From NCBI GenBank assembly GCA_018710785.1, contig DVJD01000116.1, positions 1 through 64,000 of the forward strand: a stretch of DNA of 64,000 bases. Direction: 5' to 3'. This stretch comes from Candidatus Fimimorpha excrementavium (GTDB lineage: Bacteria; Bacillota; Clostridia; Lachnospirales; Lachnospiraceae). The notes below the pieces were generated by a model. It was not told where the DNA came from and made no database searches. It worked only from the letters and a program-made list of their open reading frames with translations. The translations under genes were made by a program, and so were the position numbers. Each line of letters opens with the position of its first letter. Positions within the stretch are counted from its first letter, which is position 1. Positions 1 to 64,000 of this stretch are shown in pieces.

Positions 1-356
1 CCTCGCGGGAGCGTGGATTGAAACAGAATACTTAATATGGAAATACGACGTTTTCCCGTCGCTCCCCTCGCGGGAGCGTGGATTGAAACGATCAATTGAT
101 TTTACAGCAAAAAAAAGATTTTGTCGCTCCCCTCGCGGGAGCGTGGATTGAAACCAACCGATACTCCGGTAGCGTTTTCCAACCAGGAGGTCGCTCCCCT
201 CGCGGGAGCGTGGATTGAAACGAGTCTCCACCGTATAACATCCGCCCTCGGACTCGTCGCTCCCCTCGCGGGAGCGTGGATTGAAACCGGTTATCCGTCC
301 AATGCACCAGCATGGCAGGACTTGGTCGCTCCCCTCGCGGGAGCGTGGATTGCAAT
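1..356 (+). CRISPR. CRISPR array, distal end (1 partial + 5 complete 32-bp repeats, 5 spacers of 33-37 bp); subtype I-C-like repeat
   Basis: Repeat GTCGCTCCCCTCGCGGGAGCGTGGATTGAAAC at 58-89, 123-154, 190-221, 256-287, plus partial 1-24 and a degenerate last copy 325-356 ending ATTGCAAT. The repeat has an internal GCTCCC/GGGAGC stem and the ATTGAAAC 3' handle typical of I-C repeats. The array continues upstream of the window. Confidence 0.98.
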
Positions 357-660
357 AAATGAAAACTATAGGGGAAAGAGCAGGTTTACTTGTCTTTCTC
401 CTCGCAAGAATATGAAAAAAATGATAGATTGATTCTTGTGCTATTATGCAGTTTTTATTAGCAGAATGCATATAAAATAATTGTAATACTTAAAGTAATA
501 TGACTTATAAATTTAGAGGAAAAGATTAGAATAATCGGATAAATGTTAGAGAAAATCGGATAAACTCGGCCAAATCCTCCACTTATCCCCAGAATATGAT
601 ACAATGAAAAGACAAATCTATGTGGGGAGAATGGGTATTATGGTTTATTAAAATTATAAG

Positions 661-3600
661 ATTGCAGAGTTTGATGACAAAGATCTTCCGAAAATCAAAG
701 CCGGGGAAAGCATTTCCATTGGTTTTCGCCGGGAAATGCGTTTGCGGGAAATCAGCGGCAGGGAAGGGGAGGAAAACGCAAGCGGATATCATTGGAAAGT
801 TCGGCTGACAGGAGATGTGGATATTCAGCAAAACTGGATGTGGGAAGGGGGATTTCCCCGGCTGTACCGTTTGATTGACGATGCGCTTTCTACGCAGACC
901 CGGCAGAGCCAGTTTTGTCTGAAACTGGAGATGAACCGGGAAGAATGGCCGCGAAGAGCTTATTTTCAGCTGCCTTGTCCGCCGCGGCTGACACCGCAGT
1001 TTCCGGCACATCCGTGGAACGAAAACTGGGCGTTTTCCATCTGGGCAAAGGCAGAGGCGCTTTCCTTGGGAGAGGGAGGAAAGGCCCGGTTTGTCATTGA
1101 GACGTACAAGAAAAAAGCGGGCGTAAACGGGAAAGAAATTAAGAACGGGCCGGATGAGGTGATGGTATTGAACTTCCCGGAGGGAACCTATGCGTTTACC
1201 CGGTTTGACGCGTCTGTTCCCATTTCGGAGGACACAGCCAGCCTGCTTTTCTATGTGGAATGTGAAAAGGCCGGAGGAACCATCTGGCTGGAAGATCCGC
1301 GTCTGATGAACGGCTATGGGGAAAATGTTCTTCCCCAATTTACCGTCACCAACCCGTTTCATGAATGTTTCAATTGGTTTGGGGAAAATCTGTCCAGAAA
1401 GGAATGGACGGATATGGAAGTATGCCTGAATGGAAAACAGATTTTTGAAGGGGAACTGTTTCAGCGAACCCACCGGTATTCGGAACAGGAGCTGGAACTG
1501 TCGGCCAATGACATCCGGCCGGGAGAAAACATCCTGGAGATCAGAAATAAAAATCACTATTTTGCCCCTTTGCCGTACAAGCTGAAAAAAGTGGAGCTTC
1601 TCTATGCCAGGGAATGGCCTGTGACGCTGATTGCCTGTCCTTCCGTCGTTTATGCGGGCCGTCCGTTCGGCATTCTCGTACGTACAAAGGAGGATAGGGC
1701 CTGTGTACAGGTGTCTTCTTCCAGCGAAGCCGTTCGGACGCTGACGTCGGAACTGATTTTGGAAGAGAAAGGCCTTCATGTGCTCCCGTTTGCGGCCGGT
1801 GAAAGGGCGGTATCCGACGTGGAGGTTTCGGTTTGCTGCGGCGGTGTGACACAGGTGGGAACCATAGCACGCGTGGTGCTGAAAACAGAGGATCATGTTC
1901 TGACCGGGACAGGGGATTCCATTTATATTCCCCAAAAAAAGGGTGCCATGGAAGAATTTATGGAATGGTATCTTAGCAATGAAATTGGTAATTTTGTCAC
2001 CTTCCGTCCCACCTATCGCTGGTGCGGAACCAGGATGTTAAATCCCGGCGTATGGAGCCGTCTGGTGCAGCTTTGCTCGGAGTATGGCCTGTATTACTGC
2101 CATATGATTGATGGAAGGGAACTGCCCGGTGCCAATGCCAATCCGACGAAAGAACTCCTGGACAGCCCGTGGTTTGTGGGAAATCAGGGACATGAGAGGG
2201 ACGGCGCGTTTTATTACTGGGGGCCCAACCGGGCAAAAAGCGAGAGCGATACCATGTTAAATGCGCTGATGAATCGGGTGGTCAGGCACCCGGATTGGAA
2301 ATATTTTTCTGCCCCGGTTTATGCCAGGGACGGAAAATCCTACAGCTTTTATGATCCGGCAGATACCCGGGACATGAGGGAAGCTGCCAATCATTTTGTA
2401 GATAACTGCCGGTATTGGCTGTCCGGTATCAAACGGCATACCGGACCTTCCGTATTGTTTAAGTATTTCATGGAGGCAGGGATCGAGGTGGGAGGAGCCG
2501 AACTGATGTACGGCCCCCACGAGGTCATTTTGTCAGCGCTGCGGGGCGCCTCCCTGGCCTATGGGAGAAAGGAATTTGCCGCTCATCTGGCGGTTCAGTG
2601 GTCCACTACGCCGCATGATACGCCAGACCGCCTGCGCCGCTATCAGCTCTCTTTGTTTGTCAGCTATCTCCAGGGAACCCATCATATCAATACGGAAGAG
2701 GGGCTGTGGAGGATCGAAGAGTATTTTGCTCATTTTGACCGGTTCAGCGATACCTGTCAGGAGCATTTGAAAGTACAGAAACGATTTTGCCATTTTGTGA
2801 AAACCCATTCCAGGAGGGGGAAGATGGTGAATTCGGTGGCGCTTCTCCACGGGAAATTTGACGCCTGGGTATGTTTTACCAGACAGAACGCCTGGGGCCA
2901 TTTGGGGGAAGACTGGAAATTTCAGACACCGGAGGAAAGCTGGGATTTGCTTCAGGTATTTTATCCGGATTCGGTTATGAATTCCATTTATCGTCATCCC
3001 TGTGAACAAAAACCCCAGGGTTTTTATTCCCGCACGCCCTATGGGACCATCGATATTCTTCCGGTGGAAGCCGATGGGGCACAGATGGCTTCCTATCAGG
3101 CTATGGCCTTCCTCGGATGGAACACAGCGGACGAAACACAGGCAGAAAAACTGATTCGCTATGTCAGACAGGGCGGAACGCTGCTTTTGGGATGGCCCCA
3201 TCTTTTTGCGGAAGCGGATAGAAAAAAGGCTCTGCAGGAAAATCCTTCCGTGGTGGGAGAAGCACAACTGGAAGAACTATTGGGGATTCGTTTCCATGGA
3301 TTTGCAGACATCGGATGCGGCGATGGGGAAACGATTTCTGTGGGTGATATCACTGTTTTGGAAGACGCCATTGTCCGCAGAGAGCTTCAGGGCCATCCGC
3401 TGGTGGTGGAGCATGCGCTGGGAAAAGGAACCGTGGTGTTTGTCAACGCGAAAGGGTATCCGGCGGATCCGCAGGTGAGAAAGGTCTATGAACCGCTTCT
3501 TCACCATCTGGGAAAACAGGGGGTGGAGAGCCAGAAAAAACGCGGGTTTATGACGACATCGGATACTGTGGAGACCGGTGTCTATGACAGAGACGATTCG

Positions 3601-3993
3601 CTGCGAGACATTTATGCGGTCAATATAAACTGGTGGGCAAAGGAAAATCAACCAGCCTTGGCGGTACTCCATTTCGCCGGGGAGGAGTATCCGGTTATGC
3701 TGGACCGGGAAGTGATGCATATCTTCACGCTGGCCAGGACACTGGGAATCTGGACGTCTGACTTTGATACCGATGTGATTTCCATACAGGAAGAAACGGA
3801 GGGGGCAGCCGTTGTGCTGCAGGGATATGGAAAAACGAAGATACGGCTGATCGGAAGCGAGGATTGGGAGACAGAGGAAATGATCTTGACGAAGATCAGC
3901 GATGGAATCCGGCAAGGGGAGCTGATCCTGGAAGGCTGCTGCATCCTGCATCTTCACAAAAGAAAACGGTTAAACAAAATGGACAAAAGATAG
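661..3993 (+). CDS. Large putative glycan-active enzyme (GH-like, C-terminal amidotransferase-like fold suspected); family unassigned, 5' end uncertain (ATG at 736; coding-like frame extends back to a TAA at 649)
   Basis: Long ORF (1085 aa from ATG 736). N-terminal jelly-roll-like segments (FSIWAKAEAL, WLEDPRLMNG), central region with many W/Y/H residues, C-terminal RYVRQGGTLLLGWPHLF and GKGTVVFVNAKG reminiscent of GH42-type trimerisation domains. Confidence 0.7.
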   Translation: MAEFDDKDLPKIKAGESISIGFRREMRLREISGREGEENASGYHWKVRLTGDVDIQQNWMWEGGFPRLYRLIDDALSTQTRQSQFCLKLEMNREEWPRRAYFQLPCPPRLTPQFPAHPWNENWAFSIWAKAEALSLGEGGKARFVIETYKKKAGVNGKEIKNGPDEVMVLNFPEGTYAFTRFDASVPISEDTASLLFYVECEKAGGTIWLEDPRLMNGYGENVLPQFTVTNPFHECFNWFGENLSRKEWTDMEVCLNGKQIFEGELFQRTHRYSEQELELSANDIRPGENILEIRNKNHYFAPLPYKLKKVELLYAREWPVTLIACPSVVYAGRPFGILVRTKEDRACVQVSSSSEAVRTLTSELILEEKGLHVLPFAAGERAVSDVEVSVCCGGVTQVGTIARVVLKTEDHVLTGTGDSIYIPQKKGAMEEFMEWYLSNEIGNFVTFRPTYRWCGTRMLNPGVWSRLVQLCSEYGLYYCHMIDGRELPGANANPTKELLDSPWFVGNQGHERDGAFYYWGPNRAKSESDTMLNALMNRVVRHPDWKYFSAPVYARDGKSYSFYDPADTRDMREAANHFVDNCRYWLSGIKRHTGPSVLFKYFMEAGIEVGGAELMYGPHEVILSALRGASLAYGRKEFAAHLAVQWSTTPHDTPDRLRRYQLSLFVSYLQGTHHINTEEGLWRIEEYFAHFDRFSDTCQEHLKVQKRFCHFVKTHSRRGKMVNSVALLHGKFDAWVCFTRQNAWGHLGEDWKFQTPEESWDLLQVFYPDSVMNSIYRHPCEQKPQGFYSRTPYGTIDILPVEADGAQMASYQAMAFLGWNTADETQAEKLIRYVRQGGTLLLGWPHLFAEADRKKALQENPSVVGEAQLEELLGIRFHGFADIGCGDGETISVGDITVLEDAIVRRELQGHPLVVEHALGKGTVVFVNAKGYPADPQVRKVYEPLLHHLGKQGVESQKKRGFMTTSDTVETGVYDRDDSLRDIYAVNINWWAKENQPALAVLHFAGEEYPVMLDREVMHIFTLARTLGIWTSDFDTDVISIQEETEGAAVVLQGYGKTKIRLIGSEDWETEEMILTKISDGIRQGELILEGCCILHLHKRKRLNKMDKR

Positions 3994-4104
3994 AAAAGAA
4001 GATTTGATTTTCCATTGAAAATGTCCAATAAACATGGTATCCTGAACGTATATCCAAGAGAACTGGATGCAGAACAATACATCAGCGACAAGGAGAAGGA
4101 AATC

Positions 4105-6540
4105 ATGATTGCAAAGAAGATTCACAGCGGCTGGATGCTGAAAGCCAAACGGCTTTCCAAAGCCATACCGGTACGCGTGCCCGGAAGTGTCTATCAGGCT
4201 CTTTTGGACAGCAAAGAAATGGAAGATCCCTTTTGGAGAGATAATGAACTGGAAGCGCTGGAATGGATGAAACAGGATTTTATCTATTCCACCACATTTG
4301 ATGTGGAGGATGCGATGCTGGAGGCAGACCGGAATGTTCTGCGGTTTGACGGCATCGATACGCTGGCATCGGTTTGGCTGAACGGAGAGGAAATCGGCAC
4401 AGCGGAAAATATGCATCGCATTTATGAATACGATGTGACCGATAAGCTGTACAGAGAAGGCAATGAATTGATGGTAAAAATCGCTTCGGCCGTGAATTTT
4501 ATCGAAGAAGCGCATAAAAAAATAGAAGTGATCGGTACACCGGATGCCATGGAGGGATTTCCGCAGATTCGTAAAGCCCACTGTATGTTTGGATGGGATT
4601 GGGGCCCAAGGGTGCCGGATGCCGGTCTTTTTCGGGATGTGACCCTGCTGGGAATCCGCACCGCCCGGATTGACAATGTGCTGATTCTGCAGCATCACCG
4701 GGAGGAAGAGGTTGAGCTGGAGATCTGTGTGGAAGCGGAGGACTGCGGGGGCGGGCTGGAGGGCCTGTTTTATACCGTGGAAGTGGAGGACCCGGACGGG
4801 ATCAGACACATCTGGACCCAGAGTCCGGATACCGTCACCATCTCCCATCCGAAGCTGTGGTGGCCCAATGGATTTGGCAGTCAGCCTCTCTACAAGGTGA
4901 CCGTACATCTGATGGATGGCGAAGAGGAATTGGACTGTGTCAGCAAGCGGATTGGGCTTCGGACCATGACGGTGCGGCGGCAAAAGGATCAATGGGGAGA
5001 AAGTTTTGCCCACGAAGTCAATGGCGTGGCGATTTTTGCCATGGGCGCCGATTACATTCCCGAAGACAATGTCATGGGACGGATCTGTGAAGAACGGACG
5101 CGAAAACTGCTGATGCAGTGCAAGGCGGCCAATTTTAACGCCATCCGTGTATGGGGCGGAGGTTACTATCCGGATGATTATTTTTATGATATCTGTGACG
5201 AGCTGGGGCTGATCGTATGGCAGGATTTCATGTTTGCCTGTGCAGTGTATGAACTGACCGATGCATTCGAAGAGAATATTCGAAGGGAATTTGAAGATAA
5301 TATCAAGCGGATCCGCCACCATGCCTGCCTGGGACTCTGGTGCGGAAACAATGAGATGGAGATGTTTGTGGGCGGCGGAGAATGGGGAAATACGCCGAAG
5401 CAGATGTCCGATTATATCAAAATGTATGAGTATATCATTCCCCAGGAATTGAAGCAGTGGGATCCCCAGACATTCTATTGGCCAGCCAGTCCATCCTGCG
5501 GCGGCGGATTTGACGAGCCCAACGCGCCAAACCGGGGCGATGTGCATTACTGGGATGTGTGGCACGGCAATAAACCGTTTACGGAATATCGAAAATTCCT
5601 CTTCCGTTATGCCAGCGAATTTGGCTTCCAGTCTTTCCCGGCGTTAAAGACGGTGGAGAGTTTTACCCTTCCGGAGGACCGAAATATTTTTTCCTATGTC
5701 ATGGAAAAACATCAGAGAAGCAATTCCGGCAACGGAAAAATTATGAATTATATGGCGCAGACCTTTTTATATCCCACCAGTTTTCCGATCCTGCTCTATG
5801 CATCCCAGCTGCTGCAGGCAGAGGCCATCCGCTACGGCGTGGAGCATTTCAGAAGAAACCGGGGATGCTGCATGGGGGCGATTTACTGGCAGTTAAACGA
5901 CTGCTGGCCGGTGGCATCGTGGGCTTCCATTGATTATTTTGGGAGATGGAAGGCACTGCACTACTATGCCAAACGCTTTTTTGCGCCGCTGCTTCTTTCC
6001 TGCAAAGAAGAAGGGATGCTGACCCAGGATACCAACATCAACGCACAGCCCAAACCTTTATATAAAAGTGTCCGCTTCAATGTGTCCAACGAGACCATGG
6101 AAGAGCAGCGGGTTACAGTGAAGTGGCAGGTGAGAAACGCAAAAGGTGAGAGTTTGCGGACTGAAGAACAAAATATCGTTGTTCCCAGATTGTCGGCTTT
6201 TTGGATGGATGAGGTGGAGCTTCCCGATCTGAAGGAGAGGGAAGAGTATGTCAGCTATGAACTTTGGAAAAATGGAGAATGGCTGAGTGAAGGGACGGTC
6301 ATTTTCACGCTGCCCAAGTATTTTTGCTATGAAGATCCGCATCTGACCTGCCGTCTGGAGGGGGATGAGATCGTGGTGACAGCGGATGCCTACGCCAAGA
6401 GTGTGGAGATTCTGAATGAAGCGGAAGATTTGATACTCACCGATAATTATTTCGATATGAATGGCGGCCAGAAACGAGTGAAGATCCTGGAGGGAGAACC
6501 GGTGGGGCTGAAGGTGCGCAGTGTGTACGACATCCGGTGA
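4105..6540 (+). CDS. Glycoside hydrolase family 2, beta-mannosidase-like
   Basis: GWDWGPRVPDAGLFRDVTL, WWPNGFGSQPLY, FNAIRVWGGGYYPDDYFYDICDELGLIVWQDFMFACA, LGLWCGNNEMEMF. ATG 4105 preceded by AAGGAGAAGGA. Confidence 0.93.
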   Translation: MIAKKIHSGWMLKAKRLSKAIPVRVPGSVYQALLDSKEMEDPFWRDNELEALEWMKQDFIYSTTFDVEDAMLEADRNVLRFDGIDTLASVWLNGEEIGTAENMHRIYEYDVTDKLYREGNELMVKIASAVNFIEEAHKKIEVIGTPDAMEGFPQIRKAHCMFGWDWGPRVPDAGLFRDVTLLGIRTARIDNVLILQHHREEEVELEICVEAEDCGGGLEGLFYTVEVEDPDGIRHIWTQSPDTVTISHPKLWWPNGFGSQPLYKVTVHLMDGEEELDCVSKRIGLRTMTVRRQKDQWGESFAHEVNGVAIFAMGADYIPEDNVMGRICEERTRKLLMQCKAANFNAIRVWGGGYYPDDYFYDICDELGLIVWQDFMFACAVYELTDAFEENIRREFEDNIKRIRHHACLGLWCGNNEMEMFVGGGEWGNTPKQMSDYIKMYEYIIPQELKQWDPQTFYWPASPSCGGGFDEPNAPNRGDVHYWDVWHGNKPFTEYRKFLFRYASEFGFQSFPALKTVESFTLPEDRNIFSYVMEKHQRSNSGNGKIMNYMAQTFLYPTSFPILLYASQLLQAEAIRYGVEHFRRNRGCCMGAIYWQLNDCWPVASWASIDYFGRWKALHYYAKRFFAPLLLSCKEEGMLTQDTNINAQPKPLYKSVRFNVSNETMEEQRVTVKWQVRNAKGESLRTEEQNIVVPRLSAFWMDEVELPDLKEREEYVSYELWKNGEWLSEGTVIFTLPKYFCYEDPHLTCRLEGDEIVVTADAYAKSVEILNEAEDLILTDNYFDMNGGQKRVKILEGEPVGLKVRSVYDIR

Positions 6541-6552
6541 CAGATTCCGCCC

Positions 6553-6576
6553 GGCAGCCGCAGAAACGGCTGTTTT
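6553..6576 (+). terminator. Short hairpin with T-tract after GH2 gene
   Basis: CAGCCG-cagaaa-CGGCTG followed by TTTT. Confidence 0.45.
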
Positions 6577-6609
6577 GAGCGATGGCTGAAAAGAAAGGAG
6601 TGGAGAACG

Positions 6610-7509
6610 ATGGGCGACTACATGGAAGAATTGATGGAAAAACTCCAGTATCCGGAGGAGTCCAGAGATGTATTTCGAAAAACACGGGAAATGATAGAGG
6701 GAACAGAAGAATGGAACGCAGAGTTTGAGACGGTGAAAACCATTTTCAGAAGGTGTCCGTCCATCTCCATTGTTCCGCTTTTAAACCGGATGGAGAGACT
6801 GGCAGGACGGATGGGAGTTCATCCCTATACCCTTCATCTGCTCTTTTATATGCAGGGATCGGAAGAGCTGCGGCGCCGATATCAGGAAAATGGAGTGGAG
6901 GAGGTTTGGTTTTGGGAATCCATGAAGGATCTGAAGATCAAGCTGATGGAGTGTTTGGAAGTGTATGGAGTGTCCGGCACCAGGGCCGGACATTGGCACA
7001 ATGGCTTTTTTGTGGACCGGATCGCTTTGGGACGGCTGCAGTATGAACCGAGAGCGTTTGAAGGGGAGTGTTACAAAAAAGCGGGATATGCAGTGAAGAG
7101 GGGAGATATGGTGATTAATATACATATTCCCTCCGGGGAACCGCTGACCCAGGAAAGCTGTCTGGAATCCTACCGGCTCGCCCATCGCTTTTTTGCTCCG
7201 CTTTTTGAGAAGGGAGCGCCGACCGCTTTTGTCTGTGATTCCTGGCTTTTAGATCCGGAATCTGATACCTTCCTCCCGCCGTGCAATATTCTTCGTTTCA
7301 AGCACAATTTTGATATCATAGAGAGCCGTGTGGATGAGAAATTTCATGATAAGTGGAGGGTGTTTGGAAGGAATTATGACAAGGACGCGGATCACCTTCC
7401 GAGAAAGACATCCATCCAGCGGGCATATGCGGATCATCTGAAACAGGGGGGAAAGGTGCGGACTGGGTATGGAATTTTCTTCTTTGACGGAGAAAAGATT
7501 TTAAAATAA
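6610..7509 (+). CDS. Conserved hypothetical (acyltransferase/DUF5596-like protein)
   Basis: 299-aa ORF with good start context (GAAAGGAGTGGAGAACGATG). VINIHIPSGEPLTQESCLESYRLAHRFF resembles proteins annotated DUF5596/acyltransferase in clostridia (from memory). Confidence 0.6.
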   Translation: MGDYMEELMEKLQYPEESRDVFRKTREMIEGTEEWNAEFETVKTIFRRCPSISIVPLLNRMERLAGRMGVHPYTLHLLFYMQGSEELRRRYQENGVEEVWFWESMKDLKIKLMECLEVYGVSGTRAGHWHNGFFVDRIALGRLQYEPRAFEGECYKKAGYAVKRGDMVINIHIPSGEPLTQESCLESYRLAHRFFAPLFEKGAPTAFVCDSWLLDPESDTFLPPCNILRFKHNFDIIESRVDEKFHDKWRVFGRNYDKDADHLPRKTSIQRAYADHLKQGGKVRTGYGIFFFDGEKILK

Positions 7510-7683
7510 TCCAATCAGACAACCGGAAAAGAGCGTATAAGCGAAACGGATATGCTGCATACTATCCAGTGCCGGAAAACGAGATCAGCCGTGAAAGGAG
7601 CGGTCAGGCCGCGGTGGGGTTCGTATGGGATTCTGCCCGGATGGCACAGGGCTGAAAAACAGCAGGCAAGGAGGAGTAAGACG

Positions 7684-8307
7684 ATGAAAGAAACATATCC
7701 TTTTCCAAAGAAACCGCTTCCATACGATTTCGATGCGCTGGAACCGTATATTGACAGAGAGACCATGGAGTATCACCATGATAAACATCTGGGCACGTAT
7801 ACAGACAAACTGAATCAGGCGCTCTCCGGGTATCCGGACTATCAGGGATGGACGCTGGAGGAATTGCTTTGTAATCTGGAAAAGCTGCCGGAAGAACTGC
7901 GGACGCCTGTCATTCACAATGGAGGAGGGGTGTATAACCACTGGATGTATTTTTCCTCTCTTGGAAGGGAAAAGAAACCGATGGGTGAGACTGCGCTGAA
8001 GAAAGTGGCGGAGTCCTTTGGATCCCTGGAACAGATGAAGGCAAAGATGAAAGAACTGGCCCTGGGGGTATTTGGCTCCGGTTATGTGTGGCTGGCAGTA
8101 AAGGATGGAACACTGGTTTTGGAACAGACAGCGAACCAGGATACTCCGCTGTCCCTGGGGATGATTCCGATTTTGCCCCTGGATGTCTGGGAACATGCGT
8201 ACTATCTGAAACACCAGAACCGCAGGGCGGATTATCTGGAGCAGTATATGAGTGCGGTGGACTGGGGAATCGTGGGGGAGCGGATTGAAGAAGTCGTAAA
8301 ATGGTAG
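7684..8307 (+). CDS. Fe/Mn superoxide dismutase
   Basis: YPFPKKPLPYDFDALEPYIDRETMEYHHDKHLGTYTDKLN, GSGYVWLAV, ILPLDVWEHAYYLKHQNRRADYLEQYMSAVDW. AAGGAGGAG before ATG. Confidence 0.95.
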   Translation: MKETYPFPKKPLPYDFDALEPYIDRETMEYHHDKHLGTYTDKLNQALSGYPDYQGWTLEELLCNLEKLPEELRTPVIHNGGGVYNHWMYFSSLGREKKPMGETALKKVAESFGSLEQMKAKMKELALGVFGSGYVWLAVKDGTLVLEQTANQDTPLSLGMIPILPLDVWEHAYYLKHQNRRADYLEQYMSAVDWGIVGERIEEVVKW

Positions 8308-8446
8308 CATAAGCATGGAAAGGAATGGCGGGAGCTCAGGGAGACCTGTCGGCCTTTCCGGCGTACATATTTTATCGAATCTGCGGATGAGAGAAAGCAA
8401 ACGGTACAGATCCGCAGAATGTTAGTCAAAAATCAGGATAGAAAGG

Positions 8447-8884
8447 ATGGAATCGAAAATGAAAGATATGAATTGCGCATATTGTATGGAAGGCGCCTTG
8501 GTGACAAAGTTCGGCATCAAAATCTGTGAGCTGGAAACTTCGAAGGTATATTTGTTTAAGGAACAGAGTCATAAAGGAAGGGTAATCGTGGCCCATAAAA
8601 AGCATGTTGGAGATATGACAGAGCTGACCACGGAAGAAAGAAACGCGTATTTTGCCGATATCGCACGGGTGTCCAAAGCACTTCAGGAGGTATTTCAGCC
8701 GCAGAAGATCAACTATGGCGCCTATGGAGATACCGGCCACCATCTGCATTTTCATCTGGTGCCCAAGTATCGGGATGAATATGAGTGGGGAAATGTATTT
8801 GCCATGAATCCGGAAAGAAAATACTGCAGCCAGGAAGAATATGATATCCTGGTCAATGAAATCAGAGCGGCCATTTTGAAATAG
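8447..8884 (+). CDS. HIT family protein
   Basis: Histidine triad GHHLHFHLVPKY in a 145-aa ORF. Confidence 0.9.
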   Translation: MESKMKDMNCAYCMEGALVTKFGIKICELETSKVYLFKEQSHKGRVIVAHKKHVGDMTELTTEERNAYFADIARVSKALQEVFQPQKINYGAYGDTGHHLHFHLVPKYRDEYEWGNVFAMNPERKYCSQEEYDILVNEIRAAILK

Positions 8885-8947
8885 CGGAGCGGCCCATCCA
8901 TGGAATATTCCGCGGATAAGAGAAAATCAGAGTCAGGAGAAAGAAAA

Positions 8948-11110
8948 ATGGGTGAAACGAAGGGAAGAGTTACGATACCGACCGATGTGGATGTGGTACC
9001 GGAAACGTTGGAATTGATTGAACGGTGGGGAGCCGATGCCATCCGTGACTGTGACGGCACCGACTATCCGGAAGAGTTGAAAAAGGTGGATGCAAAGGTA
9101 TATGCCACCTATTATACCACGAGAAAAGATAACGAATGGGCAAAGGCGAACCCGGATGAAATCCAGCAGTGCTACATCATGACAAAGTTTTATACGGCAG
9201 ATTCCGATACCCTCTCCATTCATTTGATGACGGGAATTTATCCGGAGATGCTGAAAGTCAACAGCAGAGATGATATCAAACGCTGGTGGGAAGTGATCGA
9301 TCGGACAACTGGAAACGTGGTGGATGTCAGCCGCTGGAGTTATGACGAGAGCACCGGAGACGTGACCATTGATCCGGCTGAAAAATTTCATGATTACACG
9401 GTCAGCTTTTTGGCCTATATCATGTGGGATCCGGTACATATGTACAACGCAGTGGTGAATGACTGGAAAGACGTGGAGCACCAGATCACATTTGACGTGC
9501 GTCAGCCAAAGACGCACAAATTCAGCATGGAGAGGCTGCGAAAATTCTGTAAGGCGAATCCCCATGTCAATGTGATCCGCTATACTACATTTTTCCATCA
9601 GTTTACGCTGGTGTTTGACGAATTGGCCAGGGAAAAGTATGTGGACTGGTATGGGTATTCGGCCAGCGTAAGTCCCTGCATCCTGGAGCAGTTTGAAAGA
9701 GAAGCGGGATACAAATTCCGCCCGGAATACATTATTGATCAGGGCTATTACAACAATCAGTACCGGGTGCCAAGCAGGGAATATAAAGACTTCCAGGCAT
9801 TTCAGCGGCGGGAGGTGGCCAAGCTGGCCAAAGAAATGGTGGATATCACCCATGAAGAGGGAAAAGAGGCCATGATGTTTTTGGGCGATCACTGGATCGG
9901 CATGGAACCCTTTATGGATGAGTTTAAGACCATCGGACTGGATGCGGTGGTGGGAAGTGTGGGCAATGGTTCCACACTGCGCCTGATCAGTGACATTGAA
10001 GGGGTCAAGTATACAGAAGGCCGGTTCCTTCCTTATTTCTTTCCGGATACCTTCCATGAAGGCGGAGATCCGGTGAAAGAGGCAAAGGTGAACTGGGTGA
10101 CAGCCAGAAGGGCAATCCTGAGAAAGCCCATTGACCGTATCGGGTATGGCGGTTATCTGAAGCTGGCCTGCCAGTTTCCGGACTTTATCTCCTATGTGGA
10201 GAGTGTCTGTGATGAATTCCGTACCCTGTATGAAAATGCCCGGGGGACGACGCCGTTCTGCTTCAAGACAGTCGCCGTGCTGAACTGCTGGGGAAAGATG
10301 CGTGCCTGGGGCGCTCATATGGTACACCACGCCCTGTATCAGAAACAGAACTACAGCTATGCCGGGATCATCGAGACCTTAAGCGGCGCTCCCTTTGACG
10401 TGAGGTTTATCAGCTTTGACGATATCCGTGAAAATCCGGATATTCTGAAGGAAATCGACGTGCTGATCAATGTGGGAGACGGCGATACGGCCCATACAGG
10501 CGGCACGGAGTGGGAGGATCCGGTGATTTCCAGCGCCGTAAAGGAATTTGTATACCAGGGCGGCGGTATCATCGGTGTCGGCGAACCGACGGGACACCAG
10601 TATGAAGGCCGTTATATCCAGCTGGGAACTGTATTCGGTGTGGAAAAAGAGACCGGTTTCACCTTAAATTATGATAAATATAACTGGGAAAATCATGAAG
10701 ATCACTTCATCCTTGAAGACTGCACCAAAGAAGTGGATTTTGGCGAAGGCAAGAAAAATATGTATGCCCATGAGGAAACGGAAATTCTGATACAGAGAGA
10801 GAAAGAGGTGCAGATGGCTGTCCACCCGTTTGGAAAAGGGCGTGCAGTTTACATCAGCGGTCTGCCCTATTCCTTTGAGAACAGCCGTATCCTCTATAGA
10901 AGCATCCTTTGGAGCTGCCACGGAGAAGGGGAACTTCACAAATGGTTTTCTTCCAATTTCAATGTGGAAGTCCACGCCTATGTGAAAAATGGAAAATATT
11001 GTGTGGTGAATAATACGTATGAACCGCAGCATACGACCGTTTATCGCGGGGACGGAACCAGCTTTGAATTGGATCTGGAAGCCAATGAGATCATCTGGTA
11101 TGAGGTTTAA
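8948..11110 (+). CDS. GH112 1,3-beta-galactosyl-N-acetylhexosamine (or galactosyl-rhamnose) phosphorylase
   Basis: GRVTIPTDVDVVPETLELIERWGADAIRDCDGTDYPEELKKVDAKVYATYYTTRKDNEWAKANPDEIQQCYIM is characteristic of GH112 phosphorylases. Substrate not resolvable here. Confidence 0.9.
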   Translation: MGETKGRVTIPTDVDVVPETLELIERWGADAIRDCDGTDYPEELKKVDAKVYATYYTTRKDNEWAKANPDEIQQCYIMTKFYTADSDTLSIHLMTGIYPEMLKVNSRDDIKRWWEVIDRTTGNVVDVSRWSYDESTGDVTIDPAEKFHDYTVSFLAYIMWDPVHMYNAVVNDWKDVEHQITFDVRQPKTHKFSMERLRKFCKANPHVNVIRYTTFFHQFTLVFDELAREKYVDWYGYSASVSPCILEQFEREAGYKFRPEYIIDQGYYNNQYRVPSREYKDFQAFQRREVAKLAKEMVDITHEEGKEAMMFLGDHWIGMEPFMDEFKTIGLDAVVGSVGNGSTLRLISDIEGVKYTEGRFLPYFFPDTFHEGGDPVKEAKVNWVTARRAILRKPIDRIGYGGYLKLACQFPDFISYVESVCDEFRTLYENARGTTPFCFKTVAVLNCWGKMRAWGAHMVHHALYQKQNYSYAGIIETLSGAPFDVRFISFDDIRENPDILKEIDVLINVGDGDTAHTGGTEWEDPVISSAVKEFVYQGGGIIGVGEPTGHQYEGRYIQLGTVFGVEKETGFTLNYDKYNWENHEDHFILEDCTKEVDFGEGKKNMYAHEETEILIQREKEVQMAVHPFGKGRAVYISGLPYSFENSRILYRSILWSCHGEGELHKWFSSNFNVEVHAYVKNGKYCVVNNTYEPQHTTVYRGDGTSFELDLEANEIIWYEV

Positions 11111-11145
11111 ATGTAGTATCACACAGAAGCGAAGAGGAGACGGAC

Positions 11146-12114
11146 ATGAAGAAAACAAGATTGCAGCAGTCAGATTTGGAAGTGTCCTGTTTCTGTCTGG
11201 GGACAGCAGAGATGGGGGCATCGGTGGCAAAGGCAGAAGCGTTCCGGCAGTTTGACCGTTTTTTGGAAGCAGGAGGGAATTTCATTGATACCGCCCATGT
11301 TTACAACGATTGGGTGCCGGGAGAAACCGCCAGAAGTGAAAAGGTGATCGGTCAGTGGCTTAAGGCCAGCCAAAAAAGAAATGAAGTGATCCTCAGTACA
11401 AAAGGTGGCCATCCCCGGCTGGAAACCATGGAGATCTCCAGGGCAGTCCCGGAAGAGATCAAAAAGGATTTGGAAGAAAGCCTTGCATATCTGGGTGTGG
11501 ATACGATTGACCTCTATTTTCTGCACCGCGATAATATCTCCCTTCCGGCAGAAGAGCTGCTGGCAGTCCTGGAACAGGCGAAGAGAGAGGGGAAAATTCG
11601 GTACTATGGATGCTCCAACTGGAAACTGGACCGGATCCGGGAGGCAGAAGAAGCGGCAAAGAAGAACGGATTTTCCGGTTTTATCTGCAATCAGGTGATG
11701 TGGAGCCTGGCAGTAGTCAATGAGGAACAATTGACGGATCCAACATTGGTACAGATGGATGAAAAGACTGTTGAATATCAGAAGAAGACCGGAATGAATG
11801 CCATGGCGTATACTTCTCTGGCAAAAGGATATTTTTCGAAAAAAATTGCGGGAAAGGCGATCCGGGAGCCGAATGCTTCCCTGTATAAAAATAAGGCAAA
11901 CGATGGCTTGGAAGTCTATTTGCGCAGATTGGAGCGGGAAGAGGGAATCTCCCCCATGGCCGCTTCCATGGCCTATCTGATGGAGCAGGATGTGGTGACG
12001 GTGCCGATTATTTCTTTCAGCAGCATGGGGCAGCTGGAAGAAGCGATTCAGGCGTCTGGGACCACACTGGGAAAGGCACGGATGGAAACGTTGGAAGTGT
12101 TGCGGCGAGGATGA
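11146..12114 (+). CDS. Aldo/keto reductase
   Basis: FIDTAHVYNDW, GVDTIDLYFLHRDN, KIRYYGCSNWKLDRI. Confidence 0.92.
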   Translation: MKKTRLQQSDLEVSCFCLGTAEMGASVAKAEAFRQFDRFLEAGGNFIDTAHVYNDWVPGETARSEKVIGQWLKASQKRNEVILSTKGGHPRLETMEISRAVPEEIKKDLEESLAYLGVDTIDLYFLHRDNISLPAEELLAVLEQAKREGKIRYYGCSNWKLDRIREAEEAAKKNGFSGFICNQVMWSLAVVNEEQLTDPTLVQMDEKTVEYQKKTGMNAMAYTSLAKGYFSKKIAGKAIREPNASLYKNKANDGLEVYLRRLEREEGISPMAASMAYLMEQDVVTVPIISFSSMGQLEEAIQASGTTLGKARMETLEVLRRG

Positions 12115-12147
12115 TGGATATTCCGCCAATAAAAACGAAAAAAGTAG

Positions 12148-12176
12148 TTGACAGAAAGGATGAGAGATGGTATTAT
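12148..12176 (+). promoter_or_regulatory. Sigma-A promoter for infC-rpmI-rplT
   Basis: TTGACA (12148-12153), 17-bp spacer, TATTAT (12171-12176). Confidence 0.8.
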
Positions 12177-12184
12177 GTGTATTG

Positions 12185-12391
12185 TTGTGAAAACAGCAGA
12201 CAGGAAAGCAGAGTATCCACTCTCACCTGAGCGCAGAGGGCGACTACGGGTTTATATTTGAGATAATTTCAATGATAGGTTCATTGTATGCTTAAATGGG
12301 TGGATGGTTTTAACTGTCCGCCCTTTTCATGTTTGTGCTTTTGTTCATTTGCGGCTGCAGCCGCGACATACTATTTAAATGGGGGTGCACG
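12185..12391 (+). promoter_or_regulatory. infC operon leader, likely ribosomal protein L20 leader
   Basis: About 200-nt untranslated leader containing CAGAGTATCCACTCTCACCTGAGCGCAGAGGGCGACTACGGGTTT, and GGGTGGATGG...CTGTCCGCCC hairpin + T-run (12298-12330) upstream of infC. Position matches known L20 autoregulatory leaders. Confidence 0.7.
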
Positions 12392-12901
12392 ATTATTAGC
12401 GAATTAATGATTAACGAACAGGTAAGGGACAGAGAAGTCCGACTGATTGGCGAGAACGGAGAGCAGTTAGGTATCATGTCCGCGAAGGACGCCATGAAGA
12501 TTGCCAGAGAAGCAAACCTTGACTTAGTGAAGATTGCTCCGACAGCGAAGCCGCCGGTATGTAAGATTATTGATTATGGAAAGTACCGTTATGAAATGGC
12601 CCGCAAGGAAAAGGAAGCAAAGAAAAAGCAGAAGACAGTCGAAGTAAAGGAAGTTCGTTTGTCACCAAATATTGACACCAACGACTTAAATACAAAGATG
12701 AATAATGCCCGTAAATTCCTGGAGAAAGGCAATAAAGTAAAGATTACACTGCGTTTCCGCGGAAGAGAAATGGCTCATATGGGAGCGTCCAAACATATTT
12801 TGGATGATTTTGCTGAGAGCCTGAGCGACATTGCGACGGTGGAGAAACCGGCGAAATTAGAGGGCAGAAGCATGAGCATCGTATTAGCAGAAAAACGCTA
12901 A
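12392..12901 (+). CDS. infC: Translation initiation factor IF-3, probable AUU start
   Basis: INEQVRDREVRLIGENGEQLGIMSAKDAMKIA...KPPVCKIIDYGKYRYE. SD GGGGGTG (12381-12387) fits ATT at 12392/12395, not ATG 12407. Confidence 0.95.
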   Translation: MISELMINEQVRDREVRLIGENGEQLGIMSAKDAMKIAREANLDLVKIAPTAKPPVCKIIDYGKYRYEMARKEKEAKKKQKTVEVKEVRLSPNIDTNDLNTKMNNARKFLEKGNKVKITLRFRGREMAHMGASKHILDDFAESLSDIATVEKPAKLEGRSMSIVLAEKR

Positions 12902-12994
12902 GATCATTGGAAAGCTGGCAGGAAGGCATATGAGAACAGAACGTGTGCCGACTTGTTGGTATATATAGAATAGGAATAACAGGAGGAAAATACA

Positions 12995-13192
12995 ATGCCA
13001 AAGTTAAAAACAAGCCGCGCAGCAGCAAAGCGTTTTAAAAAGACAGGTACAGGTCTGTTAAAGAGAAACAAAGCGTACAAGAGCCATATCTTAACTTCAA
13101 AGACGACTAAGAGAAAGAGAAATCTTAGAAAGTCCATCATCACAGATGCTACTAATGTTAAGAATATGAAGAAGATTTTACCATATTTATAA
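12995..13192 (+). CDS. rpmI: 50S ribosomal protein L35
   Basis: [45 protein letters not shown]. Confidence 0.98.
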
Positions 13193-13215
13193 GAAAGTAG
13201 AGGAGGAAGACAGGA

Positions 13216-13572
13216 ATGGCAAGAGTAAAAGGCGGCTTAAATGCGAAGAAGAAGCATAATAGAGTATTAAAGTTAGCAAAGGGATATAGAGGAGCAAGAT
13301 CCAAGCAGTACAGAATTGCAAAGCAGTCCGTTATGAGAGCGCTGACGACAGCTTATGCTGGAAGAAAGCAGAGAAAGAGACAGTTCAGACAGTTATGGAT
13401 TGCCCGTATCAATGCAGCAGCAAGAATCAATGGTCTGTCTTACAGCAAGTTTATGTTCGGACTGAAGAAAGCCAACATTGATTTAAATAGAAAGATCCTG
13501 GCTGATATGGCTATCAACGATGCAGAAGGTTTCGCAAAGCTGGTAGAAACAGCAAAGAAGAGCATTGCGTAA
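13216..13572 (+). CDS. rplT: 50S ribosomal protein L20
   Basis: [70 protein letters not shown]. Confidence 0.99.
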
Positions 13573-13586
13573 ATAGAACGCTGTTG

Positions 13587-13663
13587 AAAAAGACTGTCAC
13601 GGCACCCACACTGTACAGAAACGATTGTATTCTGTGCAGTGTGGATGCCGGGGCAGTCTTTTT
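13587..13663 (+). terminator. Long-hairpin terminator of the rplT operon
   Basis: 34-nt arms AAAAAGACTGTCACGGCACCCACACTGTACAGAA / TTCTGTGCAGTGTGGATGCCGGGGCAGTCTTTTT (few mismatches, mostly wobble-compatible). Confidence 0.85.
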
Positions 13664-13685
13664 ATATCCAAAGGAAATAAAAAAA

Positions 13686-13857
13686 GTGGGGATGTTGCAA
13701 AATTCGCACCGTACAGAAAAAATAATCAACAGTTTGCCCATTGAAATACAAATCTGTCTGACTGTCCGCTTCCATCGTGCATTCAACCAGATTTGTATTT
13801 CAAAAGTCAAACAGCAAGATTATTTTTCTGTGACTATGCGAATTTTGCAACACCCCC
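13686..13857. repeat. 172-bp nested palindrome (MITE-like / elaborated terminator hairpin)
   Basis: Outer arms GGGGATGTTGCAAAATTCGCA...TGCGAATTTTGCAACACCCC; middle GAAAAAATAATC...GATTATTTTTC; inner TTGAAATACAAATCTG...CAGATTTGTATTTCAA. Confidence 0.85.
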
Positions 13858-13868
13858 ATCCGCTGAAA

Positions 13869-13942
<74 letters not shown>

Positions 13943-14042
13943 CTGTGCTTTCTGATTAGCAACGTTTTTTATGTTAGCACAGATCAAGAGGGAAGTCAAG
14001 CGTTTTTATTTGCCATAGGCAAATGTTATTTGCCCTATGCAA

Positions 14043-14084
14043 ATGCCTATGGCAATATGCCTATGGCAATATGCCTATGGCAAT
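14043..14084. repeat. 3 x 14-bp tandem repeat ATGCCTATGGCAAT
   Basis: Perfect copies at 14043-14056, 14057-14070, 14071-14084, preceded by related inverted units TTGCCATAGGCAAAT and TTGCCCTATGCAAAT. Confidence 0.95.
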
Positions 14085-14089
14085 ACAGC

Positions 14090-14701
14090 CTATCCCAGGA
14101 ATGCCGGAAGAGTGATGACACCGGCCACTGCCAGACAGTAAAGAATGATGACAAAGGGTTTTCCAAGAAGAATAATGGTTACAAATTTCTTTGTACTCAT
14201 CCGGGTCAAACCTGCGATAAAACATAAGACATCGTCCGGCGCCGCCGGAAGGAAAATTGCCAGGCCAAACAAAAGATTAAATTTATTTCCTTTTTCCAGC
14301 CATCCGATATATTTATCGTAGGCATGTTCTCCGATGATTTTTTTCACACATCCCACACCGTATCTGCGGGCAATCAGAAAGGCCAGAATGGATCCGGCGC
14401 AGATCCCGATATAACTGTATAAGAAGCCCAGGACGGGTCCAAAGGCGATGGCGCCTACTACACAGGTGACAAATCCGGGGAGTACGGGGATGATAACCTG
14501 GATGAGCTGAATCAATGTAAAGATCAGCGGTGCCCAGATGCCCGTCTGTCGAATAAAATTACTGAGAGATTCCTGACTCTTAAAGATACCCAGCTGGTAT
14601 CCCCAAAATGCAAATAAAACACAAAGTATAATAGTAGCAATGGACAGATACTTGCTGACCATGGCAAAATAATTTTTTTCTTTTACAGCAGATTCTTCCA
14701 T
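14090..14701 (-). CDS. TVP38/TMEM64 family (VTT/DedA-like) membrane protein
   Basis: FIRQTGIWAPLIFTLIQLIQVIIPVLPGFVTCVVGAIAFGPVLGFLYSYIGICAGSILAFLIARRYG. ATG at 14701 with upstream GAAAGGAC. Confidence 0.88.
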   Translation of the reverse strand: MEESAVKEKNYFAMVSKYLSIATIILCVLFAFWGYQLGIFKSQESLSNFIRQTGIWAPLIFTLIQLIQVIIPVLPGFVTCVVGAIAFGPVLGFLYSYIGICAGSILAFLIARRYGVGCVKKIIGEHAYDKYIGWLEKGNKFNLLFGLAIFLPAAPDDVLCFIAGLTRMSTKKFVTIILLGKPFVIILYCLAVAGVITLPAFLG

Positions 14702-14817
14702 TTTGATACCGTCCTTTCTGCCGAAGTAATCTTTTTGACAATTTAATGATACCGAATAATTCTTACAAAAAAAGAATAAAATCATGTAAATAAAGGGATG
14801 AAAAAATGAAAAATAGC

Positions 14818-14846
14818 TTGACAGAAAGAGGGGAGTTGAATATAAT
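14818..14846 (+). promoter_or_regulatory. Sigma-A promoter for tRNA-Asn
   Basis: TTGACA (14818-14823), 17-bp spacer, TATAAT (14841-14846). Confidence 0.85.
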
Positions 14847-14857
14847 ATATCTCGTAG

Positions 14858-14930
14858 TCCTCCTTAGCTCAGTCGGTAGAGCATGCGGCTGTTAACCGCA
14901 GTGTCGCTGGTTCGAGCCCGGCAGGGGGAG
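14858..14930 (+). tRNA. tRNA-Asn (anticodon GTT)
   Basis: TCCTCCTTAGCTCAGTCGGTAGAGCATGCGGCTGTTAACCGCAGTGTCGCTGGTTCGAGCCCGGCAGGGGGAG; cloverleaf with loop CTGTTAA. Confidence 0.97.
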
Positions 14931-14936
14931 CACGAG

Positions 14937-14966
14937 AACCGTCAGCGCAGGCTGGCGGTTTTTTTG
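14937..14966 (+). terminator. Terminator after tRNA-Asn
   Basis: ACCGTCAGC-gcag-GCTGGCGGT then TTTTTT. Confidence 0.85.
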
Positions 14967-15232
14967 TACGAAAAATCACGTTTTTCACGAATGCGGAGAG
15001 GGGGATGCGGGAAAACACTTTTTATACAATTTTTTTGCCTAATGGTGGAAAATATGTTAGAATAGAAATCAGGGTGGATACAGGGACGCCAAGGCGGATG
15101 CTCCTTCTTTTCGGCTGGCGTGTATAGGGGGCAGACAGCTGGGAGAGAATTGGGAATGAGATCTTAAAAGCTGGATTTTATCAGGCTTTCGGAGGGTCAA
15201 TTGTCCGAAAGTGAGAACATGAAAGGAGAAGA

Positions 15233-16084
15233 ATGAATATGAAAGAAACATGGGGAAGTTTTACAAAAGAAAAAGATTTTTTGGTTTGTGTTGACTCGGA
15301 CGGCTGTGCGATGGACACCATGGATATCAAGCATATCAAGTGCTTTGGACCCTGCATGGTGGAAGAGTGGGGACTGGAAGAGTGGAAAGAGCCGATTTTA
15401 AAGAGATGGAATGAGATTAATCTTTATCAGAAGACGAGAGGAATCAATCGCTTTAAAGCACTTGCGCTGATTTTGACAGAAATTGATCACAATTACGTCC
15501 GGGTGGAGGATCTGGATAGCCTGGTATATTGGGCCGATCACGCAAAGGAATTGTCCAATCAGAGTGTGGAAACGGAAGCGGAGAGGCTTGACAGTGTCAG
15601 CCTGAGAAAGGCTTTGGCATGGTCCAAGGCGGTCAACAGCAGAATTAAGGAGCTTCCGGAGGAGGGAAAGAAGCCTTTCGAAGGCGTGAAAGAAGCTTTG
15701 GAAGAAATCCATAAGTATGCTGACATCGCGATTGTATCATCCGCCAATCGGCAGGCTGTATTGGACGAATGGGAAAAGGAACACATTCTGGAATATACCG
15801 ATGTGGTGATGGCGCAGGACTGCGGCAGCAAGGCCCACTGCATTGAGATGCTGAAAAAAGAAGGATATAAGGAAAATCACATTTTGATGGTTGGAGATGC
15901 ACCGGGTGATTTGCAGGCGGCCAGAGTCAATCAAGTCATGTTCTACCCGATTCTGGTAAAGAAGGAAAAAGAATCCTGGGATGAGCTGAGAACACAGGGA
16001 TTGGATGCCTTTTTAAATGAGCGCTATCAGGGAGAGTATGAGCAGGAAAAAGAGGACGCATTCAATAAAAATCTGTCTGTGTAG
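15233..16084 (+). CDS. HAD family hydrolase
   Basis: DFLVCVDSDGCAMDTMDIKH (DxDxC motif I), IAIVSSANRQAV, HILMVGDAPGDLQAA. Confidence 0.88.
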   Translation: MNMKETWGSFTKEKDFLVCVDSDGCAMDTMDIKHIKCFGPCMVEEWGLEEWKEPILKRWNEINLYQKTRGINRFKALALILTEIDHNYVRVEDLDSLVYWADHAKELSNQSVETEAERLDSVSLRKALAWSKAVNSRIKELPEEGKKPFEGVKEALEEIHKYADIAIVSSANRQAVLDEWEKEHILEYTDVVMAQDCGSKAHCIEMLKKEGYKENHILMVGDAPGDLQAARVNQVMFYPILVKKEKESWDELRTQGLDAFLNERYQGEYEQEKEDAFNKNLSV

Positions 16085-16252
16085 CAGAAGCTTCCGAAAG
16101 GAAAAAAGGGGATTATGCAATGGGTATGAAAGAGCGGCAGAAAATTGATAGGCGGGCAGGCGCAGACTTTATGCTGCAGCGGAGAGGAACGTATATTGTA
16201 TGATGCAAAGAAACTTGGATGACATACAGGGATCAGACGGGAGGATGGAAGA

Positions 16253-17206
16253 TTGAAAAAAATAATCAAAACAGCGGCCGTGATCGGAGGCGCTGCCGAA
16301 TTGTTTGCGTCTGCTTATTTATTTTTGTATGCCTTTTATCGGGAAAAAATCAGCCTTCCAGCAAACAGAAAGGAGGAGCCGCCTTCCAAAGAGTGGCAGA
16401 TTTTTCTGGAAAAGAGCCGAGAAGGAGAAGAATGGATGAAGACACAAAAAACCGAGCAAATCACCATTCTTTCCGAAGAAGGACTGCGGCTGACGGGAAC
16501 GATGCTGTGGGCAGAAAAGGATACGGGCAGCACCGTAATCGCTGTCCATGGATATCGGGGAAATGCCATCCGTGATTTTGCCGGGTCGGCCAGATTTTAT
16601 CATGATATGGGATACAATTTGCTTATGATCCATGACAGAGCTCACGGAGACAGCGAGGGAAAGTGGATTGGATTCGGATGGAAGGATAAGGAGGATATTC
16701 GAAGATGGTGTGAATATCTGGTGGATCGGGCCCAGGGAAACACACAGATCGCCCTCCTCGGTGTTTCCATGGGAGGGGCGGCTGTCATGATGGCTTCCGG
16801 CGATGATCTCCCTTCCCAGGTGAAATGCATCATAGAAGACTGCGGATATTCTTCTGTGTGGGATCAGCTTTGGCATGCCTATCCGCGGAATTGCAGATTT
16901 CCAAAACGCCTTACCATGTATCTGGCAAGCGGAATGAATAAGCTGGTGAATGGATTCTTTTTCGGGGAAGCTTCCAGTGTCCGGCAGCTGAAGAAAAACA
17001 AAAGGCCTGTCCTATTTATTCATGGCGGGGCAGATGATTTCGTTCCAACTAGTATGGTGCACGAAGTATTTTCCGCAACCAGAGGGGAACGGCGCCTTTT
17101 AATCGTGGAGGAGGCCGGTCATGCGCTGAGCGTGGTCCGGGATCCGGAAGCGTATTATGGCAGTATCCGAAAATTTTTACAGGATTATATGCAGAAGGGA
17201 GAATAG
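16253..17206 (+). CDS. Alpha/beta hydrolase (TTG start)
   Basis: STVIAVHGYRGNAIRD, QIALLGVSMGGAAVMMA, PVLFIHGGADDFVPTSM, EEAGHALS. Confidence 0.9.
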   Translation: MKKIIKTAAVIGGAAELFASAYLFLYAFYREKISLPANRKEEPPSKEWQIFLEKSREGEEWMKTQKTEQITILSEEGLRLTGTMLWAEKDTGSTVIAVHGYRGNAIRDFAGSARFYHDMGYNLLMIHDRAHGDSEGKWIGFGWKDKEDIRRWCEYLVDRAQGNTQIALLGVSMGGAAVMMASGDDLPSQVKCIIEDCGYSSVWDQLWHAYPRNCRFPKRLTMYLASGMNKLVNGFFFGEASSVRQLKKNKRPVLFIHGGADDFVPTSMVHEVFSATRGERRLLIVEEAGHALSVVRDPEAYYGSIRKFLQDYMQKGE

Positions 17207-17209
17207 TTT

Positions 17210-18469
17210 GTGAGAATTATTTCCTATATAAAAGATCTTATGTATGAGCGCAAATGGTTTAACCGTGCGGCGATTAATTATAATATGCTGCTCGCAATTA
17301 TTTTCCTTTGTGTATTTGGCGTAATTATGATTTACAGTGCCAGCTATTATTATGCCCAGACAGCGTATGGGTATGAATCATCTTATTTTCTGAAGAATCA
17401 GGCAAAGTTTGTGGCAGTGGGATTTGTTATGATGATCGCGCTGTCTTTCATTGATTATCATGTGTGGAAAGAATTATCCGGATTTGCTGTTTTCGGAGCG
17501 TTTGCCCTGGTGCTGCTGCTTCTGGTACCCGGTATTGGAAGAGCGTCCCATGGGGCAGTCCGCTGGCTGCGCTTCGGACCGATTCAGTTTCAGGCAGCAG
17601 AGCCCATTAAGCTGTGTATGATCATGTTTTTGGCTTATTTTATCGATAAGACAAAGATGGATACCATGAAGAAGGCGGTGATTGCCCTTGTAATCTCTGG
17701 TCTGCTCAGCGTTTTGGTGTGGCAGATTTCAGATAATATGAGTACAGCCATTGTCATTATGGGGATTTGTATTCTTTTGATTTTTATTGCAAATCCGAAA
17801 ATGAATGCGAAAATCTGTATTGGCGTTGTGATTGGCTTCCTTGTTTTTCTGCTGATCGGAGTATTTGTGGTGGATCAGATCATACCCGCTTCCGAAAATG
17901 AGAATTTTCGTATCACGAGAATCCGCGCGTGGCTGCATCCCACCGATCCGCTTTACGCATCTGATAAAGCCATGCAGCCGGCACAGGCACTGTATGCCAT
18001 AGGAGCGGGAGGCCTGTTTGGCAAGGGACTGGGACAGAGCCTGATTAAGTTTCGCCTCCCGGAACCGCACAATGATTACATTTTGGCGATCATCGCGGAG
18101 GAACTGGGGATTTTTGGCGTCGTCCTTCTGATGTTTCTGTTTGTGTATCTGCTGTATCAGATTTACAGGATTGCGCAGAATGCCAGGGATTTGTTCGGAA
18201 AGATGATCGCAGCCGGAGTATTCGCGCAGATCGCGCTTCAGGTGGTACTGAATGTGGCGGTGGTATCCAGCGTGATTCCTTCCACCGGTGTTACACTGCC
18301 GTTTATCAGTTCCGGAGGAGCTTCCGTAATTTTCCTTATGGCCGAACTGGGCGTGGTATTCAGTGTGGATAAGTGGACCAAGGAACAGGGATATTATCGG
18401 GAAGCCAAAAAGTATGTAGAGCAGCAGGAGAAAAAGCGGAACAAGAAATATCAGGGAGGATATTTATGA
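17210..18469 (+). CDS. FtsW/RodA/SpoVE family protein, RodA-like (GTG start)
   Basis: MIYSASYYYAQTAYGYESSYFLKNQ, GAVRWLRFGPIQFQAAEPIKL, LPEPHNDYILAIIAEELGIFG, STGVTLPFISSGGAS. Confidence 0.93.
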   Translation: MRIISYIKDLMYERKWFNRAAINYNMLLAIIFLCVFGVIMIYSASYYYAQTAYGYESSYFLKNQAKFVAVGFVMMIALSFIDYHVWKELSGFAVFGAFALVLLLLVPGIGRASHGAVRWLRFGPIQFQAAEPIKLCMIMFLAYFIDKTKMDTMKKAVIALVISGLLSVLVWQISDNMSTAIVIMGICILLIFIANPKMNAKICIGVVIGFLVFLLIGVFVVDQIIPASENENFRITRIRAWLHPTDPLYASDKAMQPAQALYAIGAGGLFGKGLGQSLIKFRLPEPHNDYILAIIAEELGIFGVVLLMFLFVYLLYQIYRIAQNARDLFGKMIAAGVFAQIALQVVLNVAVVSSVIPSTGVTLPFISSGGASVIFLMAELGVVFSVDKWTKEQGYYREAKKYVEQQEKKRNKKYQGGYL

Positions 18470-19008
18470 TTCATGAAGCAATCATATTTGCTGCATGTGC
18501 CCATGAAGGGCAGAAGCGAAAAGGAACCAATGTCCCTTACATCGTACATCCGTTTGAAGTAGCTCAGATTTTAACCGATGCGGGGGGCTCCGAATCACTG
18601 GTATGTGCCGGTTTACTGCACGATACCGTGGAAGACACAGGAGTGACGCTGGAAGAGATCCAAAGTAAATTCGGAGGAGAGGTGGCTGCCCTTGTCGGTC
18701 TGATGACAGAAGAGAAATCTCTGTCATGGGAAGAGCGAAAGCAGCAAGCCATAGACGCTGTAGACGATGCCATGTCCAGAGAGGCAAAAATGCTGGTCTG
18801 TGCGGATAAGCTGTCGAATCTGAGAAGCATTCAAAGAGATATGGATGCCATCGGAGAATCAGTTTGGTCCAGATTCCGGCGGGGAAAAGAAAAACAAAAG
18901 TGGTATTATGGAACGATGATTGAACGGCTTTCCTGTCTGGAAACCTATCCCATGTATGGGGAATTGAAGAAATTATTCAGCCAGGTGTTTGAAGGGGAAC
19001 GGAACTAG
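18466..19008 (+). CDS. HD-domain protein, MESH1/SpoT hydrolase-like
   Basis: ACAHEGQKRKGTNVPYIVHPFEVAQIL, CAGLLHDTVEDTGVTLEEI. ATGA overlap with previous gene. Confidence 0.85.
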   Translation: MIHEAIIFAACAHEGQKRKGTNVPYIVHPFEVAQILTDAGGSESLVCAGLLHDTVEDTGVTLEEIQSKFGGEVAALVGLMTEEKSLSWEERKQQAIDAVDDAMSREAKMLVCADKLSNLRSIQRDMDAIGESVWSRFRRGKEKQKWYYGTMIERLSCLETYPMYGELKKLFSQVFEGERN

Positions 19009-19054
19009 CCGAAACCATCGCCAAACAATGCCAAACGAACATGTACGACAAAAT

Positions 19055-19090
19055 CGGACATTTGGGCAATGAAAATTGCCCGGATGTCCG
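19055..19090. terminator. Bidirectional hairpin between convergent genes
   Basis: CGGACATTTGGGCAAT-gaaa-ATTGCCCGGATGTCCG. Confidence 0.7.
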
Positions 19091-19219
19091 TTAGTCTTTT
19101 CGGATGTGTTCCTGGATGTGTTCTGTGATTTCGTCTGCGTTGCTGGCTGCTTTTAAGAGCGCGTAGAGGCAGAAAACGGTCAAAATGACTGCACAGATAA
19201 CGAGAATTGCTGTAAGCAT
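19091..19219 (-). CDS. Small (42 aa) single-TM hypothetical protein
   Basis: MLTAILVICAVILTVFCLYALLKAASNADEITEHIQEHIRKD preceded by AAAGGAGGGTTCGCATG. Confidence 0.55.
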   Translation of the reverse strand: MLTAILVICAVILTVFCLYALLKAASNADEITEHIQEHIRKD

Positions 19220-19314
19220 GCGAACCCTCCTTTTTGGATTGTATTTGCTGTTATTTTTGCCAAAGGACAGGATTTTATTCAACCGCGCGTTTGCCCGCAG
19301 TTCAAAGTATGATC

Positions 19315-19343
19315 TTGACAGAAAGAAAAACAAATTTTATAAT
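19315..19343 (+). promoter_or_regulatory. Sigma-A promoter for DAHP synthase
   Basis: TTGACA (19315-19320), 17-bp spacer, TATAAT (19338-19343). Confidence 0.8.
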
Positions 19344-19476
19344 GGAACCAAATTTTTTTCACAGCAGTCCTTATTTTTTTGCCGGAAAGCCGATGCTGTG
19401 GGAATAAAACAGAGCGGGCAACTGCTTTGTTTGGAATTGTATGCCAGTCAGAGGGCTGGAGAAAAGAGGAAAAAGG

Positions 19477-20511
19477 ATGAGTTTTACATTTGAGAAAAAG
19501 CTGCCTACGCCGGAGGCGATTCGGGCAGAATATCCCATATCAGACCAAATTGCTGAGATTAAGACAAAGAGAGATGCAGAAATTCGGGACGTATTCACAG
19601 GCAGAAGTGATAAATTTGTCGTAATCATAGGCCCATGTTCCGCTGACAATGAGGATGCAGTCTGCGATTACGTGGATCGCCTGAGCCGTGTACAGGAAAA
19701 AGTAAAGGATAAATTGATTCTGATTCCCCGTATTTATACGAATAAACCAAGGACAACAGGAGAGGGATACAAGGGAATGATCCATCAGCCGGATCCGGAA
19801 AAGAAACCGGATATGCTGGCAGGTATTCTGGCCATCCGTCATATGCATATCCGTGCCATCGAGGAGAGCGGTCTGACCGCAGCGGATGAGATGCTCTATC
19901 CGGAAAACTGGACCTATCTTTCGGATCTGTTATCCTATGTGGCCATCGGGGCACGGTCTGTGGAGAATCAGCAGCATCGTTTGACGGTCAGCGGTATCGA
20001 TATTCCGGCAGGAATGAAAAATCCCACCAGCGGGGACTACTCTGTTATGCTGAATTCTGTCTATGCCGGACAGCATGGTCATGATTTTATTTTCAGAGGA
20101 TGGGAAGTCCGCACCACAGGAAATGAAATGACCCACACCGTCCTTCGGGGAGCGACCAACAAACATGGGCAGGCCATACCAAATTATCACTATGAGGATT
20201 TGGTTCGTCTGGTGGATATGTACAATGAACGCGAACTGAAAAATCCGGCCTGCGTGGTGGATGCCAACCATTCCAATTCCAACAAACAGTACATGGAGCA
20301 AATCCGTATCGTGAAAGAAGTCCTTCACAGCAGAAATCATTCCAAAGAGGTGGCGGATCTGGTGAAAGGAGTAATGATAGAAAGTTATATTGAGGCAGGG
20401 TGCCAAAAAATCGGAACAGAGCACCATGTGTATGGAAAGTCCATTACCGATCCGTGTTTGGATTGGAAGTCTTCCGAAGAATTGATTTACGAAATCGCAG
20501 ATAAGGTGTGA
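19477..20511 (+). CDS. 3-deoxy-7-phosphoheptulonate synthase (type I DAHP synthase)
   Basis: VVIIGPCSADNEDAV, PRIYTNKPRTTGEGYKGM, WTYLSDLLSYVAIGARSVENQQHR, DANHSNSNKQ. Confidence 0.95.
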   Translation: MSFTFEKKLPTPEAIRAEYPISDQIAEIKTKRDAEIRDVFTGRSDKFVVIIGPCSADNEDAVCDYVDRLSRVQEKVKDKLILIPRIYTNKPRTTGEGYKGMIHQPDPEKKPDMLAGILAIRHMHIRAIEESGLTAADEMLYPENWTYLSDLLSYVAIGARSVENQQHRLTVSGIDIPAGMKNPTSGDYSVMLNSVYAGQHGHDFIFRGWEVRTTGNEMTHTVLRGATNKHGQAIPNYHYEDLVRLVDMYNERELKNPACVVDANHSNSNKQYMEQIRIVKEVLHSRNHSKEVADLVKGVMIESYIEAGCQKIGTEHHVYGKSITDPCLDWKSSEELIYEIADKV

Positions 20512-20528
20512 GAATATAGTGGGAAAGC

Positions 20529-20591
20529 CAAATACCCCGCAGCAAGCTACGCTGCAAATTTGATGCCCCGTAGCTTGCTGCGGGGTATTTG
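20529..20591. terminator. Perfect 23-bp-arm inverted repeat between convergent genes
   Basis: CAAATACCCCGCAGCAAGCTACG (20529-20551) / CGTAGCTTGCTGCGGGGTATTTG (20569-20591), 17-nt loop. Confidence 0.85.
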
Positions 20592-20622
20592 ACGCCGGAC
20601 AGATCCGATGGGACAGATCTTA

Positions 20623-21846
20623 TCACAGAAGACTCTGACTGAATAGTTTTTGGAAATAATCCCAGTAACCGGCTTTCTCCACCGATTCGGCCGCCAGGAT
20701 ATTGACGGAACCCAGAATGGAATCTCCCAGTTTATAAGTAAGGGTTCCGACCACATCGCCTTCCTGGATTGGAGCGGTCGGATTTTCGATGTAATTCCAC
20801 TCCTTTGTGATGGAATTAAGATCCTCTCCTGTGGTGCTCAGATAGGAGAAGGCGGAATCGTACTTCAGCGCGATATCTTCTGTTTTTCCGTCTGAGACGG
20901 CCAGACGCGGCAGCGCTTCGGGTGTCTCATCTTTGTATAATTTACAGTTGGAATAGCCATAATTAAAAAGGGTTTCTGCTTCCGCAAACCGAAGTTTGTA
21001 ATTGGGGCAGGCCATTATGACAGCGATGAGTTCCACACCCTCTTTTTCGGCAGTGGCCGAGACACAATATTTGGCTTTGCTTGTGGAACCGGTCTTGAGT
21101 CCCGTGGTCCACTGATATTGCTTGAGAAGTTTGTTGGTGTTGGCGAGTCCGAATTCTTTTGTGCCCTGGGCTGTGGTATGGGTGATATTTTCCATCCAGA
21201 TTCCGGAATACTGTTTAATCTGGGGATAATGGGTCAAAAGTTCACGGCTCATGATAGCCACGTCCCTTGCAGACGTATAGTGGTTGTCAGAATCCGTCAA
21301 TCCGCAGCAATCCTCGAAGTGGGTATTTTCCATCCCCAGAGACTGCGCCCGCGCATTCATCTGGTTCACGAATTCAGTCTCACTGCCGCTGATGTATTCG
21401 GCCATGGTGACAGAGGCATCGTTTCCGCTGGCGACGACGATGCATTTAATCAGTGTTTCCACCGTTTGCTGTTCTCCTTCTTCCAGAAATACCTGGGATC
21501 CCCCCATGGACTTTGCATAGGCACTGGTGGTGACTTCGTCGGTCAGACGGATCTGTCCGGATTCCAATGCGTCAAAAATCAGGATCAGTGTCATGATTTT
21601 GGTGATGCTGGCAGGACTTAAGCGGGTATCAGGATCCTGACTGCATATAATCTGCCCGGTGCTGGCTTCCATCAGAACATAGGAAGGGGCAGTGATGCCA
21701 AGATCAGGAGAAGCATCGGCTGCTTCTGCCTCGGCGGATAGGACAGTCGGATCAGAAGCCGGAAGAGAAGAAGCGGATGTAAGAAGAGGACAAACAAGAT
21801 ATGTAGTGAGACAAAGGGTGCATAAATAAGTTAAGAAACTTCTCAT
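20623..21846 (-). CDS. D-alanyl-D-alanine carboxypeptidase (PBP5/DacF family)
   Basis: DTRLSPASITKIMTLILIFDAL (SxxK), MAEYISGSETEFVNQMNARA, TTGLKTGSTSKAKYC (KTG). Confidence 0.94.
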   Translation of the reverse strand: MRSFLTYLCTLCLTTYLVCPLLTSASSLPASDPTVLSAEAEAADASPDLGITAPSYVLMEASTGQIICSQDPDTRLSPASITKIMTLILIFDALESGQIRLTDEVTTSAYAKSMGGSQVFLEEGEQQTVETLIKCIVVASGNDASVTMAEYISGSETEFVNQMNARAQSLGMENTHFEDCCGLTDSDNHYTSARDVAIMSRELLTHYPQIKQYSGIWMENITHTTAQGTKEFGLANTNKLLKQYQWTTGLKTGSTSKAKYCVSATAEKEGVELIAVIMACPNYKLRFAEAETLFNYGYSNCKLYKDETPEALPRLAVSDGKTEDIALKYDSAFSYLSTTGEDLNSITKEWNYIENPTAPIQEGDVVGTLTYKLGDSILGSVNILAAESVEKAGYWDYFQKLFSQSLL

Positions 21847-21970
21847 GAGAAAAAACCTTTCCAAGTCTTTAGTATCATTATAAGTGGCTTAGAGGGGAAA
21901 TATGCGAAAAGTGTGTGGATAAACGGAAAAGGAATGGCAAAACAGAAAGAGACGTGAGAGAAAGAGAACA

Positions 21971-22846
21971 ATGAATGTGTGGATAATTCTTGCAGTTATG
22001 GTCGGCATCGGAATTCTTTTGCTTCTGCGTTCCAGGTATGAATGCCGGACGCTGACTGTGACAAGATATCAGATACGATCCGATAAAGTGGGGAAAGAAT
22101 TCCAGGGCTTTCGCATGGCAGTGCTGGCGGATCTCCATGAAAATACCTTTGGGGAGAAAAATAAAGAGCTGGTCGAAGCCATAGAAGAGGAACATCCGGA
22201 TGTCATTTTAATCGCCGGGGACATGATCATTGCAAAGGAGTGGAAAGAAAAAGACTTTTCCGTTCTGAGAGATCTTTTGTGGCAGCTGCGCAAGTACCCG
22301 ATTTACTATGGAAATGGAAATCATGAGCAGAGGATGGAAGAGGAGCCGGAACGTTATCCGGGATGGTATCAGGAGTTTGCAGCCATTTTGAAGCGCTGCG
22401 GGGTCTATTATCTGAAGAATGATTCGGTCGTCCTCCAGAGGGGACAGGACCGCATACGCATAACCGGAGCGGACATTGATAAGGAATATTATCAAAAGGG
22501 AAATCCGAAGGAAATGGATGATGCGTATTTGGAGACGAAGATGGGACCATGCCGAAAGGATGGGTATCAGATTTTGCTCGCCCATTCTCCTTTGTATCTG
22601 GAACAATATGAAAAATGGGGAGCGGATCTGACGTTTTCCGGTCATTTCCATGGCGGAACCATACGTCTTCCCTATCTGGGCGGCGTCATGTCCCCGCAGC
22701 TTCAGTTCTTTACAAATCGTGATAAAGGCCTTCTGAAAATCGGCCATGCAGACTGCATCATAAGCGGCGGCCTGGGAACCCATTCCATCAACATTCGTCT
22801 GAACAACCTTCCGGAATTGATCATTGTAACCTTAAACGCCCCTTGA
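21971..22846 (+). CDS. Metallophosphoesterase
   Basis: MAVLADLHENTFG, VILIAGDMIIAKE, YYGNGNHEQR, LLAHSPLYL, FSGHFHGGTIRLP. Confidence 0.92.
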   Translation: MNVWIILAVMVGIGILLLLRSRYECRTLTVTRYQIRSDKVGKEFQGFRMAVLADLHENTFGEKNKELVEAIEEEHPDVILIAGDMIIAKEWKEKDFSVLRDLLWQLRKYPIYYGNGNHEQRMEEEPERYPGWYQEFAAILKRCGVYYLKNDSVVLQRGQDRIRITGADIDKEYYQKGNPKEMDDAYLETKMGPCRKDGYQILLAHSPLYLEQYEKWGADLTFSGHFHGGTIRLPYLGGVMSPQLQFFTNRDKGLLKIGHADCIISGGLGTHSINIRLNNLPELIIVTLNAP

Positions 22847-22964
22847 GCAAAAAAATCAGGCATGGTATACTGGAGAGCAGAAAAATATGAAATTTCACCC
22901 CAAACGGAAGGCGGCATCAATGTCCCTTGGAGGTGAAACACGGGATTTGAGAGGAGAGGAATTT

Positions 22965-23753
22965 ATGAAGTTATCGGTGAAGCTGGATACCTTTGAAGGT
23001 CCGCTGGATCTGCTGCTGCACCTGATCGATAAGAATAAAGTCAGCATTTACGATATTCCCATTGCTCAGATTACCGATCAGTATATGGAATATGTCAGGC
23101 AGATGGAGAAGGAAGACCTGGATCTTGTCAGCGATTTTCTTGTGATGGCTGCGACGCTTCTTTCCATAAAAGCGAAAATGCTGCTTCCGGCAGAGAAGGA
23201 TGAGGAAGGGGAAGAAATCGATCCCAGAGAAGAACTGGTTGCCCGGTTGGTGGAATACAAATTATACAAATCCATGGCGCAGGAACTGAAAGATCTCTAC
23301 TTGGATGCGGACCGAAGTCTCTATAAAACACCCACAGTGCCAAAAGAAGTGGCAGCCTATGAGGAACCGGTGGATTTGGACCGGCTTCTGGATGGGATTA
23401 CGCTTCAGAAACTCCAGGATGTTTTTCAGATGGTAATGCGCAGACAGATGGATAAGATTGATCCGATTCGAAGCAAGTTTGGGAATATTAAACGGGATCC
23501 GGTCCGTCTTTCCGATAAGCTGGGGTATATTTTTGATTATGCCAAAGCTCACAGGAGATTTTCCTTTCAGCAGCTTCTGGAATCCCAGCATACGAAGACC
23601 GATGTGGTGGTCACTTTTCTGGCATGTCTGGAATTGATTAAAATCGGGCGGCTGCTGGTAAACCAGGAAGAGACGTTTGCCCGGATTGATCTGACCTGGA
23701 ATGAAGATTGCCCAAATCAGATTACAAAAGAAGATATGGAACAGTATGATTGA
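22965..23753 (+). CDS. scpA: Segregation and condensation protein A
   Basis: KLDTFEGPLDLLLHLIDKNKVSIYDIPIAQITDQYMEYV, LVMAATLLSIKAKMLLP. Confidence 0.96.
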   Translation: MKLSVKLDTFEGPLDLLLHLIDKNKVSIYDIPIAQITDQYMEYVRQMEKEDLDLVSDFLVMAATLLSIKAKMLLPAEKDEEGEEIDPREELVARLVEYKLYKSMAQELKDLYLDADRSLYKTPTVPKEVAAYEEPVDLDRLLDGITLQKLQDVFQMVMRRQMDKIDPIRSKFGNIKRDPVRLSDKLGYIFDYAKAHRRFSFQQLLESQHTKTDVVVTFLACLELIKIGRLLVNQEETFARIDLTWNEDCPNQITKEDMEQYD

Positions 23754-23772
23754 TAGAGGGGAAGAGACAACT

Positions 23773-24339
23773 ATGGCAGAAGAAAAAAATTGGAAAGCAG
23801 TGATTGAAGGAATCCTGTTTACCATGGGGCGTTCCGTCCGTATTTCGCAGATTGCGGCGGCGCTGGGACTTGCGGAGGAACAAGTCAGAACCCTGGCGGA
23901 GGAAATGATGAAAGAGTACGAAGATTCCGGCAGGGGAATACATATGATTGAATTGGAAGACAGCCTTCAGCTTTGTACGAAGGCAGAATATTATGAATAT
24001 CTGATTCGGATTGCCGCGCAGCCGAAAAAGCACGTTATGACGGATGCGCTTTTGGAGACCCTTTCCATTGTGGCATATAAGCAGCCCATTACAAAATCTG
24101 AAATTGAGAGGATCCGCGGGGTAAAAAGCGACCATGCGATCAATAAATTGGTGGAATATGATTTGATTGAAGAAGTTGGACGGATGGATGCCCCGGGAAA
24201 GCCCATTTTATTTGCGACGACGGAAGAATTTTTGAGAAGTTTCGGAGTCAGCTCTCTTATGGATTTGCCCATGGCAGATCCGGAGCAGATCGAGGTCATG
24301 AAAGAAGAGGCAGAGGAGGAAATATCGGTGACGCTGTAG
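23773..24339 (+). CDS. scpB: Segregation and condensation protein B
   Basis: AVIEGILFTMGRSVRISQIAAAL, LETLSIVAYKQPITKSEIERIRGVKSDHAINKL, GRPxLFATTEEFLRSFG-like motif. Confidence 0.95.
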   Translation: MAEEKNWKAVIEGILFTMGRSVRISQIAAALGLAEEQVRTLAEEMMKEYEDSGRGIHMIELEDSLQLCTKAEYYEYLIRIAAQPKKHVMTDALLETLSIVAYKQPITKSEIERIRGVKSDHAINKLVEYDLIEEVGRMDAPGKPILFATTEEFLRSFGVSSLMDLPMADPEQIEVMKEEAEEEISVTL

Positions 24340-24421
24340 GTGCAGAGGACCGGAAGTTTCGCGATGGAAAAAAGGAATAGAATGCTGCCCGTATTGATAA
24401 AATAAAAAGTGTAAAAGCACT

Positions 24422-24473
24422 TAAGCCGCCTGAAACGCATAGACTGTTATAAATGCGTGTCGCAGGTGGCTTT
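24422..24473 (+). promoter_or_regulatory. Hairpin overlapping the sigK Shine-Dalgarno
   Basis: AAGCCGCCTGAAACGCAT ... ATGCGTGTCGCAGGTGGCTT; SD AGGTGG (24464-24469) lies in the 3' arm, 6 nt before TTG 24476. Confidence 0.6.
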
Positions 24474-24475
24474 AT

Positions 24476-25096
24476 TTGAAGACATTTAAAAAACCATTGA
24501 CGAGTGCCGAAGAAAGGGAATATCTGAAGCTGCTGAAGGAGGGTGACCAAACAGCGAGGGACATTTTAATCGAGCATAACATGCGGCTGGTGGCCCATAT
24601 CATAAAGAAATACGCATTTACGGATAAAGAAATGGACGATCTGCTCTCCATCGGTACGATAGGGCTGATCAAAGCAGTCAATACATTTAATCCGGACAGA
24701 GGGAATAAGCTGAGCAGTTACGCTGCCAAATGTATTGACAATGAGATTTTAATGCTTTTGCGGAGTGAAAAAAAACGAAGTCGGGAAGTGAGCTTATATG
24801 AACCGATTGGAACGGATAAAGAAGGCAATGAGATCAACCTGATGGATGTCATTGAAATGGATGAGCGGGAAATTTCTGAGCTGGTGGCCATGAAGGAAGA
24901 TCTGAAAAAACTATATGAGGCATATGAAACCTGTCTTTCTGATAAAGAAAAAAAGGTGATCCGGTTTCGGTATGGACTATTCGGAAGTGATGAATATACG
25001 CAGAGAGAAATTGCAAAGGCTCTGGGGATATCCAGATCCTACGTATCCAGAATAGAAAAGGGCGCGCTGGCAAAGATGAAGCGGTATATGCAGTAA
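24476..25096 (+). CDS. sigK: RNA polymerase sporulation sigma factor SigK (uninterrupted, TTG start)
   Basis: IEHNMRLVAHIIKKYAFTDKEMDDLLSIGTIGLIKAVNTFNPDRGNKLSSYAAKCIDNEILMLLR; C-terminal region 4 HTH YTQREIAKALGISRSYVSRIEKGAL. Confidence 0.92.
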   Translation: MKTFKKPLTSAEEREYLKLLKEGDQTARDILIEHNMRLVAHIIKKYAFTDKEMDDLLSIGTIGLIKAVNTFNPDRGNKLSSYAAKCIDNEILMLLRSEKKRSREVSLYEPIGTDKEGNEINLMDVIEMDEREISELVAMKEDLKKLYEAYETCLSDKEKKVIRFRYGLFGSDEYTQREIAKALGISRSYVSRIEKGALAKMKRYMQ

Positions 25097-25193
25097 ACAA
25101 ATTGCGGAAAGAATGGTCCATTGACAAACAAAAGGTCTGTCAGTATACTAAAAAAGAAGCATTTTGATGATACAAACGGGAAAGGAGCAGTCC

Positions 25194-26120
25194 ATGAGAA
25201 AAGAAGAATTTTATATCAAGTCACGAAACGGAAAAGATCAGTTATACTGCAACCATTGGCTGGCAGAGGGACAGACGAAGGCTGTCGTGCAGATTGCCCA
25301 TGGAATGATTGAGCATATTCGGCGATATGAAGCATTTGCCCGTTTTTTAAATGAACATCAGATTGCTGTGATCGGACACGACCATCTGGGACATGGATAC
25401 TCCGCAAAAGAGGCGGAAGACCGAGGATATTTTTCAGATCAGGATGGAAGCAATCTTGTGATCCGGGATATGTATCAGATTACACGTTATGCCAGAAAAA
25501 GATACCCGGGAATTCCGATTATCCTTCTGGGGCACAGCATGGGCTCTTTTTTTGCCAGAAAATATATGACCGTATTTGGAAACCGGATCAATGGCGTCAT
25601 ACTTTTGGGTACGGGAAGTTATACATTTGCGGAGGCAGCAGCGGGGAAAGCTCTGGCAGCCGTGATCGGAAAAATCAAGGGAAAGCGTTTCCGCAGCCGC
25701 CTGCTGTACGAACTGATGCTGGGTTCCATGAATCGAAAAATACCAGATGCCAGAACGCCCCACGACTGGCTATCCAGGGACACAAAAGCGGTGGATGAAT
25801 ATGAACAGGATGAGCTGTGTCAGTTCCAGTTTTCAGCAGGGGCCTGCAGTGATTTCTTTTTGATACTGGCTGAGCTGGCATCCAAAAAATATTTTGACAG
25901 AATTCCAAAGCTGCTTCCCGTCTTTCTGGCATCCGGCAAAGAAGATCCGGTGGGAGATTACGGAAAAGGGGTAGAAAAAGTATATAAACAGTTTGTCAGC
26001 CTGGGAATCCGGGATTTGGAAATAAAATTATATGATGGGATGCGCCACGAACTGCTGAATGAAGTGGGGAAAGAAGAGGTTTATGACGATATTCTTTCCT
26101 GGCTGGAAAAGCGGTTTTGA
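25194..26120 (+). CDS. Alpha/beta hydrolase (monoacylglycerol lipase-like)
   Basis: VQIAHGMIEHIRRYEAFARFLNEHQIAVIGHDHLGHG, PIILLGHSMGSFFAR, YDGMRHELLNE. Confidence 0.92.
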   Translation: MRKEEFYIKSRNGKDQLYCNHWLAEGQTKAVVQIAHGMIEHIRRYEAFARFLNEHQIAVIGHDHLGHGYSAKEAEDRGYFSDQDGSNLVIRDMYQITRYARKRYPGIPIILLGHSMGSFFARKYMTVFGNRINGVILLGTGSYTFAEAAAGKALAAVIGKIKGKRFRSRLLYELMLGSMNRKIPDARTPHDWLSRDTKAVDEYEQDELCQFQFSAGACSDFFLILAELASKKYFDRIPKLLPVFLASGKEDPVGDYGKGVEKVYKQFVSLGIRDLEIKLYDGMRHELLNEVGKEEVYDDILSWLEKRF

Positions 26121-26124
26121 CGGG

Positions 26125-26185
26125 ATGAGGGTGCTGCAGAATTTGTGACGATGCGATGTATATCACGAATCTGCAGCATCCTCAT
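26125..26185. terminator. Hairpin terminator, GCTGCAGAATT family
   Basis: ATGAGGGTGCTGCAGAATTTGTGA ... TCACGAATCTGCAGCATCCTCAT followed by T6. Confidence 0.85.
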
Positions 26186-26328
26186 TTTTTCTGCAGTCCG
26201 CTGAATATCACCGCTCTGCATGCGAGAGGGGAAGATTTGACGAATCGAACATATTTTCGAATAAGTCTTGCTTTTTAGGGAAAGCAATGGTATAATCAAA
26301 GAAACAAACGTATGTTCGGAGGCGAAGT

Positions 26329-27675
26329 ATGAGGATTGCAGAAAGTATGGCGCTGTCAGAGAAACTTAGAATTTTGGCAGATGCCGCCAAGTATGATGTG
26401 GCATGTACATCCAGCGGAGTTGAAAGGAAAGGCGTCAAGGGAGCGATTGGAAGCGCTGTGTCGGCCGGGATCTGTCACAGTTTTGCGGCGGATGGGCGGT
26501 GTATCTCCCTTCTTAAGATTTTGATGACGAATGAATGTATTTTTGACTGTAAGTACTGTGTAAACCGAATATCCCGGGATACCGAGCGGGCGACATTCAC
26601 ACCCGATGAGATCTGTACCCTGACCATGGAGTTTTATAAACGCAATTATATTGAAGGGCTTTTTTTGAGCTCGGGAGTTCTGAAGAATCCCACTTATACG
26701 ATGGAACTGATGTACGAAGTGCTGTATAAACTGCGCACCCAATATCACTTTAATGGATACATTCACGTGAAGGGGATACCGGGGGCGGCGCCGGAAGTGA
26801 TCCAGCAGATAGGATATCTGACGGACCGCATGAGCGTCAATCTGGAGCTGCCTACCTCAGAAGGGATGAGGCGTCTGACTCCGCAGAAGACGAGAAAAAC
26901 GATTTTGAAACCGATGCGTCAGATACAGCTGGGGATTCAGAATCAGAAAAAAGAATGGCCGGTACCTTCCCATGCCCCGTCGTTTGTTCCGGCAGGACAG
27001 AGTACCCAGATGATCATAGGCGCCACGCCGGAGAGCGACTTTCAGATCGTATCGGTGGCAGAAGCTTTGTATGCCAATTATGATTTAAAACGAGTATTTT
27101 ATTCCGCTTATATTCCCATGGTACAGGATGAGGCTCTTCCGGCTCTTCCGGGAGGTCCTCCGCTTCTTCGGGAGCATCGTCTGTATCAGGCAGACTGGCT
27201 GCTTCGGTATTATGGATTTCAGGCCAGGGAGCTTTTATCGGAAGAACGGCCGAATTTTAACATTTTTCTGGATCCAAAGTGCGATTGGGCCGTGCGGCAT
27301 CTGGAATATTTCCCAGTGGAAGTGGGATGGGCCAGCTATCGTACGCTGCTTCGGGTTCCGGGCATCGGAGTAAAAAGCGCTCAGAGGATTCTGCGGGCAA
27401 GGAAGATAGGAAAGCTGGATTTTCCGGCTTTAAAAAAGATGGGAGTCGTATTGAAACGCGCCCAGTATTTTATCACATGCAATGGAAAGATGATGCATCC
27501 CGTCCGCATGGAAGAAAATTATATCACAAATCAGCTGACCTATACCGAGCAAAAAAAGAACTGGGAAATTTCCAACACGTCCTCCTACCGGCAGCTGTCC
27601 CTTTTTGATGACCAGAGTCTGACCGCAGAACCGGCAGAGGAGGATGGATGGAAGGCATTGAGCGGGCAGATGTGA
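26329..27675 (+). CDS. Putative DNA modification/repair radical SAM protein (TIGR03916-like)
   Basis: CIFDCKYCVNR (CxxxCxxC), FLSSGVLKNPTYTMELMYEVLYKLR, C-terminal HhH LLRVPGIGVKSAQRILRARK. Confidence 0.9.
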   Translation: MRIAESMALSEKLRILADAAKYDVACTSSGVERKGVKGAIGSAVSAGICHSFAADGRCISLLKILMTNECIFDCKYCVNRISRDTERATFTPDEICTLTMEFYKRNYIEGLFLSSGVLKNPTYTMELMYEVLYKLRTQYHFNGYIHVKGIPGAAPEVIQQIGYLTDRMSVNLELPTSEGMRRLTPQKTRKTILKPMRQIQLGIQNQKKEWPVPSHAPSFVPAGQSTQMIIGATPESDFQIVSVAEALYANYDLKRVFYSAYIPMVQDEALPALPGGPPLLREHRLYQADWLLRYYGFQARELLSEERPNFNIFLDPKCDWAVRHLEYFPVEVGWASYRTLLRVPGIGVKSAQRILRARKIGKLDFPALKKMGVVLKRAQYFITCNGKMMHPVRMEENYITNQLTYTEQKKNWEISNTSSYRQLSLFDDQSLTAEPAEEDGWKALSGQM

Positions 27676-27729
27676 AAGAGAGGAAGACAGCTTTTCTGTG
27701 TAATATTGTGACGAAGAGAGGGAGAGAAG

Positions 27730-28509
27730 ATGCTGGTGCTTTTATGTGCGGATGATTTTGAAACGATTCTGTGCGGAATCTATGATGCGTGGTGCCAAAA
27801 AGATCACAGCCAGGTTCGCCTGGAACTTTTGGAAACCTGCCAGAGGGAATTATTCTGTGATTATCGGGAAGTGGAAAGAGAAGAGATAAAGGCAGAAAAA
27901 GTGATACGATCTGTCAAACGAACATTGTCGGAGGAATATTTTGGCCGCCTGTATCAGATTTATTTAAGCTGTGATCCGGAAAAAGCCGATATTATGTATC
28001 GCTTTTTAATAAAAGGATTCGCTTATGGAAGACGGGCCCTGGATATGCTGCAGGATCGGGATATGGCCCGCGCATTTGAACTGACGAGGTTTGTGGGGAA
28101 TGAAAGCCATTTCATCGTGGAATTTCTGCGGTTTGAGAAAATGCCAAACGGAATCTATGCCGCTAAGATTAATCCGAAGAATCATGTTCTGCCAACCATT
28201 GCCGATCATTTTTCTGACCGGCTGAATCCGGAAAATTTTCTGATTTATGATGAAAACCGCGGCGTGGCGGTGGTGCATCCGGCGGGAAAACCGTGGTTTC
28301 TTATGAAATTGAAGAAAGAGGAGTGGAGGTCCGTATTCCAAAAAATGGAAGGGGAACGGCAGGGAGATACCGATGGGAAGGAGGACTACAGAGACCTTTG
28401 GAAATTATTTGTGGATACCATTGCGGTGGAAGGACGAATCAATCCCAAACTGCAAAGGCAGATGCTGCCCTATCGCTATCGCGGACATATGCCGGAATTT
28501 GATCATTAA
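27730..28509 (+). CDS. TIGR03915-like putative DNA repair/metabolism protein (DUF4130)
   Basis: LLCADDFETILCGIYDAW, FIVEFLRFEKMPNGIYAAKINPKNHVLPTIADHFSDRLNPENFLIYDENRGVAVVH; immediately follows the radical SAM gene. Confidence 0.88.
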   Translation: MLVLLCADDFETILCGIYDAWCQKDHSQVRLELLETCQRELFCDYREVEREEIKAEKVIRSVKRTLSEEYFGRLYQIYLSCDPEKADIMYRFLIKGFAYGRRALDMLQDRDMARAFELTRFVGNESHFIVEFLRFEKMPNGIYAAKINPKNHVLPTIADHFSDRLNPENFLIYDENRGVAVVHPAGKPWFLMKLKKEEWRSVFQKMEGERQGDTDGKEDYRDLWKLFVDTIAVEGRINPKLQRQMLPYRYRGHMPEFDH

Positions 28510-28651
28510 GGATGGACTTTGGGGGAAGTGGGTGCTATACTGGAGTGGAAAACAAAGGTATCGTCCGGCAGGTCCTGTCCCGGCGGCTGAAGCAGAAAGG
28601 CTGCAGGGTATACGCGGCCAGCAGTGCCGGACCGCAGAATAAGAGGTAGAT

Positions 28652-29257
28652 ATGATTAATACGATTATTTTTGACATTGGAAATGTACTGGCAAGGTATG
28701 ACTGGAAGGGATATCTTCGTCGCTTGGGATTCTCTGATGAGGTATGCGGAAAAATAGGGCAGGCGGTATTTGAAAATCCCCTGTGGCAGGAATTTGATCG
28801 AGGAGTTCTGGGGGATAAAAATGTGGAACAAAAATGCCGGGATTTGCTGCCGGAGTATTCCGTCGAAATGGATCAGGTTTTTTCCAATCTGGAGGACCTG
28901 GTATATGAGTGCGGCTATGCCGTAGGATGGATACAGAGTCTGAAGGCCAAGGGATATAAGGTATATGTTCTGTCTAACTATGGAAGAACATTGTTTGGTT
29001 ATGCCAGAACGAATTTCCGTTTCCTTCATTATATCGATGGCGGTGTGATTTCCTATGAGGTTCAATACATCAAACCAGAGATACAGATTTATGAACGCCT
29101 GATTCAGAAATATGGTATCCGGCCCCAGGAGGCCGTTTTTCTGGATGATACGGCAGAAAATCTTCCACCGGCACGGAAGCTTGGAATGCGGACCATCCAT
29201 GTGACCAGCCATCAGGCGGCTGTGGAAGAACTGAAGAAATTGGGCATAGAATCGTAA
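28652..29257 (+). CDS. HAD family phosphatase (YihX-like)
   Basis: TIIFDIGNVLARYDW, KVYVLSNYGRTLF, PEIQIYERLIQKYGIRPQEAVFLDDTAENL. Confidence 0.9.
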   Translation: MINTIIFDIGNVLARYDWKGYLRRLGFSDEVCGKIGQAVFENPLWQEFDRGVLGDKNVEQKCRDLLPEYSVEMDQVFSNLEDLVYECGYAVGWIQSLKAKGYKVYVLSNYGRTLFGYARTNFRFLHYIDGGVISYEVQYIKPEIQIYERLIQKYGIRPQEAVFLDDTAENLPPARKLGMRTIHVTSHQAAVEELKKLGIES

Positions 29258-29326
29258 CCGGCTCTTCGGTTATGAGCAAGTAGCGAAGCGGATGGCGAAT
29301 ATCCGCTTGACTGGAGGTGCAAAGCA

Positions 29327-29884
29327 ATGAAATGGATGATTGCATCGGACATTCACGGTTCCGCATATTTTGGCGCGAAACTGGCCGATCGATTTGAGAA
29401 AGAAGGGGCGCAGCGTCTGATTCTTCTGGGAGATCTTTTGTATCACGGTCCCAGAAATGATTTGCCCGAGGGATATGCGCCAAAGGAATTGATTCCGATT
29501 TTGAATGGTTTAAAAGACAGGATTTTCTGCGTTCGCGGAAATTGTGATTCCGAAGTGGACCAAATGGTACTGGAATTTCCGATCCTGTCCGATTATGCTG
29601 TCTTTGCAGTGGGAGATACCATTCTATACGCGACCCATGGTCATATCTTCCATGAAGGGCATATGCCGCCGCTGAAAAAGGGAAGCTGTTTTCTGTATGG
29701 CCATACCCACATCCCCGAGATGAAAGAAAAAGATGGGTATCTGTTTTTGAATCCGGGTTCGGTATCCATTCCGAAAGGCGGAAGTGAAAACAGCTACATG
29801 ATTTTTGAAGACGGCATCGTTCGCCTGGTATCACTGGATGGCAGGACTTTAATGGAATCAGGGAAGTATTGCACAGAGCAATAA
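29327..29884 (+). CDS. yfcE: Phosphodiesterase, YfcE family
   Basis: MIASDIHGSAYFGAKL, LILLGDLLYHGPRNDLPEGY, VRGNCDSEVDQM, YATHGHIFH, YGHTHIPEM, LNPGSVSIPKGGS. Confidence 0.93.
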   Translation: MKWMIASDIHGSAYFGAKLADRFEKEGAQRLILLGDLLYHGPRNDLPEGYAPKELIPILNGLKDRIFCVRGNCDSEVDQMVLEFPILSDYAVFAVGDTILYATHGHIFHEGHMPPLKKGSCFLYGHTHIPEMKEKDGYLFLNPGSVSIPKGGSENSYMIFEDGIVRLVSLDGRTLMESGKYCTEQ

Positions 29885-30202
29885 GCCAGGGACTTGTCCG
29901 GCCGCGAAACGGTTTTCTGATTATGGGGCGGACTATGAATATCCGCTTGATAAAATAGCCGCTGCTTTTCTGCTGATGGGCAGTAAAGCGGGGCTGCTTT
30001 ATTAGAAAGAATAAAAAAGAAAAGAGTGTTCTTCAGCAAAATGTTTTGCAGGAAAATGCGGAAAACAATTCTATTTGCAATTCAATTATTATCATGACAG
30101 ATCCCAGGAAAGAGTGAAAGTATTTTATTAGGGCCATCAATGGGCGATCTGCGCCCATTGCCCTTTCAAAAAAGAATATGGTGATAGAAAAGAGGAAACG
30201 TG

Positions 30203-31741
30203 ATGTTTGGTAAGGTAATCAGTGCAGCAGTGGTAGGAATTGAGGGCGTTTTGGTGCAGGTGGAGGCGGATATCAGCAATGGCCTGCCATCGTTTGATAT
30301 GGTGGGGTATCTGGGAGCAGAGGTAAAGGAGGCCAGAGAACGGGTGAGAACCGCTCTTCGAAATTCCGGTTTTGTGATTCCGCCCAGCCGCATCACTGTG
30401 AATCTTTCTCCGGCCAATTTAAGAAAACAGGGAAATGGATTTGATCTGCCGATTGCAGTCGCGTTATTGCGGGCAGCAGGCTATCTGACAAAGGAAGAGG
30501 TGGATGGAATTCTGTTTGCGGGAGAGCTGAGTCTGGATGGTTCTCTGAAGGGGATCCGCGGTGTACTGTCCCTGGCTTCGTGTGCGGAAGAAAGCGGGAT
30601 ACAAACAGTGATGGTACCCGGGGAAAATGCCAGGGAGGCGGCGATTGTCAGCGGAATCGCCTCCTACGGTGTGTCCAGTCTGACGGAAGCAGTAAACTAT
30701 TTAAAAACACTGGATGAGCGGACTCCGGTGAAGATAAATGGGGAAGAGCTTTTAAAGCAAAATATGGAATATTCCATGGATTTCACAGAAATAAATGGTC
30801 AGAAGACGGTAAAACGGGCAGCGGAGGTGGCGGCGGCCGGGTTCCATAATCTGCTCTATATTGGCCCTCCGGGGTCGGGAAAAACCATGGCAGCGAAACG
30901 GATTCCTACGATCCTTCCTGCCCTGACACTGCAGGAAAGTGTGGAGCTGTCGAAAGTATACAGTATAGCGGGGCTTTTGCCAGCGGGAGAAGCCTTGATT
31001 ACAAAACGGCCGTTTCGGAATCCGCATCACACCATGTCGGCCGTATCCCTGGTGGGAGGGGGAAGGACGCCGAAGCCGGGAGAAATCAGCCTGGCAGGAA
31101 AAGGCATCTTATTTTTAGATGAGCTTCCTGAATTTCAGAGAGAGACGCTGGAAATTTTGCGGCAGCCACTGGAAGACAGAAGAGTGGTGATATCCAGAGT
31201 ATATGGGACATATACATATCCGGCGGATTTTCAGCTGATATGCGCCATGAATCCATGTAAGTGCGGTTATTATCCCGATCGTACCAAATGCCGCTGCAGC
31301 GAATCAGAGATCCGCAGATATCTTGGACGGATTTCCAAGCCCCTTTTGGATCGGATTGATATTTGTGTGGAAACACCGCAGGTGGAATATGAGGATTTGG
31401 TGAAGAAGAACAAGGAAGAAGGATCAGCCAGTATCCGGGCACGCGTGGAGAAGGCCATGGAGATCCAGAAAAAAAGGTATGAAAAAGAGACATTTCTTTT
31501 CAATTCCCAATTAAGCGGAAAAAAAGTAAAGCAGTATTGTATTCTGGACGAAAAGGGAAGAGCCTTGATGGAACAGGCGTTTTCCTGTATGAAGCTCAGT
31601 GCGCGATCCTATGAGAAAATATTGAAAGTGGCCAGAACGATTGCCGACTTGGATGGAGAGGAAACGATTCATTCCTCCCATTTGGCGGAGGCGATCAGCT
31701 ATCGTGAGGTGGATCAAAAATATTGGGGAGGCAGCGTATGA
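30203..31741 (+). CDS. YifB family Mg chelatase-like AAA ATPase (ComM)
   Basis: ISAAVVGIEGVLVQVEADISNGLPSFDMVG, IGPPGSGKTMAAKRIPTILP, FRNPHHTMSAVSLVGGG, LFLDELPEF, AMNPCKCGYYPD. Confidence 0.97.
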   Translation: MFGKVISAAVVGIEGVLVQVEADISNGLPSFDMVGYLGAEVKEARERVRTALRNSGFVIPPSRITVNLSPANLRKQGNGFDLPIAVALLRAAGYLTKEEVDGILFAGELSLDGSLKGIRGVLSLASCAEESGIQTVMVPGENAREAAIVSGIASYGVSSLTEAVNYLKTLDERTPVKINGEELLKQNMEYSMDFTEINGQKTVKRAAEVAAAGFHNLLYIGPPGSGKTMAAKRIPTILPALTLQESVELSKVYSIAGLLPAGEALITKRPFRNPHHTMSAVSLVGGGRTPKPGEISLAGKGILFLDELPEFQRETLEILRQPLEDRRVVISRVYGTYTYPADFQLICAMNPCKCGYYPDRTKCRCSESEIRRYLGRISKPLLDRIDICVETPQVEYEDLVKKNKEEGSASIRARVEKAMEIQKKRYEKETFLFNSQLSGKKVKQYCILDEKGRALMEQAFSCMKLSARSYEKILKVARTIADLDGEETIHSSHLAEAISYREVDQKYWGGSV

Positions 31742-32829
31742 CAAAGAAAGAATATTGGTATTGGCTGTGCCATATAGATGGTTTGGGGAGTGTTCGGATC
31801 AAAAAATTGCTGGACTATTTTGAGGAGCCGGAGGGGATTTTCCGGGCCGGCAAAACGGAGATGGAAGCATGTAAAATCCTGCCGTCGCGTCTGGTGGAAA
31901 GCTGGTATACTGCAAAAAAAGATGCACACAAGATAGTCAGCGGCATGGAGCGGCTGTCTCAAAGAGGAATCACCTTTTTGTCCAGGGATGATCCCAACTA
32001 TCCGGAACGATTGAAGGAAATCTACGATCCGCCCTGCGGTCTGTACGTGAAGGGAAGCATGGAAACGTTCCATAGGCCTTGTGCAGCGATTGTGGGCGCC
32101 AGGCAGTGTACAGAATACGGAAGAGAAGCGGCGCGTTATTTCGGAAGAGTCTTGGCAAATGCCGGATTTTCCATAGTCAGCGGCATGGCTGTAGGAATCG
32201 ATGCGGCAGGTCACAGAGGGGCATTGGATGGAAGCCATTCCACCTTCGCGGTGCTGGCGTCCAACGTGGATGTATGCTATCCGCGGGAAAATATTGGGAT
32301 GTATATGGAAATCCAGAAACGCGGCGCCATCTTATCCGAGTTTGACGGCCAAAAAGTGGTTCCCGGATTATTTCCATTGCGGAACCGCATCATCAGCGGC
32401 ATGGCGGACTGTGTCCTTGTGATAGAAGCCAGGGAGAAAAGCGGATCGCTGATTACGGCGGATCTGGCTCTGGACCAGGGACGGGAGGTATTTGCCCTGC
32501 CGGGGAGGATCTGTGATCCCATCAGCAGCGGATGCAATGAGCTGATCAAAAGCGGAGCACAGATTTTGACGAAACCGGAAGATATCCTTTCCTGTTTTCA
32601 TATGGAAGATAAAAAAAATTTGAATCAAACGTTAAAAAAAGAAGCGTTGTCATCCATGGAAGAATTCGTATTGGGGTACCTGGGACCAGAAGAGAAACAC
32701 GTGGAACAGTTGCTTTATGAAACGGGACTTCCCATATCGGCTCTGATGGAAGCATTGCTCCAGTTAGAGATCAAAAACTATGTAAGACAACCGGCAAAAA
32801 ATTACTATTCGTTTATAAAATTTTCATAA
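31738..32829 (+). CDS. dprA: DNA processing protein DprA
   Basis: IVGARQCTEYGREAARYFGRVLANAGFSIVSGMAVGIDAAGHRGALDG, SGSLITADLALDQGREVFALPGRICDPISSGCNELIKSGA. Confidence 0.96.
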   Translation: MTKKEYWYWLCHIDGLGSVRIKKLLDYFEEPEGIFRAGKTEMEACKILPSRLVESWYTAKKDAHKIVSGMERLSQRGITFLSRDDPNYPERLKEIYDPPCGLYVKGSMETFHRPCAAIVGARQCTEYGREAARYFGRVLANAGFSIVSGMAVGIDAAGHRGALDGSHSTFAVLASNVDVCYPRENIGMYMEIQKRGAILSEFDGQKVVPGLFPLRNRIISGMADCVLVIEAREKSGSLITADLALDQGREVFALPGRICDPISSGCNELIKSGAQILTKPEDILSCFHMEDKKNLNQTLKKEALSSMEEFVLGYLGPEEKHVEQLLYETGLPISALMEALLQLEIKNYVRQPAKNYYSFIKFS

Positions 32830-32968
32830 TTTTGGAGAAAATGAAAACAAAGAAAATTAAAAAAATGCTTGCCATTCCAGAGAACTTGTATTATAGTGAG
32901 TAACGTTTAGGCAAAGTGCCAAAAGAGGAATAGAAGATTCGTTTTTTCAGCAGTAGAAAGGAGAAGCG

Positions 32969-35047
32969 ATGGCAAAGTATCTGGTTATCGTGGAATCACC
33001 CGCCAAAGTGAAAACTATTAAAAAATTTTTAGGCAGCAATTACGAAGTCATGGCATCCAATGGCCATGTGAGGGATTTGCCGAAAAGTCAGCTCGGAATA
33101 GATGTGGAACATGGATATGAGCCAAAATATATTACCATACGCGGAAAGGGGGAGATCCTTGCAAAGCTCAGAAAAGAGGTAAAGAAAGCCGATAAGGTTT
33201 TTCTGGCAACTGACCCGGACCGCGAAGGGGAGGCCATTTCCTGGCATTTGGCACAGGCTTTGAAGCTGGAAGGAAAGGATATCCATAGAATCACGTTTAA
33301 TGAAATTACAAAGAACGCAGTAAAGGCATCCATTAAGCAGCCCAGAGGAATCAATCAGGATCTGGTAAATGCGCAGCAGGCGCGCCGTATGCTGGACCGT
33401 ATGGTGGGGTACCGGATCAGTCCGCTGCTTTGGGAAAAAGTAAAAAGGGGATTGAGTGCCGGCCGTGTTCAGTCGGCGGCGCTGCGAATTATCTGTGACC
33501 GGGAAGAAGAGATCGCGGCATTTATTCCAAAAGAGTACTGGACGCTGGACGTGCATCTTCAGGTGGACGGGGAAAAGAAGCCCCTGGATGCGAAATTCTA
33601 CGGAGAAGGGGATAAGAAGGTCGCCATTGAGAATAAAGAGCAGCTGGACGGGATCTTAAAGGAACTGGAGCAGGAAACCTTTCAGATCAAAGAAATCAGA
33701 AAAGGTGAGAGAACGAAAAAGGCCCCGCTGCCGTTTACAACCAGTACGCTTCAGCAGGAAGCAGCCAATGTGCTGAACTTTTCCACCCAGAAAACCATGC
33801 GTCTGGCACAGCAATTATACGAAGGTGTGGATATCAAAGGAGAGGGTACGATCGGTATTATCACGTATCTGAGAACGGACTCCACAAGAATTGCCGAGGA
33901 AGCGGATGCTTCCGCAAGGAATTTTATCCGTGAAAATTATGGAGAAGAGTATACGGCTGTGGAGGAAAATGATAAAAAAAATACGGCGAAAATTCAGGAT
34001 GCCCATGAAGCGATCCGGCCCACGAATATAGCCCTGACACCGGTCAAAGTAAAGGAATCCCTGAGCAGAGACCAGTTTCGCCTTTATCAGCTCATCTGGA
34101 AGCGGTTCACTGCCAGCCGGATGCAGAATGCCCGCTATGAGACGATTCAGGCCAAGATCGATGCCGGAAAGTACCGTTTTACCTCTTCCGCATCCAAATT
34201 GGTATTCGATGGTTTTATGGCCGTTTATATGGATGATGAAAAAGTGGAGAATAATGCAGCGGTAAGAAAGCTGACGAAAGAATCTGTATTGAAGCCGGAA
34301 TCGTTTGATCCGAAGCAGCATTTTACGCAGCCTCCTGCCCATTACACAGAAGCATCGCTGGTAAGGGAGCTGGAAGAACTGGGAATCGGACGTCCGTCCA
34401 CATATGCTCCGACGATTACGACCATTTTGGCCAGAAGATATATTATTAAGGAAAACAAAAATCTATATGTCACAGAATTGGGTGAAGTGGTCAATAACAT
34501 CATGAAGCAGTCCTTCAGCAGCATTGTGGATGTCACATTTACTGCCAATCTGGAATCCCTTCTGGATATGGTGGCCGTCGGCAGTGTGAATTGGAAAACC
34601 GTGGTGAGCAATTTTTATCCGGATTTGGATGAAGCCGTAAAAAAAGCTGAAGAAGAATTGGCAGAGGTGAAAGTGGAGGATGAGGTGACAGATGTTATCT
34701 GTGATCTGTGCGGACGAAATATGGTAGTGAAGTACGGACCCCATGGAAAATTCCTTGCTTGTCCCGGATTTCCGGAATGCCGCAACACGAAACCATATTT
34801 GGAGAAAATAGGAGTGCCCTGCCCCCAGTGCGGAAAAGAGATCGTCATTAAAAAGACGAAAAAGGGAAGACGCTATTATGGATGTGAGAATAACCCGGAA
34901 TGCAGTTTCATGTCATGGGCGAAGCCAGTTTCCAAAAAATGTCCCCAGTGCGGCGGCTATATGGTGGAAAAGGGCAACAAAATAGTCTGCGCCGATGAAA
35001 ATTGCGGATACGTGGAAAATAAAACAGAAAAAAACGAAGAAAAATAA
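32969..35047 (+). CDS. topA: DNA topoisomerase I
   Basis: MAKYLVIVESPAKVKTIKKFLGSNYEVMASNGHVRDLPKS, ITYLRTDSTRIAEEA, C-terminal Cys4 zinc motifs. Confidence 0.99.
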   Translation: MAKYLVIVESPAKVKTIKKFLGSNYEVMASNGHVRDLPKSQLGIDVEHGYEPKYITIRGKGEILAKLRKEVKKADKVFLATDPDREGEAISWHLAQALKLEGKDIHRITFNEITKNAVKASIKQPRGINQDLVNAQQARRMLDRMVGYRISPLLWEKVKRGLSAGRVQSAALRIICDREEEIAAFIPKEYWTLDVHLQVDGEKKPLDAKFYGEGDKKVAIENKEQLDGILKELEQETFQIKEIRKGERTKKAPLPFTTSTLQQEAANVLNFSTQKTMRLAQQLYEGVDIKGEGTIGIITYLRTDSTRIAEEADASARNFIRENYGEEYTAVEENDKKNTAKIQDAHEAIRPTNIALTPVKVKESLSRDQFRLYQLIWKRFTASRMQNARYETIQAKIDAGKYRFTSSASKLVFDGFMAVYMDDEKVENNAAVRKLTKESVLKPESFDPKQHFTQPPAHYTEASLVRELEELGIGRPSTYAPTITTILARRYIIKENKNLYVTELGEVVNNIMKQSFSSIVDVTFTANLESLLDMVAVGSVNWKTVVSNFYPDLDEAVKKAEEELAEVKVEDEVTDVICDLCGRNMVVKYGPHGKFLACPGFPECRNTKPYLEKIGVPCPQCGKEIVIKKTKKGRRYYGCENNPECSFMSWAKPVSKKCPQCGGYMVEKGNKIVCADENCGYVENKTEKNEEK

Positions 35048-35208
35048 TTTTGAAACTTAGTATTTTTCCGGCGGGAAATGGCTGTATAAAAATAAATTTT
35101 CTGACAAATTTGACGAAATCCTCTTGTTAGTTGGAAAAATATATGATAGAATTGACACAGAGACAAAATCGTGGAGATTCATTGGAAAATTTCCAAAGGA
35201 GGAATAAG

Positions 35209-35985
35209 ATGGGCGTACAATTATTGGATAAGACAAGAAAGATCAATAAACTTCTGCATAACAGCAGCACCAGCAAGGTGGTATTTAATGATATTTGTGA
35301 AGTGCTCAGTGATATTCTGGATTCCAATATCCTGGTTTTCAGCAAGAAGGGAAAGGTACTTGGAATCAGTTCCAGGGAAGAAATAGAAGAAATTCATGAA
35401 TTGATTCAAAACGAAGTGGGTGGATTTATTGATCCGATGCTGAATGAGCGTCTGCTCAGCATCTTGTCTACAAAGGAAAATGTAAACCTGGCTACGCTGG
35501 GATTTTCGGAAAATGAAGTATCCTCATACCAGGCGATCGTCACTCCGATTGATATCGCGGGAGAACGCTTGGGAACCCTGTTTATTTACAAATGCAAGGA
35601 TGGATATACCATTGATGACATTATTTTAAGCGAATACGGCACCACTGTGGTGGGGCTGGAAATGATGCGTTCGGTCAACGAAGAGAATGCGGAGGAGAAC
35701 AGAAAGGTACAGATTGTCCGTTCCGCGATCAGTACGCTGAGTTTTTCAGAGCTGGAAGCTATCATGCATATTTTCGGGGAACTGGACGGAAACGAGGGAA
35801 TTCTGGTGGCCAGCAAGATTGCAGACCGAGTGGGGATTACCCGTTCTGTCATTGTCAATGCGCTTAGAAAATTTGAAAGCGCCGGCGTGATCGAATCCAG
35901 ATCATCAGGGATGAAGGGAACCTATATAAAAGTTCTGAACGATGTGGTATTTGACGAGCTTAAGAGAAAGGCGATGGAAAAGTAA
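35209..35985 (+). CDS. codY: GTP-sensing pleiotropic transcriptional regulator CodY
   Basis: LLDKTRKINKLLHNS...VVFNDICEVLSDILDSNILVFSKKGKVLG; C-terminal wHTH EGILVASKIADRVGITRSVIVNALRKFESAGVIESRSSGMKGTYIKVLND. Confidence 0.97.
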   Translation: MGVQLLDKTRKINKLLHNSSTSKVVFNDICEVLSDILDSNILVFSKKGKVLGISSREEIEEIHELIQNEVGGFIDPMLNERLLSILSTKENVNLATLGFSENEVSSYQAIVTPIDIAGERLGTLFIYKCKDGYTIDDIILSEYGTTVVGLEMMRSVNEENAEENRKVQIVRSAISTLSFSELEAIMHIFGELDGNEGILVASKIADRVGITRSVIVNALRKFESAGVIESRSSGMKGTYIKVLNDVVFDELKRKAMEK

Positions 35986-36030
35986 ATTGCATGAATTTGC
36001 AATTAAGGATTTATAGGATTGCTGAGATTC

Positions 36031-36075
36031 GGGCAGGAAAAGGGGTTGACTTTTCCTGCCCGGTTGTGCTATTAT
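36031..36075 (+). promoter_or_regulatory. rpsB-tsf promoter with -35 inside a 12-bp-arm palindrome
   Basis: GGGCAGGAAAAG-gggttga-CTTTTCCTGCCC; TTGACT at 36046-36051, 18-bp spacer, TATTAT 36070-36075. Confidence 0.65.
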
Positions 36076-36264
36076 AAAACGGTTGAAATTTGACACTGCA
36101 GTCCGAACGGATTGGGCGGAAGCGATGTCCATGAATATCCGGACGGAAGCGATTAAACATGCATATGGATGAACAGGACGGTGCCATATGGTCCCCTGGG
36201 GGTGAAATATGCAGAAGATCAGGGCATGATGCATGACCCTAGAAAACCAAAAAGGAGAAAGAAT

Positions 36265-37014
36265 ATGAGCGTTATTTCAATGAAGCAGTTGCTGGAAGCA
36301 GGTGTACATTTCGGACACCAGACAAGAAGATGGAACCCTAAGATGGCTCCATACATCTACACAGAAAGAAATGGTATCTATATCATTGACCTTCAGAAAT
36401 CTGTGGGTAAAGTAGATGAAGCTTACAAGGCAGTATCTGATATCGCAGCAGAAGGCGGTACGATTCTGTTTGTAGGAACAAAGAAGCAGGCTCAGGATGC
36501 AGTGGCTACAGAGGCTGAAAGATGCGGTATGTACTATGTAAATCAGAGATGGCTGGGCGGTATGCTGACAAACTTCAAGACCATTCAGAGCAGAATCGAG
36601 CGTTTAAAGGAAATTGAGACCATGTCCGAAGACGGAACATTTGATGTTCTGCCAAAGAAGGAAGTTATCGCATTAAAGAAAGAATGGGATAAGCTGGAAA
36701 AGAACTTGGGCGGTATCAAGAATATGAAGAGACTTCCAGATGCTATTTTCGTAGTAGATCCTAAGAAGGAGAGAATCTGTGTACAGGAAGCTCATACGCT
36801 GGGTATTCCGCTTATTGGTATTGCAGATACAAACTGTGATCCGGAAGAATTGGATTATGTAATTCCAGGCAATGATGATGCCATCAGAGCCGTAAAACTG
36901 ATTGTTTCCAAGATGGCAGACGCTGTGATCGAAGCAAATCAGGGCGAGGCTGTTTCTGACGTTGAAGAAGAAATGATGGAAGAAGCCGCTGAAGAGACAA
37001 CAGCAGAAGAGTAA
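36265..37014 (+). CDS. rpsB: 30S ribosomal protein S2
   Basis: [46 protein letters not shown]. Confidence 0.99.
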
Positions 37015-37106
37015 GAATGTGTTCATTCCCCAACTTCTTTGAAAAAAGGAGCTGGGGAATGCTGTGATATAAAAACAGGATAAAATCAAATTTGGAGGTA
37101 GGAACA

Positions 37107-38042
37107 ATGGCAGCTATTACAGCAGGTATGGTAAAAGAATTAAGAGAAATGACTGGCGCTGGCATGATGGATTGCAAGAAGGCGTTGACAGCGACAGAAG
37201 GAGATATGGATAAGGCTGTTGAATTTTTGCGTGAAAAGGGATTGGCGGGAGCACAGAAGAAGGCAGGACGTATCGCAGCAGAAGGTATCGTAGCTACCTG
37301 TCTGACAGAGGATGAAAAGAGTGCAGTTATCGTAGAAGTAAATGCTGAAACAGACTTTGTGGCAAAAAATGAAAAGTTCCAGACTTATGTGGCAGAAGTA
37401 GCTGCTCAGGCGGTAAAGACAACTGCTTCCGATATGGATGGATTTATGGCCGAAGCTTGGGAATTGGATCCAACCATGACAGTGAAAGAAAAGTTATCTT
37501 CCATGATTTCTGTAATCGGTGAAAACATGAACATACGTCGTTTTACACAGCTGAAAGAAGAAAACGGATTCATCGCTTCCTATATTCATGCTGGCGGAAA
37601 GATCGGCGTTTTAGTAGATGTGGAAACGGACGTTGTTAATGATGCCGTCAAAGAAATGGCTAAGAATGTGGCAATGCAGGCAGCAGCTCTGAAGCCTCTG
37701 TATACAAATAGAAGCGAAGTAGATGCGGATTACCTGGCTAAGGAAGAAGAAATTTTGACAGCCGCTGCAAAGCAGGAAAAGCCGGATGCAAATGATAAGA
37801 TTATCGCTGGTATGGTAAAAGGCCGTATCAATAAGGAGTTAAAAGAAATTTGTCTGCTGGATCAGACCTATGTAAAAGCAGAAGACGGAAAGCAGTCTGT
37901 AAGTGCATATGTGGCAGAGGTTGCCAAGGCAAATAATGCTAAGATTACAATCAAGAAGTTTATCCGTTTTGAGACGGGCGAAGGTATGGAAAAGAAAGAA
38001 GAAAACTTCGCAGAAGAAGTAGCGAAACAGATGGGAATGTAA
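37107..38042 (+). CDS. tsf: Elongation factor Ts
   Basis: MAAITAGMVKELREMTGAGMMDCKKALTATEGDMDKAVEFLREKGLAGAQKKAGR. Confidence 0.99.
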   Translation: MAAITAGMVKELREMTGAGMMDCKKALTATEGDMDKAVEFLREKGLAGAQKKAGRIAAEGIVATCLTEDEKSAVIVEVNAETDFVAKNEKFQTYVAEVAAQAVKTTASDMDGFMAEAWELDPTMTVKEKLSSMISVIGENMNIRRFTQLKEENGFIASYIHAGGKIGVLVDVETDVVNDAVKEMAKNVAMQAAALKPLYTNRSEVDADYLAKEEEILTAAAKQEKPDANDKIIAGMVKGRINKELKEICLLDQTYVKAEDGKQSVSAYVAEVAKANNAKITIKKFIRFETGEGMEKKEENFAEEVAKQMGM

Positions 38043-38062
38043 TCTCATAATGTAAAAGATTT

Positions 38063-38110
38063 TAGGGCCCCTGAAAATCTGTAAAATGCAGATTTTCAAG
38101 GGCCTTTTAT
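38063..38110 (+). terminator. Terminator after tsf
   Basis: AGGGCCCCTGAAAATCTG...CAGATTTTCAAGGGCCTTTT. Confidence 0.9.
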
Positions 38111-38210
38111 GATTCTGGAGAAGGTTCGCAATATATACAGTATAAATGCACGATAATCATTTGGAAATGATGGATAAAAAAGTAATATTGCAGAAATCCA
38201 GGGCTAACTC

Positions 38211-38280
38211 TTGACAATAATATAAAAATGGTGTATTATACTGTTCGTATCCAAACAATATAAAATGGTTTGTATTCAAA
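38211..38280 (+). promoter_or_regulatory. Promoter and candidate operator of MarR-ABC operon
   Basis: TTGACA 38211-38216, 17-bp spacer, TATTAT 38234-38239; direct repeats TTCGTATCCAAA (38244-38255) and TTTGTATTCAAA (38269-38280). Confidence 0.75.
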
Positions 38281-38293
38281 TGGGAGGTGGAAA

Positions 38294-38806
38294 ATGGTGG
38301 AGAAAGACTGCGGCGCATGGATCAATCTATTGTCGCATAAAGTTAAAGCACGGCTGAATGCCATGCTGATGAATTTGGGAATTACTGCAGTGCAGAGCCG
38401 GGTAATTTATTATATTCTGAATCATTGCCAGGAAGGACCGGTTTTTCAGCGGGACATTGAGAGCGTATTTGGACTGAGTCGTTCGACTGCGACAGGAATC
38501 TTGCAGCTGTTGGAAAAAAACGGAATCATTCGGCGGGAAAGTGTTGCCAGTGATGCAAGGCTGAAAAGTCTGGTTCCGACGCAGCGAGCTGTCCAGCTGG
38601 ATGCCCAGGTTTCTGCCTGTCTGAGGGAGACGGACCGGATGCTGACGCGGGGACTTTCCGATGGTCAGATACAGCTGTTTAAGGAAATGGCAGCGCAGAT
38701 GTTGTGCAATTTGGACGATTGGGAGGGCGAAACGTGTGCATATGTGACCTCAAAAAAGTTCGAAGCAGAACAAAAAAATATGGTATTTCCTGAAAAAGAG
38801 CAATGA
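38294..38806 (+). CDS. MarR family transcriptional regulator
   Basis: ITAVQSRVIYYILNHCQEGPVFQRDIESVFGLSRSTATGILQLLEKNGIIRRESVASDARLKSLVPT. Confidence 0.92.
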   Translation: MVEKDCGAWINLLSHKVKARLNAMLMNLGITAVQSRVIYYILNHCQEGPVFQRDIESVFGLSRSTATGILQLLEKNGIIRRESVASDARLKSLVPTQRAVQLDAQVSACLRETDRMLTRGLSDGQIQLFKEMAAQMLCNLDDWEGETCAYVTSKKFEAEQKNMVFPEKEQ

Positions 38807-38853
38807 GCTTTTGAGGAATGCAGAGAAATGAAGGGAAAAGGAGGATGTGACCA

Positions 38854-40602
38854 ATGATAAGAGTCTTGGCCCGAAGCATTCGTCAGTATAAGAAGGCTTC
38901 GATCCTGACGCCTCTTCTGGTAACGGTAGAGGTTATTTTAGAATGTGCGATTCCATTTTTGATCGCCAATCTCGTCAATGAGATGCAGGCAGGCTGCTCC
39001 ATGAGTGTCATTGCCCAGTATGGAGTAGCTTTGATTGCTATGTCCATTATTTCGTTGGTTTTCGGCGGCGCAGCAGGCGCCACTTGTGCCACGGCTTCTG
39101 CCGGTTTTGCGCGTAACCTGCGTAAGGATATGTTTTATAAGATTCAGGATTATTCATTTGAAAACATTGATAAGTTTTCTGTCTCCAGTTTGGTGACCCG
39201 TCTGACGACCGATATTACCAATGTGCAGATGGCTTATATGATGATCATCCGTGTGGCCATCCGCTGTCCGCTGATGCTGATTTTCTCATTTGTCATGGGA
39301 TTTGTCATGGGCGGCCGTCTGGCAATGATTTTCCTGTTTACGATTCCGCTTTTGGCCATCGGATTGTTCTTGGTTATCCGTGCGGCGACACCGCTGTTCC
39401 GCCGTGTATTCCGCAAATACGATGCACTGAATGATTCTGTTCAGGAAAATGTTCAGGCCATGCGTGTGGTAAAATCCTATGTGCGTGAGAACTATGAAAA
39501 GAAGAAGTTCGGAGCTGCTGCGGAGGATGTGCAGAAGGATTTCACCCGCGCAGAGCGTATCATGGCCATCAACAGCCCGATGATGCAGTTTTGTGTTTAT
39601 GCGGGTATGGTTTTCGTTATGTCCTATGGTTCTTATACGGTTATTACCAGCCAGGGATTGGATCTGAATGTTGGTCAGATGTCTTCCATGCTTACATATA
39701 GTTTCCAGATTCTGATGAGCTTAATGATGGTGTCCATGGTATTTGTTATGATTACCATGTCCATGGAATCGGCAGAACGTATCGTGGAAGTGCTGAAGGA
39801 AGAAAGTACATTGAAGAGTCCTGAAAATGCTTTGACGGAAGTAAAAGATGGTTCCATTGATTTTGATAATGTCAATTTCAAATATTCCAAGAAAGCAGAG
39901 CGTATGGCACTTGCCGACATTAATTTGCATATTAAATCCGGTGAGATCATCGGTGTGCTTGGAGGAACCGGTTCTTCCAAGTCATCTCTGATTCAGCTGA
40001 TCCCTCGTCTGTATGATGTGACGGAAGGATGTGTAAAAGTCGGCGGTGCGGATGTCCGCAAATATGACTTGGAAACACTGCGTAACCAGGTAGCTGTAGT
40101 GCTTCAAAAGAATGTACTGTTTTCCGGTACTATTAAGGATAACTTAAGGTGGGGAAATCCGGAAGCCACGGATGCTGAGATGGAGGAGGCTTGTCGTCTG
40201 GCTCAGGCGGATGAGTTTATCCAGCAGTTCCCGGATAAGTATGATACTTGGATTGAGCAGGGAGGAAGCAATGTATCCGGCGGTCAGAAGCAGCGTCTTT
40301 GTATCGCCCGTGCCCTGTTGAAAAAGCCAAAGATTTTGATTCTGGATGATTCCACCAGTGCGGTAGATACCCGTACCGATGCTTTGATCCGAAAGGGATT
40401 CCGTGAATTTATTCCGGAAACAACAAAGATCATCATCGCACAGCGTATTGCCAGTGTACAGGATGCGGATCGCATTATTCTGATGGAGGGCGGACGAATC
40501 AGTGCCATAGGAAATCACGAGGAACTGCTTAAATCCAGTGAAGTTTACCGCGAAATCTATACATCCCAGAACCGAGTAGGAGGTGACAAGGATGCCGAAT
40601 AA
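38854..40602 (+). CDS. ABC transporter, fused permease/ATPase (multidrug-type heterodimer subunit 1)
   Basis: GVLGGTGSSKSSLIQLIPRLYDV (degenerate Walker A GGTGSSKS), NVSGGQKQRLCIARALLKKPKILILDDSTSAVDTRTDALIR. Confidence 0.95.
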   Translation: MIRVLARSIRQYKKASILTPLLVTVEVILECAIPFLIANLVNEMQAGCSMSVIAQYGVALIAMSIISLVFGGAAGATCATASAGFARNLRKDMFYKIQDYSFENIDKFSVSSLVTRLTTDITNVQMAYMMIIRVAIRCPLMLIFSFVMGFVMGGRLAMIFLFTIPLLAIGLFLVIRAATPLFRRVFRKYDALNDSVQENVQAMRVVKSYVRENYEKKKFGAAAEDVQKDFTRAERIMAINSPMMQFCVYAGMVFVMSYGSYTVITSQGLDLNVGQMSSMLTYSFQILMSLMMVSMVFVMITMSMESAERIVEVLKEESTLKSPENALTEVKDGSIDFDNVNFKYSKKAERMALADINLHIKSGEIIGVLGGTGSSKSSLIQLIPRLYDVTEGCVKVGGADVRKYDLETLRNQVAVVLQKNVLFSGTIKDNLRWGNPEATDAEMEEACRLAQADEFIQQFPDKYDTWIEQGGSNVSGGQKQRLCIARALLKKPKILILDDSTSAVDTRTDALIRKGFREFIPETTKIIIAQRIASVQDADRIILMEGGRISAIGNHEELLKSSEVYREIYTSQNRVGGDKDAE

Positions 40603-42502
40603 TTCCACAGAGCGGGGGCGCCGTGCCTCCAAGGGCGTGCTTGGCCGCCTGATCCGCACAGTATTCCAGTTTTACCCGGTGCTTTTGCCCATTACACTGG
40701 TTTGTATTTTAATTAATGCTATCGTTAGCTCCATGCCATCCGTTTTTATGCAGAATGCGATTGCGGTGGTAGAGGAGACATTTCGGGCGGGAGATTGGTC
40801 TTCCGCATCGGGACGCATTTTTACCCTGTTGGCCATTCTGATAACAATGTATGTGATCAGCTTGATAGCCGGAATTTGCTATACGCAGCTGATGGCCATT
40901 ATTACCCAGGGAACCCTGGCAAAAATGCGTGAAAAGATGTTTGATCACATGCAGGATTTGCCCATACGCTACTTTGATACCCATAATCACGGCGATATCA
41001 TGAGTTATTATACCAACGATATTGATACATTGCGTCAGATGATCAGTCAGAGTTTGCCTCAGCTGGTGATTTCTGCTGTTACTCTGCTTTCCGTATTTGG
41101 CATCATGGTTTATTACAGTATTTGGCTGGCGCTGGTAGTCGTTTGCGGCGTGGTGATCATGACGCTTGTTACCCGTTATGTCAGCGGCCATTCCTCCCGT
41201 TATTTCCTTCAGCAGCAGGTAACCATAGCCCGTACAGAAGGGTTTATGGAAGAAATGATGAATGGACAGAAGGTAATTAAGGTTTTCTGCCATGAAGAAG
41301 GTGCGAAGGCGGATTTTGATAAGGTCAATGATCAGCTGTTTGAAAATTCTGAAAAAGCCAATCGGTATGCCAATATTTTGATGCCATTGCTGGGAAATAT
41401 CGGTAATGTTATGTATGTAATTGTGGCTTTGGTGGGAGGCAGCCTGCTGCTAAACGGCGCTCCGAACCTGAGCCTTTCTGGAATGGCTTTAAGCATCAGT
41501 ATTGCCGTGCCATTCCTCAACATGACGAAGAAGTTTGCCGGAGCCATTGGTCAGGTTTCCAACCAGGTCAACATGGTTGTCATGGGTCTGGCTGGTGCGC
41601 AGCGTATTTTTACTTTACTGGATGAAGAGCCGGAAAAGGATGAAGGATACGTTACTTTGGTCAATGCCAAGGAGAAAGCAGACGGTAATCTGGAAGAATG
41701 CAAGGAACGCACGAGTGTGTGGGCATGGAAACATCCTCATCACGATGGAACGGTTACATATACCCGTCTGCAGGGTGATGTTCGTTTCTTTGATGTAGAC
41801 TTTGCTTATGTACCGGGAAAGATCGTGCTGCATGATGTATCCCTGTATGCAAAACCGGGGCAGAAAGTGGCGTTTGTCGGTTCTACCGGTGCTGGTAAGA
41901 CAACCATCACCAATTTGATCAACCGTTTTTACGATATTGCCGATGGAAAGATTCGTTATGACGGCATTAACATCAATAAGATTAAGAAAGACGATCTGCG
42001 GCGAAGCCTTGGCATCGTGCTGCAGGATACCAACCTGTTTACCGGTACAGTTATGGAAAATATCCGTTATGGTAATCTCGATGCTACGGATGGGGAGTGC
42101 ATGGCGGCAGCCAAACTGGCAGGAGCGGACGATTTTATTCGGCGTTTGCCGGAAGGCTATAATACGATGCTCACGGGAAATGGTGCTAACTTGAGTCAGG
42201 GACAGCGTCAGCTGTTGGCCATTGCCCGGGCGGCTGTGGCAGATCCGCCGGTTATGATCATGGATGAGGCAACCAGCTCCATTGATACCCATACAGAAGC
42301 CATTGTGCAGAAGGGTATGGATGCGCTGATGATGGGCCGTACCACATTCGTTATCGCCCATCGTCTGTCTACGGTACAGAATGCAGATGCGATTATGGTA
42401 TTGGATCACGGACGCATCATCGAGCGAGGAACCCATGATGATCTTATCAAGCTCAAGGGTACATATTATCAGCTGTATACTGGTGCCCTGGAACTGGATT
42501 AA
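40592..42502 (+). CDS. ABC transporter, fused permease/ATPase (multidrug-type heterodimer subunit 2)
   Basis: FVGSTGAGKTTITNLINRFYDI, NLSQGQRQLLAIARAAVADPPVMIMDEATSSIDTHTEAIVQ; overlaps upstream ABC gene. Confidence 0.95.
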   Translation: MPNNSTERGRRASKGVLGRLIRTVFQFYPVLLPITLVCILINAIVSSMPSVFMQNAIAVVEETFRAGDWSSASGRIFTLLAILITMYVISLIAGICYTQLMAIITQGTLAKMREKMFDHMQDLPIRYFDTHNHGDIMSYYTNDIDTLRQMISQSLPQLVISAVTLLSVFGIMVYYSIWLALVVVCGVVIMTLVTRYVSGHSSRYFLQQQVTIARTEGFMEEMMNGQKVIKVFCHEEGAKADFDKVNDQLFENSEKANRYANILMPLLGNIGNVMYVIVALVGGSLLLNGAPNLSLSGMALSISIAVPFLNMTKKFAGAIGQVSNQVNMVVMGLAGAQRIFTLLDEEPEKDEGYVTLVNAKEKADGNLEECKERTSVWAWKHPHHDGTVTYTRLQGDVRFFDVDFAYVPGKIVLHDVSLYAKPGQKVAFVGSTGAGKTTITNLINRFYDIADGKIRYDGININKIKKDDLRRSLGIVLQDTNLFTGTVMENIRYGNLDATDGECMAAAKLAGADDFIRRLPEGYNTMLTGNGANLSQGQRQLLAIARAAVADPPVMIMDEATSSIDTHTEAIVQKGMDALMMGRTTFVIAHRLSTVQNADAIMVLDHGRIIERGTHDDLIKLKGTYYQLYTGALELD

Positions 42503-42718
42503 CATCATTTGAATATGGTATGAAAAGAAGAACACGGTCTCTATTTCCGAGTAGTTTGGAAATGGGACTGTGTTTTTTATTGTTTACTATTTTTGGGAAA
42601 TAAAAGATGTGCTTGACATTTCCGGGAATATTTTTTATAATCCCAATATCATACTATATTAATAGGAATTAGAAATGTATAGGAATTAAATAGAAAAGAG
42701 ATACTAGTTTGGTGACAG

Positions 42719-42748
42719 TAGGATTCCAAAGAATAGGATTCCAAAGAA
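42719..42748. repeat. 2 x 15-bp tandem repeat TAGGATTCCAAAGAA
   Basis: Perfect tandem copies at 42719-42733 and 42734-42748, in the 5' region of the DUF2156 gene. Confidence 0.9.
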
Positions 42749-42776
42749 ATAGAAGAAGTGGTGAGGAGAGAAGCCG

Positions 42777-43709
42777 ATGGGTTTGATATTTAAGGAATTA
42801 ACGGCAGATGATGCGGAAATTATGATACCATTCTATACCATGCGCTCCAATCGGACCTGCGACAGTGTTTTTTTAGAGAGCTTTATTTGGAAGGACATGT
42901 ATCACGTGAGATATGCAGTTTGGGAAGGGCGGGCGCTTTTATGGCTGATGGAAGAACGGGGAGAATATTTTTCGGCAATGCCGCTTTGCAGAGAAGAGGA
43001 TTTGAAGGACGCTTTTTCGGCCATAGAGAACTATTTTAACGAAGTGCTGGGAAAACCTCTGGTGATTCACCTGGCGGACGAAGAAGCGGTCCGATGTCTG
43101 TGTCTGCCGGAAGAAGAATATCTGGTGGAAGAACAGGAAGATGCCAGAGATTATCTGTATTGCGCAAAATCCCTGCGGACGCTTTCCGGAAGAAAGCTGC
43201 ACAAAAAGAAAAACCGCCTCAATTCCTTTCTGCGCCAATATGAAGGCCGATATGTGTACCGCAGACTGGACTGTTCCGATAAGGAACGTGTGTGGAAGTT
43301 TTTGGATTTGTGGAGGGAGAAAAAGGGAGAAGATGTGGAACGACATCTGGATTATGAGGTGACCGGCATTCATTCCATACTTCACAATTGTTTCCGGCTT
43401 CCCATTCGCATGGGAGGAATCTTCATAGATGGAACCCTGAGGGCCTTTTCCATCGGCAGTGAGAATCCGCTGGAGCGTATGGCTGTTATTCACATAGAAA
43501 AGGCAGACCCTGATATTCCGGGTCTTTATCAAGCTATGAATCAGCAATTTTTGATCCACGAGTTCCCGGATGTGGAGTTGGTAAATAGGGAAGATGATAT
43601 GGGGATTATGGGATTGAGAAAGGCAAAATTGTCCTATCAGCCAGCAGACTTTTCGAGAAAATACCTGGTAAGACAAAAGGAGACAGGGGATAAAAATAAT
43701 GGAACATAG
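42777..43709 (+). CDS. DUF2156 / phosphatidylglycerol lysyltransferase-domain protein
   Basis: FLESFIWKDMYHVRYAVWEG, SGRKLHKKKNRLNSFLRQYEGRYVYRRLD, LELVNREDDMGIMGLRKAKLSYQPADF-type C-terminus (here DVELVNREDDMGIMGLRKAKLSYQP). Confidence 0.85.
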   Translation: MGLIFKELTADDAEIMIPFYTMRSNRTCDSVFLESFIWKDMYHVRYAVWEGRALLWLMEERGEYFSAMPLCREEDLKDAFSAIENYFNEVLGKPLVIHLADEEAVRCLCLPEEEYLVEEQEDARDYLYCAKSLRTLSGRKLHKKKNRLNSFLRQYEGRYVYRRLDCSDKERVWKFLDLWREKKGEDVERHLDYEVTGIHSILHNCFRLPIRMGGIFIDGTLRAFSIGSENPLERMAVIHIEKADPDIPGLYQAMNQQFLIHEFPDVELVNREDDMGIMGLRKAKLSYQPADFSRKYLVRQKETGDKNNGT

Positions 43710-44781
43710 AAAAGGGAAGAATGATCAGATACGTTATCTGGCAGAGGAAGAAAAAATGAAATCCAAGCCTCTTTGGAACCAGTGTTTCCCGGAAGACTCG
43801 CCTGCATTTGTTTCTTATTATTACAGGGAAAAGACAAAGAATAATCGAATCCTGGTTAAGATGGAAGGGGATGCCATTTTAACCATGCTGCACCGGAATC
43901 CTTATGCGCTTCGCTGGAAGGATACGCAGTGGACGGCGGATTATATCGTGGGAGTGGCAACAAAGAGAGACCGGAGACATGAAGGCCATATGAGAGAGGT
44001 TCTGACACGCGGTCTTTTGGATATGAATCGGGAACATCGGCCGTTCGCATTTTTAATGCCCGCAGCGGAAGAAATTTATCATCCGTTTTCCTTTCGGTAT
44101 GTGGAAAAGAAAGAAGAAGTCTTTTTAAACCCGCAGATGGAACCGTATCTGGAAAGAAAACCGGTGATGGGATCCGAAAAAGAGTGTCAAAAAATCGGTG
44201 CGTGGATGGAACAGTGGCTGGAAAAAAATTACGACATGTTTACAATCCGAAATGCTGAATATGTCAAACATCTGCTTATGGAATTGGAAAGTGAGCATGG
44301 GGGTATGGATTATTTGATGGACCGTGGAGTCTGTGTCGGCCTTCAAGCCTTTTGGGGAAGCAGAGAGAGGGAGCAGCGGTTGCTGTATGCCGATGGAAAA
44401 TGGTGTCAAATGGGAAACGAACGACCCCGCATCATGGCGAGAATCACAGATTTATCCGCATTTCTTTCTGCATTTCGGCTTTCCGAAAAGGGGGAATTGA
44501 CAGTGGAGCTTACGGTGCGGGATGGACAAATTCCTGAAAATAGCGGGAATTTTGTTTGGAAAATCACAGGTCAGGGCAGTGTAGTGCGTCGGGCGGAAGC
44601 AAAGAGGCCGGGCACGAACGAGGAGAGGATTACTTTGAGCGCAGATATCGCAGAACTGGCGGAATGGCTGTTTGGATATCGGCTGGCAGAGACAATTTGG
44701 GAGGAACGGGCCGAATGCCGACTCTCAAAGCTAAAGCAAATACAAACCATGGGAAGCGTATTTCTGGATGAAGTCGTCTGA
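43699..44781 (+). CDS. GNAT N-acetyltransferase (Eis-like)
   Basis: YIVGVATKRDRRHEGHMREVLTRGLLDMNREHRPFAFLMPAAEEIYHPFSFRYV; partly overlaps upstream ORF. Confidence 0.82.
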   Translation: MEHRKGKNDQIRYLAEEEKMKSKPLWNQCFPEDSPAFVSYYYREKTKNNRILVKMEGDAILTMLHRNPYALRWKDTQWTADYIVGVATKRDRRHEGHMREVLTRGLLDMNREHRPFAFLMPAAEEIYHPFSFRYVEKKEEVFLNPQMEPYLERKPVMGSEKECQKIGAWMEQWLEKNYDMFTIRNAEYVKHLLMELESEHGGMDYLMDRGVCVGLQAFWGSREREQRLLYADGKWCQMGNERPRIMARITDLSAFLSAFRLSEKGELTVELTVRDGQIPENSGNFVWKITGQGSVVRRAEAKRPGTNEERITLSADIAELAEWLFGYRLAETIWEERAECRLSKLKQIQTMGSVFLDEVV

Positions 44782-44851
44782 TCAAAACAAAGGCGCTGCT
44801 TTTGTGAAATAATCGGGCCGGAATCAGAAGAAAAGATGGAGGAAATGAACG

Positions 44852-45784
44852 ATGGAACAGATTAGAAACAGTGCATTGGAATTGATTGGAAGGACACCAA
44901 TCCTTCGTTTGCACAGGTACAGTGAGAAAGCGGGCATCAAGGGAGCCGATATTTTGGCCAAATTGGAATATTTGAACCCGGCAGGATCGGTGAAGGATAG
45001 AATCGCCCTGGCTATGATTGAAGATGCGGAAAAAAGAGGCGTTTTAAAGCCGGGTTTTGCGATCATAGAGCCGACTTCAGGAAATACCGGGATTGGCCTG
45101 GCTTCTGTGGCAGCGGCAAAGGGATATCGTGCCATTTTCACCCTTCCGGATACCATGAGTGTGGAGAGAAGGACGCTTCTTAGGGCTTACGGCGCAGAAT
45201 TGGTTTTGACGGATGGAAAGCTGGGGATGAAGGGAGCCATCGCAAAGGCTGAGGAGCTGCAGCGAGAGATGCCGGACAGTATCCTCCTTGGACAATTTGA
45301 GAATGAGGCCAATCCCCGGATCCACCGCATGACGACGGGACCGGAAATATGGGAGCAAACGGATGGAAACGTGGATATTTTTGTGGCCGGTGTCGGTACA
45401 GGAGGCACCATAAGCGGAGTCGGAGGTTTCCTGAAGGAAAAAAATCCGGCAGTCCGGATCGCAGCTGTGGAACCGGCGGCAAGTCCGGTTTTGGCGGGAG
45501 GTAATCCGGGGCCACATAAGATTCAGGGGATTGGGGCAGGATTTATTCCGAACACATTGAATACAAACATTTATGATGAAATCATTCCTGTGGAAAATGA
45601 GGACGCCATGGAGGAGGGAAAACGATTGGCCCGGTCAGAAGGGATTCTGGTGGGGATCTCTTCAGGAGCCGCCTTAAAAGCGGCGGGAATTCTGGCAAAG
45701 AGACCGGAAAATCACGGAAAAACCATCGTGGTTTTACTGCCGGATTCCGGCGACCGTTATCTTTCCACGCCGATGTTTGAATAA
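44852..45784 (+). CDS. cysK: Cysteine synthase A
   Basis: [80 protein letters not shown]. Confidence 0.96.
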
Positions 45785-45794
45785 AAATAAATAG

Positions 45795-45852
45795 AAGGGG
45801 AATTGCAAAATTCGCACCGTACAGCAACCATGCGAATTTGCAATCCCCCTTT
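45795..45852. terminator. Hairpin terminator, TTGCAAAATTCGCA family
   Basis: AAGGGGAATTGCAAAATTCGCA...TGCGAATTTGCAATCCCCCTT; shares TTGCAAAATTCGCACCGTACAG with 13695-13716. Confidence 0.85.
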
Positions 45853-45886
45853 GTTTTTGACCTCATGCAGGCTGCAGGCGTTGCGC

Positions 45887-47116
45887 TCAGGAGTGGAGAA
45901 TCATTTTCTGATACTGTTTTGGAGAAACGCCGTTCATTTTTTTGAATACGCGGATAAAATAATTAATATCCTGATATCCGCAGGCGGACGCGATGGTGCT
46001 GATGGAGAGAGAGGAGGAATTGATCAGGGTAATCGCGCGGCGTATGCGGATCTGATGGATGTAATCGGTCAACGTTATTTTTACTTCCTTTTTAAACAGC
46101 CCGGAGAGATAAGTTTTTGTCAGATTAAACTGATCCGCAAAAAAGGAGAGACTCAAATCTTCTGCATAATGGAAATCAATATAGGAAATGATATCTTTGA
46201 TGACAGGAGAATATCCCTTCATTGCATGATTTTGGACAAGAAGGCAATACTTGTGAATAATGTCGTTTGCGATGCCTGTCAGCTCCCTCTGGGTGCGTGC
46301 TTCATTGATCAGGACAGCGAATTTGGTGGAGAGATCGTCGATGTAAAGCGGATGAACCCCTCCCAGTTCAGCTGCCTTTCGGCACAGCGTATTTAAAATG
46401 ATCTGAAAGTTCTGCGTATTGCGGAGCAGATTTTCTGTGCGCGGCTGAATATGAAAACTTCCGAACTTTTGATGCAGCTCTTTGGCATGTTTGTAGTCGC
46501 CTTTGGAAACGGCCTCCAGCATCTGCGATTCCACCCAGTAGCGTTCTTCGATGCTGGCAACGGCCAATTTGGGATTTTGCCGCATTTTGCCCAAGAATGG
46601 AGAACGTTCGATGGATATGGAACTATGGTCCGGATAATAGGATACATTATAACTGGTTTCAAACAAACCGGAAGCCAGGTTGAGGACGAGGGATTCGAAC
46701 CGATCCAGAGCCTGAATGTCGGGGATGGAAGAATACACGGCCTCAATATCATCGGTCAGGGAAGGGGGAATCTTATTTTTCAGCATAATCCGCCGGATCG
46801 CAGCTTCATCGGGAACTTTTTCAAAAAAAGGACCGATGACAAAAAAAGAAGACTCATATTCATTGAGATGAGCCTTGGGGATGTGGAGATAAAAATAGGT
46901 CATATCAAACTCATCCGTAAACCGCAGCATGGAGGAGGGAGTCACCAATTGGGTGATCAGCAGAAGCATCTGCTGGTAAGCATTTCCCTCATATAGGCGG
47001 AGCCGGAATCCGTAATCCGTTTTCGCGATGTTGGAATAATCATTATAGAGAATAACATTGTTGACATTGTAAGCAGTCAGAGCCTGCTGAAACAGGGTAA
47101 GCTTTCTGGTTTTCAT
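45887..47116 (-). CDS. AraC family transcriptional regulator
   Basis: C-terminal DLSLSFFADQFNLTKTYLSGLFKKEVKITLTDYIHQIRIRRAITLINSSSLSISTIASACGYQDINYFIRVFKKMNGVSPKQYQK. Confidence 0.94.
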   Translation of the reverse strand: MKTRKLTLFQQALTAYNVNNVILYNDYSNIAKTDYGFRLRLYEGNAYQQMLLLITQLVTPSSMLRFTDEFDMTYFYLHIPKAHLNEYESSFFVIGPFFEKVPDEAAIRRIMLKNKIPPSLTDDIEAVYSSIPDIQALDRFESLVLNLASGLFETSYNVSYYPDHSSISIERSPFLGKMRQNPKLAVASIEERYWVESQMLEAVSKGDYKHAKELHQKFGSFHIQPRTENLLRNTQNFQIILNTLCRKAAELGGVHPLYIDDLSTKFAVLINEARTQRELTGIANDIIHKYCLLVQNHAMKGYSPVIKDIISYIDFHYAEDLSLSFFADQFNLTKTYLSGLFKKEVKITLTDYIHQIRIRRAITLINSSSLSISTIASACGYQDINYFIRVFKKMNGVSPKQYQKMILHS

Positions 47117-47332
47117 GGCAGTCCTCCATATTCGTTTATTGAAAGATCATAAAGAAAAATTGTATTATTTTATGATAAAACAAGATAATTTTATACTTGT
47201 ATATAAAATACCATAATATCATACTATTTTCAAGATATATTATCTCTGTTTTATTCTTTAAAAATGGCGTATTTTAGAATAGAAGACAGCTGCAGTACTC
47301 TGACGATTGTCAAAGTAGAAAAGGAGAAATCT

Positions 47333-48745
47333 ATGAATGAAAAAAAGGTGAAGCCGTTTGGCTTAAAAGATAAGATCGGCTATATGTTTGGAGACTTTGG
47401 AAATGATTTTACCTTTATGTTTTCCAGTACATTTTTGATGGTATTTTATACCAAAGTGCTGGGGATCAGCGGAGCGGCAGTTGGAACCTTATTTTTGGTG
47501 GCCCGGTTTGTGGATGCCGTAACGGATATCACCATGGGACGAATTGTGGACAAATGCAAACCGGGAAAGGATGGAAAATTTAAGCGGTGGATCCGTATTA
47601 TGGCAGGTCCGGTGGCGCTGGCCAGCTTTTTGATGTATCAGTCCGCGCTGGCGGATGCATCCATGGCAGTGAAATATGTTTACATGTATGTTACCTATAT
47701 TTTGTGGGGAAGCATCTGCTATACAGGTATTAATATCCCGTATGGATCCATGGCTTCCGCGATTACGGATGTGCCGGAAGAGAGGACTTCTTTGTCCACA
47801 TTTCGCAGCATCGGCGCCACGCTGGCCAATTTGATTATCGGTGTGGGAGGCCCCATGCTTGTCTATGCCACCGATGAAAATGGAGCGCAGGTAATCCGAG
47901 GCGGCGGCAATATATTTCCGATTTTGGCAGGAATTTTTTCCGTATGCGCGATTCTTTGCTATATCATTTGTTATAAATGCACGACAGAACGTGTCAAAAT
48001 CGAGAAGGATCCCAATGAGCCGAAGATCACGCTGGCGGATACCGTGAAAGCGATTTTTACCAGCAGGGCACTGCTTGGAATCGTGGCAGCGGCCATCTTC
48101 CTGCTGCTGAGTTCTCTCCTGCTTGGAAGCATCAACAATTATTTATATACGGATTACTTTGGCAGTTCGAGAGCACTGTCCACATATAATCTGATTACCA
48201 TGGTTTGTTCCCTTCTTCTGGCAACGGTCGTCGGGGCCATTTCAAAGACATTCGGAAAGAAGGAATCGGCGGCAGCTACGACGGCATTTTCGGGTATTGT
48301 ATTCCTTTTGCTGGGATTCCTCCACGTGACCAATGTCTGGGTTTTTGTGGTGGCTGCTGCCATCGGTTATATCGGAGTCAATTACTTTAATATGGTTATC
48401 TGGGCAAATTTAACCGATGTGATAGATGATATCGAAGTGCAGGCCAGGGAACGGCAGGACGGCGTGGTATACGGTGTGTATTCCTTTGCCAGAAAGATTG
48501 GCCAGGCGCTGGCCGGCGGTTTGGGAGGCTATGCCCTGACCATGATCGCCTATGATGAAAAAGCTGTGACACAGACCCAGGAAGTACTGAATGGTCTTTA
48601 TAATTTGGGAACATTTGTACCGGGTATTTTGTTCCTATGTGTGGCAGCAATGCTGGCTTTTGTATATCCCTTGTCAAAAAAACGTGTGAACAGAAACGTG
48701 GAAATCCTGCGGGAAAGAAGAAAGAAACTGGAAGAGGGCAAATAG
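47333..48745 (+). CDS. GPH family glycoside/hexuronide:cation symporter (MFS)
   Basis: FGLKDKIGYMFGDFGNDFTFMFSSTFLMVFYTKVLGI, RFVDAVTDITMGRIVDKCKPGKDGKFKRWI. Confidence 0.92.
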   Translation: MNEKKVKPFGLKDKIGYMFGDFGNDFTFMFSSTFLMVFYTKVLGISGAAVGTLFLVARFVDAVTDITMGRIVDKCKPGKDGKFKRWIRIMAGPVALASFLMYQSALADASMAVKYVYMYVTYILWGSICYTGINIPYGSMASAITDVPEERTSLSTFRSIGATLANLIIGVGGPMLVYATDENGAQVIRGGGNIFPILAGIFSVCAILCYIICYKCTTERVKIEKDPNEPKITLADTVKAIFTSRALLGIVAAAIFLLLSSLLLGSINNYLYTDYFGSSRALSTYNLITMVCSLLLATVVGAISKTFGKKESAAATTAFSGIVFLLLGFLHVTNVWVFVVAAAIGYIGVNYFNMVIWANLTDVIDDIEVQARERQDGVVYGVYSFARKIGQALAGGLGGYALTMIAYDEKAVTQTQEVLNGLYNLGTFVPGILFLCVAAMLAFVYPLSKKRVNRNVEILRERRKKLEEGK

Positions 48746-48795
48746 GGAAATGGTTCCGATACGGACAGAAATCGTATATTTTAGGAGGATGAGAG

Positions 48796-51084
48796 ATGAG
48801 ACAGGTACTATCATTAAATCAGAACTGGTATTTTTCAAAAGGTGAGGAAATTCCTGCCAATGCATCAGAAGCGGCTGAAAACGGCTGGAGAAAGGTGGAG
48901 ATTCCACATACGTATAACGCATTCGACGGACAGGACGGCGGCGGGGATTATTATCGCGGGAAAGCCGTATACATCAGAGAGATTCAGAGGCCGGAGGTTC
49001 CGGCGGATGCCAGGATTTATATCGAGTGGGAAGGAGTCAACTCCATTGCGGAGGTTTTTGTAAATGGAAACAAGAAAAAAGAACACCGCGGCGGGTACAG
49101 CGCATTCCGGGTGGATGTGACGGAGGAATTGAAAGCAGATAGAGCGGTTTTGGCGGTTTTGGTGGATAATGCCAATCATTCGGATGTCTACCCCCAGATG
49201 GCGGATTTCACATTTTATGGCGGTATGTATCGGGATGCCAAGATGATAGTCGTTTCGCCAACCCATTTTTGTCTGGACTACTATGGAAGCCAGGGGCTGG
49301 CATTTCAGTCGAAAATCCAGGGAGAGGATGCGAAAATCAGCCTGTCCGCGTGGATTACAGAGCCCCAGGAGAGTGATGCAGTCCAGTTTGAAATCATAGA
49401 TGAAGAGGATCACACAGTGGCAGAATGCTTCGTTCCGGCAAAGGATTGTGTCGAGACAGCAGCATGGATCAGAGCAGTTCATCTGTGGCAGGGAGTGGAA
49501 GATCCTTACCTTTATACGGTGATCGCACGTATTATCCGCCACAATGAAGTGCTGGATGAAGTGGAAGCCGATCTGGGTGTGAGGGAATACTATGTGGATC
49601 CGGAGAATGGATTTTTCTTAAATGGAAAATCCATGCCGCTGCGCGGCGTATCCCGCCACCAGGATATGCTTGGAAAAGGAAATGCACTGACAGAAGAGGA
49701 TCACTGGGACGATGCCTATCAGATTGCGGAACTGGGAGCCAATACGGTGCGTCTGGCCCATTATCAGCACAACCAGGCATTTTATCAGGCCTGTGATGCG
49801 CTGGGATTTATCGTGTGGGCGGAGATCCCATTTATCTCTGCCATGAATAGCGATCCCAGGGGACATGAAAACTGCAGGGAACAGATGAAAGAACTGATTT
49901 ATCAGAACTTCAATCACCCGTCCATCTGTTTTTGGGGAATTTCCAATGAGATCACCATCGGCGGAGAGAGACCGGGACTGTATGAAAATCTTGTGGATTT
50001 GAATCAGCTGGTAAAGGAACTGGATCCCACCAGACTGACGACCATGGCGCAGCTGTCCATGCTCCCCAAGGATTCCAGTCAGAATCAGATTACTGATGTG
50101 GTCAGCTACAATCTGTATTTCGGATGGTATGGCGGAAGCTATACGATGAATGAAGAGTGGTTTGACGAATTTCATCGGATGCATCCGGACCGCCCGTTCG
50201 GCGTTTCCGAATATGGGTGCGAGGGAATCATCAGCTGGCATTCGGACACGCCGAAGTGCAAAGATTATTCGGAAGAATATCAAGCCGAATACCATGAACA
50301 TATGGCAAAAATCATCGAGGAACGCCCGTATCTGTGGGCAACCCATGTCTGGAATATGTTTGATTTTGGCTGTGATGCCAGAGATGAAGGCGGTGTCAAA
50401 GGAAGAAACAACAAAGGGCTTGTCACCTTGGACCGAAAGATCAAGAAAGATGCTTACTATGTGTATAAGGCTTATTGGTCAAAAGAACCGTTTGTCTATA
50501 TTACGGGAAGACGATATGCCAAGCGTCCGTACGACACCATGACCGTGAAGGTATATTCCAATCAGAGCCAAGTGACACTGACCGTCAATGGAAAAGAAGT
50601 GGAAACGAAATGCGCAGATAAGATTTTCCTGTTTGAAGATGTGAAACTGGATGAAACCGTCAATTGCGTGACAGCCAGCGCAGAGGGATGCCCATCCGAT
50701 ACCGTGACCTGGATCCGCACAGAACAGCCGGATTCCTGCTATGTGATGCCCGTGGAAGAAGAGGATGACAGAGAAGGCGTAAAGAACTGGTTTGATGAGG
50801 CGGACGGGGACGAGCAGCTGCCGGAACTGACCTTTGAGGAAGGCTATTACAGTGTCCGGGATATTGTGGCCGATCTCTTAAACGATGAGAGAGCCTGCAC
50901 TATTTTGCTGGATGCCCTGAATAAATACGGAACCATGCAGGTGAAAAAATCCAGACTGGGAATCATGTCCGGACTTCCGGCAGAGGATATGATTGGAATG
51001 GTTGCTCCGAATCTGGAAACGGAGGAAATTATACTGAAAAGGACCAATGCCGCACTCCAAACCATTGCCAAAAAAGACAATTAA
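48796..51084 (+). CDS. Glycoside hydrolase family 2 (beta-galactosidase/beta-glucuronidase type)
   Basis: NGKSMPLRGVSRHQDMLGKGNALTEEDHWDDAYQIAELGANTVRLAHYQHNQAFYQACDALGFIVWAEIPF, CFWGISNEIT, FGVSEYGCEG. Confidence 0.93.
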   Translation: MRQVLSLNQNWYFSKGEEIPANASEAAENGWRKVEIPHTYNAFDGQDGGGDYYRGKAVYIREIQRPEVPADARIYIEWEGVNSIAEVFVNGNKKKEHRGGYSAFRVDVTEELKADRAVLAVLVDNANHSDVYPQMADFTFYGGMYRDAKMIVVSPTHFCLDYYGSQGLAFQSKIQGEDAKISLSAWITEPQESDAVQFEIIDEEDHTVAECFVPAKDCVETAAWIRAVHLWQGVEDPYLYTVIARIIRHNEVLDEVEADLGVREYYVDPENGFFLNGKSMPLRGVSRHQDMLGKGNALTEEDHWDDAYQIAELGANTVRLAHYQHNQAFYQACDALGFIVWAEIPFISAMNSDPRGHENCREQMKELIYQNFNHPSICFWGISNEITIGGERPGLYENLVDLNQLVKELDPTRLTTMAQLSMLPKDSSQNQITDVVSYNLYFGWYGGSYTMNEEWFDEFHRMHPDRPFGVSEYGCEGIISWHSDTPKCKDYSEEYQAEYHEHMAKIIEERPYLWATHVWNMFDFGCDARDEGGVKGRNNKGLVTLDRKIKKDAYYVYKAYWSKEPFVYITGRRYAKRPYDTMTVKVYSNQSQVTLTVNGKEVETKCADKIFLFEDVKLDETVNCVTASAEGCPSDTVTWIRTEQPDSCYVMPVEEEDDREGVKNWFDEADGDEQLPELTFEEGYYSVRDIVADLLNDERACTILLDALNKYGTMQVKKSRLGIMSGLPAEDMIGMVAPNLETEEIILKRTNAALQTIAKKDN

Positions 51085-52007
51085 TCCGGAAGATCCTCCA
51101 CCGTCAGATGGGATTGACGATATTCATTGGGAGACATGCCGTATTCTTTTTTGAATGCCCGGTAAAAACTGGAATAGTCATGGAATCCGTACTGCAGAAA
51201 AAGCTGTGTGATGGGGATGGAACCCAACAGGGCATCTTTGCAGGCAGAAAGCCTTTTTTTCATGATGTACTGATGGACGGATAGTCCGATGGTATCTTTA
51301 AACAAGTGGGCAATATAAAATTTACTGACGAAAAATTCCTGTGCGAGGAGTGTGAGGGAAAGATCCTCAGTCAGATGGCTGGTGATGTACTCACAGAGAT
51401 TTTGGAAAAGCGTTTTGGCGCTTACCGGGCTTAGGGAATTATTCTGGCTGTGGACGAGCCGGTTCAGATAGAGAAGCAGACTGTTGACTTGCAAAAGAAT
51501 CTCGGCTTCTTTTCCGAACCGGTTTCCCTGTATTTCTTCCAGGATGGAAAACAACCGGGTGTGTATGGTGTTAAACGTTACCGCATCGCTGGAAAACAAA
51601 AAGTTTTTTGTGGTGCTGACGTATTGCATCAGATATCCGAAGGCCGTGGAGATGTCCATCAGACGGGTGCAGTAATCCTGGCTGATCCACAGGACAAAAC
51701 GGCGGTAGGGCTTGTCCGGATTGATCATGGATGGCGAGTGGGGCGTATTGGGAGGAATCAGGAGAAAATCTCCGGGAGACACCAGATAAGAGTTCTCTTC
51801 AATGGTGATGGAAACATCCCCCTCCAGAAAAAAATAAAATTCATAATAATCATGGGCATGGACCGGGACGGGCTTTAGATGCAGATCACTGTAATAATAA
51901 AGCTCAAAATCCCTGGATATCATATACTGGCGGGTGGAAAAAGCCGTCTGGAATTTCCTCTGGGATGTGAGATGGGATTGGGATATCGGTCTGCTGCTGG
52001 ATGACAT
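51081..52007 (-). CDS. AraC family transcriptional regulator with cupin sensor domain
   Basis: HAHDYYEFYFFLEGDVSITIEENSYLVSPGDFLLIPPNTPHSP; C-terminal ITQLFLQYGFHDYSSFYRAFKKEYGMSPNEYRQ. Confidence 0.94.
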   Translation of the reverse strand: MSSSSRPISQSHLTSQRKFQTAFSTRQYMISRDFELYYYSDLHLKPVPVHAHDYYEFYFFLEGDVSITIEENSYLVSPGDFLLIPPNTPHSPSMINPDKPYRRFVLWISQDYCTRLMDISTAFGYLMQYVSTTKNFLFSSDAVTFNTIHTRLFSILEEIQGNRFGKEAEILLQVNSLLLYLNRLVHSQNNSLSPVSAKTLFQNLCEYITSHLTEDLSLTLLAQEFFVSKFYIAHLFKDTIGLSVHQYIMKKRLSACKDALLGSIPITQLFLQYGFHDYSSFYRAFKKEYGMSPNEYRQSHLTVEDLPD

Positions 52008-52250
52008 AGGACTACCTTCTTTCTTTGAAAACGTTCATTGGATTTCCGGTGGGAAATGTGTTCCATTTCCAGTATAAGGGAAAACAGCAACTTTTGCAAT
52101 GATTACAACAATTCCGGCAATGGAAAAATGACGGAGGATTTTTTATAATAAAGTTACAAATGAAAAGAGACAGAAGAAATATATAAGGGCGATTTTTACA
52201 AAGATAAAGCGGCCTTAAATAGAATGAAACAGAGAAAGGAAGAAAAAATT

Positions 52251-53327
52251 ATGGAAATGACACTCAGATGGTATGGAAGCAAATTTGATACGGTGACTCT
52301 GCAGCAGATCCGTCAGATTCCGGGAGTGACCGGCGTGATTACGACCCTGTATGATAAGGCAGCAGGGGAAGTATGGGAAGAGGATGAGATCCGCGCCATG
52401 ATCGCGGAAGTGGAAGCCGCTGGTCTTCGTGTATCCGGAATTGAGAGCGTGAATATCCATGATGCCATCAAGACCGGCGCTCCGGAGAGAGAGCAGTATA
52501 TTGAAAATTACATTACCACACTGGAAAATCTGGGAAAATGCGACATTCACATGGTATGCTATAATTTCATGCCGGTATTTGATTGGACACGTACGGAACT
52601 GGCCAGAAAGAGACCGGATGGCTCCACGGTTTTGGCCTATACGCAGGAGGCTGTGGACAACCTGGATCCGGAAAAAATGTTTGATTCCATCGCCGGTGAT
52701 ATGAATGATACCGTGATGCCGGGATGGGAACCGGAACGTATGGCAAAGGTAAAGGAATTATTTGCCATGTATAAGGATGTGGATGATGAGAAACTGTTCG
52801 AAAATCTGAAATATTTCCTGGAGCGGATCATGCCTGTATGTGATAAGTATGATATCAATATGGCGATCCATCCGGATGATCCGGCCTGGAGCGTATTCGG
52901 ACTTCCAAGAATCATCACCTGTAAGAAAAATATTCTCCGCATGATGGAGATGGTGGATAATCCGCATAACGGCGTGACCTTCTGCTCCGGTTCCTATGGC
53001 ACGAATCTGCAGAATGATCTTCCGGATATGATCCGCTCCTTAAAGGGCAGAATCCATTTTGCTCATGTGCGTAATCTGAAATTCAACTCTCCGACGGACT
53101 TTGAAGAAGCGGCGCATCTGTCTTCCGATGGAAGCTTTGATATGTATGAAATCATGAAAGCACTCTACGATATCGGATTTGACGGGCCGATTCGTCCGGA
53201 CCACGGCCGTATGATCTGGGGAGAAGTGGCCATGCCGGGATATGGCTTATATGACCGTGCGCTGGGAGCAACCTATCTGAATGGTCTGTGGGAGGCCATT
53301 GTAAAGAGCAACGCAAAGAAGCAGTGA
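52251..53327 (+). CDS. uxuA: Mannonate dehydratase
   Basis: MEMTLRWYGSKFDTVTLQQIRQIPGVTGVITTLYDKAAGEVW, HPDDPAWSVFGLPRIITCKKNI, GPIRPDHGRMIWGE. Confidence 0.96.
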   Translation: MEMTLRWYGSKFDTVTLQQIRQIPGVTGVITTLYDKAAGEVWEEDEIRAMIAEVEAAGLRVSGIESVNIHDAIKTGAPEREQYIENYITTLENLGKCDIHMVCYNFMPVFDWTRTELARKRPDGSTVLAYTQEAVDNLDPEKMFDSIAGDMNDTVMPGWEPERMAKVKELFAMYKDVDDEKLFENLKYFLERIMPVCDKYDINMAIHPDDPAWSVFGLPRIITCKKNILRMMEMVDNPHNGVTFCSGSYGTNLQNDLPDMIRSLKGRIHFAHVRNLKFNSPTDFEEAAHLSSDGSFDMYEIMKALYDIGFDGPIRPDHGRMIWGEVAMPGYGLYDRALGATYLNGLWEAIVKSNAKKQ

Positions 53328-53366
53328 TGCGATAGAATGCGATAAAGGAAAGGTTTGGTGAGTGGT

Positions 53367-54980
53367 ATGCAGTTAAATGCAAAGGGTTTGGAAAACAGAG
53401 CTGCCTGGGAAGCAGCCGGTTTTTCCCTGCCGAATTTTGATCGGGAAACGGTGACGGAAAACACAAAGAAAGCTCCGTTTTGGATTCATTTTGGCGCCGG
53501 AAATATTTTCCGCGCATTTCAGGCCAATGTGGTTCAGAATCTTCTGAATGAAGGCGTGCTGGACAGAGGTCTTGTGGTGGCTGAGGGATACGATTATGAA
53601 ATCGTGGAGAAGATGAATCGTCCATGCGACGATTACTCCATTTTGGTGACGCTGAAGGTTGACGGAACGGTGGAAAAAACCGTGGTGGGCAGCGTGGTGG
53701 AATCTCTGATTCTGGACAGCGAAGATGAGAAAGAATACTCCCGTTTAAAAGAAATCTTTGAAAACGATTCTCTGCAGATGGTATCCTTTACCATCACAGA
53801 AAAGGGTTACAGCCTGGTAAACGGAAAGGGCGAGACACTGCCGGATGTGGCTGCTGATTTTGAGGCCGGACCGCAGAAGCCAAAGAGTTATATCGGAAAA
53901 GTGGCCTCTCTTCTGTATACCCGTTTCCTTTCCGGGAAAAAGCCGGTGGCCATGGTGAGCATGGACAACTGCTCCCACAATGGCGATAAGCTGTATGCGG
54001 CCATCACTGCCTTTGCCGATGCATGGGAGAAAAATGGTCTGGCGGAGAACGGCTTCTCTGCTTACGTAAAGGATAAGTCCAAGGTATCGTTCCCGTGGAC
54101 CATGATTGATAAGATTACTCCTCGTCCGGATGCTTCCGTGGAAGAGATTCTGAAAAAGGACGGTGTGGAAGGCTTGGATCCGGTCATCACTTCCAAACAT
54201 ACCTATGTGGCCCCGTTTGTCAATGCAGAGGAAGTGCAGTATCTGGTCATCGAAGATGCGTTCCCCAATGGAAGACCAAACCTGGAAAAGGGCGGATTGA
54301 TCTTTACCGAGAGGGAAACGGTGGATAAGGTGGAAAAGATGAAAGTCTGCACCTGCCTGAATCCGCTCCATACGGCTTTGGCCGTATACGGCTGTCTGTT
54401 GGATTATCAGCTGATTTCCAAGGAAATGCAGAATCCGCAGCTGAAGCGTCTGGTGGAAATCATTGGTTATGAGGAAGGACTTCCGGTGGTGGTAAATCCG
54501 GGCATCATTGACCCGAAGGCATTCATCGACGAAGTATTGAATGTCCGCATACCGAATCCATTCATGCCGGATACGCCCCAGCGTATTGCAACGGATACCT
54601 CCCAGAAACTGGCGATTCGTTTTGGCGAGACCATTAAGGCATATCAGAAGTCCGATCAGCTCAATGTCAGCGATTTGAAGATGATTCCGCTGGTATTTGC
54701 AGGATGGCTGCGCTATCTGATGGCTGTGGATGACAATGGAAATCCATTCACCCTCAGCCCGGATCCGCTGCTGGATACGGTATGCCCCTATGTGAAGGAT
54801 ATCAAACTGGGAGATACAGTGGATGCGCTTACGGTACTGCGCCCGATCTTATCCGATGCCTCCATCTTCGGAGTGGATCTGTATGAGGCAGGGCTGGCAG
54901 AGCTGGTGGCACAGTATTTCAATGAGCTGATTGCAGGGCCGAAGGCTGTGGAACAGGTACTGAAGAAATATGTGAAATAA
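53367..54980 (+). CDS. uxuB: Fructuronate reductase / mannitol dehydrogenase family
   Basis: WIHFGAGNIFRAFQANVVQNLLNEG, FTITEKGYSL, SMDNCSHNGDKL, CLNPLHTALAVYG; directly after uxuA. Confidence 0.88.
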   Translation: MQLNAKGLENRAAWEAAGFSLPNFDRETVTENTKKAPFWIHFGAGNIFRAFQANVVQNLLNEGVLDRGLVVAEGYDYEIVEKMNRPCDDYSILVTLKVDGTVEKTVVGSVVESLILDSEDEKEYSRLKEIFENDSLQMVSFTITEKGYSLVNGKGETLPDVAADFEAGPQKPKSYIGKVASLLYTRFLSGKKPVAMVSMDNCSHNGDKLYAAITAFADAWEKNGLAENGFSAYVKDKSKVSFPWTMIDKITPRPDASVEEILKKDGVEGLDPVITSKHTYVAPFVNAEEVQYLVIEDAFPNGRPNLEKGGLIFTERETVDKVEKMKVCTCLNPLHTALAVYGCLLDYQLISKEMQNPQLKRLVEIIGYEEGLPVVVNPGIIDPKAFIDEVLNVRIPNPFMPDTPQRIATDTSQKLAIRFGETIKAYQKSDQLNVSDLKMIPLVFAGWLRYLMAVDDNGNPFTLSPDPLLDTVCPYVKDIKLGDTVDALTVLRPILSDASIFGVDLYEAGLAELVAQYFNELIAGPKAVEQVLKKYVK

Positions 54981-55002
54981 GATGAAATAAAAATCGTAAA
55001 AT

Positions 55003-55065
55003 AAAGAGGGATGCTGTAAAATCCGGGCCATCCAAAAGACCAGTTGGATTTTGCAGCATCCCTTT
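55003..55065. terminator. Hairpin terminator, GATGCTGTAAAATCC family
   Basis: AAAGAGGGATGCTGTAAAATCC ... GGATTTTGCAGCATCCCTTTT. Confidence 0.85.
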
Positions 55066-55079
55066 TCTGCCGGGGATTG

Positions 55080-55475
55080 TCACGCATCGGATTTTGTTCG
55101 TCTGGCAGCCTCCATGGCAGCATGCTCTCGTTGCAGTTCCTGGTAACATTCCAGAATGGTCCAGTGCTGGTTGGTGGGGGTCAGGATGGCTTTATAGGGG
55201 ATGGGCTTCAGCTTCTTTTTCCGGATGCCGTTGAGCACATCGTTCAGGCGGGCGTTGGATAATCCGCAGAAAATTATGGATTCTGTTTCCAAATCTTCCC
55301 CGTCATATTCCGGATAGTCGCCTTCCTCCAAGGTCCCGGCCAGCACGCCCAGAGGTTTGCTGTATTCCGCCAGCTCCACACTGCGGACTTTCATTTTCAT
55401 GGAAGCCAGAAGCAGCTGAAGCTCTCTCTTTTGTTTGGGATCGTCAAAATGAAATAATAAAACGGTTTCGCGCAT
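55080..55475 (-). CDS. DUF3783 domain-containing protein
   Basis: VLLFHFDDPKQKRELQLLLASMKMKVRSVE...KLKPIPYKAILTPTNQHWTILECYQELQREH. Confidence 0.8.
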   Translation of the reverse strand: MRETVLLFHFDDPKQKRELQLLLASMKMKVRSVELAEYSKPLGVLAGTLEEGDYPEYDGEDLETESIIFCGLSNARLNDVLNGIRKKKLKPIPYKAILTPTNQHWTILECYQELQREHAAMEAARRTKSDA

Positions 55476-55777
55476 AAACAATTCTCACTTTCCTGTAGGA
55501 TACAAAACAGCCGGGAGCAGCCGGTCGTAATGCTATCCATAGTTTAATATAAAAGGCGGAAAATTACAATGGGGAAACGAAAGGGAAGCGAAAAGGAAAA
55601 GGAAAACACAAACGGCAAAAGTGTGGTATAATAACTAGGAAAGTGAGGATCATGCTTGCATGAATCCTCATTTGACGAGAAAACCATCGAAACGGCAGTT
55701 GAGATGGTATACTAGCAGCAGGTGAGCCTGTGGGAGCTTACTGACATGAGGGAAAAAGACAAGGAGGGGAGCAGGCG

Positions 55778-56527
55778 ATGCAGATCATCATTTCACCGGC
55801 GAAGAAGATGAATGTGGATACGGATACGTTTCCCGTGCTGGGACTTCCGGAATTTCTGGAGGAGGCCAGAGTGCTGATGGCATATATGAAAAAGCAGGAT
55901 TTTGCCAGCCTGAAGCGGATTTGGAAATGCAATGATACGCTGGTGTCCCTGAATCAGGAGCGGTTTGCGCACATGGAACTGGAGAAGAATCTGACACCGG
56001 CCATTTTGTCCTATGAGGGGCTTCAGTATCAATATATGGCCCCGAAGGTGATGGAAACGGCTTCTCTGGAGTACCTACAGAAGCATCTGCGTATTCTGTC
56101 CGGGTTTTATGGGATTTTGAAACCGTTTGACGGCGTGACGCCGTACCGTCTGGAAATGCAGGCAAGGCTGGGCAGTGAGGGGCTGGATTCCCTCTATGCT
56201 TTTTGGGGGAGCCGGATGGCAGATGTTTTGAGCCGCGAGAGCCGTTTGATTCTGAACCTGGCTTCCAGGGAATACAGTAAGGCGGTGCTTCCCCATCTGC
56301 CAAAGAAGGTCACCGTGGCGACGGTGGTATTCGGAGAAAAGAGACAGGGAAAGATCATGGAAAAGGGGACCATGGCCAAGATGGCCCGGGGGGAAATGGT
56401 ACGGTTTTTGGCGGAGACAGGAGGGGAGGATCTGGAAGCGGTCAAACGGTTTTCCGGGCTGAATTACTGTTTTCATCCGGAAGAATCCAAAGAAGATACC
56501 CTGGTATTTTTAAAATCCGTCAGCTGA
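55778..56527 (+). CDS. yaaA: Peroxide stress protein YaaA (DUF328)
   Basis: MQIIISPAKKMNVDTD, ILSGFYGILKPFDGVTPYRLEMQARL, LNLASREYSKAV. Confidence 0.95.
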   Translation: MQIIISPAKKMNVDTDTFPVLGLPEFLEEARVLMAYMKKQDFASLKRIWKCNDTLVSLNQERFAHMELEKNLTPAILSYEGLQYQYMAPKVMETASLEYLQKHLRILSGFYGILKPFDGVTPYRLEMQARLGSEGLDSLYAFWGSRMADVLSRESRLILNLASREYSKAVLPHLPKKVTVATVVFGEKRQGKIMEKGTMAKMARGEMVRFLAETGGEDLEAVKRFSGLNYCFHPEESKEDTLVFLKSVS

Positions 56528-56612
56528 GGATGAAAAATGCAGAGCAGCCGGAGCGTTCTGTGTGATAGAAGGCGCGGTATAGAAACAAATAGGTAAGCAG
56601 GAGGAAAGAAAT

Positions 56613-57083
56613 ATGTTGAACGTAGGAGAACAGGCACCAGGATTTACCCTGTGCGATCAGAATGGAAAGGAAGTCTCTCTGGAAGATTTTGCCGGACAAA
56701 AAGCAGTCCTTTATTTTTATCCAAGGGACAATACACCCGGGTGTACCAGACAGGCCTGCGCATTTAAAACCATGTATGAAGAGTATCAGAAACGCGGAAT
56801 CGCCGTCATTGGCATCAGCAGAGACAGTGTCAAATCCCACAGCAATTTCGCGGCCAAGTATGAACTGCCGTTTGTGCTGCTGTCCGATCCGCAGCTTCAG
56901 GCCATACAGGCATACGATGTCTGGAAGGAAAAGAAACTGTATGGAAAGGTTTCCATGGGCGTCGTGAGGACCACCTATGTCATTGATGAAACAGGAAAAA
57001 TTGTCTGGGCTAAGGAAAAGGTAAAGCCGGATACGAATGCAGAAGAGATTTTGGAAGTCATTTTGGATTCCAGGGAGCAATAA
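56613..57083 (+). CDS. bcp: Thioredoxin-dependent thiol peroxidase (Bcp family)
   Basis: VLYFYPRDNTPGCTRQACAFKTMYEEYQKRGIAVIGISRDSVKSHSNFAAKYELPFVLLSDP. Confidence 0.95.
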   Translation: MLNVGEQAPGFTLCDQNGKEVSLEDFAGQKAVLYFYPRDNTPGCTRQACAFKTMYEEYQKRGIAVIGISRDSVKSHSNFAAKYELPFVLLSDPQLQAIQAYDVWKEKKLYGKVSMGVVRTTYVIDETGKIVWAKEKVKPDTNAEEILEVILDSREQ

Positions 57084-57118
57084 GCCGGGCAAACGGATGT
57101 GTCTGCCCGGCAGCTGTC

Positions 57119-57649
57119 TCACTTGCCTTCGTAGGTGATCAGGCTTCTGACATCGTAGCGGGATAATTTTTCGCGCCCCTTCAGCCCGGCCAGTTCCATG
57201 ACAAAACAGATGCGGACCACCTCTCCGCCCAGCTTTTCCACCAGGTGACAGGCCGCTTCTACCGTTCCGCCGGTGGCCAGAAGATCGTCGATGATGACGT
57301 ATTTTCCGCCTTTTTTGATGGCGTCCTCATGGATTTCAATCTCGGCTTCCCCATATTCCAGGGCATACTTTTCCGAGATTGTTTTTCTGGGGAGTTTTCC
57401 TTTTTTGCGGATGGGAATAAAACCGGTCCCGTCGGCATAGGCCACCGGCGTGCCGAAGATGAATCCTCTGGCTTCCAGAGCCACGACGCCGTCATAGGAC
57501 AGACCATCCGTAAGCTGAATCAGTCCGTCCACAGCCATCTTGAAGCCGTCGGGATCCTGAAGGATGGTGGTGATATCACGGAAAATAATCCCCGGTTCCG
57601 GAAAATCCGGGATACTGGTAACATAGTCTTCTAAATGTTCATGTTTCAT
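57119..57649 (-). CDS. apt: Adenine phosphoribosyltransferase
   Basis: DFPEPGIIFRDITTILQDPDGFKMAVDGL, VVALEARGFIFGTPVAYADGTGFIPIRKKGKLP, VIIDDLLATGGTVEAAC. Confidence 0.97.
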   Translation of the reverse strand: MKHEHLEDYVTSIPDFPEPGIIFRDITTILQDPDGFKMAVDGLIQLTDGLSYDGVVALEARGFIFGTPVAYADGTGFIPIRKKGKLPRKTISEKYALEYGEAEIEIHEDAIKKGGKYVIIDDLLATGGTVEAACHLVEKLGGEVVRICFVMELAGLKGREKLSRYDVRSLITYEGK

Positions 57650-57666
57650 GGCAGCCTCCATTCCAA

Positions 57667-57717
57667 GCATAATATGCTTGCATAATATGCTTGCATAATT
57701 GCTTGTATAATATGCTT
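57667..57717. repeat. About 4 x 13-bp tandem repeat (GCATAATATGCTT) upstream of apt
   Basis: GCATAATATGCTT x2, GCATAATTGCTT, GTATAATATGCTT. Confidence 0.9.
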
Positions 57718-57869
57718 GCGTGTGCGCTTAAGCGATTATGCTTGGTTCTCATTTTGTAATTACGGTTATGGCGGTCAATGGCCGGACAAATGGTTCCGGT
57801 GTTCATCCGCTCCGATAACAGTATACAATATTTTTTTAACCGAATCAAGGAAGTACGGGCTTCTGGCAG

Positions 57870-57934
57870 GACAAACGCATGAATGAATCGATTGTGAACA
57901 AAATGGAAATCCGGACGGTCGGAGAGAACGAACC
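57870..57934 (+). repeat. Dispersed 65-bp repeat, copy 1
   Basis: GACAAACGCATGAATGAATCGATTGTGAACAAAATGGAAATCCGGACGGTCGGAGAGAACGAACC; 59/65 identical to 63821-63885. Confidence 0.9.
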
Positions 57935-58108
57935 TGAGATGCTTTTTGGAAATAAAAGAATTGGTGAGGAGCGATGAGGATGGTTTGCTGCGGATAAACA
58001 GCCGTCCGGGATTGCAGAATCCGGGAAAAGCACATATAATAGAAACAGCGACGCAGTAACCAAACAGGAATGGCCTGAGGGCCTCACAGAGTAGAAAAGA
58101 GGAAAAGA

Positions 58109-59296
58109 ATGGAGAAATTTAAACGGATATTTGTGGTGGTAATGGATTCCTTTGGTGCAGGAGGCGCGACGGATGCGGCCAAGTACGGCGATGAGGGCGC
58201 GGATACCATGGGACATATCGCAGAGTGCGTGGAACTTAAGATTCCAAATCTGCAGAAGCTGGGACTTTCCAATCTGCATCCGTTAAGGGGAGTGGAACCG
58301 GCGGCGCATCCCATGGGCTATTATACGACGCTTCAGGAGAGAAGTGTGGGGAAGGATACGATGACGGGCCACTGGGAGATGATGGGGCTTTATACGGAGA
58401 AGCCATTTATCACATTTACGGAAACCGGATTTCCTCCGGAGCTGATCCGGGAGCTGGAAAAGAGAACCGGCCATAAGGTCATCGGCAATAAGAGCGCCAG
58501 CGGTACGCAGATCCTGGATGAGCTGGGAGAAGAAGAAATCGCCACCGGGCACATGATTGTCTATACGTCGGCGGATTCGGTCCTTCAGATCTGCGGAAAT
58601 GAGGAGACCTTTGGCCTGGATGAACTGTACCGGTGCTGTGCCATCGCCAGGGAACTCACCATGAAGGATGAGTGGAAGGTGGGCCGCGTCATTGCCCGCC
58701 CCTATGTGGGAAAGAAGAGGGGAGAGTTTAAAAGAACCAGCAACCGCCACGATTATGCGGTAAAGCCATCCCATCCCACGGTGCTGAATCTGTTAAAAGA
58801 GGCAGGGTATGATGTGCGGTCCATCGGGAAGATCAATGACATTTTTTCCGGGGAGGGAATCACGGAGGCAGTAAAATCCAAAAGTTCCGTTCAGGGAATG
58901 GAGCAGACCATCGAGGCAGCCGAACAGGATTTCCACGGACTTTGTTTTGTCAATCTGGTGGATTTTGATGCGCTTTGGGGACACCGGAGGGATCCGAAGG
59001 GATACGGAGAAGAAATCATGCGGTTTGATGAAAAACTGGGGATTCTTCTGGAAAAACTTCGGGAGGACGATCTGCTGATCATCACAGCGGATCACGGCAA
59101 TGACCCCACATATAAGGGAACGGACCACACGAGGGAAAAGGTGCCGTTTCTGGCATACTCGAAAGCATTTACCCAATCGGGAGAACTGCCGGGGCAGGAT
59201 ACCTTCGGCGTCATCGGCGCCACGATTGCGGATAATTTTTCCGTTTCCATGTGTGACTATATGATAGGAAAATCCATTTTGGAAGCGCTGAAATAA
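58109..59296 (+). CDS. deoB: Phosphopentomutase
   Basis: [71 protein letters not shown]. Confidence 0.97.
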
Positions 59297-59347
59297 CATG
59301 ACAGCTGAAAAATGACAAGAAAAAATACTTGATGATTGAGGGAATGT

Positions 59348-61087
59348 ATGAAACTACTGAAGAAATTTATTCGATATTATCGGCCGTACCAGAAGGTGTT
59401 CTATCTGGATATGGTCTGCGCGCTGGTGATCAGTGCAGTGGATTTGGCGTTTCCGCAGATCCTGAACTATTTAAATGACACCTTGTTTGTATCGGACCGA
59501 CAGCAGATTCTAAACAGCCTGTTTTTCCTGGCAGTGGGCCTGATTGTGATGTACGCCGTGCGGGCAGTCTGCAAATATTACGTATCTGCCCAGGGACATA
59601 TCATGGGATCCCATATGGAGAGGGACATGAGACAGGATCTGTTTGATCAGTATGAGCGCCTCTCCTTCTCCTATTATGATAACAATAATACGGGGGAAAT
59701 GATGAGTAAGCTGGTCAGCGATTTGTTTGATATCGCCGAGTTTGCCCACCACGGACCGGAGAATATTTTCATTTCTCTGCTGAAAATCATCGGTTCATTT
59801 GTGCTGCTTTGCTGGATCAATGTACCTTTGACCATTCTGCTGATTCTGGTAACCCTGGTGATGCTTTTGTTTTCTCTGCGCCAGAATAAGAGAATGCAGG
59901 CCACCTTCATGGATAACCGGAGAAAAATCGCCGGAGTCAACGCAGCGCTTCAGGATACGCTGGCCGGTATTCGTGTGGTAAAATCCTTCACCAATGAAGA
60001 TGTGGAGAGGGAAAAATTTGCGGACAGCAATGAAAAATTTCTGCAGAGCAAAAAGGATAATTATAACTGCATGGGCCGTTTTCAGGGAGGGAATAATTTC
60101 TTCCAGGGAATGCTGTATGTGACCATCCTGGTGGGAGGCGGATTTTTCATCGCCAATGGAACCCTGGAACCCATCGCTCTGGCCACCTATGCCCTGTATA
60201 TTAATATTTTTATCACGCCCATCGAAGTGCTCGTGGAATTTACCGAGATGCTTCAGAAGGGATATTCCGGTTTCAAGCGGTTCAATGAAGTCATGGAGAC
60301 GGCTGTGGATATCAAAGATGAGCCGGGAAGCGTGGACTTAAAAGATGTCAAAGGCGTCATTGACTATAAGGATGTGAGCTTCAGTTATGACGGAGAGGAA
60401 ACGGTGCTGGATCACATCAATATTCACATCGATGCCGGGCGCTCCATCGCTTTGGTGGGACCCAGCGGCGGCGGCAAGACGACGATCTGCTCCCTGCTCC
60501 CCCGGTTTTATGATGTGAGCAGCGGAAGCATCCAGATCGATGGAAAAGATATCAGAGGGCTGACGTTAAAATCCCTCAGACAGGCCATCGGTATCGTGCA
60601 GCAGGATGTGTATCTGTTTTCCGGAAGCATACGGGACAATATCTCCTATGGCGACCGCAATGCCAGTGAGGAACAAATCATCGAGGCGGCGAAGAAGGCC
60701 AACATTCATGAATTTATCATGAGCCTTCCTGACGGCTATGACACGTATGTGGGAGAGCGGGGAACCCGCCTTTCCGGCGGACAGAAGCAGAGAATCTCCA
60801 TTGCCCGTATTTTCCTGAAAAATCCCAAAATTTTGATTTTGGATGAAGCCACCAGCGCCCTGGACAATGAAAGTGAGCGCCATATCCAGAAGAGTCTGGA
60901 AGAATTGGCCAAGAATCGTACCTGTATCACCATCGCCCACCGGCTTTCCACCATCCGCGGCGCCGATGAGATCATTGTCATCGGAGAAAAAGGTATCGAA
61001 GAGCGCGGAACCCACGAGGAATTGCTGAAGGAAAATAACATTTATGCCAGATATTACCGTCTGCAGTTTGAAGGCCTGGAAGAATGA
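59348..61087 (+). CDS. ABC transporter, fused permease/ATPase
   Basis: LVGPSGGGKTTICSLLPRFYDV, RLSGGQKQRISIARIFLKNPKILILDEATSALDNESE. Confidence 0.95.
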   Translation: MKLLKKFIRYYRPYQKVFYLDMVCALVISAVDLAFPQILNYLNDTLFVSDRQQILNSLFFLAVGLIVMYAVRAVCKYYVSAQGHIMGSHMERDMRQDLFDQYERLSFSYYDNNNTGEMMSKLVSDLFDIAEFAHHGPENIFISLLKIIGSFVLLCWINVPLTILLILVTLVMLLFSLRQNKRMQATFMDNRRKIAGVNAALQDTLAGIRVVKSFTNEDVEREKFADSNEKFLQSKKDNYNCMGRFQGGNNFFQGMLYVTILVGGGFFIANGTLEPIALATYALYINIFITPIEVLVEFTEMLQKGYSGFKRFNEVMETAVDIKDEPGSVDLKDVKGVIDYKDVSFSYDGEETVLDHINIHIDAGRSIALVGPSGGGKTTICSLLPRFYDVSSGSIQIDGKDIRGLTLKSLRQAIGIVQQDVYLFSGSIRDNISYGDRNASEEQIIEAAKKANIHEFIMSLPDGYDTYVGERGTRLSGGQKQRISIARIFLKNPKILILDEATSALDNESERHIQKSLEELAKNRTCITIAHRLSTIRGADEIIVIGEKGIEERGTHEELLKENNIYARYYRLQFEGLEE

Positions 61088-61174
61088 TTACCAAAAGGGA
61101 GAGCCTGTGATAATGGCGGGGAATAAAATTCTGATATAAAAGCAAGCGGTTTGAAACGGAGGTTGACAGTCGAA

Positions 61175-63802
61175 ATGAATGCATTGGATTTAAGCGGAAG
61201 CTGGTATTATGAGACAGATGAGGCGGATATCGGCATCGCAGAAAACTATTATAATAAAACATTGGAAAAAGGCGGATTTGTTCTGCCCGGTTCCGCCTGC
61301 CAGAATCAGGTGGGCAAGAAGCAGGAATACTATGACACATTTTCCAGGGAGGCCATCCGGGCGCCGCGGGAAAAGTATGAATACATTGGGCCCCTTTGGC
61401 TGCAAAAGGAGATTGAAGTTCCGCAGGAAGCGGCGGGAAAAGCCATTTATTTTTCCATGGAACGGGTGAATGTGGCTTCGGATCTTTGGGTGGACGGGGA
61501 AAAAATCGGAAGACAGGTCATTGAACTGTCGGCTCCCCATACGTATGATCTGACCGGCCGCCTGGAGCCGGGTATCCATCGGATCACTCTCCGCCTGGAC
61601 AACCGGGATCTGGTCAGCCTGGACAACATGTCCAGCGGATACAGCATCGACACCCAGGGATACTGGAACGGAGCCATCGGCACGATCCGGCTTTGGTGGG
61701 AGGAAATCTGCCACATTGCATCCATTCAGATATATCCGGAGGAATCCGGCATCGCAGTCCATGTCACAGAGGCAAGCGATTGCCATTACGCCAAGCGTCG
61801 GTCGGCGGAACTGACGCTGACGGTGACGGACCCGGATGGAAAAGAGCTGGAGAGTAAAACCTATGCCAATGTGATGTTCAATTCCAGACAGGTGGAGCAT
61901 CTGCGGTATGGCATGGAGGCGATTCGATGGTGGGACGAGTTTTCGCCGGATCTTTACCGCCTTACGGTGACCATGCGGGTGGAAGGCCGTGTGACGGACC
62001 GAAAAACTCAGGTCTTTGGCATGAGGCTGATCCGATCCGAGGACGGAAAATTTTTGCTGAACGGAAAACAGATCTCTCTGCGGGGAACCACGGACTGTGC
62101 CATCCATCCGCTGACCGGATACCCGCCCATGGACCTGGAAACGTGGAAAAAGAAACTCTCCATCGTGAAAGAATATGGACTGAATTATGTGCGCTTCCAC
62201 GCGTGGTGTCCGCCGGAGAGCGCCTTTGCGGCAGCCGATGAACTGGGAGTGTATCTCTCTGTGGAAATGCCGTTCTGGCTGAATAAGGATGTCTGCCGTC
62301 TGGAGGCCGGGGATGATCCGATCCACAGAACGTACTTTACCCAGGAAGCCATCACCATATCGAAGACGTATGGGAATCACCCTTCCTTCCTGCTCTTTTC
62401 CAATGGGAATGAAATCATGGGAGATTTTGAGCTTCTGGAAGATATCACGGTGCTGATGAAAGGATACGATAAGAGAAGGCTGTATACCCTGACATCCAAT
62501 TTTGATCATCCGGTGGCTCCCTGCGAAGATTATTTCTGTGCCTTTGAGGCCGACGGTCACCGCACCAGGAATCAGACTCTGCAGGATCTGGTGGCGGAAA
62601 GCACCTGCCTGGATTTTAAAGAAGCCGTGGAGGCCATCCCCGTCCCGGTGGTCTCCTTTGAAGTGGGACAGTACTGCATATATCCGGATGTGGATCTGAT
62701 CCCGCGCTATACCGGAAACATGCTTCCTGTCAATTTGGACGTGATTCAAAAATCCATGGAAAAAAACGGGATCCGTTCCCGTCTGGATATGTATAAAAAG
62801 GCATCGGGAAAACTGGCGGCCAGACTGTACAAAGAAGATCTGGAAAGCGCGCTTCGCACCAGGAATCTTGGCGGAATCAGTCTCCTTGCGCTGACGGATT
62901 ACACAGGGCAGAGCACGGCCATGGTGGGAATCCTGGACGTATTCTGGGAGAGCAAAAAGATCCTGGAGCCGGAGGAATTTCGAAGATTCTGCGGCCCGGT
63001 GGTGCCTCTGTGGAAAGCAAAGCGGATCTTTTCCAACCGGGAGACGCTGGAGGCGGAGTTGGATCTGTATGATTTTGGCAAAGAACCCATCAGGGATCCG
63101 CTGTTTCATCTGGTGATCCGGGATGGGGATCGGATTTTCTATGAGACAGAGACCAAAGAGCGCCGGATCTCGATATCGCTTTCTTCCATTCAAAGGTCTG
63201 CCCTTCTCACTGTCACCCTTATGGTAGGGGAATACCGGAATGACTGGCGTATATTCGCTTTTGCGGAACCGGAAGAAAAGAAAGAACTGACCGTGCTTCG
63301 CGGAAATTCCCCGGAGCTGAAGGAAATGATCGAAAACGGGGGAAGAGCTCTGGTGGGAAAGGAAGGGCTGCACCATCCGATTCCGGGCAGTTTCGTCCCC
63401 GTCTTCTGGTCTCCGGTGCATTTTCCCACCTCCCAGCCCTGCGGCGCGCGGATTGATGCCGACCATGAAGCCCTGGCAGCCTTTCCCACGGATGACGGCC
63501 TGGACTTCCAGTGGAAATCTCTGATGGATCACTGTGAGGCGGCGGATATCGGTGGATTCGGCGAAGCCTTTCATCCCATTGTGGAGATGGTGCCGAATTT
63601 TGTGGACAATCGTCCAAGCACGCCTCTGTTTGCCGCAAAGGTTGGAAAAGCGGAGATTCTGTACTGCGGATTCGATCTGGACAGAGAGGATCCCGCCACC
63701 AAGCAGATGAGAGAAAGCCTGGCCGATTATCTGGCCCACGGTTCCTGGGAGAAGGAAGCGCAGGTGGAACCGGAGAAATTTCTGGAGCTGTTTCAGGCAT
63801 AG
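61175..63802 (+). CDS. Glycoside hydrolase family 2-like protein with extra C-terminal domain
   Basis: LSGSWYYETDEADIGI (sugar-binding-domain start), YGLNYVRFHAWCPPESAFAAADELGVYLSVEMPFW, FLLFSNGNEIMGD, VPVVSFEVGQY; ATG 61175 after CGGAGG. Confidence 0.85.
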   Translation: MNALDLSGSWYYETDEADIGIAENYYNKTLEKGGFVLPGSACQNQVGKKQEYYDTFSREAIRAPREKYEYIGPLWLQKEIEVPQEAAGKAIYFSMERVNVASDLWVDGEKIGRQVIELSAPHTYDLTGRLEPGIHRITLRLDNRDLVSLDNMSSGYSIDTQGYWNGAIGTIRLWWEEICHIASIQIYPEESGIAVHVTEASDCHYAKRRSAELTLTVTDPDGKELESKTYANVMFNSRQVEHLRYGMEAIRWWDEFSPDLYRLTVTMRVEGRVTDRKTQVFGMRLIRSEDGKFLLNGKQISLRGTTDCAIHPLTGYPPMDLETWKKKLSIVKEYGLNYVRFHAWCPPESAFAAADELGVYLSVEMPFWLNKDVCRLEAGDDPIHRTYFTQEAITISKTYGNHPSFLLFSNGNEIMGDFELLEDITVLMKGYDKRRLYTLTSNFDHPVAPCEDYFCAFEADGHRTRNQTLQDLVAESTCLDFKEAVEAIPVPVVSFEVGQYCIYPDVDLIPRYTGNMLPVNLDVIQKSMEKNGIRSRLDMYKKASGKLAARLYKEDLESALRTRNLGGISLLALTDYTGQSTAMVGILDVFWESKKILEPEEFRRFCGPVVPLWKAKRIFSNRETLEAELDLYDFGKEPIRDPLFHLVIRDGDRIFYETETKERRISISLSSIQRSALLTVTLMVGEYRNDWRIFAFAEPEEKKELTVLRGNSPELKEMIENGGRALVGKEGLHHPIPGSFVPVFWSPVHFPTSQPCGARIDADHEALAAFPTDDGLDFQWKSLMDHCEAADIGGFGEAFHPIVEMVPNFVDNRPSTPLFAAKVGKAEILYCGFDLDREDPATKQMRESLADYLAHGSWEKEAQVEPEKFLELFQA

Positions 63803-63820
63803 GAGGGAAGGAGCCCTCAA

Positions 63821-63885
63821 GACAAACGCATGAGTAAATAAATTGTGAACAAAATGGAAATCCGGACGGTCGGAGATAGCGAACC
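63821..63885 (+). repeat. Dispersed 65-bp repeat, copy 2
   Basis: GACAAACGCATGAGTAAATAAATTGTGAACAAAATGGAAATCCGGACGGTCGGAGATAGCGAACC. Confidence 0.9.
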
Positions 63886-64000
63886 TTTCCCCTGTCGGGG
63901 CGCTTTCGCTCCGAAACATGAACGAACATAGACTACGGCATGCGAAAGTCTTTGCGTGTTCATGTTCAAAACGTAGCGGTACTAAGATTTTTCTGCGCCG

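Follow-up and report, generated by a model that had tools for sequence, protein, structure and literature searches.

The question raised by this locus is what a radical SAM protein and its DUF4130 partner do for the cell. Both genes lie in a 64,000-nucleotide stretch of DNA that was analysed as a whole (the window). A first-pass annotation had labelled them a predicted DNA repair/modification module of families TIGR03916 and TIGR03915, in a two-gene form without a uracil-DNA glycosylase (UDG) domain in the second protein. We consider it fairly probable that the pair is a DNA-damage-inducible repair operon, in which an SOS-induced radical SAM enzyme recruited by the sliding clamp would act on a DNA base lesion.

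The family assignment was examined with profile searches. The first open reading frame matched the NCBIfam model TIGR03916 over model positions 1-415 with 691 bits (E = 5.8e-208, cut-off 343.5), the second matched TIGR03915 over positions 1-243 with 235 bits (E = 7.5e-70, cut-off 112.25). Because both matches are full-length and far above the curated cut-offs, the assignment is not a matter of chance, and the annotated coordinates and families were confirmed. TIGR03916, the radical-SAM/HhH family, is presumably COG4277. Pfam DUF4130 (PF13566) scored 161 bits in the second protein. NCBIfam and Pfam searches found no UDG domain there, in agreement with the two-gene form. On the first protein, Pfam Radical_SAM reached 29.1 and fell just short of its cut-off of 29.5; the helix-hairpin-helix (HhH) models of Pfam likewise scored under their cut-offs. 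As to membership the pair is ordinary and catalogued, while its conserved features make the role much more specific. Beyond the first-pass annotation these are LexA boxes, a C-terminal clamp motif and additional invariant cysteines (Table 1); none of the open papers searched was found to describe the clostridial LexA boxes, the Cys triad or the clamp motif. The annotation had also stated that the pair lacks an established chemistry. This was borne out by the single open-access paper found to name DUF4130, which only predicts a 'mutagenesis-related enzyme' and associates it with uracil-DNA glycosylases and radical SAM proteins (PMC3765255). Elsewhere in the window, at 24476-25096 (+), a sigma-K-like (sporulation) gene was identified by eye as a single uninterrupted open reading frame with a TTG start, flanked by scpB and a lysophospholipase-like gene.

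Table 1. Features of the radical SAM-DUF4130 locus in window coordinates.
Feature	Position	Strand	Basis and remarks
LexA (SOS) box 1, CGAACATATTTTCG	26246..26259	+	one mismatch to CGAAC-N4-GTTCG
-10 hexamer TATAAT, between both LexA boxes	26291..26296	+	read directly; weak -35 TTGCTT at 26268-26273
LexA (SOS) box 2, CAAACGTATGTTCG	26305..26318	+	adjoins ribosome-binding site GGAGG at 26318-26322
Radical SAM protein gene, TIGR03916	26329..27675	+	448 aa; ORF list, NCBIfam match, AlphaFold2 pLDDT 84.6
Extra Cys triad + His (C26, C49-H50, C58), candidate auxiliary metal site	26404..26502	+	117/117 homologues
Radical-SAM cluster motif CIFDCKYC (C70, C74, C77; CX3CX2C)	26536..26559	+	invariant in 117 homologues
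Helix-hairpin-helix motif VPGIGVKSAQRIL, residues 343-355	27355..27393	+	Pfam (under cut-off), family profile vs 2duy
QLSLF, predicted beta-sliding-clamp-binding motif, residues 422-426	27592..27606	+	conservation, disordered tail, consensus match
Partner gene, TIGR03915 with DUF4130 domain	27730..28509	+	259 aa; NCBIfam, Pfam, AlphaFold2 pLDDT 92.1

The cluster motif noted earlier is present at residues 70-77, and cleavage of SAM with radical activity is predicted for the TIGR03916 protein from its sequence. The four additional invariant residues are N-terminal to CX3CX2C, in a region modelled by AlphaFold2 with low confidence; a second metal centre formed by C26, C49, H50 and C58 is plausible in view of this conservation. 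Divergent paralogues in two genomes (G065 and G073) are devoid of the Cys triad and retain the cluster, the HhH motif and a QL-containing tail. A divergent clade of paralogues comprises loci L171 (2734-3894), L172 (2480-3853) and L123 (3668-5266), with absence of the triad seen in L171 and L172; in L123 the match to the model starts only at position 52, and this locus has no DUF4130 match.

For neither protein did we find a close relative of solved structure. The profile of the radical SAM family reaches only HhH domains and the cluster region of HydG/HydE. The annotated HhH motif stands, because the profile matches the ComEA-related HhH protein 2duy with E = 3.9e-4. In a PDB fold search with the model the nearest solved folds were HydE, biotin synthase, lipoyl synthase and viperin. 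The first three, together with the three extra cysteines reminiscent of auxiliary-cluster enzymes, raise the alternative of a DNA modification enzyme, one that would add a normal modification to bases or edit it. Radical SAM enzymes are capable of alkylation or thiolation, and the NCBI name reads 'DNA modification/repair'. Yet damage-inducible control and clamp targeting (see below) are a better match to repair, the presence of the pair in 43 of 78 relatives is patchy, and the annotated regions show no restriction or defence neighbours. We thus regard a modification enzyme as decidedly unlikely; of the annotated 'repair/modification' module, the DNA-repair role is the likely part, whereas SOS control and the clamp motif make modification less so.

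The first-pass annotation had drawn an analogy to spore photoproduct lyase (SPL; SplB, PF20903). SPL is likewise a radical SAM enzyme tied to DNA repair and SOS, which regulates it in some species, and the radical SAM protein associated with DUF4130 has been named 'SplB-like' (PMC3765255). An enzyme of the SPL type, i.e. one that directly reverses a UV thymine lesion, is nevertheless very improbable here. Comparison of the radical SAM profile with an SPL profile from relatives by hhalign gave a probability of 2%; the alignment covered 22 columns surrounding the cluster motif, outside of which there is no similarity. SPL was also missing from the best 50 PDB fold matches. The own genome has no match to PF20903, the pair is also present in lineages that do not sporulate (Acinetobacter, Bacteroides and alphaproteobacteria), and the protein carries the extra Cys triad. 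SPL is not known to have an HhH motif, a clamp tail or this triad. The analogy did not hold as drawn; by function the enzyme may still be analogous to SPL on another UV lesion.

At its C-terminal end the radical SAM protein has a variable linker and, after it, the sequence QLSLF. The bacterial clamp-binding consensus is QL[S/D]LF, and in Bacillus subtilis PolC has a C-terminal QLSLF that binds DnaN (PMC12309361). Q422 was invariant in all 126 aligned homologues, and the five columns of the motif had entropies of 0-1 bit, whereas most of the linker columns before them lay at 2.3-3.8. The pattern occurred within the final 60 residues of 123 of the 126 homologues versus 9 of 832 background open reading frames. 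The three exceptions were the Bacteroides-type tails QLLLDF and QLILEF and one open reading frame without a tail. AlphaFold2 left residues 417-434 disordered (pLDDT <50). Across homologues the motif varies between the pentapeptide QLSLF and hexapeptides (QLSLGF, QMSLPL, QLLLDF), a switch common to the known clamp ligands, which use both QLSLF and QLSLPL (PMC12309361). Binding of the tail to DnaN is predicted on this conservation; the motif could instead serve another binding partner.

The promoter TATAAT of the radical SAM gene, which escaped a consensus promoter scan because its -35 element is weak, has a LexA box of the Gram-positive type on either side, both near the consensus. Across the 3.1-Mb genome the one-mismatch pattern matches 18 sites, and among those listed no second pair is spaced as closely. 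Boxes with up to two mismatches were found upstream of 93 of 116 homologue loci, usually in pairs, versus 19 of 322 control windows; with up to one mismatch the numbers were 56 of 116 and 2 of 322. The enrichment was weaker in Oscillospiraceae-type loci. The same type of box preceded the lexA genes of relatives in 11 of 11 cases with an anchorable promoter. In the own genome, AGAACATTTGTTCT is found upstream of uvrB and AGAACAAATGTTTG upstream of a dinB-like polymerase gene, both genes having been recognised from their sequences by eye. In genome-wide counts the loose pattern (61 sites vs 49 for the reversed control) was uninformative, and the strict one-mismatch pattern was rarer than its control (18 vs 43). 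The LexA signal therefore rests on pairing, position and conservation.

The operon is preceded by other box types in proteobacteria. All seven alphaproteobacterial operons carry GTTC-N7-GTTC or its complement about 80 bp or less from the start; there are only 8 such sites in 56 kb, 7 of which are those upstream of the radical SAM operons. The Caballeronia operon has CTGTATAAATATACAG upstream. The alpha- and betaproteobacterial versions have their own LexA box types, unlike the clostridial one, and three LexA dialects on one module are hard to explain by chance. Control by SOS has been reported for the COG1573-COG4277 operon in Bacteroidetes, and the same is cited for Verrucomicrobia and Alphaproteobacteria (PMC8565304); hence the extension to Clostridia is new here, not the principle.

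No TIGR00498 match for lexA itself was obtained in the own genome (G000, a 98%-complete draft assembly), and its Peptidase_S24 matches were ruled out as LexA, being signal peptidases. As lexA scored over the cut-off in 60 of the 79 genomes of the set and in 5 of 7 from the same genus, and as uvrB and the dinB-like gene retain LexA boxes, the absence is probably an assembly gap. Two further loci were recorded. In genome G058 (L170: 1517-3019) the gene immediately upstream of the radical SAM gene encodes a LexA-like S24 peptidase C-terminus, with DUF4130 on another contig. The pair with LexA boxes is also present on a contig from human gut (L038), which was deposited as 'UNVERIFIED: Bacteriophage sp.' and may be bacterial DNA.

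SOS control combined with a clamp motif is also a property of ImuB/DinB-type factors. The pair could accordingly be a mutasome accessory, bound to the clamp during SOS, that aids or regulates translesion synthesis by radical chemistry on the polymerase, the clamp or the nucleotide pool. The shared LexA box type of the dinB-like gene and the 'predicted mutagenesis-related' label of DUF4130 (PMC3765255) fit such a role. However, the HhH motif points to direct contact with DNA, fusion to a UdgX glycosylase to base chemistry, and a polymerase gene is absent from those radical SAM operons with annotation that were examined. We consider an accessory of this kind unlikely and retain base-lesion repair as the preferred reading.

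Radical SAM protein and DUF4130 scored over their cut-offs in the identical 43 of 78 relatives' genomes, and the DUF4130 gene follows the radical SAM gene in nearly all loci; in G058 and G064 the two are on different contigs, yet co-occur. UdgX (TIGR03914) was over the cut-off in none of the 78. The alpha- and betaproteobacterial partner is a fusion protein, in which DUF4130 is joined to a TIGR03914 domain bearing the hallmarks of UdgX. From these distributions the shared function is that of radical SAM protein and DUF4130, with UdgX as an add-on. UdgX forms a stable covalent link to abasic sites (PMC10776899), and its fusion to the proteobacterial partner would be compatible with a radical SAM protein that undoes DNA-protein cross-links formed by the UdgX domain. 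Such a reversal cannot be the shared function, since the pair is found in 43 relatives and UdgX in none, and we hold it to be extremely improbable. The pair spans at least four phyla (Bacillota, Pseudomonadota, Bacteroidota and Fusobacteriota). E. coli genomes gave no match to it, and in Gemmatimonadota a divergent radical SAM relative was seen with no partner detected. In genome G032 (L173: 2769-3356) only the 3' half of the radical SAM gene is left, with a QLNLF tail and no DUF4130 match; here the pair decays together.

The DUF4130 partner is conserved to a mean column identity of 28% across the family. Its family profile matched no solved homologue, so any role proposed for it is tentative. 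DHH/RecJ proteins were the top matches of the model in the PDB and viral libraries, but these were weak (TM 0.34-0.40, rmsd >8). The catalytic His/Asp set of DHH/RecJ phosphoesterases is absent from DUF4130: of such residues only D174 is among the nearly invariant ones, and no His is invariant.

Taken together, the motifs suggest the following course of events. LexA would repress the operon via the two promoter-flanking boxes, and DNA damage would lift the repression. The QLSLF tail would dock on the beta sliding clamp and hold the radical SAM protein at replication or gap-filling sites, while its HhH motif would grip the DNA backbone. The [4Fe-4S] cluster would cleave S-adenosylmethionine to yield a 5'-deoxyadenosyl radical attacking the damaged base, which may be restored or converted into a form removable by other enzymes. 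C26, C49, H50 and C58 probably hold a second metal centre. DUF4130 appears to be an obligatory partner in view of the perfect co-occurrence, most likely for recognition of the lesion or of DNA. The UdgX-type uracil-DNA glycosylase carried by the proteobacterial partner points to a pyrimidine-derived lesion. Whether this amounts to a clamp-tethered radical SAM enzyme, possibly with two iron-sulphur clusters, that repairs DNA lesions at the replication fork or in its wake during SOS we regard as evenly balanced; no description of such a class was found in the open papers searched.

With LexA control and a clamp motif that is nearly universal, a vague 'DNA repair function' becomes a set of testable predictions, and SOS control with a clamp tether suggests when and where this widespread radical SAM enzyme works. 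UdgX is a tool in uracil mapping and base editing. The findings also suggest that UdgX is one domain of a larger radical SAM-DUF4130 module in many bacteria. No open paper was found that treats UdgX and radical SAM together.

How does the clostridial pair compare with known systems? With the NCBIfam entries TIGR03916 (rSAM_link_UDG) and TIGR03915 (DUF4130) it is identical in membership, with the same full-length matches and gene order. HydE, biotin synthase and lipoyl synthase have the nearest barrel folds (TM normalised by target 0.46-0.54), but with 11-15% identity and no common substrate, and they are without DNA-binding or clamp parts. The cross-linking uracil-DNA glycosylase UdgX of Mycobacterium smegmatis shares its motifs GEQPGD and HPS, and in most cases the KRRxH loop, with the proteobacterial DUF4130 fusions, while it is absent from the clostridial partner. 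If COG4277 is the same family as TIGR03916, the COG1573-COG4277 operon shares with our pair a radical-SAM/HhH gene under LexA control (PMC8565304). The clostridial pair differs from it in having no COG1573 uracil-DNA glycosylase domain and in its Gram-positive LexA box, and Clostridia are outside the scope of that study.
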